Shown: positions 1 through 46,605, numbered from the stretch's first letter. The stretch: 46,605 bases of DNA from Gemmatimonadota bacterium (GCA_020350425.1 CP070716.1:2030768-2077372), one strand, 5' to 3'. Notes: generated from the letters alone by a model not told the origin. Numbers and translations: made by a program.

Positions 1-39
1 CAGAAATGCTGCGGATTCCGCGATGTTTTGGGGTCGCCC

Positions 40-342
40 CTAGCCCCCCTCCAGCGAGTTGAGCAGGTTCCAGAGCTCCTGCGCGGAGAACTCGCTGAAC
101 CGGACCTCGACCTCCCGCTCGTCCCACTCCAGGAAGATCCATCCGGAGAGGCGGTGCAGGTTGCCCGAGATGAAGTGGATGCGCCCGCGGAACGCGCCCA
201 CCTCGTGATCGGTCGAGGTTTCGAGCACCACATCCCACCGGCTGTCGCCCCGCTCGAGCTCGCCCATCGCGCGCTGCTTGATCTGGTTCAGGGGCGGGTC
301 GAACTGCGTGGATTTGGGCGGATTCTCCGCGTCAGGCGCCAT
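40..342 (-). CDS. hypothetical protein, 100 aa
   Basis: I do not recognise this protein. The ATG at 342 opens a frame with an acidic, Trp-rich C-terminal half (GWIFLEWDEREVEVRF) and no signal peptide, membrane segment or Cys motif, so it is probably cytoplasmic. A stretch reading WDVVLETSTDHEVGAFRGRIHF looks like alternating beta strands. It is divergent from the zinc-ribbon gene at 481, with 138 nt between them that must carry both promoters. The amino-acid mix looks protein-like and the opposite strand reads as Arg/Pro-rich shadow sequence. Confidence 0.7.
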   Translation of the reverse strand: MAPDAENPPKSTQFDPPLNQIKQRAMGELERGDSRWDVVLETSTDHEVGAFRGRIHFISGNLHRLSGWIFLEWDEREVEVRFSEFSAQELWNLLNSLEGG

Positions 343-480
343 GTGCGCTACAGTAATGCCCCCAGGGCGGAGACGCTAGCGCGCCGAGCGGGCATTCGCC
401 CCGGTGCACCACCGACGGTGGGGTCGGTATATTTCCCGCTCTCAGTACCACTCTGAATCAGTCACCGGACGACCACGAAT

Positions 481-1155
481 ATGAGCCAGACTTCCGGACA
501 CGCCTGTCCGAACTGCGGCGCCTCGCTTTCCTCGGGGGCGAAGTTCTGTCACGCCTGCGGCACGGCCATCACGCTGCAGAAGCCGGCCGTGCCGGGATTC
601 GTGTGGATCCTCGGGGCCGTCGCGGCGGTCGTGCTGGTCGGCGCGATCGCGTTCCAGGCGGGACGCACGTCGGGCACCCAAACCCAACCCCAGGCCACCG
701 CAGCACCCAGCGGGGCGATGCCCGATCTGGCAAGCATGAGCCCGCGGGAGCAGGCCGACCGCCTCTTCAACCGGGTCATGACTGCCCACGAGCAGGGCGA
801 CCAGGGGTCGGTCGACATGTTCATGCCGATGGCTCTCCAGGCCTACGCCCTACTCGGCACACTCGACCCCGACGCGCACTACCACGTGGGCGTGATGCAG
901 GTCGTCACCGATCAGGTGGCCGACGCCCGTGCGCGTGCCGATTCGATCGAGGCACAGGCCCCGGGCCACCTGTTCGCCTACATGCTGCGCCACTCGGCCG
1001 CCCGCATGCAGAGTGACGATGCAGCAGCTCTCGAGGCGTACCGGGGCTTTCTCGCCAACTACGAGCGCGAGATCGCGGCCGGACGGCAGGAGTACACGGA
1101 TCACCAGCGGGCGGTCGAGAGTTTCCACCAGCAGGCGCTCGCCGAGACGTCATGA
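481..1155 (+). CDS. zinc-ribbon, single-TM, TPR-like protein
   Basis: The N-terminus has a zinc ribbon of two CxxC knuckles (CPNCG at about residue 9 and CHACG at about 23). A hydrophobic segment follows at about residues 40-60 (VWILGAVAAVVLVGAIAF), then a Gln/Thr/Pro-rich linker and an alpha-helical C-terminal domain rich in Ala and His that looks TPR-like (about residues 85-220). The likely topology is a cytoplasmic ribbon, one membrane anchor and an external helical domain. It overlaps mqnD by four bases (ATGA), so the two are translationally coupled, but no shared function is evident. The exact role is unknown. Confidence 0.8.
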   Translation: MSQTSGHACPNCGASLSSGAKFCHACGTAITLQKPAVPGFVWILGAVAAVVLVGAIAFQAGRTSGTQTQPQATAAPSGAMPDLASMSPREQADRLFNRVMTAHEQGDQGSVDMFMPMALQAYALLGTLDPDAHYHVGVMQVVTDQVADARARADSIEAQAPGHLFAYMLRHSAARMQSDDAAALEAYRGFLANYEREIAAGRQEYTDHQRAVESFHQQALAETS

Positions 1156-1988
1156 CCATCCGCCTCGCCCACAGCCCCGACTCCGACGACGCGTTCATGT
1201 TCTACGCGCTGGCGGCGGGGAAGATCGAGACGGGCGAGCGGCGCTACGCGCACGAGCTGCAGGACATCGAGACCCTGAATCAGCGTGCCCTCAGGGGAGA
1301 GCTAGACGTGACAGCCGTCTCGATGCACGCCTACGCGTACCTGGCCGAACGGTACGCGCTCCTGCCGCACGGGGCCTCCATGGGAGACCGCTACGGCCCC
1401 CGACTGGTCGCGCGGGGCGCCGCGCCACGGGATCCCCGTAACGCGATCGAGGGGATGCGCATCGCCATCCCCGGACAGCTCACTACCGCCGCGTTGGCAT
1501 TGCGGCTGTACCAGCCCGGGTTCGAGGGGGTGGTGACCCCGTTCGACCAGATCGAGGAGGTCGTGGCTCGAGGCGAGGTGGACGCGGGCCTCCTGATCCA
1601 CGAGGGGCAGCTCACCTACTCGCAGGGGGGCCTCTGCCTCTGGGTCGACATGGGTGAGTGGTGGTTCGAGGAGACCGGCCTGCCGCTCCCTCTGGGGGGC
1701 AACGCCATACGACGCGACCTCGGCGAGGAGCTCATGCGGGCGATCTCCCGAGATCTCAGGGCGAGCATCGTCTACGGGCTGGAGCACCGCGAGGAGGCCC
1801 TCGACTACGCAATGCGGTACGCGCGAGGGCTGGACCGGGCACTCGCCGACGAGTTCGTCGGGATGTACGTGAACGACTACACGGTGGACTACGGGGAGAA
1901 GGGGCGGCGAGCCGTGCAGACGCTCCTCGCACGGGGAGCCGACGCAGGAATCATCCCCCATCAGGTACCTGTCACGTTCGCGGACTAG
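1152..1988 (+). CDS. mqnD: 1,4-dihydroxy-6-naphthoate synthase
   Basis: This 278-residue protein matches MqnD of the futalosine menaquinone pathway, which turns cyclic dehypoxanthinyl futalosine into 1,4-dihydroxy-6-naphthoate in the cytoplasm. Diagnostic stretches are the opening AHSPDSDDAFMFYAL, the ETLNQRAL segment, GLLIHEGQLTY in mid-protein and ETGLPLPLGGNAI. The internal Gly-Leu-Leu-Ile-His-Glu motif is the family hallmark and the length is normal. The paralogous MqnA is less likely because it usually lacks the SPDxDDAFMFY opening. No other mqn gene is in the window. The start overlaps the stop of the preceding gene. Confidence 0.93.
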   Translation: MTIRLAHSPDSDDAFMFYALAAGKIETGERRYAHELQDIETLNQRALRGELDVTAVSMHAYAYLAERYALLPHGASMGDRYGPRLVARGAAPRDPRNAIEGMRIAIPGQLTTAALALRLYQPGFEGVVTPFDQIEEVVARGEVDAGLLIHEGQLTYSQGGLCLWVDMGEWWFEETGLPLPLGGNAIRRDLGEELMRAISRDLRASIVYGLEHREEALDYAMRYARGLDRALADEFVGMYVNDYTVDYGEKGRRAVQTLLARGADAGIIPHQVPVTFAD

Positions 1989-1998
1989 CGGGGCCGCG

Positions 1999-2979
1999 GT
2001 GGCATGGACCGCCGCGCTCCTGCTGAGCTGCGCCCCGGGTCCCCTCTGGGTGGCGGTGGCCGGCGACGGCTCGCTGCGCCTCTACACCCCAGACCTCACG
2101 TCCGCGGTCGATGTCGACCTGGCGGGAGCCCTCCTCGACGGTGAGCAACTCGTCCAGGTGGTTGCCGGCTCGGACGGATCGAGCCTGCACCTGGTCGCGG
2201 CGAGCGACTCCGGCGGCGCGGTCATCACGCTCCGGCGCCGGGACGGACACGCACTCGCACGTACCCCCCTGGCCGGCACTCCCACGGTGGCCGCGATGCA
2301 CCCCGACGGCCACAGCCTCATCGTGGCCGTCACGTCGCGAACCGCGGAAACGCAGGAACGCAGCACCGTGCTTTTCCTCCCGCTCGATGGGGCTCGCTCA
2401 CCGGCCGCGGCCGAGCTGTGCGAGGGCCGTCCCCGAGCGATGGTTCCGTCTCGCGCGCTGGATCGCCTCTACGTGGCCTGTGAGGACGGGGAGATCGCGG
2501 AAATCGACCTGGTGTTGCGGGTGCGGATCCGCACCGCGCCCCTGGGCGAGCGATGCGGGCCGGTGGGAGCGGGGATATCGGCCAACGGCACCCTGGTCTA
2601 CGTGCTGTGCCGCGACACCGGCACCCTGCTCTATCTGGACCGGGCCCGGCTCACGCTGTTCGACTCGATGCCAATCGGACCCAGGCCTTCATCGCTCGCG
2701 CTGACGCCCGGACGTCGGCGCGCGGTCGTCACGCTAACGGGAGCAGACGAGATCGCCATCGTGAATCTGCGGGGTCGCGGCGTGACGGACCGGATTGCTT
2801 TCGGGGCGCCCACCGCCAGCGTGGTGAGCGGCGACGGCCGCTGGGCATACGTGCTGGGCGGCGAGGGGGTGCTCAGGATCGACCTATCGCGATCCCTGGT
2901 ACTGGCGCGACCCGGACCGCCCACAGCAGCGGGCCTGGCGGTCTGGCCCGGTCACTCCTCTCCCATCATGCGCTGGTAG
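1999..2979 (+). CDS. YVTN-like beta-propeller lipoprotein
   Basis: The chain shows repeated blade-like units such as VAVAGDGSLRLY, AAMHPDGHSLIVAV, GISANGTLVYVLC, LALTPGRRRAVVTL and VVSGDGRWAYVL, typical of YVTN/WD-like beta-propellers. The start used is GTG at 1999, giving a very short leader that ends in LLLSC, a plausible lipobox with Cys at residue 11. The frame stays open upstream into mqnD, and a CTG near 1969 would give a more normal leader with RSR, so the start is uncertain. It follows mqnD by 10 nt. Likely exported to the periplasm; ligand and role unknown. Confidence 0.75.
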   Translation: MAWTAALLLSCAPGPLWVAVAGDGSLRLYTPDLTSAVDVDLAGALLDGEQLVQVVAGSDGSSLHLVAASDSGGAVITLRRRDGHALARTPLAGTPTVAAMHPDGHSLIVAVTSRTAETQERSTVLFLPLDGARSPAAAELCEGRPRAMVPSRALDRLYVACEDGEIAEIDLVLRVRIRTAPLGERCGPVGAGISANGTLVYVLCRDTGTLLYLDRARLTLFDSMPIGPRPSSLALTPGRRRAVVTLTGADEIAIVNLRGRGVTDRIAFGAPTASVVSGDGRWAYVLGGEGVLRIDLSRSLVLARPGPPTAAGLAVWPGHSSPIMRW

Positions 2980-2986
2980 CTCGGCG

Positions 2987-3412
2987 TCACCGCCACCGTA
3001 GCCGCCCCAGCCGCGAGGTCGTGAGCGATTCCGCAGCGCTGCCGCGCCGCAGCACGAGCGTAGTGTTGGCTCCGCCGAACCCGAGCCCATTGGGGTGGAT
3101 ACGGATGATCGAGCGGCTGGCGGTGAGATCGACGCCGTGCCGTGAGGGTCCCGCACGCCCCAACAACACGGCCTCGCTGCCGTCCTCCAGCACCACCCAT
3201 AGGGAGTCCCCGCGAAACTCCACGCGCACGCGGGATGCACGGTAGATCGCCTCGAGCCGTGCCAGCTCGTAAAAGGCCGCCACTTCCGCGGCCGATCGGC
3301 GCACCGCCGCCCGGTCAGACCGAGCACCGATGCGCGGGGCTGCGACGGCCACCAGGATCCCGACGATGGCGAGAATCGCAGCAATTTCGGGCAGAGTTAC
3401 ACCTCGTCGCAC
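2987..3412 (-). CDS. type II/IV pseudopilin (GspH/FimT-like)
   Basis: The N-terminus is a class III prepilin leader: a short basic stretch RRG, the cleavage Gly, then VTLPE with Glu at +5, followed by the hydrophobic stalk helix IAAILAIVGILVAVAAP. The rest is a small beta-rich domain (VRVEFRGDSLWVVLEDGSEAVLL) as in GspH/FimT minor pseudopilins. I chose GTG at 3412 because it gives a normal short leader; a TTG at 3442 would add ten residues including Asp and His. Prepilin peptidase would cut after the Gly. No other pilus or secretion gene is nearby. It converges on the propeller gene, with 7 nt between. Confidence 0.82.
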   Translation of the reverse strand: MRRGVTLPEIAAILAIVGILVAVAAPRIGARSDRAAVRRSAAEVAAFYELARLEAIYRASRVRVEFRGDSLWVVLEDGSEAVLLGRAGPSRHGVDLTASRSIIRIHPNGLGFGGANTTLVLRRGSAAESLTTSRLGRLRWR

Positions 3413-3525
3413 ACCGTAATCGATGTCACAGTGCCGACCCAAACCACCGTCCCAATTTACGTTCGCCGGGACGTATAACCGCCGAGAGCACTGGGTGAGA
3501 GGCTGCCGCTGCGTCGCTGCCGTGG

Positions 3526-3544
3526 CCCCTTGCAGGGGTCTATG
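3526..3544. promoter_or_regulatory. possible operator upstream of the TPR gene
   Basis: The 19-nt sequence CCCCTTGCAGGGGTCTATG combines an inverted CCCCTT/GGGG element with a trailing TATG. It resembles the two copies at 5150-5190 in front of the AraC-type gene (CCCTT...GGG...TTTATG). It sits about 60 nt upstream of the TPR gene start. The similarity is short and could be chance; a role as a shared regulator site is inference. Confidence 0.25.
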
Positions 3545-3603
3545 CCAGTCGTCATGTTAGGCAGTCCCTGAACCGTTGAGCGCGATGGGAGGCAATCAGG
3601 CTC

Positions 3604-4878
3604 GTGATCCCCCACACCCTTCCCGATTCACAGACTCCGGCAAAGGGTCTGCACGAGCCTTTTCTCCAGCGCGCCGCCGACGCCGAAGCTGATCCGTCCA
3701 GCAGCCACGCTCTGGGCGGGTTTCTCACCATGCGGCTGGTCGACCAGTTCGCCCACGACCGCTTGCCACCGCAACTTGCCGCCGTGGCGTACCAGATTCG
3801 GGCCACCCGCGACTTCCTGCGCGGCCTGCATCCCCCGACCGTGGAGGGCAATCACCTGCTCGAGATCGTGCGGGTGGCCGAGGGCGTACGCGATGACCGC
3901 AAGGTCCGGCTGCTGTGGCCGCCGCTCCTGGCATTCGCCTTCTGGCTCGAGAATCAGCTACGCCTGGCGGAGGCGCTCGACGTGCTGGCGACGGGTCTCA
4001 GCCTCAGCCACGGGGAGGTCGGAGAGGAGGAGGTCGCGGCCCACCTCCAGCTCGGCCGTGTGCTGCGACTCTCGGGGCGATTCCCCGAAGCGGAGGAGTC
4101 CTACGCCGAGGCGGGGCGACTCGCTTCACGCATCGGTGACGCGCATTCGGCCCTGTTGAGCCGCATCGGTCATGCCAAGGTCGTCTACTATCGCGGAAAC
4201 CTCCCCGAGTCCGAGCGTCTGCTGCTGTGGGTCCTGAAGGATGCCCGCCGCGCCGCCGACGCCGACGCCGAAGCCCGCGCCTGTCACGACCTGGCGACGA
4301 CCCATCACCTGATGGGCCGTCTGGCGAGCGCGGTTCAACTCGCGTTCGAGGCGTTCCGCGCATACGAGGAGCAGCCCAGGCGTACGCGCGCACTTTCGGA
4401 CGTCGGCGTGTTCCTCAAGGAACTCGGCCACTACTCGGCGGCGAAGCAGGCCCTGCTGCTGGCGCTCCATCGAGACGCACCGCCCGAGTCGCAGGCGCGC
4501 ACGGTCGTCGAGCTGCTCGACCTGGCGGCGCTGATGCAGGACCGCATCTCCTTCGAGCGCTGGCGGCGGGAGATCACCGGAGTGTATGACCGACTGCCGC
4601 CCGACGAGCGGGCGGAGTTCGAGATCAAGCTGGGATACGGCTTGGCGTGCTTCGAGCGCCGCGCCGAGGGAGAGAAGCACTTGCGCCGGGCCATCGCGCT
4701 CGCCGAGGAGGGTGGGCTGGGAGAGCAGGCCTTCCGGGCAGAAGCGCTGCTGCGAGACGTGCAGGAGAACTGCGGTAAGCCGTGGCTTTCCGCAGTCCCC
4801 GCTGCAGAGGTCGAGCCCGCCCCCGAGCTGCGGACTACGATCGAGTCACTGGAGGTGCTAGCGAGCGAAGCCCGCTAG
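3604..4878 (+). CDS. TPR protein, Rap-like in size, no DNA-binding domain
   Basis: A 424-residue soluble alpha-helical protein. From about residue 130 to 390 it has successive TPR-like helix pairs, for example AHLQLGRVLRLSGRFPEAEESYAEAGRLA, SALLSRIGHAKVVYYRGNLPESERLL, ACHDLATTHHLMGRLASAVQLAFEAF and KLGYGLACFERRAEGEKHLRRAIALA. Residues 40-125 form a separate helical region. There is no signal peptide and no helix-turn-helix, so it would act through protein or peptide binding. The GTG at 3604 has GGGAGG 11 nt upstream; an internal ATG at 3730 is an alternative. The gene faces a small exported-peptide gene whose stop lies 26 nt downstream. Function not known. Confidence 0.85.
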   Translation: MIPHTLPDSQTPAKGLHEPFLQRAADAEADPSSSHALGGFLTMRLVDQFAHDRLPPQLAAVAYQIRATRDFLRGLHPPTVEGNHLLEIVRVAEGVRDDRKVRLLWPPLLAFAFWLENQLRLAEALDVLATGLSLSHGEVGEEEVAAHLQLGRVLRLSGRFPEAEESYAEAGRLASRIGDAHSALLSRIGHAKVVYYRGNLPESERLLLWVLKDARRAADADAEARACHDLATTHHLMGRLASAVQLAFEAFRAYEEQPRRTRALSDVGVFLKELGHYSAAKQALLLALHRDAPPESQARTVVELLDLAALMQDRISFERWRREITGVYDRLPPDERAEFEIKLGYGLACFERRAEGEKHLRRAIALAEEGGLGEQAFRAEALLRDVQENCGKPWLSAVPAAEVEPAPELRTTIESLEVLASEAR

Positions 4879-4903
4879 CCCCGGGGCGAGCCCGGACCGG
4901 CTA

Positions 4904-5068
4904 TCAGGTGCCGGAGCCCTGCGTGCCCGATGAGCCGTCGCAGGTGCCGGAGCCCTGTGTGCCGCTGTCGGTGCAGAGGTTCGGCGCCGTTGCGTCGGCG
5001 CAGGCCGATGCCCCTAGGGCAAGCGAGGCGAGAAGAGCCAAAGCGAAATACCGTACCCGACGGGACAT
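4904..5068 (-). CDS. small exported peptide with duplicated SGTQGSGT motif
   Basis: A 54-residue reading frame starting at ATG 5068 behind a strong GGAGGG ribosome site. The N-terminus is a clear export signal: RRVR, then a hydrophobic core (YFALALLASLALGA) and ASAC, either a relaxed lipobox (Cys23) or a signal peptidase I site. The mature part is about 32 residues with two further Cys (32 and 43), each opening a repeat: CTDSGTQGSGT (32-42) and CDGSSGTQGSGT (43-54), so the protein ends exactly at the end of the second repeat. The gene converges with the TPR gene and diverges from the AraC-type regulator. It could be a signalling pro-peptide or a small structural lipoprotein; I infer no activity beyond export. 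Confidence 0.72.
   Translation of the reverse strand: MSRRVRYFALALLASLALGASACADATAPNLCTDSGTQGSGTCDGSSGTQGSGT
4905..4963. repeat. 36-bp-period direct repeat inside the peptide gene
   Basis: Two 23-nt copies start at 4905 and 4941 (CAGGTGCCGGAGCCCTG followed by C or T, then GTGCC) and differ at one base. They encode the repeated GTQGSGT of the small peptide, read on the minus strand. The third-position difference is silent. Confidence 0.85.
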
Positions 5069-5149
5069 TGCACCCTCCTGTGGCTGTGAGATGGGGCGGC
5101 GGCACAGGCCGTCGCATCAAAATCAAGGTGGGTTGAGGGGCCGGATAGG

Positions 5150-5190
5150 CCCTTTTGGGGACTTTATGTGCCCTTATTGGGACATTTATG
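5150..5190. promoter_or_regulatory. tandem 21-bp-spaced operator-like repeats over a start codon
   Basis: Copy one, CCCTTTTGGGGACTTTATG (5150-5168), and copy two, CCCTTATTGGGACATTTATG (5171-5190), are imperfect direct repeats spaced 21 bp, two helical turns. Each contains a CCC/GGG inverted element. The second copy covers the ribosome-binding region and the ATG (5188) of the AraC-type regulator. The block lies in the 119-nt divergent region shared with the peptide gene. Autoregulation by the adjacent regulator is inference. Confidence 0.5.
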
Positions 5191-6009
5191 CTGGTTCTGG
5201 CGGCGGTTCCTAGGACGTTCTCGGCGCAACTTCTCCGGGCTGCCGGCCACCGGTTCCGCTTCGTGGCCGCGTCCTCCTGGAGCGAGGTGCTCGAGACAAT
5301 CCTGAGGGAGCCACTCGAGTTGGCCGTGCTGGACCCGGGGCTAGAGGGGATCCCGCGCACGCAGGAGATTGAGCGGATCCGGGTGCTGTTTCCCTCGCTG
5401 CCCCTGGTGCTGTACACGAAGCTGACGCCGGCGATGGTCCCCGTGCTGCTGCGCCTGGGGCGCGTAGGTGTGAGGGAGGTGGTGGTGTCGGGCCACGACG
5501 ACCACCCGGCCCGGCTCAGCGACATCCTGGTGCACGAGGCGGCGCGCTCGCTGTCGCGGCGTTTGGTGGAGGAGATCGAGGACCTGCTCGAGGGCTGCCC
5601 GGGGCAACTGCGCTGGGCGCTTGAGACGGTGGTGCGGGAGCCGGCATCGTTCCACACGGTGCGGGATCTGGCCGAGCGGGCCCGCATGGATCGGCGCACC
5701 TGTGCCCGGTGGTTCACAAAGGCGAATCTGCCGCCGCCCAGTGTCGTGCTCATGGTGTTCCGCGTCGTGTATGCCCATCGCTTGTTGCAGGATCCGGGCT
5801 ACACCGTCGAGGACGTGGCCGCAAAACTAGGATACTCAAAAGCCCGCTCATTTGGACAGAACGTGAAAGAGGTGTTCGGCATGACCCCGGGGGAGCTCCG
5901 GGTATCGCTGACTCCCGACGAGGCCATCCAGATCGTGCGAGAGAAGTTCTTCCGGAAACGGATCGAAAGCGAAGCCGAACCACTCAAGGCGTTGCAAAAC
6001 GTTTCATGA
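5188..6009 (+). CDS. AraC-type HTH regulator with receiver-like N-terminus
   Basis: The C-terminal third (about residues 165-250) is an AraC/XylS double helix-turn-helix: TVRDLAERARMDRRTCARWF, then the second HTH YTVEDVAAKLGYSKARSFGQNVKEVFGMTPGELR. The first 120 residues look like a degenerate receiver fold: strands FRFVAA and LELAVLDPG, the latter with an Asp at the position of the phospho-acceptor, then LPLVLYTKLT. The paired acidic residues of true receivers are not evident. I chose ATG 5188; the frame is open back to a TTG at 5155. It overlaps the next response regulator (ATGA) and heads a three-regulator operon. The divergent neighbour is the exported peptide gene. Confidence 0.85.
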   Translation: MLVLAAVPRTFSAQLLRAAGHRFRFVAASSWSEVLETILREPLELAVLDPGLEGIPRTQEIERIRVLFPSLPLVLYTKLTPAMVPVLLRLGRVGVREVVVSGHDDHPARLSDILVHEAARSLSRRLVEEIEDLLEGCPGQLRWALETVVREPASFHTVRDLAERARMDRRTCARWFTKANLPPPSVVLMVFRVVYAHRLLQDPGYTVEDVAAKLGYSKARSFGQNVKEVFGMTPGELRVSLTPDEAIQIVREKFFRKRIESEAEPLKALQNVS

Positions 6010-6407
6010 CAGCGTTCACCTTTCTCGTCGTCGATGACGAGCCCGGCATCAGACGGGTGCTCTCCCGGGCTCTTACCCGGATCGGCCACTCCGTGTTGCT
6101 GGCCACGACCGGCGAGGAGGCGTGCCAGGTGCTCGAGTCGAGCCGGGTCGACGTCGTGATGATGGACCTCCGCATGCCGAGTATGTCAGGACAGACGCTC
6201 TACCACGTCATCGCATCACGGTGGCCCGACCTGGTTGGGCGCGTGGTCGTCATGAGCGGTGATCCGGAGGCAACGGACCACGAGAGCTGGCTGGGCCTGC
6301 ACGATCTGCCGGTTTTGCCCAAGCCCTTCGATATCGCCCAACTGGTCGACCTCGTCACACGGTTCACCGAGAGCCCGCGACGCGAAGCGAACGGACCACA
6401 GCGATGA
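6006..6407 (+). CDS. single-domain response regulator
   Basis: A 133-residue CheY-like receiver with no output domain. The acid pair is at Asp10-Asp11 (FLVVDDEPG), the phospho-acceptor is Asp54 in VVMMDLRMP, a Ser follows in the VVVMSGD strand, and the conserved Lys is in LPVLPKPF. It is coupled to the AraC-type gene upstream and the MerR-type gene downstream by ATGA overlaps. It could receive phosphate from an unlinked histidine kinase or titrate phosphate. The output is unknown. Confidence 0.9.
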   Translation: MTAFTFLVVDDEPGIRRVLSRALTRIGHSVLLATTGEEACQVLESSRVDVVMMDLRMPSMSGQTLYHVIASRWPDLVGRVVVMSGDPEATDHESWLGLHDLPVLPKPFDIAQLVDLVTRFTESPRREANGPQR

Positions 6408-7087
6408 GCGTACCGGGGGGACACGCGGGGGATCCCTTGTTCAACCTGCGCGAGTACCGCCGGCTCGCACCGTGGAGCCTGCGTGACCTGGCCACACTCG
6501 CGGCGGCGATCCTCGACGCCTCGGCCGTACGTCCCATCAATGCTGCCGCCAGTGCGCACCCAAGCGAGCGAACCATCCGCTTCTACGTCACGCGCCACCT
6601 GGTGACGCCCCCAGAGGGGAGAGGCACGGCCGCCACCTATTCCTACCGCCACCTGTTACAGGTGCTGGCCATCAAGCAACGGCAGATGGAGGGCGCGACG
6701 CTGGCAGACATCTCGGCAGAGCTGGCCGAGACGGCGGGCGATGCGCTGGAGCGGCGCGTTGCGGCGGCCCTGGGGCCCAACCTGCCTGCCCCCGGCCAGC
6801 TTCCGCTCACCGCCCAGGACCCTCCGCCTCGCGGGCGGGCCGGACAGGCCCTGCGGCCAGTGGCGCCGCGAGGCGACGAGCCGGGCGACGCCCGAGGGGT
6901 GAGCGCGTGGCACCGGGTGCGTATCGGCGACGGTATCGAGCTGCACCTGCGGGAGGACCACCCGCTGATTCAGAGCCACCTGGAGGCCCAGGCCGCCGAC
7001 GCGGTGCGGCTGGCCATCGGACGGATCGCAGCACAGCTGCGGTCGCTGCCAGGAAGCCTGAAGCCGCGCGAAAGCCAACGAGCGTAG
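6404..7087 (+). CDS. MerR-type transcriptional regulator
   Basis: Residues about 50-115 form a MerR-type winged helix: SERTIRFYVTRHLVTPPEGRG, a wing with YSYRHLLQVLAIKQRQMEG, and ATLADISAEL. The start of this domain lies 50 residues in, after a helical extension. A Pro/Gly-rich linker leads to a C-terminal segment, AWHRVRIGDGIELHLREDHPL, then a helix. No metal-binding Cys are seen, so it is not a classical metal sensor. It overlaps the response regulator upstream, and the LemA gene follows after about 50 nt on the same strand, so it may control the LemA/M48 genes. Confidence 0.82.
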   Translation: MSVPGGHAGDPLFNLREYRRLAPWSLRDLATLAAAILDASAVRPINAAASAHPSERTIRFYVTRHLVTPPEGRGTAATYSYRHLLQVLAIKQRQMEGATLADISAELAETAGDALERRVAAALGPNLPAPGQLPLTAQDPPPRGRAGQALRPVAPRGDEPGDARGVSAWHRVRIGDGIELHLREDHPLIQSHLEAQAADAVRLAIGRIAAQLRSLPGSLKPRESQRA

Positions 7088-7138
7088 CGGTGCCGTCGTG
7101 ACGGGCGCGGCACCGCCTCCATACAGCGGAGGACCGTG

Positions 7139-7726
7139 ATGACCTGGGTATTCCTCGTCCTCATCGTGATCGTCATCCTGTGGACCATCTCGGCCTACAA
7201 CAAGCTGGTCAATCTGAAGGGCCAGACGATCAACGCCTGGAAGCAGATCGACGTCCAGCTGAAGCGGCGCCACGATCTCATCCCCAATCTGGTAGAGGCC
7301 GTAAAGGGCGCGATGGACTTCGAGCGCGAAACGCTCGAGGCCGTCATCCAGGCCCGCAATCAGGCGGTCAAGGTGCAGGCCGAGGCCGGGCCGACCGGCG
7401 GGATCGGGCAGCTCGCGGCGGCCGAGGCGGCGCTGACCTCCGCATTGGGACGCTTCAACCTGGTGGTGGAGCGCTATCCCGAGCTCAAGGCCACGCAGAA
7501 CGTTGGACAACTCCAGGAGGAGCTCACGTCGACCGAGAACCGGGTCGCCTTCGCTCGGCAGCTCTACAACGACGTGGCGACCGAGTACAACGTGAAGCAG
7601 CAGCAGATCCCGTGGAACATGGTGGCGGGCCTCGCGCGCTGCGAGCAGGTCGAGCTGTGGGAGATCGCTGACGAGAAAGAGCGCGAGGTGCCGAAGGTCG
7701 ATCTGTCCTTCAAGAAGGACGAGTGA
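7139..7726 (+). CDS. lemA: LemA family membrane protein
   Basis: A 195-residue LemA protein: an N-terminal membrane helix (VFLVLIVIVILWTISAYN), then the family core NLKGQTINAWKQIDVQLKRRHDLIPNLVEAVKGAM, and the ending ENRVAFARQLYNDVATEYNVKQQQIPWNMVAG. The core is a coiled helical bundle exposed outside the membrane. GGAGG lies just upstream (7128-7132); GTG 7136 is an alternative start. The stop overlaps the M48 protease start (GTGA). LemA next to an M48 membrane protease is a recurrent pairing in bacteria. The molecular role of LemA is not settled. Confidence 0.93.
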   Translation: MTWVFLVLIVIVILWTISAYNKLVNLKGQTINAWKQIDVQLKRRHDLIPNLVEAVKGAMDFERETLEAVIQARNQAVKVQAEAGPTGGIGQLAAAEAALTSALGRFNLVVERYPELKATQNVGQLQEELTSTENRVAFARQLYNDVATEYNVKQQQIPWNMVAGLARCEQVELWEIADEKEREVPKVDLSFKKDE

Positions 7727-8760
7727 GCGACAGCAATCTCTTCGCCCAGCAGCGAGCCAATCGCCGCCGGTCGGCCATCCTCGTCACGGTTTTCGTGGTG
7801 TTCTTCGCTTGGATCGGCTTCGGCGGCGATCTGTCGTTCTACCTCTACACGGTGGAGGCGCCGCCCGAGGCGTACCACCACACGATTCCCTGGTTCGGCA
7901 TCGTTGCTACCCTGCTGGCGTTCGGCATGGCCTACTTCGCCTGGAAGCGCGGTCCCAAGCAGGTGCTGTGGGCAACGGGCGCCTGGGAGCTCCTCAACCC
8001 CTCCAAGCCCGAGGAGCGGCAGTACGTCAACGTGGTCGAGGAGATGGCCATCGCCTCCGGCCTCCCGCGTCCTTCCATCTGGGTCGTCCCCGACAAGGAC
8101 CCCAACGCCTTCGCTACCGGCACCGATGAGTTTCACGCGCACGTAGCGGTAACCGAGGGCCTGCTGGAGCAGCTCAACCGGGACGAGCTCCAGGCGGTGG
8201 TGGCCCACGAGATGGCGCACATCCGCAATCACGACGTCAAGCTCATGACGTTGCTGGCGGCCCTCGTGGGGGTCATCGTGCTGATCTCCGATGGGGCGTG
8301 GCGCTTCATCGGCTACGGCGGGCGGGTCGGTGGCCGCTCCGGCGGTGGCCGCTCCGGCGGCGGCAAGAAGGGCGGGGCGGGCGCGGCGGCGGTCATCATC
8401 CTGGTCCTGTGGCTCATCTCGGTGCTGCTCGCTCCCATCGTCTCTCGCCTGTTGGCGCTCGGGGTGAGCCGCAAGCGGGAGTTCCTGGCCGATGCCACCA
8501 GCGCCCAGTTCACCCGTAACCCTTCGGCCCTGGCCGCTGCGCTGCGCAAGATCGAGGACGCTGCCGCTCCCACCAAGGCGATCAAGCGGGGCACGGCACA
8601 TCTCTGCATTGCCGACCCGCTCGGCCGCCGGCTGACACACAAGGAAGGCGCCGTCGCCAACCTGCTGGCCACCCACCCACCCATGGCCGTGCGCATCGCC
8701 CGTCTCAAGAAGATGGCCTACCAGTACGATCGCACGGGGGTGCTCCCGGAGGCCGTTTGA
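7723..8760 (+). CDS. M48 family membrane zinc metalloprotease (HtpX-like)
   Basis: A 345-residue HtpX/M48B-like protease. Two N-terminal membrane helices (ILVTVFVVFFAWIGF and FGIVATLLAFGMAYFAW) precede the catalytic domain with HEMAH at about residue 162 (two zinc His plus Glu), and the third ligand Glu lies in SRKREFLADATSAQF. A membrane segment separates them. Between the segments is a Gly-rich loop with a duplicated GRSGG unit, encoded by a short tandem repeat near 8331-8360. It probably degrades damaged membrane proteins. GTG start overlaps the lemA stop; TTG start of the next gene overlaps its stop. Confidence 0.92.
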   Translation: MSDSNLFAQQRANRRRSAILVTVFVVFFAWIGFGGDLSFYLYTVEAPPEAYHHTIPWFGIVATLLAFGMAYFAWKRGPKQVLWATGAWELLNPSKPEERQYVNVVEEMAIASGLPRPSIWVVPDKDPNAFATGTDEFHAHVAVTEGLLEQLNRDELQAVVAHEMAHIRNHDVKLMTLLAALVGVIVLISDGAWRFIGYGGRVGGRSGGGRSGGGKKGGAGAAAVIILVLWLISVLLAPIVSRLLALGVSRKREFLADATSAQFTRNPSALAAALRKIEDAAAPTKAIKRGTAHLCIADPLGRRLTHKEGAVANLLATHPPMAVRIARLKKMAYQYDRTGVLPEAV

Positions 8761-10247
8761 CGTTCTCGGCCGTGGACTGGGCGCTGCTGGCCGTTGCGGC
8801 GCTCCTCTCGGCCGCCCTCACGCTCTGGACCGTCAGGCGCTCACGGCGCGCTATCACCAACTGGGTCGACCGCGCGGTGCTCCGTGCCGTCCACCAGTTC
8901 CAAGTCCGCTTGAAGCGTTACCGCCTGGTCAGCAAGCGCTCGGTCCGACAGCAGTTGCTGCAGGATCCGCTCGTGGTGGACGCGGTGCGCGAGCACAGCC
9001 AGGAGCACGGCGTCAGCGAGCTGGACGCCCGCGTTCGGGTCGAGCGTTACATCGACGAGATCGTTCCGTACTTCAACGTGCTGTCCTACTACCGGCTGGG
9101 GTACAACCTCGCCCGGTTGTTGGTGCACCTCTTCTATCGAGTGAGTTCCGAGTACCAGGACCGCGCCGCCCTCAACGCCATCCCCCGCCGGGACGTCGTG
9201 GTCTACCTCATGAACCACCGCTCCAACGCCGACTACGTCGTGGTGGCGTACGTTCTCGCCCAGGCGGTGAGCATCAGCTATGCGGTGGGTGAGTGGGCGA
9301 GGGTGTGGCCCCTGGAGTACGTCTTCAAGTCGTTCGGCTCCTATTTCATTCGCCGCGGATTCCGCGAGCCCCTCTACCATGTCGTGCTCGAGCGCTACAT
9401 CCAGCTCATCACCCGCAACGGCATCACCCAGGGGATCTTCCTCGAAGGAGGGCTCACCAGGAACGGCGCCTTCCGCCCGGCGAAGATCGGGTTGCTCGAC
9501 TACATCGTGCGCACGCTCAACGACCTGCCCGCCGACCGGAATGTCTGGCTCGTTCCCGTGGCGCTCAACTACGACCGCGTGCTGGAGGATCGCACCCTGA
9601 TCATGGAGTTGCTCGACCGCGACACCAGGCCGGGCCGGGTGCGTCAGCTCACCACCGTTGTGCACTACCTGTTCTTCAACGTCATGCGACTCTTGACGCT
9701 GAGCCTCAAGCGCTACGGTCGCGTGGCGGTGAACTTCGGCACGCCCATCTCGATGCGCGATTGGGTGCGCGAGCGCCCCGGCGTACTCGAGCAGCCCAAG
9801 GAGGACCGACTTCCCCAGATGCAGGAGCTGGCCGACGACGTCATGGCCCGCATCGGCGATATCCTCCCCGTCACGCCGGTACCGCTCGTGGCCGCTGCGC
9901 TCTTGTCGTTCGGCGAGTCCGTGGTGCGGTCCGACGCCCTGCTGGACCGGATCGACGAGTTCCGCGATCACTTGCTGGGCCGCGGAGCGAAACTGGTACA
10001 GCCGGAGCGTCGCCCGGACATCATCTTGGACCGGGCGTGGCGCATGCTGTCCATGCGACGCCTGGCCGTGCACGACCACGGTAGTTACGTGATCCTCCCA
10101 AGGCAGCGCCCATTGCTCGAGTACTACGCGAATTCCATCCGCCACCTGCTTCCCGGTACCGTGTACGAGCCCGCGATGCATCCGGCCCGGGAGGTCGATC
10201 GGCACCTGCCCCGCCTCGCTACCGAGACCCGGCGGCGCGGGCGTTAG
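8757..10247 (+). CDS. glycerol-3-phosphate acyltransferase-like (PlsB-type)
   Basis: The acyltransferase signature motifs appear in order: NHRSNADY (HxxxxD, about residue 155), GSYFIRRGF, FLEGGLTRNG and VPVALNYDRV. The N-terminus has one hydrophobic helix. This arrangement fits the PlsB/GPAT class, which makes lysophosphatidate from glycerol-3-phosphate and acyl-ACP/CoA at the inner membrane. At 496 residues it is much shorter than the roughly 800-residue enterobacterial PlsB, lacking most of the flanking helical parts. It starts with TTG overlapping the M48 stop. The substrate is inferred from family. Confidence 0.87.
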   Translation: MTFSAVDWALLAVAALLSAALTLWTVRRSRRAITNWVDRAVLRAVHQFQVRLKRYRLVSKRSVRQQLLQDPLVVDAVREHSQEHGVSELDARVRVERYIDEIVPYFNVLSYYRLGYNLARLLVHLFYRVSSEYQDRAALNAIPRRDVVVYLMNHRSNADYVVVAYVLAQAVSISYAVGEWARVWPLEYVFKSFGSYFIRRGFREPLYHVVLERYIQLITRNGITQGIFLEGGLTRNGAFRPAKIGLLDYIVRTLNDLPADRNVWLVPVALNYDRVLEDRTLIMELLDRDTRPGRVRQLTTVVHYLFFNVMRLLTLSLKRYGRVAVNFGTPISMRDWVRERPGVLEQPKEDRLPQMQELADDVMARIGDILPVTPVPLVAAALLSFGESVVRSDALLDRIDEFRDHLLGRGAKLVQPERRPDIILDRAWRMLSMRRLAVHDHGSYVILPRQRPLLEYYANSIRHLLPGTVYEPAMHPAREVDRHLPRLATETRRRGR

Positions 10248-10256
10248 ATTTCCTGC

Positions 10257-11237
10257 ATGCCGGCTCCCCTGAACCTCCCTTCCCTCGCGATCGGGGCGCG
10301 AGTCGAAAACGACTTCCTGTTGCACAAGGTCGACTTACGCACGCTGGACAGCGGCGACCCCTACGCCATTCTCACGCTCGGCAACGCCTCGGGCACCATC
10401 GACACCGCCCCGTTCTGGAAGGAGCGGCAGGAAGAGATCTCCGGCCTGCAGCGGGGCCACGTGGTGCACGTGATCGGCGACGTGGCCTCGTACCGCGACC
10501 GGCGCCAGCTCCAGGTGAGCTCGATCCGTCACCTCCCCAAGGACCGCGTCGACGTCCGTGCCCTGCTGCCCTCGGTGGGCGCGGTGGATCGCTACTGGGA
10601 GGCACTGGACAAGATGCGGCGCGAGATCACGAAGCCGCGCCTGCGGGCGGTGGTGGATCTGTTCTACGAAGCGGACGAGTTCCGCCGCCGCTACGAGGAG
10701 TGTCCCGCGGCCGTTGCCGGCCACCATGCGGCGATCGGCGGGCTCCTCAAGCACACGACCGAGGTCGCCGCCATCGCGCGGACCGTCGCGCGGGCTTGCG
10801 GGGCCGACCAGGAGCTGGTCATCGCCGGCGCGTTGCTGCACGACATCGGCAAGCTCGACAGCTATCGCTGGGACGGACTCTTCGAGTTCACCGACCAGGG
10901 GCGGATCGTGGACCACGTCGTGCTCGGCGCCCTCATGCTGGACCGACGGCTCGCCGAGGAGCACGAGCCGCCCTGCACCTCGCTGGAGCGGGACCTCCTG
11001 CTCCACCTCATTCTCGCGCATCATGGCAAGCGGGAGTTCGGCAGCCCGGTCCAGCCAATGACCCTGGAGGCCGAGGTGCTGCACTGGGCGGACAACGCCA
11101 GTGCCAAGACCGCGAGCATGGCCGACGTGCTGCGCGACGACGCCAACTTCCCCGAAGGCCTCGTGTCGCGGCCGCAGTGGACGCTGGATCACCGCCGGGC
11201 GTTCAGGGGGGAGAGCGATTGGGGGGCGGAGGGATAA
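10257..11237 (+). CDS. YhaM-like 3'-5' exonuclease: OB fold plus HD domain
   Basis: Residues about 15-95 form an OB-fold (YAILTLGNASGTIDTAPFW, HVVHVIGDVASYRDRRQLQV). The C-terminal HD phosphohydrolase domain has KHTTEVA, LLHDIGKLDSY, HHGKREFGSPVQP and LHWADN supplying the metal-binding His and Asp. The order OB then HD is that of YhaM/CBF1-type 3'-5' exonucleases acting on RNA and single-stranded DNA. The start is ATG 10257, 9 nt after the acyltransferase stop. Its 3' end overlaps the opposing small gene by 35 nt. Confidence 0.87.
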   Translation: MPAPLNLPSLAIGARVENDFLLHKVDLRTLDSGDPYAILTLGNASGTIDTAPFWKERQEEISGLQRGHVVHVIGDVASYRDRRQLQVSSIRHLPKDRVDVRALLPSVGAVDRYWEALDKMRREITKPRLRAVVDLFYEADEFRRRYEECPAAVAGHHAAIGGLLKHTTEVAAIARTVARACGADQELVIAGALLHDIGKLDSYRWDGLFEFTDQGRIVDHVVLGALMLDRRLAEEHEPPCTSLERDLLLHLILAHHGKREFGSPVQPMTLEAEVLHWADNASAKTASMADVLRDDANFPEGLVSRPQWTLDHRRAFRGESDWGAEG

Positions 11238-11433
11238 CCTTGGAAAGCGCCCGCTCGGCCCGGGCGAGGGTCTGCTGGATCAGGACGAGCAGCAGTCGCT
11301 CGCGCCCCGGTGAGGCGGTGGCTTCCAGGAGCCGAACCGCGCAGCGAACCGCGCCGAGCGCGGCGTAGGCTTCGGTCGCGGCGGCGAGCCGCCGGGCCTC
11401 AACGCCAGCGGGCATCATGAACCAGGGAGTCAT
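11203..11433 (-). CDS. small helical hypothetical protein, 76 aa
   Basis: An Ala/Leu/Arg-rich helical protein (RRLAAATEAYAALGAVRCAVRLLEAT, LLLVLIQQTLARAERAL) ending in a Pro-rich tail. It starts at ATG 11433, 64 nt from the divergent archease gene, and its 3' end runs under the YhaM-like gene. I do not recognise it. Composition is plausible but support is limited; it may be overcalled. Confidence 0.5.
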   Translation of the reverse strand: MTPWFMMPAGVEARRLAAATEAYAALGAVRCAVRLLEATASPGRERLLLVLIQQTLARAERALSKVIPPPPNRSPP

Positions 11434-11497
11434 GCGGAGACATTAGCGGGCGCGTCGCACCGACCGGTATCTGACGTGCCGTGCCCGGAGCGAAAAC

Positions 11498-11911
11498 GTG
11501 ACGTATCGCTTCCTGCCGCACACCGCCGACATCAGGGTGGCCATCGAGGCACCCGGCTTCGAACAGCTCCTCGCGGAGGCGACGGTCGTCGTGCGCGGCC
11601 TGCTGGCCGGCACTGGCCGCGTCGAGGAGCGGGAGGAGCGCCGGCTCACGGTCCGCGGCGCCGACCCCACCGAGGTGTTCCTCCGCTACCTCCAGGAGCT
11701 GCTCTATCTGTTCGAGACCGAGGGGTTCCTGCCCGCGACGGTGGATACCGATCGGTTCGCCGGCACTGAGGCGGTGATACGGGTCTCGGGCGAGGTGTCC
11801 GATCCGGCGCGCCACGAGCATCAGCCGGAGGTGAAGGCGGTAACGCGCCACGGGCTGACGGTAGTGCGAGGCGACGTCGGATGGCGGGCGGAAGTCGTGT
11901 TCGACGTGTAA
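11498..11911 (+). CDS. archease (RtcB activator)
   Basis: A 137-residue archease. It opens with TYRFLPHTADIRVAIEAPGFEQLLAEA, the conserved His/Asp strand-helix start, continues through DPTEVFLRYLQELLYLFETEGFLP, and ends in the strand pair HGLTVVRGDVGWRAEVVFDV. Archease speeds guanylylation of RtcB and allows multiple turnover. The GTG at 11498 is the start. It is followed 38 nt later by rtcB on the same strand, the pairing expected for a working ligase module. Confidence 0.9.
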   Translation: MTYRFLPHTADIRVAIEAPGFEQLLAEATVVVRGLLAGTGRVEEREERRLTVRGADPTEVFLRYLQELLYLFETEGFLPATVDTDRFAGTEAVIRVSGEVSDPARHEHQPEVKAVTRHGLTVVRGDVGWRAEVVFDV

Positions 11912-11949
11912 GGCGACGGGGCCGGCGCGAAACCCGTATCTTTCCGTAT

Positions 11950-13395
11950 ATGGTCACCGCACAGATCGCGGTCGAGCGGATCGACGCCTACCGTTGGCGC
12001 GTGAAGCGCGGCGGCGGGATGCGCACCGAGGGGCTCATCTTCGCCGACACCGAGCTGATGCACGACCTGGAGGGAGACCAGTGCGTGCAGCAGGTCGTGA
12101 ACGTCGCCCATTTGCCGGGCATCGTCGGACCCTCCATCGCCATGCCGGATATCCACTGGGGCTACGGCTTCCCCATAGGAGGCGTGGCGGCGTTCGATGA
12201 GAAGGAGGGGGTCATCTCGCCGGGCGGCGTGGGCTACGACATCAACTGCGGGGTCCGCCTGCTGCGCAGTCCGCTCACCGTGGACGAGGTGCGACCGCAC
12301 CTCGCACGTCTGATGGATGCGCTGTACCACTCCATTCCCTCCGGCGTCGGATCCTCGCGCTCGGATGTCAAGCTCTCTCCCAGGGAACTGGATCGAGTGT
12401 TGGAGCGGGGCGCGCGCTGGACGGTGGAGCACGGCTACGGCCACGAGCGGGACCTCGAGTGCATCGAGGCCAACGGATCACTCCCGGGCGAGCCCGACGT
12501 GGTCAGCGCTCGCGCCAAGAAGCGGGGAGCCACTCAACTCGGCACCGTGGGGAGCGGCAACCACTTCGTCGAGGTGGGCTACGTCGCCGAACTCTATGAC
12601 GAAGAGGTCGCGAACCGTCTCGGCCTGCGGGCGGGCGGCGTCACCTTCTTCATTCACTCGGGGTCCCGCGGGCTGGGGTACCAGGTGTGCGACGACTACC
12701 TCGATCTCATGGTCGAGGCGGCCCGCAAGTACGGCATCGATCTGCCCGACAAGCAACTCTGCTGCGCGCCCCTCACCAGCCCGGAGGCCGCGCGGTATCT
12801 CGGCGCCATGAACGCCGCGGCCAACTACGCGTTCGCCAACCGGCAGCTCATGGCTCACTACGTGCGCAAGGCGCTCGCGAAGATCTTCGGCGACGACGTC
12901 GCGCAGCAGGCAGACCTGGTGTACGACGTCGCGCATAACATCGCGAAGTTCGAGACCCACGAAGTCGCGGGCCGGAAGCGTCGCGTGTGCGTGCACCGCA
13001 AGGGCGCCACCCGGGCGTTCCCGCCGGGGCACCCCGAACTGGCCGACCGCTTCAGCGACATCGGGCAGCCGGTGCTCATCCCCGGAGACATGGGACGCTA
13101 CTCCTTCGTCTTGGTGGGAACGCCCGGCGCCTTCAGCGAGACATTTGGCTCGACCTGCCACGGAGCGGGCCGGCGCATGAGCCGGCACCAGGCGAAGAAG
13201 GTGGCGCGACCGCGCAATGTGCCGCGGGAGCTGGAGGAGCGTGGCATCCTCATCCGAGCCGCCAGCCGCCGCACCGTTGACGAAGAGATCCCCGAAGCCT
13301 ACAAGGACGTGCAGCAGGTGGTGGACGTGGTGCACGGCGCCGGTATCGGCAGGAAGGTGGCCAAGCTGGTGCCAATCGGGGTGGTGAAGGGGTAG
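11950..13395 (+). CDS. rtcB: RNA-splicing/repair ligase RtcB
   Basis: RtcB joins RNA 2',3'-cyclic phosphate or 3'-phosphate ends to 5'-OH ends using GTP and Mn2+. Seen here: PDIHWGYGFPIGG, GGVGYDINCGVRLL with the metal-binding Cys (about residue 100), GTVGSGNHFVEV, FFIHSGSRGLG, HNIAKFE, and the guanylylated-His motif CHGAGRRMSRHQA near residue 403. ATG 11950 gives 481 residues, normal for the family; the frame is open further upstream but lies over the archease end. No RtcR-type activator is present, so regulation is not evident from the sequence. Confidence 0.95.
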   Translation: MVTAQIAVERIDAYRWRVKRGGGMRTEGLIFADTELMHDLEGDQCVQQVVNVAHLPGIVGPSIAMPDIHWGYGFPIGGVAAFDEKEGVISPGGVGYDINCGVRLLRSPLTVDEVRPHLARLMDALYHSIPSGVGSSRSDVKLSPRELDRVLERGARWTVEHGYGHERDLECIEANGSLPGEPDVVSARAKKRGATQLGTVGSGNHFVEVGYVAELYDEEVANRLGLRAGGVTFFIHSGSRGLGYQVCDDYLDLMVEAARKYGIDLPDKQLCCAPLTSPEAARYLGAMNAAANYAFANRQLMAHYVRKALAKIFGDDVAQQADLVYDVAHNIAKFETHEVAGRKRRVCVHRKGATRAFPPGHPELADRFSDIGQPVLIPGDMGRYSFVLVGTPGAFSETFGSTCHGAGRRMSRHQAKKVARPRNVPRELEERGILIRAASRRTVDEEIPEAYKDVQQVVDVVHGAGIGRKVAKLVPIGVVKG

Positions 13396-13404
13396 GTCCT
13401 CGGT

Positions 13405-13445
13405 CGCGGCCGCAGCTGTGACCTGCACCACACGGCGCGGCCGCG
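13405..13445 (+). terminator. hairpin after rtcB
   Basis: Perfect 9-nt arms CGCGGCCGC (13405-13413) and GCGGCCGCG (13437-13445) enclose a 23-nt loop just after the rtcB stop. There is no U-run, so it may be a processing or stabilising hairpin instead of an intrinsic terminator. Confidence 0.35.
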
Positions 13446-13538
13446 TGACACCAGTCACTTCCGCTCGGCTGTTTCCTCCCAACTCTGGTATCAGGTGCCC
13501 GTGGCGTGTGCCAACGCTCTCGGGCGGGAGGAGCGTCG

Positions 13539-14258
13539 ATGATTCAGCCGATCGTGCACCGCTCGCTGCGGCGCGAGGACCTCACGCGACTCGTAGACGC
13601 CATCCGCTGGGGCAGCGCTGGGGCAGCCCGAAGTGCCGCCCAGGCATTGGAGGCGGGGGTTGTGCACGACGTGCTGGACGCGCCGGAAGCCCTGGAGGCC
13701 GTGCGTGGCTACGGTGGAGCGCCGGCGCCCCTGCCGCTGACACTGCTCTGGTACATCCCCGTGCGGGCGGCGCTGCGCGAGCGGGGTGAGCACGACATCC
13801 CGCTGGCCGACTTCACGGCAAGCATTCCTCTGGCGTTTCTGCGCACCACGGCAAGTGAGGTGACGCGTGGGGGCGAGCGGGGCATCGCGGCGTGGTGGCG
13901 GGCGGTGGTCGGACTGCCGGAGGGAAGCAGAGCACGGGCCGAGCGAGCGTCCCGATGCGGCGCGCTGGCGCTATGGTGGAGCGGCTGTTTCCCCCAGCAC
14001 TTGGAGCGCCGAGGCGGAAAGGGGATGATCCGGGCGTACCTCACGTTCGGGGCGACGATGCTGTGGGAGACCGCTCGCCTGGTGGAGGCGCAATGCTCCC
14101 CGTTGGCAGCCCTGTACGGACGGGCGGCCGAGCGGATGGAGCTGCTGTGCCATGCCCTGCGGACGGCGGCCGCGGACTATCTCGGGCCCGACGCGCACAC
14201 CTCCGAAGGCCGTCTCAGCCGCTACCTCGAGCGTCTCGGGGAGGCGTTGGCCAACTAG
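13539..14258 (+). CDS. hypothetical protein, 239 aa
   Basis: I do not recognise this protein. ATG 13539 is preceded by GGGAGGAG at good spacing. The chain is helical and Ala/Arg-rich, with IPLTLLWYIPVRAALRER-like and CGALALWWSGCFPQHLERRGGKGMIRAYLTFGATMLWETARL stretches, and no signal peptide or classical membrane helix. It follows rtcB by 140 nt on the same strand but is separated by a hairpin, so co-transcription is uncertain. Confidence 0.78.
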   Translation: MIQPIVHRSLRREDLTRLVDAIRWGSAGAARSAAQALEAGVVHDVLDAPEALEAVRGYGGAPAPLPLTLLWYIPVRAALRERGEHDIPLADFTASIPLAFLRTTASEVTRGGERGIAAWWRAVVGLPEGSRARAERASRCGALALWWSGCFPQHLERRGGKGMIRAYLTFGATMLWETARLVEAQCSPLAALYGRAAERMELLCHALRTAAADYLGPDAHTSEGRLSRYLERLGEALAN

Positions 14259-14295
14259 CGACGGCGACACGCTTCCGCCATACCCTCAACGAGCG

Positions 14296-14340
14296 AAAAA
14301 AAAGAGGCGACCCACACACCCGAAGGTGGTGGGCCGCCTC
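14296..14340 (-). terminator. strong intrinsic terminator, minus strand
   Basis: The hairpin at 14304-14340, read on the minus strand, has a GAGGCG/CGCCTC base, CCCAC/GTGGG and CACC/GGTG paired around a TTCG tetraloop (about 15 pairs), followed by a run of eight U (14296-14303). The U-run lies only on the minus-strand side, so it ends a minus-strand transcript and does not serve the plus-strand gene before it. Confidence 0.85.
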
Positions 14341-14745
14341 ACGCGCTGGCTACCCGGAGTCAGGGGATTCACTCCCTCTGTTCTCCTCCCCGTTGCCACC
14401 ACATGGCCTGATTCGGCCGCGGTAGGGCTTCAGGGGCTCCGGCCTCCATCCCCAAGCGGCCTGGCCAGGCCGCAAGGTTCACCAGCGTGGGCGCTGCGAG
14501 TCAGTCGGGTCGCGTACCAACTCCTCGCACTGCACACCGAGGCGCCACATCGGCGTGGATGAGGCGCGCGACTGGCCTCATCTGCCCGATAGAGGTGATT
14601 CACCCGGATCGTTGGACGCCCGAAGCCCTTGTTTGCGTCGGCGGCCTCCCCGGAATTCTCATCTCGGGCACGTCTCACAAGGCGTAGCGAAGACTGACGA
14701 GGTCCTCACCCTTCCCCTGCAAGACGCGAGGCCAATCTAAGGGGC
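14296..14745 (-). ncRNA. candidate structured non-coding RNA, about 450 nt
   Basis: No convincing protein gene fills 14259-14940. Reading the minus strand toward the terminator there is a chain of hairpins: GTCT/AGAC, GACGC/GCGTC, GGTG/CACC inside CGAT/ATCG, an 8-bp GATGAGGC/GCCTCATC stem near 14558-14582, an 8-bp CACGCCGA/TCGGTGTG stem just after it, and GGAGT/ACTCC near 14356-14375. An 18-bp perfect palindrome lies at 14456-14473. I looked for RNase P, tmRNA, SRP and 6S signatures and found none. The 5' end is a guess. Confidence 0.5.
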
Positions 14746-14903
14746 CGCCGAGGCGTCGCAAGCGCCGCTTTTTCTTTGGACTCGGTAGTCTCGTGTTGGA
14801 ATGTGTGGAACAACACCCGCCGTCCTACATGGGGTTTCCCTCGGTTTCCACCTCATGTGGACTTGTGTACAACAGGTGCTCACAGGCGATCCACACGCCG
14901 CAC

Positions 14904-14924
14904 GCGGATTGTTACAATCCCGCG
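14904..14924. promoter_or_regulatory. dyad GGATTGT-T-ACAATCC
   Basis: A perfect 7-nt inverted repeat with one central base (14906-14920), extended by GC-rich flanks. It lies upstream of the candidate RNA on the minus strand and just past the stop of the minus-strand gene at 14941. It looks like an operator half-site pair or a short hairpin; there is no U-run. Confidence 0.4.
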
Positions 14925-14940
14925 CTCGAGGTGCCGCGTG

Positions 14941-15561
14941 CTAATCTGGAGCCCCAACCTCCTGGTACACGTAGGGATCACCGGGGTGGGCCGGCGCGAA
15001 GAGCACGCCGCCTCCGCTGGTGGCGAACCACCCTGCCAGCAGCAGGTTGGAGATCTCGGGCGCGGGATCCTCGAACAACGCGCTCAGCCAGCGCCGCACA
15101 TGCAGCAGCTCGGGGGCCCGCCGCGACAGGAGCGAGATCACTCCGCCGACGCCCTGGGTGGCTCGCAGGAAGTGCGCCACGGCGTGCGCCCGCTGGGCGA
15201 AGCCGTAGGCTCGCACCCCCGGCTCGTCGTACAGTATGGACCCCTCGAATGGATCCACCGGTGGTGCATCAATGCGGGGCCCGAGGTAGGCGAATTGCTG
15301 TCGCCCATCACTGCGGCGCTCCACGACCGCGGCGGCGGCCTCCCCGCTGAGCCGGGCCGCGTGGATCAGGTCCGATTCGTTGAGGATCCCCACCGCCAGC
15401 GTCCACTCGACGGCCGCGAGCGCGTTGTGCAGCGGACACCCCATCTCCGAGTCGTAGGCGACGAGACGCGGAGCCTCGCCCGCGCGCTGGAAGAAGTACC
15501 CCAGCGCTTCTCCCCGGTCGGCCCAGGTGTGGGTGGAACGCGAGATGTCCGGCACGGTCAT
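14941..15561 (-). CDS. hypothetical protein, 206 aa
   Basis: I do not recognise this protein. It starts at ATG 15561 and has no signal peptide. The sequence is mixed alpha/beta with NALAAVEWTLAVGILNESDLIHAARLSGEAAAAVVERR and ISNLLLAGWFATSGGGVLFAPAHPGDPYVY. It is divergent from the secreted protein gene at 15697. The role is unknown. Confidence 0.75.
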   Translation of the reverse strand: MTVPDISRSTHTWADRGEALGYFFQRAGEAPRLVAYDSEMGCPLHNALAAVEWTLAVGILNESDLIHAARLSGEAAAAVVERRSDGRQQFAYLGPRIDAPPVDPFEGSILYDEPGVRAYGFAQRAHAVAHFLRATQGVGGVISLLSRRAPELLHVRRWLSALFEDPAPEISNLLLAGWFATSGGGVLFAPAHPGDPYVYQEVGAPD

Positions 15562-15696
15562 GAGTTGGCCATGGTGAGAACGTCGCTCAAGATAACTCTA
15601 CCCCGGTCGCCAGAATAGGTGCTCGTGGCCGCGCGCGGGGCTTTGATGTAAACTGTGCTTCCAGTCCCGGTGGTCCCCGGGGCTTCGGGGGATCGA

Positions 15697-16347
15697 ATGC
15701 GGACACTCACCATACTCTGCGGACTCATCCTGCTCTCCGCCGGCGTCGACACGGGGCAAGCCGACCCACGACTCCTCAAGCGTTGGGTGGGTACGCATCA
15801 AGGCCTTCCCCTCTGGCTCGACTTCTACGGGGACACGATGCTGGTCGTGAACGACATGTACGCGCTCGACTACTTCGCCTCACCTCGGTCGCTCGAGGCC
15901 GTGGGTGACACGGCGTTCCGAGTGTCCTATTGGTTCGCCCGCGATCGGCTGCTGCTGGAGACCGACGACGGACACGTGCTCACCATGGCCGAGCAGGACC
16001 CGCTGGCCCGGCCCCTGTTCGCCGGCACCTGGCGTGGCACGACCATCGGCCGAGCGCAGCCGGTGATCGACCTTCGGATGTTCCGCGGGGGCGTCGCCCG
16101 ATACCACGAGTATCCGGACGGGACGTGGATCGAGGGCGAGTACGACCGCTCGACGCGCATCATCACGTTTACGTGGTTCGTGGACACCCTGCAGTTGGAG
16201 GGGGAGGCAGGGGCGGAGCCTGACTCCCTGGAGTGGGTGGGCCAGTACGACCCCGCGGGCAACGCCCTCCTGTTTCCCGGAACGATCCCCGAAGAGAGCC
16301 TGCCAGACGCCGGCACCGTAGTGCTGCGCCGGGCGTTCCGCTGGTAG
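15697..16347 (+). CDS. secreted hypothetical protein, 216 aa
   Basis: ATG 15697 gives a signal peptide (MRTLTILCGLILLSAGVDTGQA) followed by a beta-rich domain: GLPLWLDFYGDTMLVVNDMY, DTAFRVSYWFARDRLLLET, VIDLRMFRGGVARYHEYPDGTWIEGEYDR. The repeated strand-turn pattern suggests a lipocalin-like or beta-sandwich fold. The frame is open upstream to 15655, but that would bury the signal peptide. Probably periplasmic. It converges with the next gene. Confidence 0.75.
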   Translation: MRTLTILCGLILLSAGVDTGQADPRLLKRWVGTHQGLPLWLDFYGDTMLVVNDMYALDYFASPRSLEAVGDTAFRVSYWFARDRLLLETDDGHVLTMAEQDPLARPLFAGTWRGTTIGRAQPVIDLRMFRGGVARYHEYPDGTWIEGEYDRSTRIITFTWFVDTLQLEGEAGAEPDSLEWVGQYDPAGNALLFPGTIPEESLPDAGTVVLRRAFRW

Positions 16348-16369
16348 CGCTCCCGGCGGGCGCCCCGGG

Positions 16370-17227
16370 CTAGATCACCACCACGGGGGTGAGGACCTCC
16401 CGCTCGCGGCGGAACCGGTCCTCGGCCTGATCAAGGGCTTCGTGCACATCCGGTGCCGAGAGGTCGGCGTACTTCGCGTTGGGCTCGAGCTGCCCCGTGA
16501 ACCGCCGGACCATCACGAGGGCGCGCGTCACCTCGCACAATACGGGATCGTGGTTCGTGTGCCCCGCGGTGAGCAGCTCGCGAAGGAAGCCCAGTACCTC
16601 CGGCTGATCCAACACGTAGAGGGATTCGAGGATGCGGGGGCTCAGGAACTCCCGCAGGTGCAGGTCGGCCCGCGCCGCGTCGAACAACTCGATGAGTCGG
16701 ACGGCGGCGTCCTGCTGGGGGTAGAACCGCGCCGCCTCTGCCGCCGTGCCGACGAAGGCGTGGTGCGCATCGGGCGTCAGGTACCGCGCAAAGAGCGGCC
16801 AGTCGGATCGGCGGTGGCGCTCGGCCAGCGCGAGAAAGGCGAAGTAGCGGCGTGGCAGGGGAGCCTCCTGGTCTGCCACGACCGCCCGCAGGCCGGCCGC
16901 ACCGAAGCGCTGCGCCACGAGCGCTGCAGCCGTCGCGTGCTGCAGCCGCTCCAGCTCGGGCAGCCGGAACACCCGCACGTGCACCGCCGCCGGCTGCGCC
17001 CCGGCCGCCAGAACCGGCACGCGGTCCAGCAGGCGCAGCAGCAAACCATCCGCCTCATCCAGCGCCCGCTCCCACTTCCGCACGTCGCGCCGCCGCGCGG
17101 GCCCTAGAGCCGCCCACCCCAGCGCATCGACGTCTTCCGCCGACCAGCTCTCTTCGAGCTCCTCGGGCGTGCGAGCGTCGAGCAGCCGACGCAGCGCCTC
17201 GGCAAAGCCGAACACCAATTCGGGCAC
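16370..17227 (-). CDS. helical hypothetical protein, 285 aa
   Basis: An all-helical, Ala/Leu/Arg/Glu-rich protein ending in LTPVVVI. I chose GTG 17227 (VPELVFGFAEALRRLL); the frame is open far upstream, but that part is Arg/Ser/Pro-rich and lies over the opposite gene. No known domain is recognised. It is divergent from the binding-protein gene with 52 nt between, so the two may share a control region. Confidence 0.7.
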   Translation of the reverse strand: MPELVFGFAEALRRLLDARTPEELEESWSAEDVDALGWAALGPARRRDVRKWERALDEADGLLLRLLDRVPVLAAGAQPAAVHVRVFRLPELERLQHATAAALVAQRFGAAGLRAVVADQEAPLPRRYFAFLALAERHRRSDWPLFARYLTPDAHHAFVGTAAEAARFYPQQDAAVRLIELFDAARADLHLREFLSPRILESLYVLDQPEVLGFLRELLTAGHTNHDPVLCEVTRALVMVRRFTGQLEPNAKYADLSAPDVHEALDQAEDRFRREREVLTPVVVI

Positions 17228-17279
17228 GCCCTCAATGTAGCCGTTGCGTTCACCGCGTGGCGGCGCTAAGGTTGCCCGC

Positions 17280-18404
17280 GTGCGACCGTTAGCAACCCGC
17301 CTGGCCCTGTCCCTGTTCGGCCTCGTCCTGGCCGGCGGATGCGGCACGGAAGGCGACCCGATCCTCATCGGGCTGGTCGGCCCGTTCTCGCAGCCACGTG
17401 GAGCGTCCATGCAGCTCGGGGCGGAGCTCGCCGTCGCCGAGATCAATGAGCAGGGCGGCGTGCGCGGGCGACCCCTCGTGCTGCTGGTGCGCGACGACAG
17501 CGCCGCAGCCAACGTGGCGGTACGGATCGCCCAAGAGCTGTACGACCGGCGGGGACTCGTGGCGGTCATCGGCCACCTGAACAGCAGCACCACCATCGCC
17601 TCCGCGCCGGTGTACAACGGCGGCAGTCGCCCAGTCGTGCAGGTGTCGCCATCCGCCTCGAGCCCTCTCGTAACCACCGCCGGGCCCTACACGTTTCGGG
17701 TCTGTCCCAGCGACCGCGTGCACGGCGTGCGGCTGGCCGACTGGGCGTGGGACCAGTTGCGGGCGCGCACGGTGAGCATCATCTACGAGAACGACGACTA
17801 TGGCCGTGGCGTGCGCTCCGCGTTCGCGGAGGCATTCCAGGCGATGGGCGGCCGCATTCTGACCGAGGACCCCTACACCGCGTCCATCCCGACGTTCGAA
17901 CCGTACCTGCGCCGGCTCGTTCAGCGCGGTGGCGTGGACGCCGTCATGATCGCCGGCACGCTAGAGGCAGCGGAGCGCATCATCGCCACCGCCGACTCAC
18001 TGGGGCTCGATTACCCGGTCATGGGGGCCGACGGCCTCGCGGGACTCGAGAATATGGGAGGCGCGGCCGAGGGGGCGTACGTCTCTCTGGCGTATCTCCC
18101 CCGACAGGAGGGCGCCGCCAACGAGCGTTTCGTGACGGCCTATCAGGAGGCCTACGGTGACCGATTGCCGGATCACCGCGGAGCGGGGGCCTACGACATC
18201 GTCTATCTGCTCGCCGACGCCATCGCAGCCGTCGGGACCAACCGGGAGCGCATCCAGCTGTACCTCTCGGGGGTGGGCAGTGACAATCCGGTCTTCAACG
18301 GTGTGACGGGGCCCATCGCGTTCGACGCGCACGGCGACGTGCCCGACAAGGACGTGGTAATCGGAGTCGTGCGGGACAGCCGAATGGTTCCGGCACGGCA
18401 ATGA
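17280..18404 (+). CDS. LivJ/type I periplasmic binding lipoprotein
   Basis: The leader [20 protein letters not shown] ends in a lipobox with Cys21. The mature part is a Peripla_BP_6 ligand-binding protein: [82 protein letters not shown] and [11 protein letters not shown]. These usually feed branched-chain amino acid or amide ABC importers, but no permease or ATPase gene is nearby. Instead its stop overlaps the start of a chemoreceptor gene (ATGA), suggesting it senses the ligand for that receptor. Confidence 0.88.
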
Positions 18405-20104
18405 GCGTCGCGAAGCGCTTCGACACGCTCAAGGCCAGGGTGGCGGCTGGCCAGGCCACCCTGATCGCCGGCCTCGTCGTCGTCGCCCTCATTGGCGTAT
18501 CGGCGCTCGGCACGCTGGGAGACACCGTGAGCCGGCAGCTGGAGGCCCTGACCAGCGTCTCCGAGATCAGTAACGGACTCGTCGTCACCCTGTACGACGA
18601 GATGCGCTCGGGCGAGCAATATCTCACCGACCGCTCCATCGACGCCCAGCAGGGATTCCGCGAGGCGGGGGCGCAGTCGTACGCCTACCAGGGCGAGCTT
18701 CGTGCGCTCCCGGACCTGACCGAAGGCGACCGGCTGCTGATCGCGCGCATCGGCGAGCTGCAGGCCGAGGTCGAGGTGTGGTACAGCCTCGCCCACGCCC
18801 AGTTCGATCTCGCGAGGCGCCGCGAAGCCGAACAGACCGTACGCCAGGTGCGCGAGCCGGCACAGCTGCTGTTGCGGCTGGTGCAGGCCTTCTCAGCCCA
18901 GCAGCGTGAGCGCGCGGATCGGATCGCGCAGGAGCTCGAGATCGACAGTGCGCGGCGGCGGCTCCTCGTATGGACCGTGCTCGCCGCTTCGATCTTCGTG
19001 GGACTCGGGGTGGGCGTCACCACGCTGCGCTCCATCGAGCGTCCCCTTACCCGCCTGGAGGCGGTGGCCCGGCGATTCGGCGAGGGCGACCTGCGACCCG
19101 TCGAGGTGGGGCGCATGCCGCGGGAGCTCCAGTCGCTGTCCGACGCCATGGCCCGCATCAGCACCAAGCTGCGGGCGCTGGTGGAGAACCTGGTCTCGGA
19201 GAGCGAGCGTATCGCGTCCACGGCGACCGACCTCTCCGCAGTGAGCGAGCAGCTGGCGGCCACAGCCGGTGAGATCTCCACCGCGATGGTCGAGGTCTCG
19301 TCGGGAGCGGGCCAGCAGGTGAGCGGCCTCGAGCGCAGCTCCACAGCCCTCGACGACCTCAGGGCGACCGCCGAGCGAAACGGCAAGATGGCCGAAAGGG
19401 TGGCGCAGCTCGGGAACGAGATCCACCGCCTGGCGGTCCGTTACCAGGAGGACGTGGCGGCCTCCGCGGCCGCTCTGCTGGAGCTGGGAGACGTGGTGCA
19501 GACCAGTGCGTCGCAGGTGGAGGAGCTGGACCGACTGTCGGAGGGCGTCTACGACTTCGTGGAACTGATCAAGCGCATCTCCTCGCAGACCAACTTGCTG
19601 GCCCTCAACGCGCAGATCGAGGCGGCGCGGGCCGGGGAGCGCGGCATCGGGTTCGCCGTCGTGGCCGACGAGGTCCGACAACTGGCGGACTCCAGCGCCG
19701 GGGCCGCGGAGCAGGTGAGCGACACCTTGCACGCCGTCCGGTCGCAGGTGGGCGAGGTGTCGGGCACCATGGCTGCGGGACGCACGAAGGTGCAGGGCGT
19801 CGAGAGCATCGCACAGGGGGCGGCCCGCGCACTCGAGGAGATCGCCAAAGCCATCGGCGAGGTGGAGTCGGCGGCCGCCCGACTGCGGGATGAGGCCGCC
19901 AAGAACCTCACGGCCGCGGAACAGATCAGGCGCGAGGTCGCGAGGGCCGGCGAGGCGGCCCAGGCCCACGCATCATCGAGTCAGGAGGTCGCGGCGGCGG
20001 CTGAACAACAGGGAGCGTCGACCGAGGAGATGGCCGCGCAGGCGAATCAGCTCAACGCAGCGGCCGAGCGCCTGCGGGGGCTCGTGCAGGGCTTCCGGAT
20101 CTAG
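18401..20104 (+). CDS. methyl-accepting chemotaxis protein
   Basis: A 567-residue chemoreceptor. TM1 is near residues 18-38 ([17 protein letters not shown]), then a helical sensor domain (about 40-185), TM2 near 190-210 ([17 protein letters not shown]), a HAMP domain ([21 protein letters not shown]) and a long coiled-coil ending in the conserved hairpin tip around residues 385-430 ([35 protein letters not shown]). No C-terminal CheR-binding pentapeptide is seen. Its start overlaps the binding-lipoprotein gene, so the two are very probably co-translated. It converges with the next gene with a 4-nt overlap. Confidence 0.93.
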
Positions 20105-20529
20105 CGCTTCTTGACCCGCTTGTTCGGCTTCTTGCCGGCGGGCTGCTTCTTCGCGGCGCTCTTCTTGGGCGCCTTTTTCGTCGCCTTGCCGGCCGGCCTC
20201 TTCCGGGCGGGGGCCGCCTTTTTCGTCGCCTTGCCGGCTGGCCTCTTCCGGGCGGGGGCCGCCTGGCGGCGCTTGCCGGCCCGCTTGCCCCTGGCGGTGG
20301 CCGACACCTCCAGCATCAACTCGTCGCCTTCGTCCGCGCTGATCAGACCGCGCCGCACCGAGTACTGGACCAGCTCCTGGGCCTGGTCGAGCCGGAAGTC
20401 CTCAAGGCCCGCTCCGGCGCGGATCATGTGCACGAGCGCGTCGGCCACCGGGCTGCGAAGCACGCTCCGGATGCCCGGCACGGCTTCCAGGAGGGCCGAG
20501 ATTTGCGAACCGCCGAGCTCACGCGCCAT
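20101..20529 (-). CDS. protein with a histone H1-like basic tail
   Basis: ATG 20529 lies behind GAAGGAG. Residues 1-80 are a helical domain ([64 protein letters not shown]). The rest is a Lys/Arg/Ala/Pro tail with two copies of [15 protein letters not shown] and endings such as [14 protein letters not shown]. Such tails bind DNA in bacterial H1-like proteins. The gene overlaps the chemoreceptor stop by four bases on the opposite strand. A 41-bp palindrome lies about 80-120 nt upstream of its start. Nucleoid or RNA binding is inference from composition. Confidence 0.85.
20171..20260. repeat. 45-bp tandem duplication
   Basis: Two adjacent 45-bp copies (20171-20215 and 20216-20260) differ at one base. 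They encode the duplicated 15-residue basic segment of the histone-like tail. The near identity implies recent duplication or ongoing slippage. Confidence 0.95.
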
Positions 20530-20610
20530 CAAGGCTCCTTCACGCGGGTGTTCCGGGCGCCAAGCTAGCCGGTAGAGCGACCGGAGTCAAGCCGCACCAC
20601 GGCTACGACA

Positions 20611-20651
20611 ACAGCGCTCAAGTTGTTGAACATCAACAACTTAAGCGCTGT
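20611..20651. promoter_or_regulatory. 41-bp near-perfect palindrome
   Basis: Left arm ACAGCGCTCAAGTTGTTGA (20611-20629) and its inverted copy at 20633-20651 match at 18 of 19 positions around a 3-nt centre ACA. It is AT-richer than its surroundings, lies upstream of the histone-like gene and downstream of the 20948 gene on the minus strand, and has no U-run on either side. This is better explained as a protein-binding site than as an intrinsic terminator. Confidence 0.7.
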
Positions 20652-20672
20652 ACAATCCAGGATGTGGAGGCG

Positions 20673-20948
20673 CTATGTCAGCGTCTTCCGTGCCGACTTG
20701 GGGCGTCGGGGCCGCAGGGGTTGAGGAGCCCGGCGCAGCACCCTCCAGTCCGACTGGGCCAGCATCTCTCCCATCACCTGCCGAGTGCGCTGGTCGATGG
20801 GCATCTCGAGCTCCACCTCGAGCCGATAGTCCGCGCGATCGCTTCCCCGTCCCGTGAGGACGAAGCCCGACCGAGCCGGCCGTACGGCGTCGATCTCCAC
20901 TTCCGCGACGTTCACGTACCCCTCATCGCGCTCATCAGCGGGGGTCAT
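20673..20948 (-). CDS. hypothetical protein, 91 aa
   Basis: The protein reads as a small beta-rich domain (VNVAEVEIDAVRPARSGFVLTGRGSDRADYRLEVELEMPID) followed by a basic C-terminal tail (RRAPQPLRPRRPKSARKTL). ATG 20948 is behind GGAG at good spacing. It is not recognised. It may be co-transcribed with the histone-like gene, although the palindrome lies between them. Confidence 0.65.
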   Translation of the reverse strand: MTPADERDEGYVNVAEVEIDAVRPARSGFVLTGRGSDRADYRLEVELEMPIDQRTRQVMGEMLAQSDWRVLRRAPQPLRPRRPKSARKTLT

Positions 20949-21077
20949 GGGCCGCTCCGATTCAGCCTAGATACAGGGAGTGTGAGCCTTGCCGGCCCCA
21001 GCGTCAAGAGCACGACCTAGCCAGAGGGCCCGGGAGACGATACATTTCGGGCCCTCTTGCACGCGGGAGTGGATGCC

Positions 21078-21335
21078 GTGGGACGTCGTGGGATCAAAGA
21101 GTATAGAGCCGCGGAGGCGCTTCAGCTCATCCTCGCCGATCGCGACCGCGAGCAGCTCAGTTGCCCTTCTTGTGGAAACAAGAACATCGATCGCACCCCG
21201 AAACGGCGGCTGCCCAGAGCCCGGTTCGGGATGCACCGGCAGGTGACCCTGAAGTGCGGGAAGTGCGGCCGGCAGGCCGTCTACGTGCCGCGCAACGTCA
21301 CCCAGCCGTCCGACAAGGAGCTCGTAAGCCAGTAG
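21078..21335 (+). CDS. zinc-ribbon hypothetical protein, 85 aa
   Basis: The C-terminal half carries two CxxC knuckles (CPSCGN and CGKCGR) separated by about 30 residues, a zinc ribbon as in many small nucleic-acid-binding proteins. The N-terminus is helical and basic. GTG 21078 has GGAG 9 nt upstream; earlier GTG or TTG codons in frame are alternatives. Divergent from the 20948 gene, convergent with the Lrp gene. Function unknown. Confidence 0.68.
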   Translation: MGRRGIKEYRAAEALQLILADRDREQLSCPSCGNKNIDRTPKRRLPRARFGMHRQVTLKCGKCGRQAVYVPRNVTQPSDKELVSQ

Positions 21336-21351
21336 CTCGGTGTCTGGCCCG

Positions 21352-21804
21352 CTACTCCGCGGGCAGGATCCATCGCTCGAATACGGTCCGGAGCCCCACG
21401 TGGGCCTCGGCCAGGCAGCCCGCCTTGCGGACCGCCTCGAGGTAGGCGTCCAGCTCCGAGACACTCCCCACCCTCAGCTTCAACAGATACCCGTCCGGCC
21501 CGGTCACGCGGTGGCACTCCAGCACCTCGCTGGACGCGGTCCACCCCGCGATCAACCGCCGGACGTCGGTGCCCTGCCCGGGGCGCACCCAGATGAAGGC
21601 GACAACGGCGTGACCGATACCCTCCGGAGCCACCCGAGCGTGATACCCGGTGATCACGCCAGCCGCCTCGAGCTTGCGCACCCGCTGGTAGGCTGCCGGG
21701 CCGCTCAGACCGACGGCGTCACCCAGTTCCTGGTACGAGGTGCGGCCGGCAGCCTGGAGGAGGGCCAGAATGTGACGGTCGGTGGGGTCGAGGTCGGTCG
21801 GCAT
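21352..21804 (-). CDS. Lrp/AsnC family transcriptional regulator
   Basis: The first 60 residues are the AsnC-type HTH: LDPTDRHILALLQAAGRTSYQELGDAVGLSGPAAYQRVRKLEAAGVITGY. The C-terminal RAM domain follows (VVAFIWVRPGQG, VLECHRVTGPDGYLLKLRVGSVSELDAYL). The 150-residue length is typical. I chose ATG 21804, though the frame opens to 21867. Members bind amino acids and assemble as octamers on DNA. The target is not evident; no amino-acid transport gene is adjacent. Confidence 0.92.
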   Translation of the reverse strand: MPTDLDPTDRHILALLQAAGRTSYQELGDAVGLSGPAAYQRVRKLEAAGVITGYHARVAPEGIGHAVVAFIWVRPGQGTDVRRLIAGWTASSEVLECHRVTGPDGYLLKLRVGSVSELDAYLEAVRKAGCLAEAHVGLRTVFERWILPAE

Positions 21805-21905
21805 GTACGACAAGAATACGCCATAGGAACGCCAATCACAACGGTTTCCTTTGTCGAATGCTGTCACTGATTACGATTGTTAATCACCACTGCGATACGA
21901 AGAAA

Positions 21906-21937
21906 GACGACCCAGAAGACCATCCTTCCGGGTCGTC
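21906..21937 (-). terminator. intrinsic terminator after lepB
   Basis: Arms GACGACCC/GGGTCGTC (21906-21913 and 21930-21937) enclose a 16-nt loop, followed on the minus strand by TTTCTTC. It lies 35 nt past the lepB stop and ends the lepB transcript. Confidence 0.75.
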
Positions 21938-21972
21938 CTCGTTCCCACCCGAGCTGTCGACCACCTTCCGCG

Positions 21973-22743
21973 CTATCTGGGCGTCGAGAAGATGCGACTC
22001 CAGCGGATATTGGTGATGAACGGGAGAGGCATCAACCCGTTCCTGTCGAAGCTGTAGTAGATGATGAGTGGCCGTCCGGCGATACGATCCCTCCCCAGGA
22101 ACCCCCAATACCGCGAGTCGTAGGAGTTGTCGCGATTGTCTCCCATCACGAAGAAGGAATCGGCCGGCACCGCGATCGGCCCCCAGTTCTTGAGTGAGGG
22201 CCGATAGGTGCGGCGATCGCGTTCTACCAGGTAGCGCACCTGCCAGTCGCGCATGCGCGGGTCCTCGGGATCGCTGGCGTGGTCGCCCTGCCGCGCGTGC
22301 GGCTCCGACACGGCGTCGCCGTTCAGATGCAGCACGCCTCCGACCATGGACAGCGTGTCACCCGGTAGTCCCACCACACGCTTCACCACATTCACGCCAG
22401 CCTCCTCGGGCGACTCGAAGATGACGATGTCGAACCGCTGTGGCTCTCGGAACGCGGGAAGACGCTTGTGCACGATGGGGATCTCCGCCCCGTACAGCGC
22501 CTTGTTGACGAACAGGAAATCCCCCACGAGAAGCGTGTTCTCCATACTTCCCGAAGGAATGCGGAACGCCTCGACGAGGAGCGCACGCAGGAAGAACCAG
22601 ATCACCAGAGCGATGACGATCGACTTGATCCAGTCCTTTGCGGACTGCGATGCCGTCCTCCTCGCCGATCGCTCCTCGACCTGCTCCGGCTTCTTCTCCT
22701 GCCCCTCCTGCGGCTGCGTTCGCTGCGACTTCTGCTGCTTCAC
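21973..22743 (-). CDS. lepB: signal peptidase I
   Basis: A 256-residue type I signal peptidase with a long charged N-terminus (Gln/Lys/Glu-rich), one membrane helix (IVIALVIWFFLRALLV) and the catalytic Ser66 in RIPSGSM. The general-base Lys121 lies in VVKRVVGLPGD, and MGDNRDNSYDSR is box E. GTG 22743 starts directly after the TAG of the upstream gene, and GGAGG lies within that gene's end, so the two are translationally coupled. It removes leader peptides from exported proteins. A terminator follows. Confidence 0.95.
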   Translation of the reverse strand: MKQQKSQRTQPQEGQEKKPEQVEERSARRTASQSAKDWIKSIVIALVIWFFLRALLVEAFRIPSGSMENTLLVGDFLFVNKALYGAEIPIVHKRLPAFREPQRFDIVIFESPEEAGVNVVKRVVGLPGDTLSMVGGVLHLNGDAVSEPHARQGDHASDPEDPRMRDWQVRYLVERDRRTYRPSLKNWGPIAVPADSFFVMGDNRDNSYDSRYWGFLGRDRIAGRPLIIYYSFDRNGLMPLPFITNIRWSRIFSTPR

Positions 22744-23856
22744 CTACCGTATGCCTCCGCCTGCGGGTTCGACCCACTCGGCTATGAAGATGTTCGTCTC
22801 GCCCTCCACCTCACCATAACGGTTCGACGCAAACACCAGTTTCGATCCGTCCGGCGAGAACATCGGAAAGCCGTCGAACTCCCCATGCGTCGTCACCTGG
22901 GTCAGCCCCGTACCATCCCGATTGATCATGTACAGATTGAAGTCCCGGGACCGCGGACTGTGGTGGTTCGACGAGAAGATGATCCGCTCGTTGTCGGGGT
23001 GGAAGAATGGCGCGAAGTTGGCGCCCCCGAGATCGGTTACCTGCCGCTGGTTGGAGCCGTCGGCGTCCATCACCCAGATCTCCATGCGGCTCGGCCGCAC
23101 CAGGTTCTGGGCCAGGAGCTGGCGGTAGTCGTCCAGCTCCTCTCGCGCTTCCGGGTGCCACGCCCGGTACACGATCATGCTGCCGTCATGCGAGAAGAAC
23201 GGCCCCCCGTCGTAGCCCGGCGTGGTGGTGAGCCGGCGCAGGTCGGTGCCGTCGACGTTCATCGTGTAGATGTCGAGGTCCCCGTCCCGGGTAGAGGTGA
23301 ACACGATGGTCTCGCCGTCCGGAGAGAGCGTCGCCTCCGCATCGTACCCTGGCGAGCTGAACAGCGTCTCGATCTCACTCCCGTCCGGGCGAGACGTGTA
23401 CAGATCGAAGTCGTACAGCGGCCACACGTACCCCTGGCTGAAATCGGGCGGCGGCGGACAACGCTCATCGGCACGGAAGGTGCTGGAGTACAGCACGCGC
23501 GTCCCGCCCGAGTGGAAGTACCCGCATGTCGTGCGTCCCAGCCCGTTCGAGGCGAGACGCATGCCGCTCCCATCCGTGTTGATCACATACTGCTGATCGC
23601 AGGTCGTGTCGGAATCGGTGCGCTGGAAGATCAGCTGCGTGCCGTCGGGCGAGAAGTACGCCTCGGCGTTCTGTCCGCCGAAGGTGAGCTGCGTGAGGTT
23701 GGCGAAATGGAGCTCATCGGCTTCCGGGGCGCGGCTCACCGCCCGGGATGCCGGCCCCTCGCCGCCACACGCGGCGAGTGCCCCTCCGAGGACGACGCAC
23801 ACCGCGGCCCCGACATTCGCAATGCGCCCAGTTGGGTGGAAATATGATCTACGCAT
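22744..23856 (-). CDS. TolB-like beta-propeller lipoprotein
   Basis: ATG 23856 gives a leader ending in GGALAAC, a lipobox, so a lipoprotein is predicted. The body has repeated PD40-type blades: AYFSPDGTQLIFQR, ATLSPDGETIVFTSTRDGDLDIYTMN, FFSHDGSMIVYRA, FFHPDNERIIFSSN and MFSPDGSKLVFASNRYGE. These are the TolB/PD40 pattern. A Cys-rich insert (CDQQY, CGYF, ERCPPPPDF) is present. It precedes lepB with no gap. It has no TolB N-terminal domain, so an assigned Tol role would be unsafe. Confidence 0.87.
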   Translation of the reverse strand: MRRSYFHPTGRIANVGAAVCVVLGGALAACGGEGPASRAVSRAPEADELHFANLTQLTFGGQNAEAYFSPDGTQLIFQRTDSDTTCDQQYVINTDGSGMRLASNGLGRTTCGYFHSGGTRVLYSSTFRADERCPPPPDFSQGYVWPLYDFDLYTSRPDGSEIETLFSSPGYDAEATLSPDGETIVFTSTRDGDLDIYTMNVDGTDLRRLTTTPGYDGGPFFSHDGSMIVYRAWHPEAREELDDYRQLLAQNLVRPSRMEIWVMDADGSNQRQVTDLGGANFAPFFHPDNERIIFSSNHHSPRSRDFNLYMINRDGTGLTQVTTHGEFDGFPMFSPDGSKLVFASNRYGEVEGETNIFIAEWVEPAGGGIR

Positions 23857-23883
23857 CCGGTAAGTATAACGGGTCGCAGAAGA

Positions 23884-23950
23884 GAGACGCCCAGCGGCTG
23901 GTAGTGGGGTGGCGCGGCACGGTGCCGCACGCAACCAACCGCTGGGCGTC
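23884..23950 (-). terminator. long hairpin ending the OMP operon
   Basis: Arms GACGCCCAGCGG and CCGCTGGGCGTC, with nested GCGGCAC/GTGCCGC, form a long stem just after the stop at 23970. On the minus strand a pyrimidine-rich TCTCTTCT follows instead of a pure U-run, so it probably terminates the operon at 23970-26494 weakly or partly. Confidence 0.6.
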
Positions 23951-23969
23951 GGACTCTGCGGTGTCTGAG

Positions 23970-25244
23970 CTAGAAGAAGAACCCCAGCTCCAACCTTCCG
24001 GCCACGCCAGTCCCCTCGGTGAGGAAGCCACCGATGCTGCGGCCAGCCACGCTGAAGAACAGATTGCGCGTTTCCAGGCCCAGTCCCCCGCTGAACCCGA
24101 TGTCCTGAGCGCCCCCCACGATCAGTCCGACCCGCAGGGGTAGCTGCCGGATCAACCTCCAGGTCGTGCCCAGCTCACCCTCGAAGGGATACTCGAATAC
24201 CGTACCCGTCGTCTTGAGCCGCGCGCTCACATCGATCTGGAGGAACCGGTTGGCCCAAGCACTGGCGGCGAACCGGATGATACGGGGCAGCTTCACGGTG
24301 ACCGATACCGTATCCGTCACGGCGAAGTCCGTCTCCAGGGAATCGAGCACCTCGGTGATGTACGTCGAATTCACCTCGAACGTCTTCGACTGCAGCTCGA
24401 GGTTCTCCACCGTCACCGATCCGAAATTGGCGAACATCGCCTCGAACGCGATACCCGACGTGGGCCACTCGAGCCGCACCATGAAGTCGGCGACCAGGTC
24501 GGATCCCAGCGAGATGTCCGAGAAGTCGACGTCGATCGACGCCAGTGCGTCGATCGTGACAGCGGCCGCCACGCTGTCGCTGGCCACGTAGAGCCGGCTG
24601 TCGAGCGTCGTGGTGGCGGCGTAGTAGAACACCGGCTTCACCAGCCGCGCGCCGCCGCCGAGGGTGAGGACGACACCGTCCTCACTGGCGATGGGCCCAA
24701 GCCGAATCACCCCGTGCGCCCCGAACTCTTCGGTGCCGAGCGCGACCCCCTTGCTGTTCCCGAGATCGAAGTTCTGCCGTGCCACGTTGCCGTCGCGCAG
24801 CAGACTCACGGCAGCGTCGTCAATGTTGCCGATCCCGTACGAGCGCGCCTTGGCCGAGATGCCGAGGCTGAAGTGCCGGCCGAACGGGCCGCCCAAGTAG
24901 ACCCCCCCTTCGGCCTCCGCGTCCAGGCGGAATCCGTCGCCGTCCGGAACATTCGACAACAGATCGAGGGCATCGCCAACCAGTTCCGCGTCGTTGTCGA
25001 TCAGGTACCACATGGCGCGGGCATCGGCGATGGTGACCGTGTTGTTTCCGGCCAGACCGCCGCCCGAGATCACGAGCCCCCAGTGGGGAATCATGACGTG
25101 GCGGAACGGGTCCACCCTGAGCTGTGGCGTGCGGCGATACGCCATCGGCACCTTCGTCGCCTGGGCACCCTCCGGCACCGCCTGTGCCAGGAGGTCGCCC
25201 CCAAGGACGAGGGTCGCCGCCAATGCGATGCTCAGGCGCTTCAT
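23970..25244 (-). CDS. outer-membrane beta-barrel-type protein
   Basis: ATG 25244 begins a signal peptide (MKRLSIALAATLVLGGDLLAQA). The mature part is beta-rich, with many alternating strands (GVVLTLGGGARLVKPVFYYA, RVGLIVGGAQDIGFSGGLGL) and ends in LELGFFF, the terminal-Phe signature recognised by the BAM machinery. It may belong to the DUF5723-like group, but I am not sure. The start overlaps the stop of the upstream lipoprotein by four bases, which suggests a paired role at the outer membrane. Confidence 0.78.
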   Translation of the reverse strand: MKRLSIALAATLVLGGDLLAQAVPEGAQATKVPMAYRRTPQLRVDPFRHVMIPHWGLVISGGGLAGNNTVTIADARAMWYLIDNDAELVGDALDLLSNVPDGDGFRLDAEAEGGVYLGGPFGRHFSLGISAKARSYGIGNIDDAAVSLLRDGNVARQNFDLGNSKGVALGTEEFGAHGVIRLGPIASEDGVVLTLGGGARLVKPVFYYAATTTLDSRLYVASDSVAAAVTIDALASIDVDFSDISLGSDLVADFMVRLEWPTSGIAFEAMFANFGSVTVENLELQSKTFEVNSTYITEVLDSLETDFAVTDTVSVTVKLPRIIRFAASAWANRFLQIDVSARLKTTGTVFEYPFEGELGTTWRLIRQLPLRVGLIVGGAQDIGFSGGLGLETRNLFFSVAGRSIGGFLTEGTGVAGRLELGFFF

Positions 25245-26494
25245 GGGGTACCTCCCATCCTCACGTAGATCGCGACGCTGGCACTCAGACCCACCCAATC
25301 ACCCGACCGAATGGCGCTGCGACCACCGGCCGCCGGGAACAACCGGAGCCGGATCCCGGCGGTGAACCACGGACCCATGAACGCCTGCGCCTCAGCACCC
25401 GAGAGGTTCACGCCGGTGACTTCGCTCGTCGCTTGGGTCACCCGGCCACCGGCGTCCACCTGCCCCGGCGACACGCTGACGACGTCGATCGGGATCTGAT
25501 CCTGGGCCGGCGCCGCGAAGGCGTCGAGGAGCGAGTCGGCCACGACGATCACCGTCGCCTCGACCCCGAGGGGGGTGGAGTTCACCAAGTCGAGCGTCAC
25601 CACCGCCGAGTCGGTACGCGCCGCCATGTCGTTGGCGTTGTCGTCGTCCAGGTCGAGTCCCTGGGTCGCCACGCTGCTGTCAACGGTCACGCCGGCTGGC
25701 GGCAGCGTGAAGTCGAAGCCGAGCACGGGCTTGAGCGTCACCAGGAGCTGGTCGGTGGCGGCGATGGTCGCGTTGGAGCCGTCGCCCACCGTCACGTCGC
25801 CTGAGCCCACGAGAGCTACCCGCTCGCCGTCCAGCAGCATGTCCACCAGGCGGTCCACGAGGGCGGCGGAGAACAGGGTGTCCAGCGCGGCCGCGCTGCG
25901 CGGAACGTCGAAGGTGTTTCCGGCCCCGTCGGCCAGCATCACCTGGATCGGGGTGCCGGTGCCGTCCGTTTGCCAGTCCGGCTGTCCGCCCACGCTGTCC
26001 AGGTTGCCGGTGCCGGGATCGATCCGCACGACACCCACCACGAAGTCGGTGAGGGTCGCCGGGACATCGGCTTCATTGACCACGGTGACGACGGCGAAGG
26101 CGGTGTTGAGTGTGGCGTCGCGCGCCGCGTCCTCGAACCCGCCCAGGTTGAGATCGCCACCCACGAACTCCACGCCGTCCTGCACCGGGAAGTTGAACGG
26201 CCCAAACGGCCCTGAGACGGCTCCCGTCACCGCGCCTACGTCGAGCCCGAAGCTCCCGTCGGTGACTTCCACGGCCAGCAGGCCGTCACTCAGGGTGACC
26301 GTGGTGACGTCGAGGAAGTCCGCGAGGACGGAGTCCACGACGAACGTGTCCCGGGCGACGGGAACGCTGAGCTGCAGGGTCCGCGCCGGTCCGTCCCGCA
26401 GTTCGTTCCTGGCTTCGGTGATGCTGCCAGGCTCGCAGCCTGTGACAGCCGTTCCCACGGCCAGGAGAGCCGGAATGAATCTCGTAATTCGCAC
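25241..26494 (-). CDS. lipoprotein, 417 aa, unknown function
   Basis: The leader MRITRFIPALLAVGTAVTGC ends in a lipobox with Cys20. The mature protein is Asp/Val/Thr-rich with repeated short strands (LSDGLLAVEVTDGSFGLDVGAV, FVVGVVRIDPGTGNLDSVGG, LVGSGDVTVGDGSNATIAAT), suggesting beta-sandwich or adhesin-like modules. It is coupled by an ATGA overlap to the barrel-type protein downstream. No known domain is recognised. Confidence 0.8.
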   Translation of the reverse strand: MRITRFIPALLAVGTAVTGCEPGSITEARNELRDGPARTLQLSVPVARDTFVVDSVLADFLDVTTVTLSDGLLAVEVTDGSFGLDVGAVTGAVSGPFGPFNFPVQDGVEFVGGDLNLGGFEDAARDATLNTAFAVVTVVNEADVPATLTDFVVGVVRIDPGTGNLDSVGGQPDWQTDGTGTPIQVMLADGAGNTFDVPRSAAALDTLFSAALVDRLVDMLLDGERVALVGSGDVTVGDGSNATIAATDQLLVTLKPVLGFDFTLPPAGVTVDSSVATQGLDLDDDNANDMAARTDSAVVTLDLVNSTPLGVEATVIVVADSLLDAFAAPAQDQIPIDVVSVSPGQVDAGGRVTQATSEVTGVNLSGAEAQAFMGPWFTAGIRLRLFPAAGGRSAIRSGDWVGLSASVAIYVRMGGTP

Positions 26495-26656
26495 GCCTAC
26501 CGATCCTTACGGAGGTCTGAAGGCAAGATGCCGCAATCTTGGCGGGTCCTAGATGGGAATCAAGTGCCTGAATCACATGCCGGACAGTGACTTAGCGCAC
26601 AAAGGGGCGGGCGCTCGGGCTCGGGGGCCCGTCCACCCACCCCTGGAGGGGCAAAA

Positions 26657-26678
26657 CCGGGCGCCGGGAGGCGTCCGG
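26657..26678 (-). terminator. intrinsic terminator after P5C dehydrogenase
   Basis: On the minus strand CCGGACGCC and GGCGCCCGG pair (one mismatch) around TCCC, followed by TTTT. It lies 11 nt past the stop at 26689. Confidence 0.7.
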
Positions 26679-26688
26679 GCCGCCGAGG

Positions 26689-28317
26689 CTACTCCTCGCC
26701 CATGTACGAGTATCGGTAATCGGTGGGCGGAACGAAGTTCTCCTTGATCGACCGCGCCGAGACCCAGCGCAGCAGGTTCATCATCGAGCCCGCCTTGTCG
26801 TTCGTGCCACTGGCTCGCGCCCCACCGAAAGGCTGCTGGCCTACCACCGCGCCCGTGGGCTTGTCGTTGATGTAGAAGTTGCCGGCGGCGTAGCGCAGCC
26901 TGCGCGCCGCCTCGGCGGCGACCTTGCGGTCTTCCGAGAACACCGCGCCCGTCAGCGCGTACGGGGACGTCTCATCCACCAACTGGAGCGCCTGCTCCCA
27001 CTCCGACTCCTGGTAGACGTACAGGGTCACGACCGGCCCGAAGATCTCCTCGCACATCAGCTTGAAGTCGGGCCGATGCGCCTGCACCAACGTGGGTCGG
27101 ATGAAGTAGCCCTCCGACTTGTCGCATTCGCCGCCCACCAGCACCTCGGCGTCCTTCGATCCGCGCGCGTGCTCGATGTAGCCGGAGATGTCGTCGAACG
27201 ACTTCTCGTCGATCACGGCGCCCATGAAGTTGCGGAAGTCGGCCACGTCTCCCATCGGGATGCTGGACACCTGATCCAGCAGGTCGCCACGGATCCGCCG
27301 CCAAAGCGTGTCGGGAACGTATACGCGGGACACCGCCGAGCACTTCTGGCCCTGATATTCGTACCCGCCTCGCACGATGGCCGTCGTGAGGGCATCGGGG
27401 TCCGCGCTCGAGTGCGCGATGATGAAGTCCTTGCCCCCCGTCTCCCCCACGATCCTCGGGTAGGTCTGGTATTTCTCGATGTTCTCCCCAATGGTACGCC
27501 AGAAGCTCTGGAAGACGCCGGTGGAGCCGGTGTAATGGATGCCCCCGAAGTCGGGCGAGTTCAGCACCGCCTCCGTCACCGCGCGTGGATCACCAGGCAG
27601 GAAGTTGATCACGCCGGGTGGCACACCGGCCGCCTCGAACATCCGCATCAGGTAGTAGCCGCTGAACACGGCAGGCCGCGACGGCTTCCATACCACCGTA
27701 TTGCCCATGATGGCCGGAGCGGTCGGCAGGTTGCCCGCGATCGACGTGAAGTTGAACGGAGTGATCGCGTAGATGAATCCCTCCAACGGACGGTACTCCA
27801 GGCGATTCCACATCCCGGGAGCCGAGAGCGGCTGGTCTTCGTACAACCGCTCCGCGAAGTACACGTTGAAGCGGAAGAAATCGATCAGCTCGCACGCGCT
27901 GTCGATCTCGGCTTGATGGGCCGTCTTGCTCTGGCACAGCATCGTCGCGGCGTTCACGGCGTCTCGCCACGAGGTGGCCAGCAGGTCGGCCGCCTTGAGA
28001 AAGACGCTGGCGCGGTCTTCCCAGGACCACTCCGACCACTCTCTCCAGGCCTCTCGCGCGGCCCTGATGGCCATCTCCGCTTCCTCTTTGCCGGCCATGT
28101 GCCACGTGGCCAGGGTGTGCCCATGCCGGTGTGGCATCACCGCCTTGTACGTCTTCCCGGTGCGCACCTCCTTGCCACCGATGATAAGGGGGAACTCAAT
28201 CTCCTCCCTCTGCATCTCGGCCAGCTTCTCCTTCAGCGCCGCGCGCTCCGGCGTGCCGGGTGCATACGAGTGCACCGGCTCGTTGATGGGAATCGGAACC
28301 TGAATGTCACCGCTCAT
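26689..28317 (-). CDS. pruA: L-glutamate gamma-semialdehyde dehydrogenase (P5C dehydrogenase)
   Basis: A 542-residue aldehyde dehydrogenase close to the mitochondrial ALDH4A1 type. The catalytic Cys is in GQKCSAVSR and the base Glu in VGETGGKD. Further family stretches are TPFNFTSIAGNLPTAPA, GNTVVWKPS, GSTGVFQSFW and NFYINDKPTGAVVGQQPFGG. It oxidises the semialdehyde of glutamate to glutamate in proline breakdown. It stands alone; no proline dehydrogenase gene is in the window. A ribosome site (GGAG) precedes ATG 28317. Confidence 0.93.
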   Translation of the reverse strand: MSGDIQVPIPINEPVHSYAPGTPERAALKEKLAEMQREEIEFPLIIGGKEVRTGKTYKAVMPHRHGHTLATWHMAGKEEAEMAIRAAREAWREWSEWSWEDRASVFLKAADLLATSWRDAVNAATMLCQSKTAHQAEIDSACELIDFFRFNVYFAERLYEDQPLSAPGMWNRLEYRPLEGFIYAITPFNFTSIAGNLPTAPAIMGNTVVWKPSRPAVFSGYYLMRMFEAAGVPPGVINFLPGDPRAVTEAVLNSPDFGGIHYTGSTGVFQSFWRTIGENIEKYQTYPRIVGETGGKDFIIAHSSADPDALTTAIVRGGYEYQGQKCSAVSRVYVPDTLWRRIRGDLLDQVSSIPMGDVADFRNFMGAVIDEKSFDDISGYIEHARGSKDAEVLVGGECDKSEGYFIRPTLVQAHRPDFKLMCEEIFGPVVTLYVYQESEWEQALQLVDETSPYALTGAVFSEDRKVAAEAARRLRYAAGNFYINDKPTGAVVGQQPFGGARASGTNDKAGSMMNLLRWVSARSIKENFVPPTDYRYSYMGEE

Positions 28318-28428
28318 CCTCGTCCACTCCTTCCACCCTCACGGATAGAACGTCGGTTGGTCATCTAAGAGGTGATGAAAGATGCACAGGGAACGGCCGC
28401 GATTCCACGCCGGGCGGCAGCCGGCACC

Positions 28429-31400
28429 TCACGCCACGGGCCGGTCCAGCAGGCCGCGCACCCTGTGCAAGAGCTCATCAACATCCCACGGCTTCTGCAG
28501 GAACGGCAGAGACGGATCGAGGGAGCTCTCCTCGTCCGCATCGCCGGCGTAGCCGCTGGTGAAGAGGAACTGCACGGTCTTCCCCCGGTCGCGCAGCGTG
28601 TTGTGCAACTCCAATCCGCCGACGTGCGGCATCACCATGTCGGTAATGACGAGATCGATATCGGTCTCGTACCTGCCGAAGACGTCGAGCGCCTCCTCGC
28701 CGTCGGCCGCGAGGAGCACGGTATAGCCCACCCGCTCCAACAGGCGTTTCGCCGCACGCCGGATGGCGTCTTCGTCCTCCACCAGCAGCAGCGTCTCGGT
28801 CCCGCGCGGGGCTCCGGCTTCGACCTCCTCCTGGCCCACCCCAGCTTCGTCGTCTGGGGCGAGGGGAAAATAGAGGCCAACGCTGGTCCCCTTTCCCACC
28901 TCGCTGTGGATGTCGATATAGCCTTCCTGCTGCTTCACCAGACCGTAGATCATCGCCATCCCGAGCCCGGTGCCGAGCCCCGTCGGCTTCGTCGTAAAGA
29001 ACGGATCGAAGATCCGCTCCTTCGTCTCCGCGTCCATGCCGTGGCCGGTGTCGGTCACCACGACGTACACGTACTCCCCGCTGGAGCCACCCCACCCCCG
29101 CACCGTTTGGTGCCCCTCGTCGAGCAGCACGTGGCTCACCTCGATCCGCAGCACGCCGCCGTCCGGCATCGCGTCGCGCGCGTTGGTGGCCAGGTTGAAC
29201 AGGATCTGCTCGAGCGCACCCTCGTCTGCCCGTATGACCGCCTCGGAGGCGCGGGGCAGGAAACGCACCTCGATGTTTTCAGGAAGGATGCGCCGCATGG
29301 TGGGCAGCAGGTTGGCGATCACGGTGGCGATGTTGAGCGGCCGGAGCGCAATCATCCCCCGACGGCTGTAGCCGAGCAGCTTCTTCACCATGTCGCTGCC
29401 CCGCTGCGCCGCTCGCCTGAGATCCGTCAGGTCCTCGACGAACTCGCCATCGCCATCGGGCAGTCCCTGTTCCAGCATGTCGGCGTTCGCCAGAATGACG
29501 GTGAGCAGGTTGTTGAAGTCGTGCGCGATGCCCCCGGTCAGCTGGCCGATGGCTTCCATCTTCTGAGCGTGCCGCAACTGGTCCTCCAGCGCGCGGCGCT
29601 CGGTAACGTCCTCAGCGATCATCTCGAACGCCACGATCTCTCCGCCGGCCTCGCGCACCGGCCGGCCGCTGAGGCGCACGGTGAACGGGGTGCCGTCCTT
29701 CCGCTTCCACTCCGCCTCGACACCGACGATCTGGTCGGCCTCCCGGTGTTCCTCGATGAGCGAGTCGCGCACCGCGCCGTCCACATAGACGTCCTGCGCA
29801 AGGTTGAGCTCCAGCACCTCCCGCTCGGACTCATAGCGCAGCATGCTCACCAATGCCGGGTTGACGGATTGGAACCGTCCCTCGGGGGTGGAACGGAAGA
29901 TCCCATACATCGCGTGTTCCACCAACGCGCGATAGCTCCTCTCGGAACGCCGCAGCGCCTCCTCTGCCCTGCTGCGCTCCAGCTCGGCCGCCGCGCGGGG
30001 AGCGAAGATCTCGAGCGTGGAGCGCACAAGCTGTTCCTCGGCGAGGGGCTGCTTGCCGAGCACAGCGATCACGCCGATGACCTGGCGAGAGGAATCGAGC
30101 AACGGGGTGCCCAGATAGCTCTCCACCTCGAACTCTGCCAGCAGCCGGTCGTCCGGAAACTCCTCGCGCACACCGCCGGGGTAGCTGCAGGTACGCGACG
30201 CGAGCACGCCGGCGCAGGGGCTGCCTGCCAGCGGTCGGTCGAAGTCCTCCAGCACTTCACCGGCCGCACAGACGGCAATCGTATGGATCCGGTCCGAGTC
30301 CTCACCCGGCCACTCCGCGATGACTGCGTACTCCACCCCCAGCACCTGGGTGAGCATCACGACGAGGGAGTGGAAGAACTCCTTGCCGGTGGCGCCCGAG
30401 ACGCCTTCCGTGACGGACCGGAGCGCTTCCTCGGTCCGGCGGCGCTCCGTCTTGTCCCGAAACACCCCCACCACCGCCCCCACCGCGGGATCATCGAGCA
30501 GGTTCGTGCCGACCGCGTCGAGCCAACGCCATTCGCCGCTGGCATTCCGCCCCCGCAGTTCCACCGACACGGATCTTCCCGGCTCGCTCAAGATGTCGCG
30601 TAGCGCCTCACCCAGCTTGAGCACGTCGTCGGGATGCACGAACTCGAAGATAGGGCGGCCCACGTAGTCGGCGGGGTCGTAACCCAGCACCCGCTTGACG
30701 GAGGGGCTGATGAACTCAAAGGCTCCCTCCGAGCTCACCATGGCGAAGACGTCCCACGAGTTCTCGACCATGCGGCGGAACCGGCGCTCGCTCGCGTGCA
30801 GACGCTCTTCGGCTTCGCGCCGCTGCGTCACGTCCCGCGCGTTCACCATGATGGCGTGCACCGTGGGATCGTCCAGCAGGTTGTTGCCGGCGACTTCGAA
30901 GTGGCGCCATCGGCCGTCGATGCGCTGGATGCGACACTCGATGAGGGGCGCCACACCCGGCGTGCTCACCCGGCTCGCCAGAAAGTCACGCACGCGCGTC
31001 AAGTCACCGGAGTGCACCAGGTCGAAGACGCTTCGCCCCACCAGCGTTTCCGGGTCATACCCGAGCACCCGCTCCGTCGAGGGACTCGCGTAGAGGATGG
31101 TGGCGTGAGCGTCGAGCACGGTCACGATGTCGAGGGAATTCTCGATGAGGGAACGCAGCCGCCGGTCGTGCCGCCACGCGCGGGCACTTACCTGCTGGGT
31201 CGCGTGAAAGCGGCGCAACATGAGCGCGAGGCCCAGCAGGAGCAACAGCGAGAGAATCAGGTCTTCGACCTGCGCGCCGTAGGTGGGCGCCACCATGGAA
31301 CCAGTGGCGATCCGCGCGACGTCGGCGATCTGCCACAGCACCAGCACGCCGATCGCCGCTCCGACGCCGCCCCACGGCGCCAGCTTGCCAGCGACCCGGG

Positions 31401-31473
31401 CCAGCCGTAACGCCAGCCCAGCCGCCAGCACCTGCCCCACGATCTCGAGCGTCAGGAGGACGTACAGACCCAT
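28429..31473 (-). CDS. multi-PAS/GAF hybrid histidine kinase
   Basis: A 1014-residue sensor kinase. Three N-terminal membrane helices (about residues 1-95) precede PAS domains near 110-225, 235-345 and 530-650, with a GAF domain near 355-515. The kinase follows: the phospho-His in GGIAHDFNNLL, then HATPase boxes (NLATNARDAMPDGG, DTGHGMD, GLGTGLGMAMIYGL), and a C-terminal receiver with VEDEDA, the acceptor in DLVITDMVMP and the Lys in LQKPWD. I chose ATG 31473; the frame is open 17 codons further. The phosphorelay output partner is not in the window. Confidence 0.93.
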   Translation of the reverse strand: MGLYVLLTLEIVGQVLAAGLALRLARVAGKLAPWGGVGAAIGVLVLWQIADVARIATGSMVAPTYGAQVEDLILSLLLLLGLALMLRRFHATQQVSARAWRHDRRLRSLIENSLDIVTVLDAHATILYASPSTERVLGYDPETLVGRSVFDLVHSGDLTRVRDFLASRVSTPGVAPLIECRIQRIDGRWRHFEVAGNNLLDDPTVHAIMVNARDVTQRREAEERLHASERRFRRMVENSWDVFAMVSSEGAFEFISPSVKRVLGYDPADYVGRPIFEFVHPDDVLKLGEALRDILSEPGRSVSVELRGRNASGEWRWLDAVGTNLLDDPAVGAVVGVFRDKTERRRTEEALRSVTEGVSGATGKEFFHSLVVMLTQVLGVEYAVIAEWPGEDSDRIHTIAVCAAGEVLEDFDRPLAGSPCAGVLASRTCSYPGGVREEFPDDRLLAEFEVESYLGTPLLDSSRQVIGVIAVLGKQPLAEEQLVRSTLEIFAPRAAAELERSRAEEALRRSERSYRALVEHAMYGIFRSTPEGRFQSVNPALVSMLRYESEREVLELNLAQDVYVDGAVRDSLIEEHREADQIVGVEAEWKRKDGTPFTVRLSGRPVREAGGEIVAFEMIAEDVTERRALEDQLRHAQKMEAIGQLTGGIAHDFNNLLTVILANADMLEQGLPDGDGEFVEDLTDLRRAAQRGSDMVKKLLGYSRRGMIALRPLNIATVIANLLPTMRRILPENIEVRFLPRASEAVIRADEGALEQILFNLATNARDAMPDGGVLRIEVSHVLLDEGHQTVRGWGGSSGEYVYVVVTDTGHGMDAETKERIFDPFFTTKPTGLGTGLGMAMIYGLVKQQEGYIDIHSEVGKGTSVGLYFPLAPDDEAGVGQEEVEAGAPRGTETLLLVEDEDAIRRAAKRLLERVGYTVLLAADGEEALDVFGRYETDIDLVITDMVMPHVGGLELHNTLRDRGKTVQFLFTSGYAGDADEESSLDPSLPFLQKPWDVDELLHRVRGLLDRPVA

Positions 31474-31558
31474 GAGACGACGCCTCTCCGGTAGGCCGGG
31501 GCCGCACATCACGGCGGACCGCAAACAGCATCCCGCCGCGCACGAATGTCCAAAGCTA

Positions 31559-31597
31559 AGGCCCGCGCGAGCCGTGGTATAGATCTCGGGCGGGCCT
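31559..31597 (-). terminator. hairpin after the haem-porin gene
   Basis: Arms AGGCCCGC and GCGGGCCT (31559-31566 and 31590-31597) pair just past the stop at 31628. The minus-strand tail is TAGCTTTGG, a weak U-run. Confidence 0.5.
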
Positions 31598-31627
31598 CAG
31601 GCGGCGCAACAGACGGTCGTGCTCGTG

Positions 31628-32761
31628 CTAGAAGTAGACGTGTGCCTCCAGAGTGATGACGTCGCGGTCGTCGGCATCAACCGCCTCGTTCCAGCGGACC
31701 CAGAAGCCTGAGAGCTGCACGAACGGCACCGGGAAGGCTTCGAGCCCGACGCGGGCGCGGGTGCGGCGATCTCCCTGATCGCCGGGCTGACCGCCGACCC
31801 CGGCGCGAATGCTCGCCGACGGATCCTGGAATCCGTAGGTAGCCTTGAGATTGAGCCCCCTCGTGATCAACCAATCGCCCTCCACGAACGCCAGGACCTG
31901 ATCGCGATCGGTGGACGTCGTGTCGTCGAAGGAATCGAACACGAAGTCGGTCTCCCCGAGGAACACCAAGGGGCCCACTGAGAAGCCTGCGTACGCACCC
32001 ACGATCTCGCGCCGCGCGCCCGGCTCAGCGTTGCGAGCCGCCGAGGCACCGACCCGCCAGCGCCGGAAGGTGAGGACGGCGTTCGTCGCAACCAGCTTCG
32101 CGCCGTTGCTCTCGGTCCCGCTAAAGCTGCCATTGGTGACCGAAACCGCCCAGCTCAGGGGTCCGGGCTCGATCCCGACCTCGACGCCGACATCCGGCGT
32201 CGCGTAGGTGAAGTTCGTTGCCGAGCGGATGAACTCCTGATCATCCCACAGGCGCCAGCCATAGGGGAGCAGGAACTTCCCCACCTTGGCGTAACCGTTG
32301 AGCGGCCTCCAGGCGGCCATGCCGAAGACCTCCCGCGCCTTGGCACGGTCCGGCTCCACGGTTTGGTCGAGGTAGAAGGTGAGGATGTCGTCGATGAGCT
32401 GCGCCTCGAGCTGTACCTGCGATTCCTTGACGGCAAACGCCGTGCGCGGCTCGACCCCGCTGGTAAGGGCCGCATCAAACGCGCCGCGGAAATCCAGGCC
32501 GATGGCCACCCAGCTGGCAAGGTTGCGCGTGCGCACGTCGAACGTGCGCATGGGCAGCTGGGTCTGCGACCACACGCTGCCGTAACCGTTGCGCCCACCG
32601 CCTCCAGTGCGATTCACATGGCAGTGCGAGCACTTGAGCCCGGTGCGCAACGCGAGGTACGGCTCGGCGGTCGCCCGGCTGAGCGGCACCCAGGAGAGTG
32701 CCGACGCCAGAGCCAGCGTTCCGAGCGTGCCCCGGGTGAGGAGCTTCGATCGCGGTTCCAT
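31628..32761 (-). CDS. outer-membrane porin with a c-type haem site
   Basis: After a signal sequence the mature N-terminus reads EPYLALRTGLKCSHCHVNRTGGGGRNGYG, with one CxxCH haem-attachment motif (Cys44, Cys47, His48). The rest (about residues 65-377) is a beta-barrel-type sequence with many alternating strands, ending in LEAHVYF with terminal Phe. A haem carried at the mouth or periplasmic side of a porin is consistent with extracellular electron transfer or haem-linked redox sensing, but that is inference. It starts 3 nt after the upstream haem lipoprotein and shares its transcript. Confidence 0.85.
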   Translation of the reverse strand: MEPRSKLLTRGTLGTLALASALSWVPLSRATAEPYLALRTGLKCSHCHVNRTGGGGRNGYGSVWSQTQLPMRTFDVRTRNLASWVAIGLDFRGAFDAALTSGVEPRTAFAVKESQVQLEAQLIDDILTFYLDQTVEPDRAKAREVFGMAAWRPLNGYAKVGKFLLPYGWRLWDDQEFIRSATNFTYATPDVGVEVGIEPGPLSWAVSVTNGSFSGTESNGAKLVATNAVLTFRRWRVGASAARNAEPGARREIVGAYAGFSVGPLVFLGETDFVFDSFDDTTSTDRDQVLAFVEGDWLITRGLNLKATYGFQDPSASIRAGVGGQPGDQGDRRTRARVGLEAFPVPFVQLSGFWVRWNEAVDADDRDVITLEAHVYF

Positions 32762-32764
32762 GAT

Positions 32765-33229
32765 CTAGTCGTTCGAGGCGCCGGCGGTGATCCAGTCCCG
32801 GATGATGTCGATCTGGGCCTGACTGAGGCTGCCGGCCCCGAGGGGCATCCGTGGACCGGACCCGCCCACCGTGGAGAACGTCCCCTGGATCATGTGCACG
32901 AGGTAGCTCTGGTCCGGCTGCCCGGGCTCGACGCGGTTCATCGTGGGGACCTGACCGGAGGCCACGCCAACCGTGTTCGCGTGGGTCTGCCCGCTCGTGA
33001 GGTTCAGGCCGTGGGGGGGCGAGGAATTCCCGATGTGGCAGCTCGAACCGGCGCAGTTCGCGTTCAGGATTGGCTGCACCGAACCCGAGAGGGTGATCGG
33101 CCCGCCGGTACCACCGCCGCCGCCATTGCCACCGTCGTTGCCACCGCCCGGTCCGCTACTGTCGGAGCAGGCGAGCCCGGCGACGAGGAGCAGGGTGAGA
33201 GTGAGACCTATGGGACGTGACAGCGACAT
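32765..33229 (-). CDS. haem-binding lipoprotein, CX4CH type
   Basis: The leader ends in LLVAGLAC (Cys21 lipobox), followed by a Gly-rich linker of about 20 residues and a small cytochrome-like domain. The haem motif reads NCAGSSCH: Cys59 and Cys64 with four residues between and His65. A Met in GPRMPLG, followed by QIDIIRDWITAGA, is the usual distal-ligand tail. CX4CH is rarer than CX2CH but known. GGAGG precedes ATG 33229. Its stop is 3 nt before the porin start, suggesting an electron-transfer pair at the outer membrane. Confidence 0.84.
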   Translation of the reverse strand: MSLSRPIGLTLTLLLVAGLACSDSSGPGGGNDGGNGGGGGTGGPITLSGSVQPILNANCAGSSCHIGNSSPPHGLNLTSGQTHANTVGVASGQVPTMNRVEPGQPDQSYLVHMIQGTFSTVGGSGPRMPLGAGSLSQAQIDIIRDWITAGASND

Positions 33230-33414
33230 GGGTGCCTCCTGCCGTTGACGGGGAAATATGAGCGATCTTGTCGGCTAACCCCCCGGACGCTGGAAAGGTT
33301 CCGCGCCTGGGGGACTCCCCGACCCTCAGCGGACCACCCCCGACCGGCCCCGGGTGCCTAGACAGGGTACATGCCTTCGGTTAGTCTGCGCGTTCCTCTC
33401 CTCCCGGAGTCCTC

Positions 33415-34029
33415 ATGCGTCTGTTCTGCTCGCTGGTGACACTGCTGTTGCTCGCCCCCGCGGCCGCGGCGCAGGAGTTCGAGCGGCCCGCCGACTGGAA
33501 GGTCCGGCTCGACCGCGCCGACGCGTCCGACCTCTACTTCGTGGCCATGCCCCCCGGATGGCACATCACTACCGGCCCCGCGGGGATCTTCTACGACCCG
33601 GCCCGAACCGCGACGGGCGCGTATCGGCTCAGAGCCGAAGTGCACCTCTTCCCCGGGGAGCGACGGGAGGGGGTGGGCGTCTTCTTCGGTGGCCGGCAGC
33701 TCGAGGGCGCCGATCAGGCCTACGCCTACTTCTTGATCCGCAAGGACGGCCGCTTCCTGGTCAAGACGCGCCGCGGCAGCGAGACCGAGGTCGTCGTCCC
33801 GTGGACCGAGCACACCGCCATCCTGCCGCACGACGGGGGTGAGGACCCGGTCAAGAACGTCCTGGCGGTCGAGGTGGGCTCAGAGGAGGTGCAATTCTAC
33901 GTGAACGGAGAGCGGGTGACCTCGGTGCCCCGCTCGGAGCTCGATTGCGACGGGGTCGTGGGCCTGCGGGTGAACCACGCGCTCAACGTCCACGTGAGCA
34001 CCCTGGTCGTGGAACAACCCTCGGGCTGA
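33415..34029 (+). CDS. secreted beta-sandwich (LamG/DUF1080-like) protein
   Basis: Signal peptide MRLFCSLVTLLLLAPAAAAQ, then a single domain with strands YRLRAEVHLFPGERREGVGVFFGG, YAYFLIRKDGRFLVKTR, LAVEVGSEEVQFYVNGERV and GVVGLRVNHALNVHVSTLVV. The order and the ending resemble concanavalin-type jelly-roll domains such as DUF1080. No catalytic residues can be assigned. It is secreted or periplasmic and followed by a strong terminator, so it is probably a single-gene unit. Confidence 0.8.
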   Translation: MRLFCSLVTLLLLAPAAAAQEFERPADWKVRLDRADASDLYFVAMPPGWHITTGPAGIFYDPARTATGAYRLRAEVHLFPGERREGVGVFFGGRQLEGADQAYAYFLIRKDGRFLVKTRRGSETEVVVPWTEHTAILPHDGGEDPVKNVLAVEVGSEEVQFYVNGERVTSVPRSELDCDGVVGLRVNHALNVHVSTLVVEQPSG

Positions 34030-34040
34030 AGCACGACAAC

Positions 34041-34075
34041 GATCGGGCGGGTCACTGGCAGCGACCCGCCCGATC
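34041..34075 (+). terminator. intrinsic terminator after the beta-sandwich gene
   Basis: Perfect 13-nt arms GATCGGGCGGGTC (34041-34053) and GACCCGCCCGATC (34063-34075) with a 9-nt loop, followed on the plus strand by AATCTTTTG. The stop of the gene is 11 nt upstream. Confidence 0.85.
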
Positions 34076-34131
34076 AATCTTTTGTGCGATACCACAAATT
34101 AGAATAGTGGTTCTTCGCTGCCATCTCACGC

Positions 34132-34824
34132 TCACATCCCCAGGCTCATGCCGAAGTCCATCGAGCCCAGCGACGCCGCGAGCAAGCCGACCAGGCCCGC
34201 CAAGGCATAGGAGGCAACCCCGGCCTTCTTCCCGAGGGCGGCGCCCAGGTACAGCGACGGCGTGGTAGGACCGTCGTAATACCACTCCCACCCGCAATCC
34301 GGCTCGCCGGGGAAACCGGGCCCGCACTGCGGCTCCGGACGGCGCTCCGCGGGTGCGTAGTCCAGCTCGGCAGTGAGGTGGACCCAATCACCCAGGCTGT
34401 AGCCCACGCCGACCACCACACCGGGACCGGCGACCCCGAAGAGCTCGGAGCCCTCCGAGGTGAGCAGCATGCCGGCCGACACATCGAGCCGATGCGCACC
34501 GCCGAGCCAGCGGCGGTAGCGCCCCTTGAGGCCGGCCCGGCCCGTCTCGAACCCGAAGTCGTGCCCACCGAACACGGTGAACCCCACGGCTGCGTCGCCC
34601 AGGTTCTTCATCCAGCCGGCCTCCGCCGTGAGGTAAAAGGCGTTCTGACCCGCGGCAGACGATACGCGGTAGCGCGCGTGGGCTTCGGTGATCAGGAAGG
34701 AGCCGCAGCGCGGTTGGGGAGCGGCATAGAAGCAGAGACCCTTGCCTGACTCGCTGAGCTGCGCTCCGAGGGCGCAGGGCGAGAGGACCCAGAGGGCGAT
34801 GGCGGCGAGCGTGACGCGATGCAT
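34132..34824 (-). CDS. exported outer-membrane-type protein, 230 aa
   Basis: ATG 34824 begins a signal peptide (MHRVTLAAIALWVLSPCALGAQ). The mature part contains Gly-rich alternating strands (NAFYLTAEAGWMKNLGDAAVGFTVFGG, DVSAGMLLTSEGS) typical of small beta-barrels, plus a Cys-rich loop (CGPGFPGEPDCGW). The C-terminus is a hydrophobic segment (VASYALAGLVGLLAAS) that could be a membrane helix, unusual for a barrel. The protein is not recognised. Confidence 0.75.
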   Translation of the reverse strand: MHRVTLAAIALWVLSPCALGAQLSESGKGLCFYAAPQPRCGSFLITEAHARYRVSSAAGQNAFYLTAEAGWMKNLGDAAVGFTVFGGHDFGFETGRAGLKGRYRRWLGGAHRLDVSAGMLLTSEGSELFGVAGPGVVVGVGYSLGDWVHLTAELDYAPAERRPEPQCGPGFPGEPDCGWEWYYDGPTTPSLYLGAALGKKAGVASYALAGLVGLLAASLGSMDFGMSLGM

Positions 34825-34913
34825 GACTCCCTCCCGTGATGGCTACACACACCGTCACCGGAGGCCGTCAAGCGAGAGTCAAGCGGATGGGGTTACCGAG
34901 CGGGAAGAAAAGA

Positions 34914-34936
34914 GAGCCCACACACGGTGCGGGCTC
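34914..34936 (-). terminator. intrinsic terminator after tRNA-Phe
   Basis: Arms GAGCCC and GGGCTC with further CAC/GTG pairing (34914-34936), followed on the minus strand by TCTTTTCTT. It lies just past the 3' end of the tRNA. Confidence 0.85.
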
Positions 34937-34943
34937 AGGGCAA

Positions 34944-35016
34944 TGGCCAGGGACGGAATTGAACCGCCGACACGGGGATTTTCAGTCCCCTGCTCTACCA
35001 ACTGAGCTACCTGGCC
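34944..35016 (-). tRNA. tRNA-Phe (GAA)
   Basis: The 73-nt minus-strand sequence folds as a tRNA: acceptor GGCCAGG/CCTGGCC, D-arm with AGCTCAGTTGGTAGAGC, anticodon loop CTGAAAA giving GAA (Phe), and T-arm GGTTCAATTCC. The discriminator is A. CCA is not encoded (TTG follows), so it must be added enzymatically. A terminator follows directly. Confidence 0.97.
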
Positions 35017-35090
35017 GCGGGCGGATAATCTACTCAAACCTGGCCGCCGCGGCAGCCCTCTCAGGTGGGCCAGCGCCACGTCAATGCGTC

Positions 35091-35591
35091 CTACGCCCCG
35101 TCCCCTGGCAACACGAGGTCGCCTTCGGTGTCCTCCGGCTCGTATCGGGCCAACTCGGGGGCGTCGGGGTAGCGCTCACGCACGATGCGAATGACCTCTC
35201 GCGCGCGGGCCGGGTCCTTCTTCACGGTGCGGTAGATCTCCTCGAGGCGCACAGCCGCGTTGATATCGACCTTGCGGGAGGTGCCGCGCCGCAGGTGTCC
35301 CTCGAGGAGGGCGATCATCTCCTCGAGGTTCGGCCGCATTCCCGCCGAGGACCCCATCACGCCGCCACCCACGAGCTGATCGGAGACCCATTGGCCGACG
35401 GGCGCAAACACGTACGCCAGCAGCAGATCCCAGCCCCACCACATGAGGCCGCACATTCCCGAAGCCACGAACCAGCGTGGATCGTCGCCCACCGCGAAGC
35501 CCACCCCCGCGAACACGATGGTCGCCGTGCCGAAGATCCTCCGGACGACCCGCGCGACGGAGATCGGTAACCCTCCCGATTCGCGCCTCAC
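35091..35591 (-). CDS. small membrane protein, 166 aa
   Basis: GTG 35591 lies behind GGAGGGTGA. Two hydrophobic segments (IVFAGVGFAV and MCGLMWWGWDLLLAYVFA, about residues 24-65) precede a soluble helical tail (MRPNLEEMIALLEGHL, LEEIYRTVKKDPARAREVIRIVRERY). The tail may be TPR-like. Its stop lies 74 nt upstream of the tRNA-Phe gene on the same strand. No family is recognised. Confidence 0.78.
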   Translation of the reverse strand: MRRESGGLPISVARVVRRIFGTATIVFAGVGFAVGDDPRWFVASGMCGLMWWGWDLLLAYVFAPVGQWVSDQLVGGGVMGSSAGMRPNLEEMIALLEGHLRRGTSRKVDINAAVRLEEIYRTVKKDPARAREVIRIVRERYPDAPELARYEPEDTEGDLVLPGDGA

Positions 35592-36096
35592 TCACCCTCC
35601 TTCCGGGCCGGGGCCGCAAGTTACCGCTATGGTTAACCTGCCCTCCGTCCCCCGCAAGCACCCGCCTCACACAGCCATACCGCAAGAACGCAGTATCGCA
35701 GCCCTGTGGATTTCGCCCAGTCGTCGACGGCGGCAGCCGTCGTCCTGCGGGCCAAGTTCCGGCCTCGAGGCCAGCATGCCGCCACAGGAGGATACCGCTT
35801 AAGAGCTTCAATCGCAGCAGGTTAAGCCCATAGACCTCGAGCGGCGTGACCTATGGGTGCGCGACGCAGAACCGCGGCGACCGAACAGGCCGCCCGCCCC
35901 GCTACAACGCAGCACCACGGTGTGATCCTGCGGTGGGGAAGGGCGCCCGTGTCACATCGCCAGGCCGTGGCCAGGCCTCCCCTCAGGGAGGCCGCGCCCT
36001 CGTCGGCCGGCTCTCACTGGTCACGCGGGATTCGTGAAACTGCTACATTCTGGTCGGCGCCGCTCCGGCACCGGGTACCACGATCGCGAGGCGTGA
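35592..36096. other. 505-bp gap with five hairpins, no gene seen
   Basis: I see no convincing protein gene. In order: GACGGC-GGCA-GCCGTC (35726-35741), palindrome GGCCTCGAGGCC (35761-35772), GCTTAA/TTAAGC (35797-35827), CCCATAG/CTATGGG (35827-35857) and GGCCTCCC-CTCA-GGGAGGCC (35974-35993). No intrinsic terminator was found on either strand. It may hold a small structured RNA or only promoters and hairpins. Confidence 0.4.
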
Positions 36097-36264
36097 ATGC
36101 GACAGTTCCAGGTAGTCATCCTTCGGACGCAAGGGAAGGCGCGCGAGGACGAGGACGCGATGACCGACCTCATGAACGAGCGAGCCCGCATGGGCTGGGA
36201 TTTCCACTCGATCCAGCCCCTCCCCGACGACAAGGTGGTCATCGTCTTCTCGCGAGAAGCGTAA
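36097..36264 (+). CDS. DUF4177-like small protein, 55 aa
   Basis: The 55-residue frame starts MRQFQVVILRT and ends IQPLPDDKVVIVFSREA, with MTDLMNERARMGWDFHS between. This is the shape of DUF4177 proteins: an N-terminal strand, a helix, a Gly-Trp-hydrophobic turn, and a C-terminal strand ending in F.R. GAGG precedes ATG 36097. DUF4177 proteins are of unknown function, possibly small binding proteins. Confidence 0.7.
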   Translation: MRQFQVVILRTQGKAREDEDAMTDLMNERARMGWDFHSIQPLPDDKVVIVFSREA

Positions 36265-36385
36265 GGCGCCGCCCGGCCGCCGGGCTTCGCCAGGGGAACG
36301 ACGTCGCGCCGCCCGTCGAGCGTTCCCGCCCGTGCAACTCCCTGTCTGACCAAGCCCGATGCCGCCAACCCCAAGGAGCACGAAG

Positions 36386-36943
36386 ATGCCCCAGGATCTC
36401 CCGACATGTGTGGCCACCCGGCGCGCCTACGACGGGAAGCTGGTGAAGGTGGAGGTGGACACGGTGCGCACGCCCTCCGGCACCGAGTTCGACCTCGAGA
36501 TCGTACGCCACCCGGGAGCGGCTGCCATCGTACCCCTCCTGTCGCAGCCGGACAGTCCCGATCCCGCCGTGCTTCTCATCGAGCAGTACCGCTACGCCAC
36601 TGGGGGGGCGATCTGGGAGGTCCCGGCGGGCGTGCTGGAAGCCGGAGAAGACCCGGCCGACTGTGCCCGGCGCGAGCTCACCGAGGAAACGGGCGCGGTC
36701 GCCGGATCGGTAGAGCACCTGACCACCATCTACACCACGCCCGGGTTCACTGACGAGCGGATCCACGTCTTCCTGGCCACCGACCTCACCCAGAGGGAAC
36801 CCAGTCACGAGCCGGACGAGTTAATCAGAGTAGAGCCAGTGCCGCTCGCCAGGGCGCTGGAGATGATCCGGGACGGGGAGATCGCGGACGCCAAGTCTGT
36901 CGTGGCTCTGCTCTACGTCGCCGGCTACCGCCTCAATCTGTAG
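36386..36943 (+). CDS. Nudix hydrolase, ADP-ribose pyrophosphatase type
   Basis: The Nudix box runs GVLEAGEDPADCARRELTEETGA (G-x5-E-x7-REUxEExGU), split here by the gene's reading. It is preceded by the RYATGGAIWEVPAG strand and followed by YTTPGFTDERIHVFLATDL, as in NudF-type ADP-ribose/ADP-sugar pyrophosphatases. ATG 36386 is behind AAGGAG; an upstream ATG at 36359 has no good site. It cleaves nucleoside diphosphate-linked compounds in the cytoplasm, Mg2+-dependent by family. Substrate inferred. Confidence 0.88.
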   Translation: MPQDLPTCVATRRAYDGKLVKVEVDTVRTPSGTEFDLEIVRHPGAAAIVPLLSQPDSPDPAVLLIEQYRYATGGAIWEVPAGVLEAGEDPADCARRELTEETGAVAGSVEHLTTIYTTPGFTDERIHVFLATDLTQREPSHEPDELIRVEPVPLARALEMIRDGEIADAKSVVALLYVAGYRLNL

Positions 36944-36945
36944 AC

Positions 36946-36967
36946 GGTGTCCCTCATCGAGGACACC
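36946..36967 (+). terminator. hairpin after the Nudix gene
   Basis: GGTGTCC (36946-36952) pairs with GGACACC (36961-36967) around an 8-nt loop, right after the stop. There is no U-run. A similar GTGTCC/GGACAC hairpin follows the sigma factor gene near 37833-37851. Confidence 0.4.
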
Positions 36968-37175
36968 TGACGCGTCGCGGGCGGTATCGGGGATCTCCCG
37001 ATCGGCTGCTCTCCATCCCGTTGCCAAATAACTAGTTGCACCGACCGAGCCCGAGAGCGGGCCCCGTCGGTACGGTTTGTGCTGAATTCAGGGGTGGGAA
37101 GGAGGAGACCTTAGCGAACCGTTCCTAGTCCGAACGAGGGTACCCGTCTCGTGGCGGGCGCCCGGGAGCTACCAC

Positions 37176-37823
37176 ATGACCGCACCCATCGAGACCCGTG
37201 CGCGGGCCAGACCCGCGTCCGCCCCAGCGGCGGAGCGCTTCGACCTGCGAGAGCTGGACGACTCGCGCGTGGTTGCGGCGTACCTGGCTGGCAGGAAGAG
37301 GGCGTTCGATGAGTTGGTCGATCGCTATCAGAAGCGGTTGCTCAACTTCATCTACCGGACCATCGGCGATCGCGAACGCGCCGAGGATCTGGTGCAGGAG
37401 GTCTTCATACGCGTTCATCGTCACCTGCAGCGGTTCGACCAGAGCAAGAAGTTCTCGACCTGGATCTACACCATCGCGTCGAACCTGGCGAAGAACGAGT
37501 TGCGGAACCGGAGCCGCAGTCCACTGGTCCTCTTCCAGACCATCAAGAAGAACTGGGAGGCCGATCATCGGCCGCTCCAGTTCGAGGACCCCAACCACCG
37601 GCCCGAAGACCTCTACCGCAGGCGCCAACTGCGGCGGTTGGTCGAAGAGTCCGTGGCCCAGCTGCCCAAGCACCATCGCGTCGTATTCGTGCTGCGGGAG
37701 CTGGAGGGGAAGACGTATGAGGAGATCGCCGAGATCACCAAGTGCAACCTGGGCACCGTGAAGAGCCGGCTGAACCGGGCTCGCAACCGGTTTGCCCAGA
37801 TCATCGGGCCGCAGTTGGACTAG
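37176..37823 (+). CDS. ECF-type RNA polymerase sigma factor
   Basis: A 215-residue sigma-70 of the ECF group. Region 2 is about residues 32-100: AFDELVDRYQKRLLNFIYRTIGDRERAEDLVQEVFIRVHRHLQRF, then KFSTWIYTIASNLAKNELRN. Region 4 is about 155-205: VAQLPKHHRVVFVLRELEGKTYEEIAEITKCNLGTVKSRLNRARNRF. It is followed 152 nt later by a zinc-binding anti-sigma factor. No promoter motif for autoregulation could be fixed by eye. Confidence 0.95.
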   Translation: MTAPIETRARARPASAPAAERFDLRELDDSRVVAAYLAGRKRAFDELVDRYQKRLLNFIYRTIGDRERAEDLVQEVFIRVHRHLQRFDQSKKFSTWIYTIASNLAKNELRNRSRSPLVLFQTIKKNWEADHRPLQFEDPNHRPEDLYRRRQLRRLVEESVAQLPKHHRVVFVLRELEGKTYEEIAEITKCNLGTVKSRLNRARNRFAQIIGPQLD

Positions 37824-37853
37824 CGGCCGACGTGTCCACCTCCGCGGACACCT

Positions 37854-37881
37854 GAAGGGAGGGCCCACAAGCCCTCCCTTC
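37854..37881 (+). terminator. hairpin between sigma and anti-sigma genes
   Basis: GAAGGGAGGGC and its inverted copy GCCCTCCCTTC pair around CCACAA (37854-37881). No U-run follows. It could slow transcription and lower anti-sigma expression relative to sigma; that role is inference. Confidence 0.5.
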
Positions 37882-37975
37882 GTCGTGCGCTGCGGGCTTC
37901 CGCAGTTTCCCGACCCCCGGGACGGGGAACTTCCTAGTCGGGCCGCGGTACCATCGATGGCACAGTCCGAGATCC

Positions 37976-38446
37976 ATGCACTGCACTGACTTCCTGGAGC
38001 ACTACTCCGAGTACCGCGACGGCCTGATCGAGGATCAGGGCCTGCTGCAGCAGTTGAGGCGGCACCTCCTGGTATGCCCGCAGTGCATGCGCTACGACGC
38101 GCGCCTCGCCAGGGGCGTGACGGTGTTGCGCAGCCTCAGCGACGTGGGCCCCTCGGCGAGCTTCCGCCGTCGGCTGGCCGCCCGGCTGGCGGCCCCACCC
38201 CCCGAGCCCTTCCGGCCCGCCGTACCGGCCACGGCCGGGCTCATGGCGGCCCTGATGCTCGTGGTGGTGGCGGCGTTGTTCCTGTGGGTCACCACCGCCG
38301 ACAGCTCTCATACGGCGGCGGCGGAACAGGCCGCTCCCCCGGCGGTCGTGGTAGTGAGTCCGCGCGTGCACTACGTGGGGTTTGCCGACTTCACCGTCCC
38401 GGCCTCCCACCACACCTGGCAGGTCCAAACAGCCGTCTTCCCGTAG
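37976..38446 (+). CDS. zinc-binding anti-sigma factor (ZAS type)
   Basis: The N-terminal domain has the ZAS motif HLLVCPQC (His30, Cys34, Cys37) that binds zinc and holds sigma factors. A membrane helix at about residues 86-102 (LMAALMLVVVAALFLWV) anchors a short extracytoplasmic tail of about 50 residues, ending in HTWQVQTAVFP. It follows the ECF sigma gene, so it very probably restrains that sigma factor at the membrane until a signal frees it. No signal-sensing domain is recognisable in the tail. Confidence 0.92.
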   Translation: MHCTDFLEHYSEYRDGLIEDQGLLQQLRRHLLVCPQCMRYDARLARGVTVLRSLSDVGPSASFRRRLAARLAAPPPEPFRPAVPATAGLMAALMLVVVAALFLWVTTADSSHTAAAEQAAPPAVVVVSPRVHYVGFADFTVPASHHTWQVQTAVFP

Positions 38447-38497
38447 CCGGCCCGCAGGGTTTCTAAGCCACCCGCCGCTCGGTAATTTCCGCCCTAT

Positions 38498-39553
38498 ATG
38501 GCGGCGTCCCTTTCTTTTGACTCCGCGTACCGCCAGATCCGTCGCGGCGACCTCGCTCCTGTCTACTACCTGACCGGCGAAGAGGACGTGCTCAAGGACG
38601 AGCTCATCCACTTCGTGCAGGAGCAGGCCGTGGATCCCGGGAGCCGCGACTTCAATCTCGACGTACGCTCGGCCGGCGACCTGGACGGCGAGAGCCTGCA
38701 CGCGCTCGTGGAAACGCCACCCATGCTCGCCGAGCGCCGAGTCGTGGTGGTCAAGAACCTCGAGCAGTGGCGCAAGAACGCAAAGGTATGGCAGGTGCTC
38801 GAGCAGTACGTGGCGAACCCATCGCCCACGACGGTGCTGCTGCTGGTGCACGGCGCCGGGGAGGCACCCAGCACCAAGCTGAAGTCACACGCCGTGCACG
38901 TGAAGCTCGAGCCCCTGAGCCCAGCGCGCCTGGTCCGCTGGGTGGAGCGCAGGTCGAAGGACACGGGCTTCACGATCGAGCCCGACGCCGTCGAGCACCT
39001 GGTCAACGCGGTGAGCGGCGAGCTCTCGCACCTGGCGATGGAGGTGGAGAAGCTCGCAGCGGCCACACCCGAGGGACGATCCCTCGGCGTGCAGGACGTT
39101 TCGCAACTCGTCGGCGTGCGCCACGGGGAGACGCCCCTCGATTGGGTGAGTGCGGCACTGGCGCGCGACGTGCCGCTGGCCATCGGAATGCTCGGGCAGG
39201 TGCTCTCCACTTCGGGCGTTACGGGCGTGCGGCTGGTCGGAATGCTGGGCACCGCGCTGGTGGGTGTGCGACTGGCGCGGGCGCTCCTCGACTCGGGAAC
39301 GCCGCCATCTCGAGTGGAGGCAGCGGTATTCGGTCAGATCCAGAAGGCCCGACCGTACGGTCTCGGGAACTGGAAGGCCGAGGCGCGTCGCTGGACGGAA
39401 GCGGCGCGTCACTGGCCGGCACGGGATCTCGACCGGGCGCTCCGCGCGGCGTTCCGGGCCGATCGGGCGCTCAAGTCCACGACCACGAGCGATGAAGCCG
39501 GGACGCTCAGCGACATGATCCTCACCTTCGCCACAGGAAGGGCCGCGGCATGA
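38498..39553 (+). CDS. holA: DNA polymerase III delta subunit
   Basis: A 351-residue clamp-loader delta subunit. It opens with the family region APVYYLTGEEDVLKDELIHF and DFNLDVRSAGDLDGESLHALVETPPMLAERRVVVVKN, continues with the AAA-like lid and the C-terminal collar helices (DWVSAALARDVPLAIGMLGQ and RDLDRALRAAFRADRALK). It opens the beta clamp during loading. ATG 38498 is the start. It heads the tight operon and overlaps the next gene by four bases (ATGA). Confidence 0.93.
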   Translation: MAASLSFDSAYRQIRRGDLAPVYYLTGEEDVLKDELIHFVQEQAVDPGSRDFNLDVRSAGDLDGESLHALVETPPMLAERRVVVVKNLEQWRKNAKVWQVLEQYVANPSPTTVLLLVHGAGEAPSTKLKSHAVHVKLEPLSPARLVRWVERRSKDTGFTIEPDAVEHLVNAVSGELSHLAMEVEKLAAATPEGRSLGVQDVSQLVGVRHGETPLDWVSAALARDVPLAIGMLGQVLSTSGVTGVRLVGMLGTALVGVRLARALLDSGTPPSRVEAAVFGQIQKARPYGLGNWKAEARRWTEAARHWPARDLDRALRAAFRADRALKSTTTSDEAGTLSDMILTFATGRAAA

Positions 39554-40377
39554 GACGACTCGCCGTGCTCGCGTGGATGCTCTGTGCGGCGGCGCCGCTG
39601 GCCGCCCAGGACGATTCGACCTTGACCGTGGCCGCGCGACTCGCCACCGAGGGACAGGGTGATTCGGCGCGCGCGCTGGTACGGGCACGCCTCGGAGGCC
39701 TTTCCCCCGCCGACTCCCTCTACCCCCAGATGCTGTTCGCGGCGGGCGTGGTTTCCGGCGATGCCGACAGCGCCACCCTGTACTTCCGGCGAGTGAGCAT
39801 CGAGTACTCCCGCTCGGCCTGGGCCGATAGGGCGCTGCTGCGCCTTGCGCAGATGGCGTTCGCGTCCGGCGACTTCGCCTCCGCGCGCCGGTCGGCGGAG
39901 CGGATCCTCATGGACTACCCGCTCAGCGAGGTCCTCGCTCACGCCGCCTTCTGGGCGGGCCGGTCCCAGATTGAGCTCGGCAGCCCCCTGGAGGGGTGTC
40001 AGCTCCTCGTGACCGCCGAGGCCGGCGCAGGCGAGGACGTGGAGCTCGCGAACCGCGCCCGGTATCATCTGCAGCGGTGCGGCACGGTGCTGGCGGCGGG
40101 TGACTCGACCTCCGACAGCACCCGCGCCGTGGCCCAACCCCCGGGCACACAGACGGTGTACGCGGTGCAGATGGCTGCCGTGCAAAGCGCTGCCGCCGCG
40201 GACGAGCTGATGCGGGCGCTCTACGCAGACGGCTACGAGCCCCATGTGGTGCGTGGCGCGGACGGCCTCTTCAAGGTTCGCGTCGGACGGCACGCTGACC
40301 GCGGGAGCGCACAGCGACTCGTCAACGAGCTCAGGCGGAAGTTCGGTGGCAACCCGTTCGTGGTGGAGGAGCAGTGA
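39550..40377 (+). CDS. secreted SPOR-domain, TPR-like protein
   Basis: Signal peptide MRRLAVLAWMLCAAAPLAAQ, then a TPR-like helical region (ADSLYPQMLFAAGVVSGDADSATLYFRR, AWADRALLRLAQMAFASGDFASARRSAERIL). The C-terminal SPOR domain (about residues 200-275) reads YAVQMAAVQSAAAADELMRALYADGYEPHVVRGADGLFKVRVGRHADRGSA. SPOR domains bind denuded peptidoglycan at division septa. It overlaps holA upstream and mutS downstream by four bases, so it is co-translated with replication and repair genes, although its role is likely at the cell wall. Confidence 0.88.
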   Translation: MRRLAVLAWMLCAAAPLAAQDDSTLTVAARLATEGQGDSARALVRARLGGLSPADSLYPQMLFAAGVVSGDADSATLYFRRVSIEYSRSAWADRALLRLAQMAFASGDFASARRSAERILMDYPLSEVLAHAAFWAGRSQIELGSPLEGCQLLVTAEAGAGEDVELANRARYHLQRCGTVLAAGDSTSDSTRAVAQPPGTQTVYAVQMAAVQSAAAADELMRALYADGYEPHVVRGADGLFKVRVGRHADRGSAQRLVNELRRKFGGNPFVVEEQ

Positions 40378-42974
40378 GCAGGAGGCGCCGCTCGCCCTCG
40401 ACGTCGGAGACCCCGCTGATGCAGCAGTACCGAGAGATCAAGGCGCGCCACGCCGACGCAATCCTGTTCTTTCGCATGGGTGACTTCTACGAGATGTTCC
40501 TCGACGACGCGAAGCTCGCGGCGCGAGAGCTCGGCCTCACGCTCACCAGCCGCAACAGCGGGGCCGCAGCGGACGTCCCCCTGGCGGGCGTGCCCGTGAA
40601 GGCGGCGGGCGAGTACCTGCGTCGCCTGGTCGAGCGCGGGTATCGCGTGGCGATCTGCGAGCAGGTCGAGGACCCGAAGCTCGCCAAGGGCGTCGTGCGG
40701 CGCGAGGTCGTCGAAACCGTGAGCCCGGGAGCGATCTTCGACGCCGAATGGCTCGAGGGTTCGCGCAACAACTTCCTCGTGGCGGTCCTGCCGGGGGAGC
40801 CCGCCGGCGTGGCCGCCCTCGACCTCTCCACCGGCGAGTTCGTTCTGGAGACGGTTCAGCAGGGCGATCTCGCAGCCGCGTTGGCGCGCTACGACCCCCG
40901 GGAGATCGTCCTACCGGAAGGCGAGACGCTTCCGTTCCTCGAGGCACGCGTGATCAGGACCACGAGGGAAGCGTGGGACTTCGAGCCGCAGCAGGCCGAG
41001 ATCGAGATCGCCAGGCGATTGGGAGTCAGGTCGCTGGACGGCCTCGCCATCGTCGAGTCGGACCGGCCCGCCATCGGCGCAGCGGGAGCGCTGCTGCGCT
41101 ACGCGAGCGAGCTCCAGCCGGGTGGGATGCCGCAGCTCGCCCACCCTTCAGTGCGGCGCCCCGGCACCGCGATGCCGATCGATGAGATGACGCGGCGCAA
41201 TCTCGAGCTCGTGGAGCCGATGCGGCCCGGGGACGCCGGCGGAACGCTCCTCGAGGTGCTCGACCGCAGCGTGACCGCCATGGGCGCCCGGCTCCTGCGC
41301 CAGTGGTTGCTCGCACCATTGCGAGAGATCGCGCCGATCAGGGCGCGGCACGCGGCCGTCGGCGTGCTCGTGCACGACGAACGGGGCAGGGAGCGGCTGC
41401 GCGACGCGCTTGACGGCGTGCGCGACGTTGAGCGCTTGGCGGGACGGGCGGCGGCCCACCGTGCAAGCCCCAGAGACTTGGGCGGCCTGCGCGATTCGCT
41501 GGGCAGGCTACCCGACGTGAAGAGCGCCCTCGACGGTCTCGCCACACGGGAGTCCAGCGCTGAATTGGAGCGCATCGCCGAGTCGTTCGACCTGATGGCC
41601 GACGTCACCGAGCGCTTGGAGCAGCTCCTGGTGGAGCGCCCACCACCATCGCTGGGAGATGGCGATGCAGTTCGCCCGGGCGCCGACACGGAGCTGGACG
41701 AGATTCGCGACCTGCGGGACGGCGGCAAGCGGTACATCGCCGCACTCCAGGCCACCGAGCGGGAGCGCACGGGAATTCCTTCGCTCAAAGTGGGCTACAA
41801 CAAGGTCTTCGGGTACTACATCGAGGTCACCAAGGCCCACAAGCGGGCGATACCCGACGACTACGAGCGCCGGCAGACACTCACCAACGCCGAACGATAC
41901 GCCACCCCAGAGCTCAAGGAGTACGAGGCCCGGGTGTTGGGCGCCGAGGACCGCGCGTTGCGTCGCGAGCGGGAGCTGGTGGCGGGGCTCTGCGACCTGG
42001 TGGCCGATCGGCTCCCCCGACTCCGGCGGGTGGCCCGCATGGTCGCTGAGCTGGATGTGTTTGCCTCTCTCGCCGAGACGGCAGCGCGTGAGCGCTACGT
42101 GCGCCCCGACATGACCGAAGGCACGGAGCTCGAGCTGCGGCAGTCGCGCCATCCCGTCGTGGAGCGCGTCCTCCCACCCGGCAAGTTCATTCCCAACGAC
42201 ATCCGACTGGACGAAGCGGGCCGCGTGATCCTGCTGACCGGGCCCAACATGGCGGGCAAATCCACGGTGCTCAGACAGACCGGCCTCGCCGTGGTGCTCG
42301 CGCAGATGGGTTCTTTCGTGCCGGCCGATGCGGCTACGGTCGGCGTGGTCGACCGCGTCTTCACGCGGGTGGGAGCGAGTGACAGCCTGGGACGGGGCCA
42401 ATCCACGTTCATGGTGGAGATGAGCGAGACGAGCGCTATCCTCCACGGTGCCACTGCCCGGAGCCTGGCGCTGCTCGACGAGATCGGGCGCGGTACGGCG
42501 ACATACGACGGCGTGGCGATCGCGTGGGCCGTCACCGAGTATCTGCACGATCACGTAGGGTGTAAGACAATCTTCGCCACGCATTACCACGAGCTCACGC
42601 AGCTCACCGAGGAGTTGCAGCACGCCCGGAACTTCAACGTTGCCGTGCGCGAGTCGGGCGACGATATCGTCTTCCTGCATCGCCTCGAGCCGGGAGGTTC
42701 CGATCGGTCGTACGGCATCCACGTGGGTCGGCTCGCCGGCCTCCCGACGGAGGTGGTGCAGCGGGCGTGGGAGATCCTGATCCTGCTGGAGTCGGGACAC
42801 CACGTCGCGGGCGAGAAGGCGCCGACGCCGCCCGACGCGCAACAGCTCACGCTGTTCGCGCAGGGCGCCCACCCGGTGCTCAAGGAGTTGTTGGCGATCG
42901 ATCCTGAGGCCATGACCCCACTCGAGGCGCTCACGCGGCTCTCCGAGCTGAAGCGACGCGCCGAGGAACAGTGA
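40374..42974 (+). CDS. mutS: DNA mismatch repair protein MutS
   Basis: An 866-residue MutS. The mismatch-contacting motif RMGDFYEMF is near residue 35, followed by GLTLTSRN and DVPLAGVP. The ATPase carries the Walker A GPNMAGKST at about 622, then ADAATVGVVDRVFTRVGASDSLGRGQSTFMVEM and the Walker B region LALLDEIGRGTATYDG, HYHEL. GTG start overlaps the SPOR gene. It recognises base mismatches and recruits MutL; no mutL is in the window. A C-terminal KRRAEEQ tail is short. Confidence 0.97.
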   Translation: MSRRRRSPSTSETPLMQQYREIKARHADAILFFRMGDFYEMFLDDAKLAARELGLTLTSRNSGAAADVPLAGVPVKAAGEYLRRLVERGYRVAICEQVEDPKLAKGVVRREVVETVSPGAIFDAEWLEGSRNNFLVAVLPGEPAGVAALDLSTGEFVLETVQQGDLAAALARYDPREIVLPEGETLPFLEARVIRTTREAWDFEPQQAEIEIARRLGVRSLDGLAIVESDRPAIGAAGALLRYASELQPGGMPQLAHPSVRRPGTAMPIDEMTRRNLELVEPMRPGDAGGTLLEVLDRSVTAMGARLLRQWLLAPLREIAPIRARHAAVGVLVHDERGRERLRDALDGVRDVERLAGRAAAHRASPRDLGGLRDSLGRLPDVKSALDGLATRESSAELERIAESFDLMADVTERLEQLLVERPPPSLGDGDAVRPGADTELDEIRDLRDGGKRYIAALQATERERTGIPSLKVGYNKVFGYYIEVTKAHKRAIPDDYERRQTLTNAERYATPELKEYEARVLGAEDRALRRERELVAGLCDLVADRLPRLRRVARMVAELDVFASLAETAARERYVRPDMTEGTELELRQSRHPVVERVLPPGKFIPNDIRLDEAGRVILLTGPNMAGKSTVLRQTGLAVVLAQMGSFVPADAATVGVVDRVFTRVGASDSLGRGQSTFMVEMSETSAILHGATARSLALLDEIGRGTATYDGVAIAWAVTEYLHDHVGCKTIFATHYHELTQLTEELQHARNFNVAVRESGDDIVFLHRLEPGGSDRSYGIHVGRLAGLPTEVVQRAWEILILLESGHHVAGEKAPTPPDAQQLTLFAQGAHPVLKELLAIDPEAMTPLEALTRLSELKRRAEEQ

Positions 42975-43372
42975 TGCGCTACCCGTGGATTGGTGTTGTC
43001 GTGCTCCTGGCGTGCGGCGGGGAGGATTCGGTGCCGCGCCAGGAGGATCCCGTGGCCACGCCACGTGGCTTCGAGCCGCCCGTCGTGACCAACGCCGAAT
43101 CGCCCGTCGCCTACCCGGCAGACCTCTACACCGAGGGGGTCGAGGGCACCGTGATCCTCCGGCTCTTCGTCGATGAGTCCGGGACCATCGTCCTCGACTC
43201 AACCCAGATTGTCGAGGGCAGCGGCTACCCGCAGCTCGACACTGCAGCGCTCGCAGGAGTGTCGGAAATGCGCTTCGCTCCCGCCCGGCGTGACGGCCAA
43301 CCGGTGGCAACGTCCTTCCTGCAACCGGTGCACTTCAGGCGTCCGGACGGCTCCGCGGGAGGTATCCAATGA
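42974..43372 (+). CDS. TonB C-terminal domain lipoprotein
   Basis: A 132-residue protein whose leader MRYPWIGVVVLLAC has a lipobox (Cys14), followed by a TonB C-terminal-type domain: YPADLYTEGVEGTVILRLFVDESGTIVLDSTQIVEGSGYPQLDTAALAGVSEMRFAPARRDGQPV. It lacks the TonB N-terminal membrane helix and Pro-rich linker, so it cannot link to ExbB/ExbD in the usual way. It overlaps mutS by one base and cbs by four. The role is unknown. Confidence 0.83.
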   Translation: MRYPWIGVVVLLACGGEDSVPRQEDPVATPRGFEPPVVTNAESPVAYPADLYTEGVEGTVILRLFVDESGTIVLDSTQIVEGSGYPQLDTAALAGVSEMRFAPARRDGQPVATSFLQPVHFRRPDGSAGGIQ

Positions 43373-44757
43373 GTGAACGCCACAGGCGCCCCTACGGGGA
43401 TGTGCTCGAAACGATCGGGTGGACGCCTCTCATTCGGCTCAACCGCGTCACCGAGGGTGTGCGCACTCCGGTGTACGGCAAGGCCGAGTTCTTCAACCCC
43501 GGCGGATCGGTGAAGGACCGTATCGGCGTTGCGATCATCGAGGATGCCGAGCGGCGCGGCGAGCTCAAGCCGGGTGGCGTGATCGTGGAGGGCACCTCCG
43601 GCAACACCGGCGTCGGCCTCGCGCTCGCGGCCGCCCTCAAGGGGTATCGCTGCATCTTCACCATGCCCGACAAGATGTCGTCCGAGAAGGTGCGGCTCCT
43701 CAAGGCCTTCGGGGCGGAAGTGGTGATTACGCCAACGGCCGTGCCGCCCGACCATCCGGACAATTACGTCATGAAGGCCAAGACCATAGTCAAGCAGACG
43801 CCCAACGCCGTTCTCGCGAACCAATTCTACAACCAGGTGAATCCCGAGGCGCACTACCGCACTACGGGACCGGAGATCTGGGAGCAGACCGAGGGCAAGG
43901 TCACCCACCTGGTCGGTGGCTCGGGCACCGGTGGCACGCTGAGTGGGGCTGGTCGCTACCTCAAGGAGAGAAACCCCGACGTCAAGGTCATCGTTGCCGA
44001 GCCCGAGGGCTCGGTCTATGCCGAGTTCGCCCGCACGCAGCACGTCGCAGAGGGACACCCGTACAAGGTCGAGGGCATCGGCGGGGACAAGATCCCCGAG
44101 ACGATGCATTTCGACATCCTCGACGATTTCCATTCCGTAAGCGACCGCGACGCCTTTCAGATGGCACGGCGCCTCACGCGCGAGGAGGGACTCTTCGTGG
44201 GAGGATCCACCGGCCTGATCGTCACCGCGGCGCTTCGGGTCGCGCGCAAGGTCGACGACCCCGACGCCTGCGTGGTCGCGATCCTGTGCGACACCGGCGA
44301 GCGCTATCTCTCCAAGGTCTTCAACGATGAGTGGCTGCAGGAAAACCAACTCCTCGAGGTGGAGCACGTCACCGCCGGCACGCTGCTCGCTGCCAAGCCC
44401 GCCGGCGGACCGCCACTCGTCATCGTGGCGCCCGCCCAGACCGTACGCGAAGCGATCAACCTGATGGACACGTACGACATCTCCCAGCTTCCGATCGTCG
44501 AGAACGGCGAGACCGTCGGGTCGGTCGACGAGGCGAGCGTCATGGCCCAGGCCATTGCTCACCCCTCAGTCCTGGACTTGCCCGTGCGCGAGGTGATGGA
44601 ATCGCCCTACCCGGTGGTCGAGGCGGACGTGCTCCTCGAACAGTTCTCCGAACTGCTTTCCCGCGAGACGCCCGCCGTGCTGGTGCGAGACCACGGGGAA
44701 CTCGCGGGAATCGTGACACGCTACGACGTGCTGCACCACGTTGCCGGAATCAGGTGA
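43369..44757 (+). CDS. cbs: cystathionine beta-synthase with CBS pair
   Basis: A 462-residue PLP enzyme. The fold-II core carries the PLP Lys49 in NPGGSVKDRIG, the substrate loop VEGTSGNTGVGLALAA, the phosphate-binding GGSGTGGTLSG, and EGIGGDKIPET with VSDRDAF and GGSTGL. A C-terminal pair of CBS domains (about residues 340-460: VREAINLMDTYDISQLPIVENG, VREVMESPYPVVEADVLLEQF) matches cystathionine beta-synthase, not plain cysteine synthase. It condenses homocysteine with serine. GTGA overlap with queD. Confidence 0.92.
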   Translation: MSERHRRPYGDVLETIGWTPLIRLNRVTEGVRTPVYGKAEFFNPGGSVKDRIGVAIIEDAERRGELKPGGVIVEGTSGNTGVGLALAAALKGYRCIFTMPDKMSSEKVRLLKAFGAEVVITPTAVPPDHPDNYVMKAKTIVKQTPNAVLANQFYNQVNPEAHYRTTGPEIWEQTEGKVTHLVGGSGTGGTLSGAGRYLKERNPDVKVIVAEPEGSVYAEFARTQHVAEGHPYKVEGIGGDKIPETMHFDILDDFHSVSDRDAFQMARRLTREEGLFVGGSTGLIVTAALRVARKVDDPDACVVAILCDTGERYLSKVFNDEWLQENQLLEVEHVTAGTLLAAKPAGGPPLVIVAPAQTVREAINLMDTYDISQLPIVENGETVGSVDEASVMAQAIAHPSVLDLPVREVMESPYPVVEADVLLEQFSELLSRETPAVLVRDHGELAGIVTRYDVLHHVAGIR

Positions 44758-45146
44758 CGGTGCCTGCGTTCCTGCTGTCCGCTGAGGCCACGTTTTCGGC
44801 CGCTCACACGCTGCCGGGCGTCGAAAAGTGCGAGCGCTTCCACGGGCACAACTGGCGGGTGCGCCTCACGGTGCGCGCAGACGGCGACGGCCTCGACGAG
44901 ACGGGCATGGCGGTGGACTTTCGTCTGATCGAGGATGCGCTGCGCGAGGCCGTCGCGGACTTCGATCACGCCCATCTGAACGAGCTCGCGCCGTTTCGCG
45001 AGTACGCCCCGAGTGCGGAACGCCTTGCGCTGGTGGTGTGCTCGCGCTGCACCGAACGACTCGCCCAGGTCGCACCGCACACCCACGTAGATGCCGTGGA
45101 GATCTGGGAGACTCCGCAGTACCGCGTGATCTACCGGCCAGCATGA
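44754..45146 (+). CDS. queD: 6-carboxytetrahydropterin synthase
   Basis: A 130-residue PTPS-family enzyme. The zinc His18, His30 and His32 lie in SAAHTL and RFHGH. The motif CERFHGH (Cys26) is the CxxxHGH form of QueD, and it lacks the mammalian-type PTPS Cys arrangement. AVDFRLIEDALREAVADFDHAHLNEL and HTHVDAVEIWET complete the fold. It makes 6-carboxytetrahydropterin, the second step toward queuosine or other 7-deazaguanines. GTG start overlaps cbs; ATGA overlap with ddl. No other que gene is in the window. Confidence 0.9.
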   Translation: MTVPAFLLSAEATFSAAHTLPGVEKCERFHGHNWRVRLTVRADGDGLDETGMAVDFRLIEDALREAVADFDHAHLNELAPFREYAPSAERLALVVCSRCTERLAQVAPHTHVDAVEIWETPQYRVIYRPA

Positions 45147-46168
45147 CGCGCGTGGCGGTGTTGACCGGGGGCTCGACCCCGGAGCGCGACGTGGCGCTGG
45201 CCGGGGCCAGCCAGGTTGTGGCGGCCCTGCGGAGCAGGGGGTACCGCGTCACGGTCGTTGACACGGTGGGCGGCCAGATGTCGTCGGAGGACGAGCGCCG
45301 ACGGCTCGTTCCCGTGGGCAAGGAACCGCCCACGCTCGAGCAGCTCGAGCGGCTGGCCGAGCGGGAGCTGGGACCGGAGCTTGTGGACCTCCCCGCGCTG
45401 CGCTCGGCCGACGTCGTCTTCCTCGTGTTGCACGGTCGCCAGGGTGAGGGCGGGGAGATGCAGACCCTGCTCGAGAACGCGGGCCTGCCGTATGCGGGCA
45501 GCGACCCCGTCGGAAGCAGTCTCGCAATGGACAAGGACGCCGCGAAGCGTCTGTTCCGCAAAGCCGGCGTGCCCACACCCGACTGGCGCATGTGGCCGGT
45601 CCCGAAGGAAGCGATCACCGCCCTCGGCTTCCCACTCATCGTCAAGCCCTCCAGGGCGGGATCCACCGTGGGCCTCACCGTGGTCGAGCGAGCTGATCAG
45701 GTCGACGCCGCCGTCGCGGCGGCCCGCCCCTATGACGATGACGTCATGCTCGAGGCGTACGCTTCGGGCAGGGAGTTCACGGTGGGAATCCTGGGCGACG
45801 AGGCCCTCGCCGTCGGAGAGATCATCCCGTCTCATGAGATCTTCGACTACGAGTGCAAGTACACACCGGGCATGACGCAGGAGATCTTCCCCGCGGATAT
45901 CGCCCAGTCGCTCGCCGACCGACTGCGCTCGCTCGCGCTCACCGCCCACCACGCCCTCGGACTGCGGGACTTCTCGCGCGTCGACTTTCGGCTCGGCGCC
46001 GACGGGACCCCGCACTGCCTCGAGGCGAACACGCTTCCCGGCCTCACGGCCACGAGCCTGCTGCCCCAGTCGGCGGCCGTCGTGGGCATTCCCTTCGACG
46101 AGCTGTGCCACCGCATCTGCCGCTTCGTCCTGGAGCGGAGCCCGACCCGGAACAAAGCGGGCACGTAG
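45143..46168 (+). CDS. ddl: D-alanine--D-alanine ligase
   Basis: A 341-residue ATP-grasp ligase. Start region VAVLTGGSTPERDVALAGASQV replaces the usual Ser of GG-S-x-E-H with Pro-Glu-Arg. Other family stretches are FLVLHGRQGEGGEMQTLLENAGLPYAGSDP, MDKDAAKRLFRKAGVPTPDW, PLIVKPSRAGSTVGLTVVE, FDYECKYTPG, and the metal/ATP end FSRVDFRLGADGTPHCLEANTLPGLT. It makes D-Ala-D-Ala for peptidoglycan. It overlaps queD. Confidence 0.94.
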   Translation: MTRVAVLTGGSTPERDVALAGASQVVAALRSRGYRVTVVDTVGGQMSSEDERRRLVPVGKEPPTLEQLERLAERELGPELVDLPALRSADVVFLVLHGRQGEGGEMQTLLENAGLPYAGSDPVGSSLAMDKDAAKRLFRKAGVPTPDWRMWPVPKEAITALGFPLIVKPSRAGSTVGLTVVERADQVDAAVAAARPYDDDVMLEAYASGREFTVGILGDEALAVGEIIPSHEIFDYECKYTPGMTQEIFPADIAQSLADRLRSLALTAHHALGLRDFSRVDFRLGADGTPHCLEANTLPGLTATSLLPQSAAVVGIPFDELCHRICRFVLERSPTRNKAGT

Positions 46169-46188
46169 GGGAATGTAGATTTAGACAG

Positions 46189-46605
46189 ATGCGATCACGC
46201 CCGCTGTTCTCGCTCACGCCCTGGGTGCGGGGCCTGTTGGTCGCGAACACGGTGGTCTGGGTCCTGACGATCAGTGTGTTCACGGGGCCCTGGTTCCACG
46301 ACCTGTTCGCGTTCGACCCCGCCGCGGCAGGCCGCCGCTGGTGGACGTTCGTGACCTACATGTTCGTCCACGCCGGCTTCCTCCACCTCGCGCTCAACAT
46401 GCTCATGCTCTTCTTCTTCGGCTCCGCCGTGGAGGAGCGCATGGGTGGGCCGGCCTTCGCCCTGTACTACCTCGTCTGCGGGCTGGGCGGCACCGCGTTC
46501 GCGTTCGCCCTCTCGCTGTTCTTGCCCGTCACTCCGTTCGTCGGGGCCTCGGCCGCCGTGTTCGGGATATCCCTGGCATTCGCCACGAACTGGCCGAACG
46601 CGCCC
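46189..46605 (+). CDS. rhomboid family intramembrane protease (partial)
   Basis: The frame runs off the window end after 139 codons. Membrane helices and the motif HAGFLHLALNMLMLFFFG (the His...Asn oxyanion region) and VGASAAVFGI, containing the catalytic Ser of GxSxxxxG, identify a rhomboid serine protease. The catalytic His should lie past the end. ATG 46189 is 20 nt after the ddl stop, so it may continue the operon. It cleaves membrane proteins within the bilayer. Confidence 0.88.
   Translation, partial: MRSRPLFSLTPWVRGLLVANTVVWVLTISVFTGPWFHDLFAFDPAAAGRRWWTFVTYMFVHAGFLHLALNMLMLFFFGSAVEERMGGPAFALYYLVCGLGGTAFAFALSLFLPVTPFVGASAAVFGISLAFATNWPNAP

Follow-up and report, generated by a model that had tools for sequence, protein, structure and literature searches.

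A conserved Gemmatimonadota unit of a TPR protein, a lipoprotein-like repeat peptide and a receiver-like/AraC regulator: a candidate Gram-negative peptide-pheromone system

A TPR-peptide-regulator unit conserved across Gemmatimonadota

Comparison of gene neighborhoods and sequences identifies a TPR protein gene, a convergent gene for a short peptide and a regulator gene as a conserved unit of the phylum Gemmatimonadota. We consider it likely that this unit is a Gram-negative peptide-pheromone system working in the manner of Rap/NprR-type signaling, in which the propeptide is of the lipoprotein type and the roles of receptor and output fall to two separate proteins, the TPR protein and a pseudo-receiver/AraC protein. 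The unit was studied in a stretch of 46,605 nucleotides from a Gemmatimonadota bacterium (GCA_020350425.1, CP070716.1:2030768-2077372; hereinafter the window), the genome of which is a single contig of 2.87 Mb. Its features and immediate neighbors are:

2987-3442, minus strand: GspH-like pseudopilin (Pfam GspH, E=1.4e-8), upstream of the TPR gene and divergent from it
3604-4878, plus strand: TPR protein gene, 424 aa (Pfam TPR_12), without a DNA-binding domain; proposed cytoplasmic peptide receptor
4904-5068, minus strand: small ORF MSRRVRYFALALLASLALGASACADATAPNLCTDSGTQGSGTCDGSSGTQGSGT, 54 aa, convergent with the TPR gene; putative exported, lipoprotein-like propeptide
4907-4930, minus strand: the tail motif (SGTQGSGT) at the C-terminus, residues 47-54
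4943-4966, minus strand: the tail motif (SGTQGSGT) in its internal copy, residues 35-42, repeated exactly at the C-terminus
5000-5068, minus strand: propeptide leader with a positive start, a hydrophobic core and a conserved Cys23 in a lipobox-like GASA-C (AxxAC-type box)
5153-5186, plus strand: direct repeat TTTTGGGGAC-N11-TTATTGGGAC with a 21-bp period in the divergent peptide/regulator control region; candidate AraC-type operator
5188-6009, plus strand: regulator, 273 aa, with a degenerate receiver domain and an AraC-type HTH (HTH_18, E=5.7e-15)
6006-6407, plus strand: stand-alone receiver (Pfam Response_reg, E=1.1e-19) with all of the DD, D, S and K signature residues
6404-7087, plus strand: MerR-type HTH protein (Pfam MerR_1, E=4.3e-8), which closes the regulator gene run

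Pfam searches and ORF analysis thus recovered every part that an earlier note on this DNA had described, namely a TPR protein lacking a DNA-binding domain, a convergent gene for an exported peptide of 54 residues and a divergent regulator with an AraC-type HTH. The stop codon of the small ORF lies 25 nt beyond that of the TPR gene in the window. We place the start of the regulator at ATG 5188 because MLVLAAVP is a conserved start and the direct repeat occupies 5153-5186; a TTG at 5155 was considered and dropped, as relatives begin at MLVLAAVP or its equivalent and the repeat fills the gap. Neither a consensus sigma-70 promoter nor a terminator was found between 4850 and 5230 of the window.

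Homologs of the TPR protein were detected in 119 of the 298 sampled genomes of the phylum, and most of the genomes compared are metagenome-assembled (MAGs). We fetched 60 regions, which together with the window gave 61 loci oriented on the TPR gene, and recovered a near-constant layout with the peptide at the 3′ end of the TPR gene and the regulator beyond it. Among the 61 loci, 56 have a regulator after the TPR gene, 52 a downstream receiver match and 32 a MerR protein, while a GspH gene, a frequent neighbor in the window's family, precedes the TPR gene in 31. Most of 40 more distant regions likewise contained the TPR-peptide pair, and in independent searches for peptide homologs the best-scoring matches adjoined a TPR gene.

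Peptide genes were called by a rule demanding an ATG-initiated ORF of 33-100 aa, antisense to the TPR gene and with its stop between -30 and +150 nt from the TPR end, as well as a charged start, a hydrophobic core and a Cys box by a home-made hydrophobicity/charge criterion. Such an ORF was present at 82 of 99 TPR 3′ ends versus none of 444 ends of other long ORFs in the same loci, and the same rule returned no ORF on the sense strand. The trio proposed in the earlier note is therefore conserved, and its TPR homologs are not always peptide-free: about one-sixth of the 99 TPR ends were without a recognizable peptide ORF, including two loci of close relatives (L069 and L085). At L069 the regulator begins about 11 nt after the TPR stop, and some absences such as this one may be assembly faults.

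Coding potential was assessed on 82 aligned peptides, among which pN was lower than pS in all 223 pairs with at least 55% identity (mean pN 0.25, mean pS 0.57). Judged by this substitution pattern, the frame is under purifying selection, and the expectation that it would be intact in relatives was borne out. Of 67 loci, 49 have a Shine-Dalgarno-like site ahead of the peptide ORF, compared with 5% in shuffled sequences. The peptide is conserved across several families of the class and also among paralogs within one genome.

The close relatives of the window regulator come from MAGs assigned to Gemmatimonadales/Gemmatimonadota, apart from one contig in a Rokuibacteriota bin. Beyond the phylum, the survey covered named genomes, by means of the regulator pattern, together with viral contigs and phage records. 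For the named genomes the alignment of the regulator was preferred to that of the TPR protein, which is short of conserved stretches. Carriage by phages was considered and rejected, there being no relatives of the regulator in the viral contigs and none of the TPR protein in the phage records.

The peptide: a lipoprotein-like leader and a repeated tail

In a lipobox the Cys is preceded by a small residue (position -1), and position -3 is usually Leu. Of 112 peptide leaders, 96 have A and 14 have G directly before the conserved Cys, although at position -3 A or S is frequent, with A counted in 41 leaders and L in no more than 19. Beyond the Cys, 98 of the peptides show a [TS][GA]P-type motif. 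The leader fits Sec export by the home-made hydrophobicity/charge rule, while the conserved Cys suggests processing by signal peptidase II, an enzyme encoded in the genome of the window. Taken with the conserved Cys, these features suggest that the peptide resembles a lipoprotein. Paired cysteines are additionally present in many members of the family.

The C-terminus of the peptide bears one to six copies of a motif of 5-9 residues, which in the window is SGTQGSGT in two copies. For instance, QGSNN occurs once, twice or three times in related genomes, and further tails carry HTLGSGN (six copies), HGPDAGS (four), HNPDSGN (three) and HTPDSGS (two). Within the group of the window the motif is altered in both copies together, giving TQGSGT, HQGSGT, WQGSGT, IQGSGT and SVQNSGA, of which the last four are found as doubled tails in relatives (HQGSGT x2, WQGSGT x2, IQGSGT x2, SVQNSGA x2). 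An internal copy of the C-terminal 7-mer, matching in at least five of seven positions, was recovered in 26 of 95 testable tails versus 0.45 expected, and in 21 of these 26 the copies are identical in all seven; almost no other peptide among 130 equals the match between copies within a peptide. The repeated C-terminal motif of the earlier note is hence real and changes in concert within a peptide. Between exact copies, summed over peptides, 79 of 122 synonymous sites have changed (a sum over repeats picked for amino-acid identity, so that the mismatch-tolerant count of 26/95 is the less biased figure), and those of the window show 4 differences at 6.7 synonymous sites; the exact copies are therefore old, with their protein sequence kept equal by selection. 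By its sequence this tail pattern has the appearance expected of a propeptide that carries one signal in multiple copies; RRNPP propeptides, too, hold one to four pheromone repeats (PMC11343458).

The tails further differ between paralogs. Three relatives hold 19 (in a 6.8-Mb genome), 14 and 22 TPR paralogs, and by the above rule 12 of 18, 7 of 12 and 14 of 21 tested paralogs in the respective genomes have a peptide of their own. In one genome the tails include YVIGSGN x2, VTFGSGS x2, FGLGSGN x2, LLGGSGN x2 and others, the copies being alike within each peptide and unlike between peptides. Among the f6 genomes, a comparison of orthologous TPR pairs showed no conserved motif: at about 40-60% TPR identity, the motifs vary from species to species. 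Differences between peptides in the tail largely consist of repeat number and unaligned motif changes; at the aligned positions the tail evolves no faster than the leader (pN/pS 0.38 and 0.37, respectively).

The control region and the regulator

In the intergenic region between the peptide and regulator genes the best direct repeat falls at exactly 21 bp in 44 of 67 loci, with an identity of at least 10/12 in 57% of loci versus 3% of shuffles. The sequence of the repeat drifts (e.g., GGGAC, TGCGACA, TGTGYCA) while its spacing remains constant; 21 bp amounts to two helix turns and fits the tandem sites of AraC-type proteins. In the window the element sits right next to the regulator ATG, at a distance of about 85-118 bp on the upstream side of the peptide ATG, a position that suggests activation of the peptide gene together with autocontrol of the regulator; we accordingly regard the element as a candidate site for both. 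Searches of six genomes with the element pattern gave one to nine matches per genome (i.e., zero to eight elsewhere), and the reversed pattern gave none in the same six. Several of the additional copies are situated near two-component genes. The divergent GspH-TPR region was also considered as a site of the same element, and was set aside as not convincing (mean best mismatches 4.1 vs 4.6 in shuffled sequences).

The AlphaFold2 model of the regulator (pLDDT 93) predicts a receiver-like (beta-alpha)5 fold for its N-terminus, for which Foldseek retrieved the receivers of FixJ, HupR and Spo0F, and a C-terminal double-HTH DNA-binding domain of the AraC/XylS type (HTH_18; structural matches to the HTH of AdpA and to GadX). 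Canonical receivers possess an acidic pair after beta-1, a phospho-Asp, a Thr/Ser and a Lys. An alignment of relatives places the regulator N-terminus outside the canonical response regulators despite its receiver fold: Asp49 and Thr77 are retained, whereas the acidic pair of beta-1 is Ala-Ala and the conserved Lys after beta-5 is absent. With the metal-binding pair and the Lys both lost, canonical phosphorylation of the regulator is unlikely.

The TPR protein and its relationship to known peptide-sensing families

The TPR protein is predicted to be an all-helical TPR solenoid (AlphaFold2 pLDDT 93.3) and matches generic TPR families only in Pfam; some relatives reach about 600 aa with an additional N-terminal region. 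Its nearest natural solved protein, by both profile search and Foldseek, is LGN/GPSM2 (PDB 3sf4), a eukaryotic cell-polarity scaffold to which the similarity is of the generic TPR kind. The TPR domain of LGN/GPSM2 takes extended peptides in its groove. Rap and NprR rank behind it in Foldseek (E ~1e-4, TM-scores 0.41-0.48), and Rap, NprR and PlcR are absent from the best 60 of 141 matches in a sequence profile search of the PDB. As the Rap and NprR fold matches are those of any TPR solenoid, there is no RRNPP homology beyond being a TPR protein, and by sequence the unit is not a member of the RRNPP family. In NCBIfam the TPR protein has a weak match to HaaT, a cyclophane RiPP protein (E=1.4e-5, over a generic TPR stretch). 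Helix-A and helix-B positions, compared for a conservation sign of a groove, did not differ (entropy 2.38 vs 2.40). By TPR numbering (rather than coordinates), conserved polar residues R155, H228, R262 and D266 occupy groove-facing or near-groove positions.

To our knowledge, the classic RRNPP propeptides are not lipoproteins. In the classic members PlcR, PrgX, Rgg and NprR the output HTH resides on the receptor, whereas in the window it is on a separate protein. The RRNPP family has been described in Firmicutes and their mobile elements, by a study that scanned only those and viruses and screened for a small (10-100 aa) Sec propeptide directly neighboring a 250-500-aa TPR receptor (PMC10075063). 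The window unit agrees with four of the five published criteria of that study, and our home-made rule points the same way for the fifth, export by Sec; thus, it fits by layout (a 424-aa tandem-TPR protein with an adjoining 54-aa ORF) and fails in sequence membership.

Similar in organization are the Rap-Phr pairs of Bacillota. Rap proteins bind receiver domains, as seen in RapH-Spo0F (PDB 3q15). Like the window unit, the Rap-Phr systems (RapH-Spo0F, RapF-ComA) combine a TPR protein of similar size and without a DNA-binding domain with an adjoining gene for a short exported peptide; the downstream partner again has a receiver domain, and the propeptides may hold repeated copies (PMC11343458). 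The window unit departs from them in its Gram-negative phylum, convergent genes, lipoprotein-like propeptide, degenerate receiver fused to an AraC HTH and only generic TPR similarity. With the enterococcal sex pheromones, which are cut from lipoprotein signal sequences, it would have a lipoprotein precursor in common, but its candidate motif is the repeated C-terminal tail and not the signal sequence. We found no publication linking Gemmatimonadota to RRNPP systems or peptide pheromones in a literature search whose coverage stopped short of preprints and most subscription papers.

A proposed peptide-signaling circuit and its alternatives

Most economically, we infer, these observations are explained by a secreted peptide that serves as signal, a TPR receptor in the cytoplasm that reads it, and a receiver-type partner on which this receptor acts in the manner of Rap. 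Under this account the propeptide would be exported via Sec and probably lipid-anchored at the conserved Cys; since that Cys points to a lipoprotein, the tail would have to be cut free and pass the outer membrane, with proteolysis freeing the C-terminal motif in one copy or several (about TQGSGT in the window). The short peptide would be taken up again, an OppA-type permease being the probable route, and would bind in the groove of the adjoining cytoplasmic TPR protein, which in its bound state would act differently on the degenerate-receiver/AraC regulator and perhaps also on the stand-alone receiver. The regulator would in turn bind the 21-bp direct repeat and tune transcription of the peptide gene and of its own gene, and the system may sense density. 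Weighing against this account, about one TPR homolog in six shows no recognizable peptide ORF, a lipoprotein-like precursor calls for release and outer-membrane passage, the fold of the TPR protein lies nearest to LGN/GPSM2, and the locus comes with no protease or importer of its own. The statement of the earlier note that no import system is visible holds for the window and not for the genome, which encodes two OppA-like binding proteins (PF00496); these show only that an importer could exist.

The main rival of such a circuit, and in our view an unlikely one, is an envelope lipoprotein (e.g., one that acts in envelope stress, or as a tethered ligand for a receptor at the surface or in the periplasm), with the TPR and AraC proteins controlling only its expression and the tail repeats providing multivalent extracellular binding. 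It would account for the A or G before the conserved Cys as in a lipobox, the signal peptidase II of the genome, the short, polar and Gly/Ser/Asn-rich tail, and the divergence of the gene from the regulator with an operator-like element common to both. However, the many paralogs with copies identical within and not between peptides are more in keeping with a specificity tag than with a structural tail, nor would there be a reason why a TPR protein of the cytoplasm so constantly accompanies the gene.

We assign a much smaller probability to the small gene encoding the RiPP-like precursor of a bacteriocin or modified natural product, in whose processing or regulation the TPR protein would take part. 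The short core, the paired cysteines of many members and the weak HaaT match speak for this reading, but that match spans a generic TPR stretch, the neighbors examined include no modifying enzymes, dedicated exporters or immunity genes, and several tails offer little beyond Gly, Ser, Asn, Thr, His, Pro and Asp. The leader is atypical as well, Sec/lipoprotein leaders being unusual among RiPPs. GC-rich DNA invites over-calling of small ORFs, and the ORF list of the window contains many spurious frames; even so, we give virtually no credence to chance neighbors, whether the ORF between the TPR gene and the regulator is taken as a spurious frame or as a small lipoprotein unrelated to either, given the 82/99 versus 0/444 ends, the purifying selection and the conservation in several families and among paralogs. 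A chance small ORF is excluded by the control ends together with the selection on the frame.

A peptide-signaling module is hence the best explanation because the unit is conserved, its frame is under purifying selection and its repeat changes in concert. To this extent the peptide-sensing role suggested in the earlier note is supported in part, with the amendment that the lipoprotein-like peptide is unlike classic RRNPP propeptides. On balance we also favor the broader reading of the signaling module as a phylum-wide Gram-negative peptide language, in which TPR receptors and lipoprotein-derived pheromones would have co-duplicated up to about 20 times per genome with a distinct repeated motif for each pair, coupled through the degenerate receiver-AraC regulator instead of an HTH on the receptor and with an origin separate from RRNPP. 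If this is true, quorum sensing by TPR receptors and peptides arose or spread outside the Gram-positives and copes with an outer membrane, and a poorly studied soil phylum would possess a conserved, highly paralogous counterpart of Firmicutes signaling. The candidate signal sequences TQGSGT, YVIGSGN, VTFGSGS and others are ready for synthesis.

Gene order and genomic neighborhood of the TPR, peptide, and regulator genes

In two loci of the genus g33 (L142 and L143), the TPR gene is followed directly by the regulator gene, and in this genus a homologue of the peptide gene is placed beyond the regulator:

G023:C5:296594-296737 (genome:contig), minus strand, peptide homologue

The order of the three genes can therefore vary, with the genes remaining close to each other. 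The peptide ORF is absent in two close relatives, L069 (G157:C110) and L085 (G205:C45), reflecting either an assembly fault or a deletion; in L069 only ~11 nt separate the TPR stop from the regulator start, and the entire peptide and control region is thus gone there. The same regulator (53% identity), together with a peptide gene, was also recovered on a contig labelled Rokuibacteriota (L181; QHSL01000142.1). This label is probably a binning error; were the binning correct, horizontal transfer would be the alternative.

TPR homologues of the family f5 (L141, L147, and L149-L153) are longer, at ~600 aa, with an additional N-terminal region of ~180 aa that matched no Pfam family in the two proteins scanned (L141 and L149); accordingly, the f5 receptor may have a second sensing domain. 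In the family f1, the TPR gene is often accompanied by a divergent pseudopilin gene (31 of the 61 loci), which might hint at an output in pili or DNA uptake:

2987-3442 (window; also in L061-L101), divergent from the TPR gene, GspH-like pseudopilin gene

The 21-bp direct repeat, the candidate operator, is also present in additional copies in the window's genome and its relatives (L229, L231, L233, and L236), for example:

G000:C1:83504-83537 (L231), additional 21-bp direct repeat

These copies lie close to genes coding for response regulators or PAS/histidine kinases and possibly constitute a small regulon.
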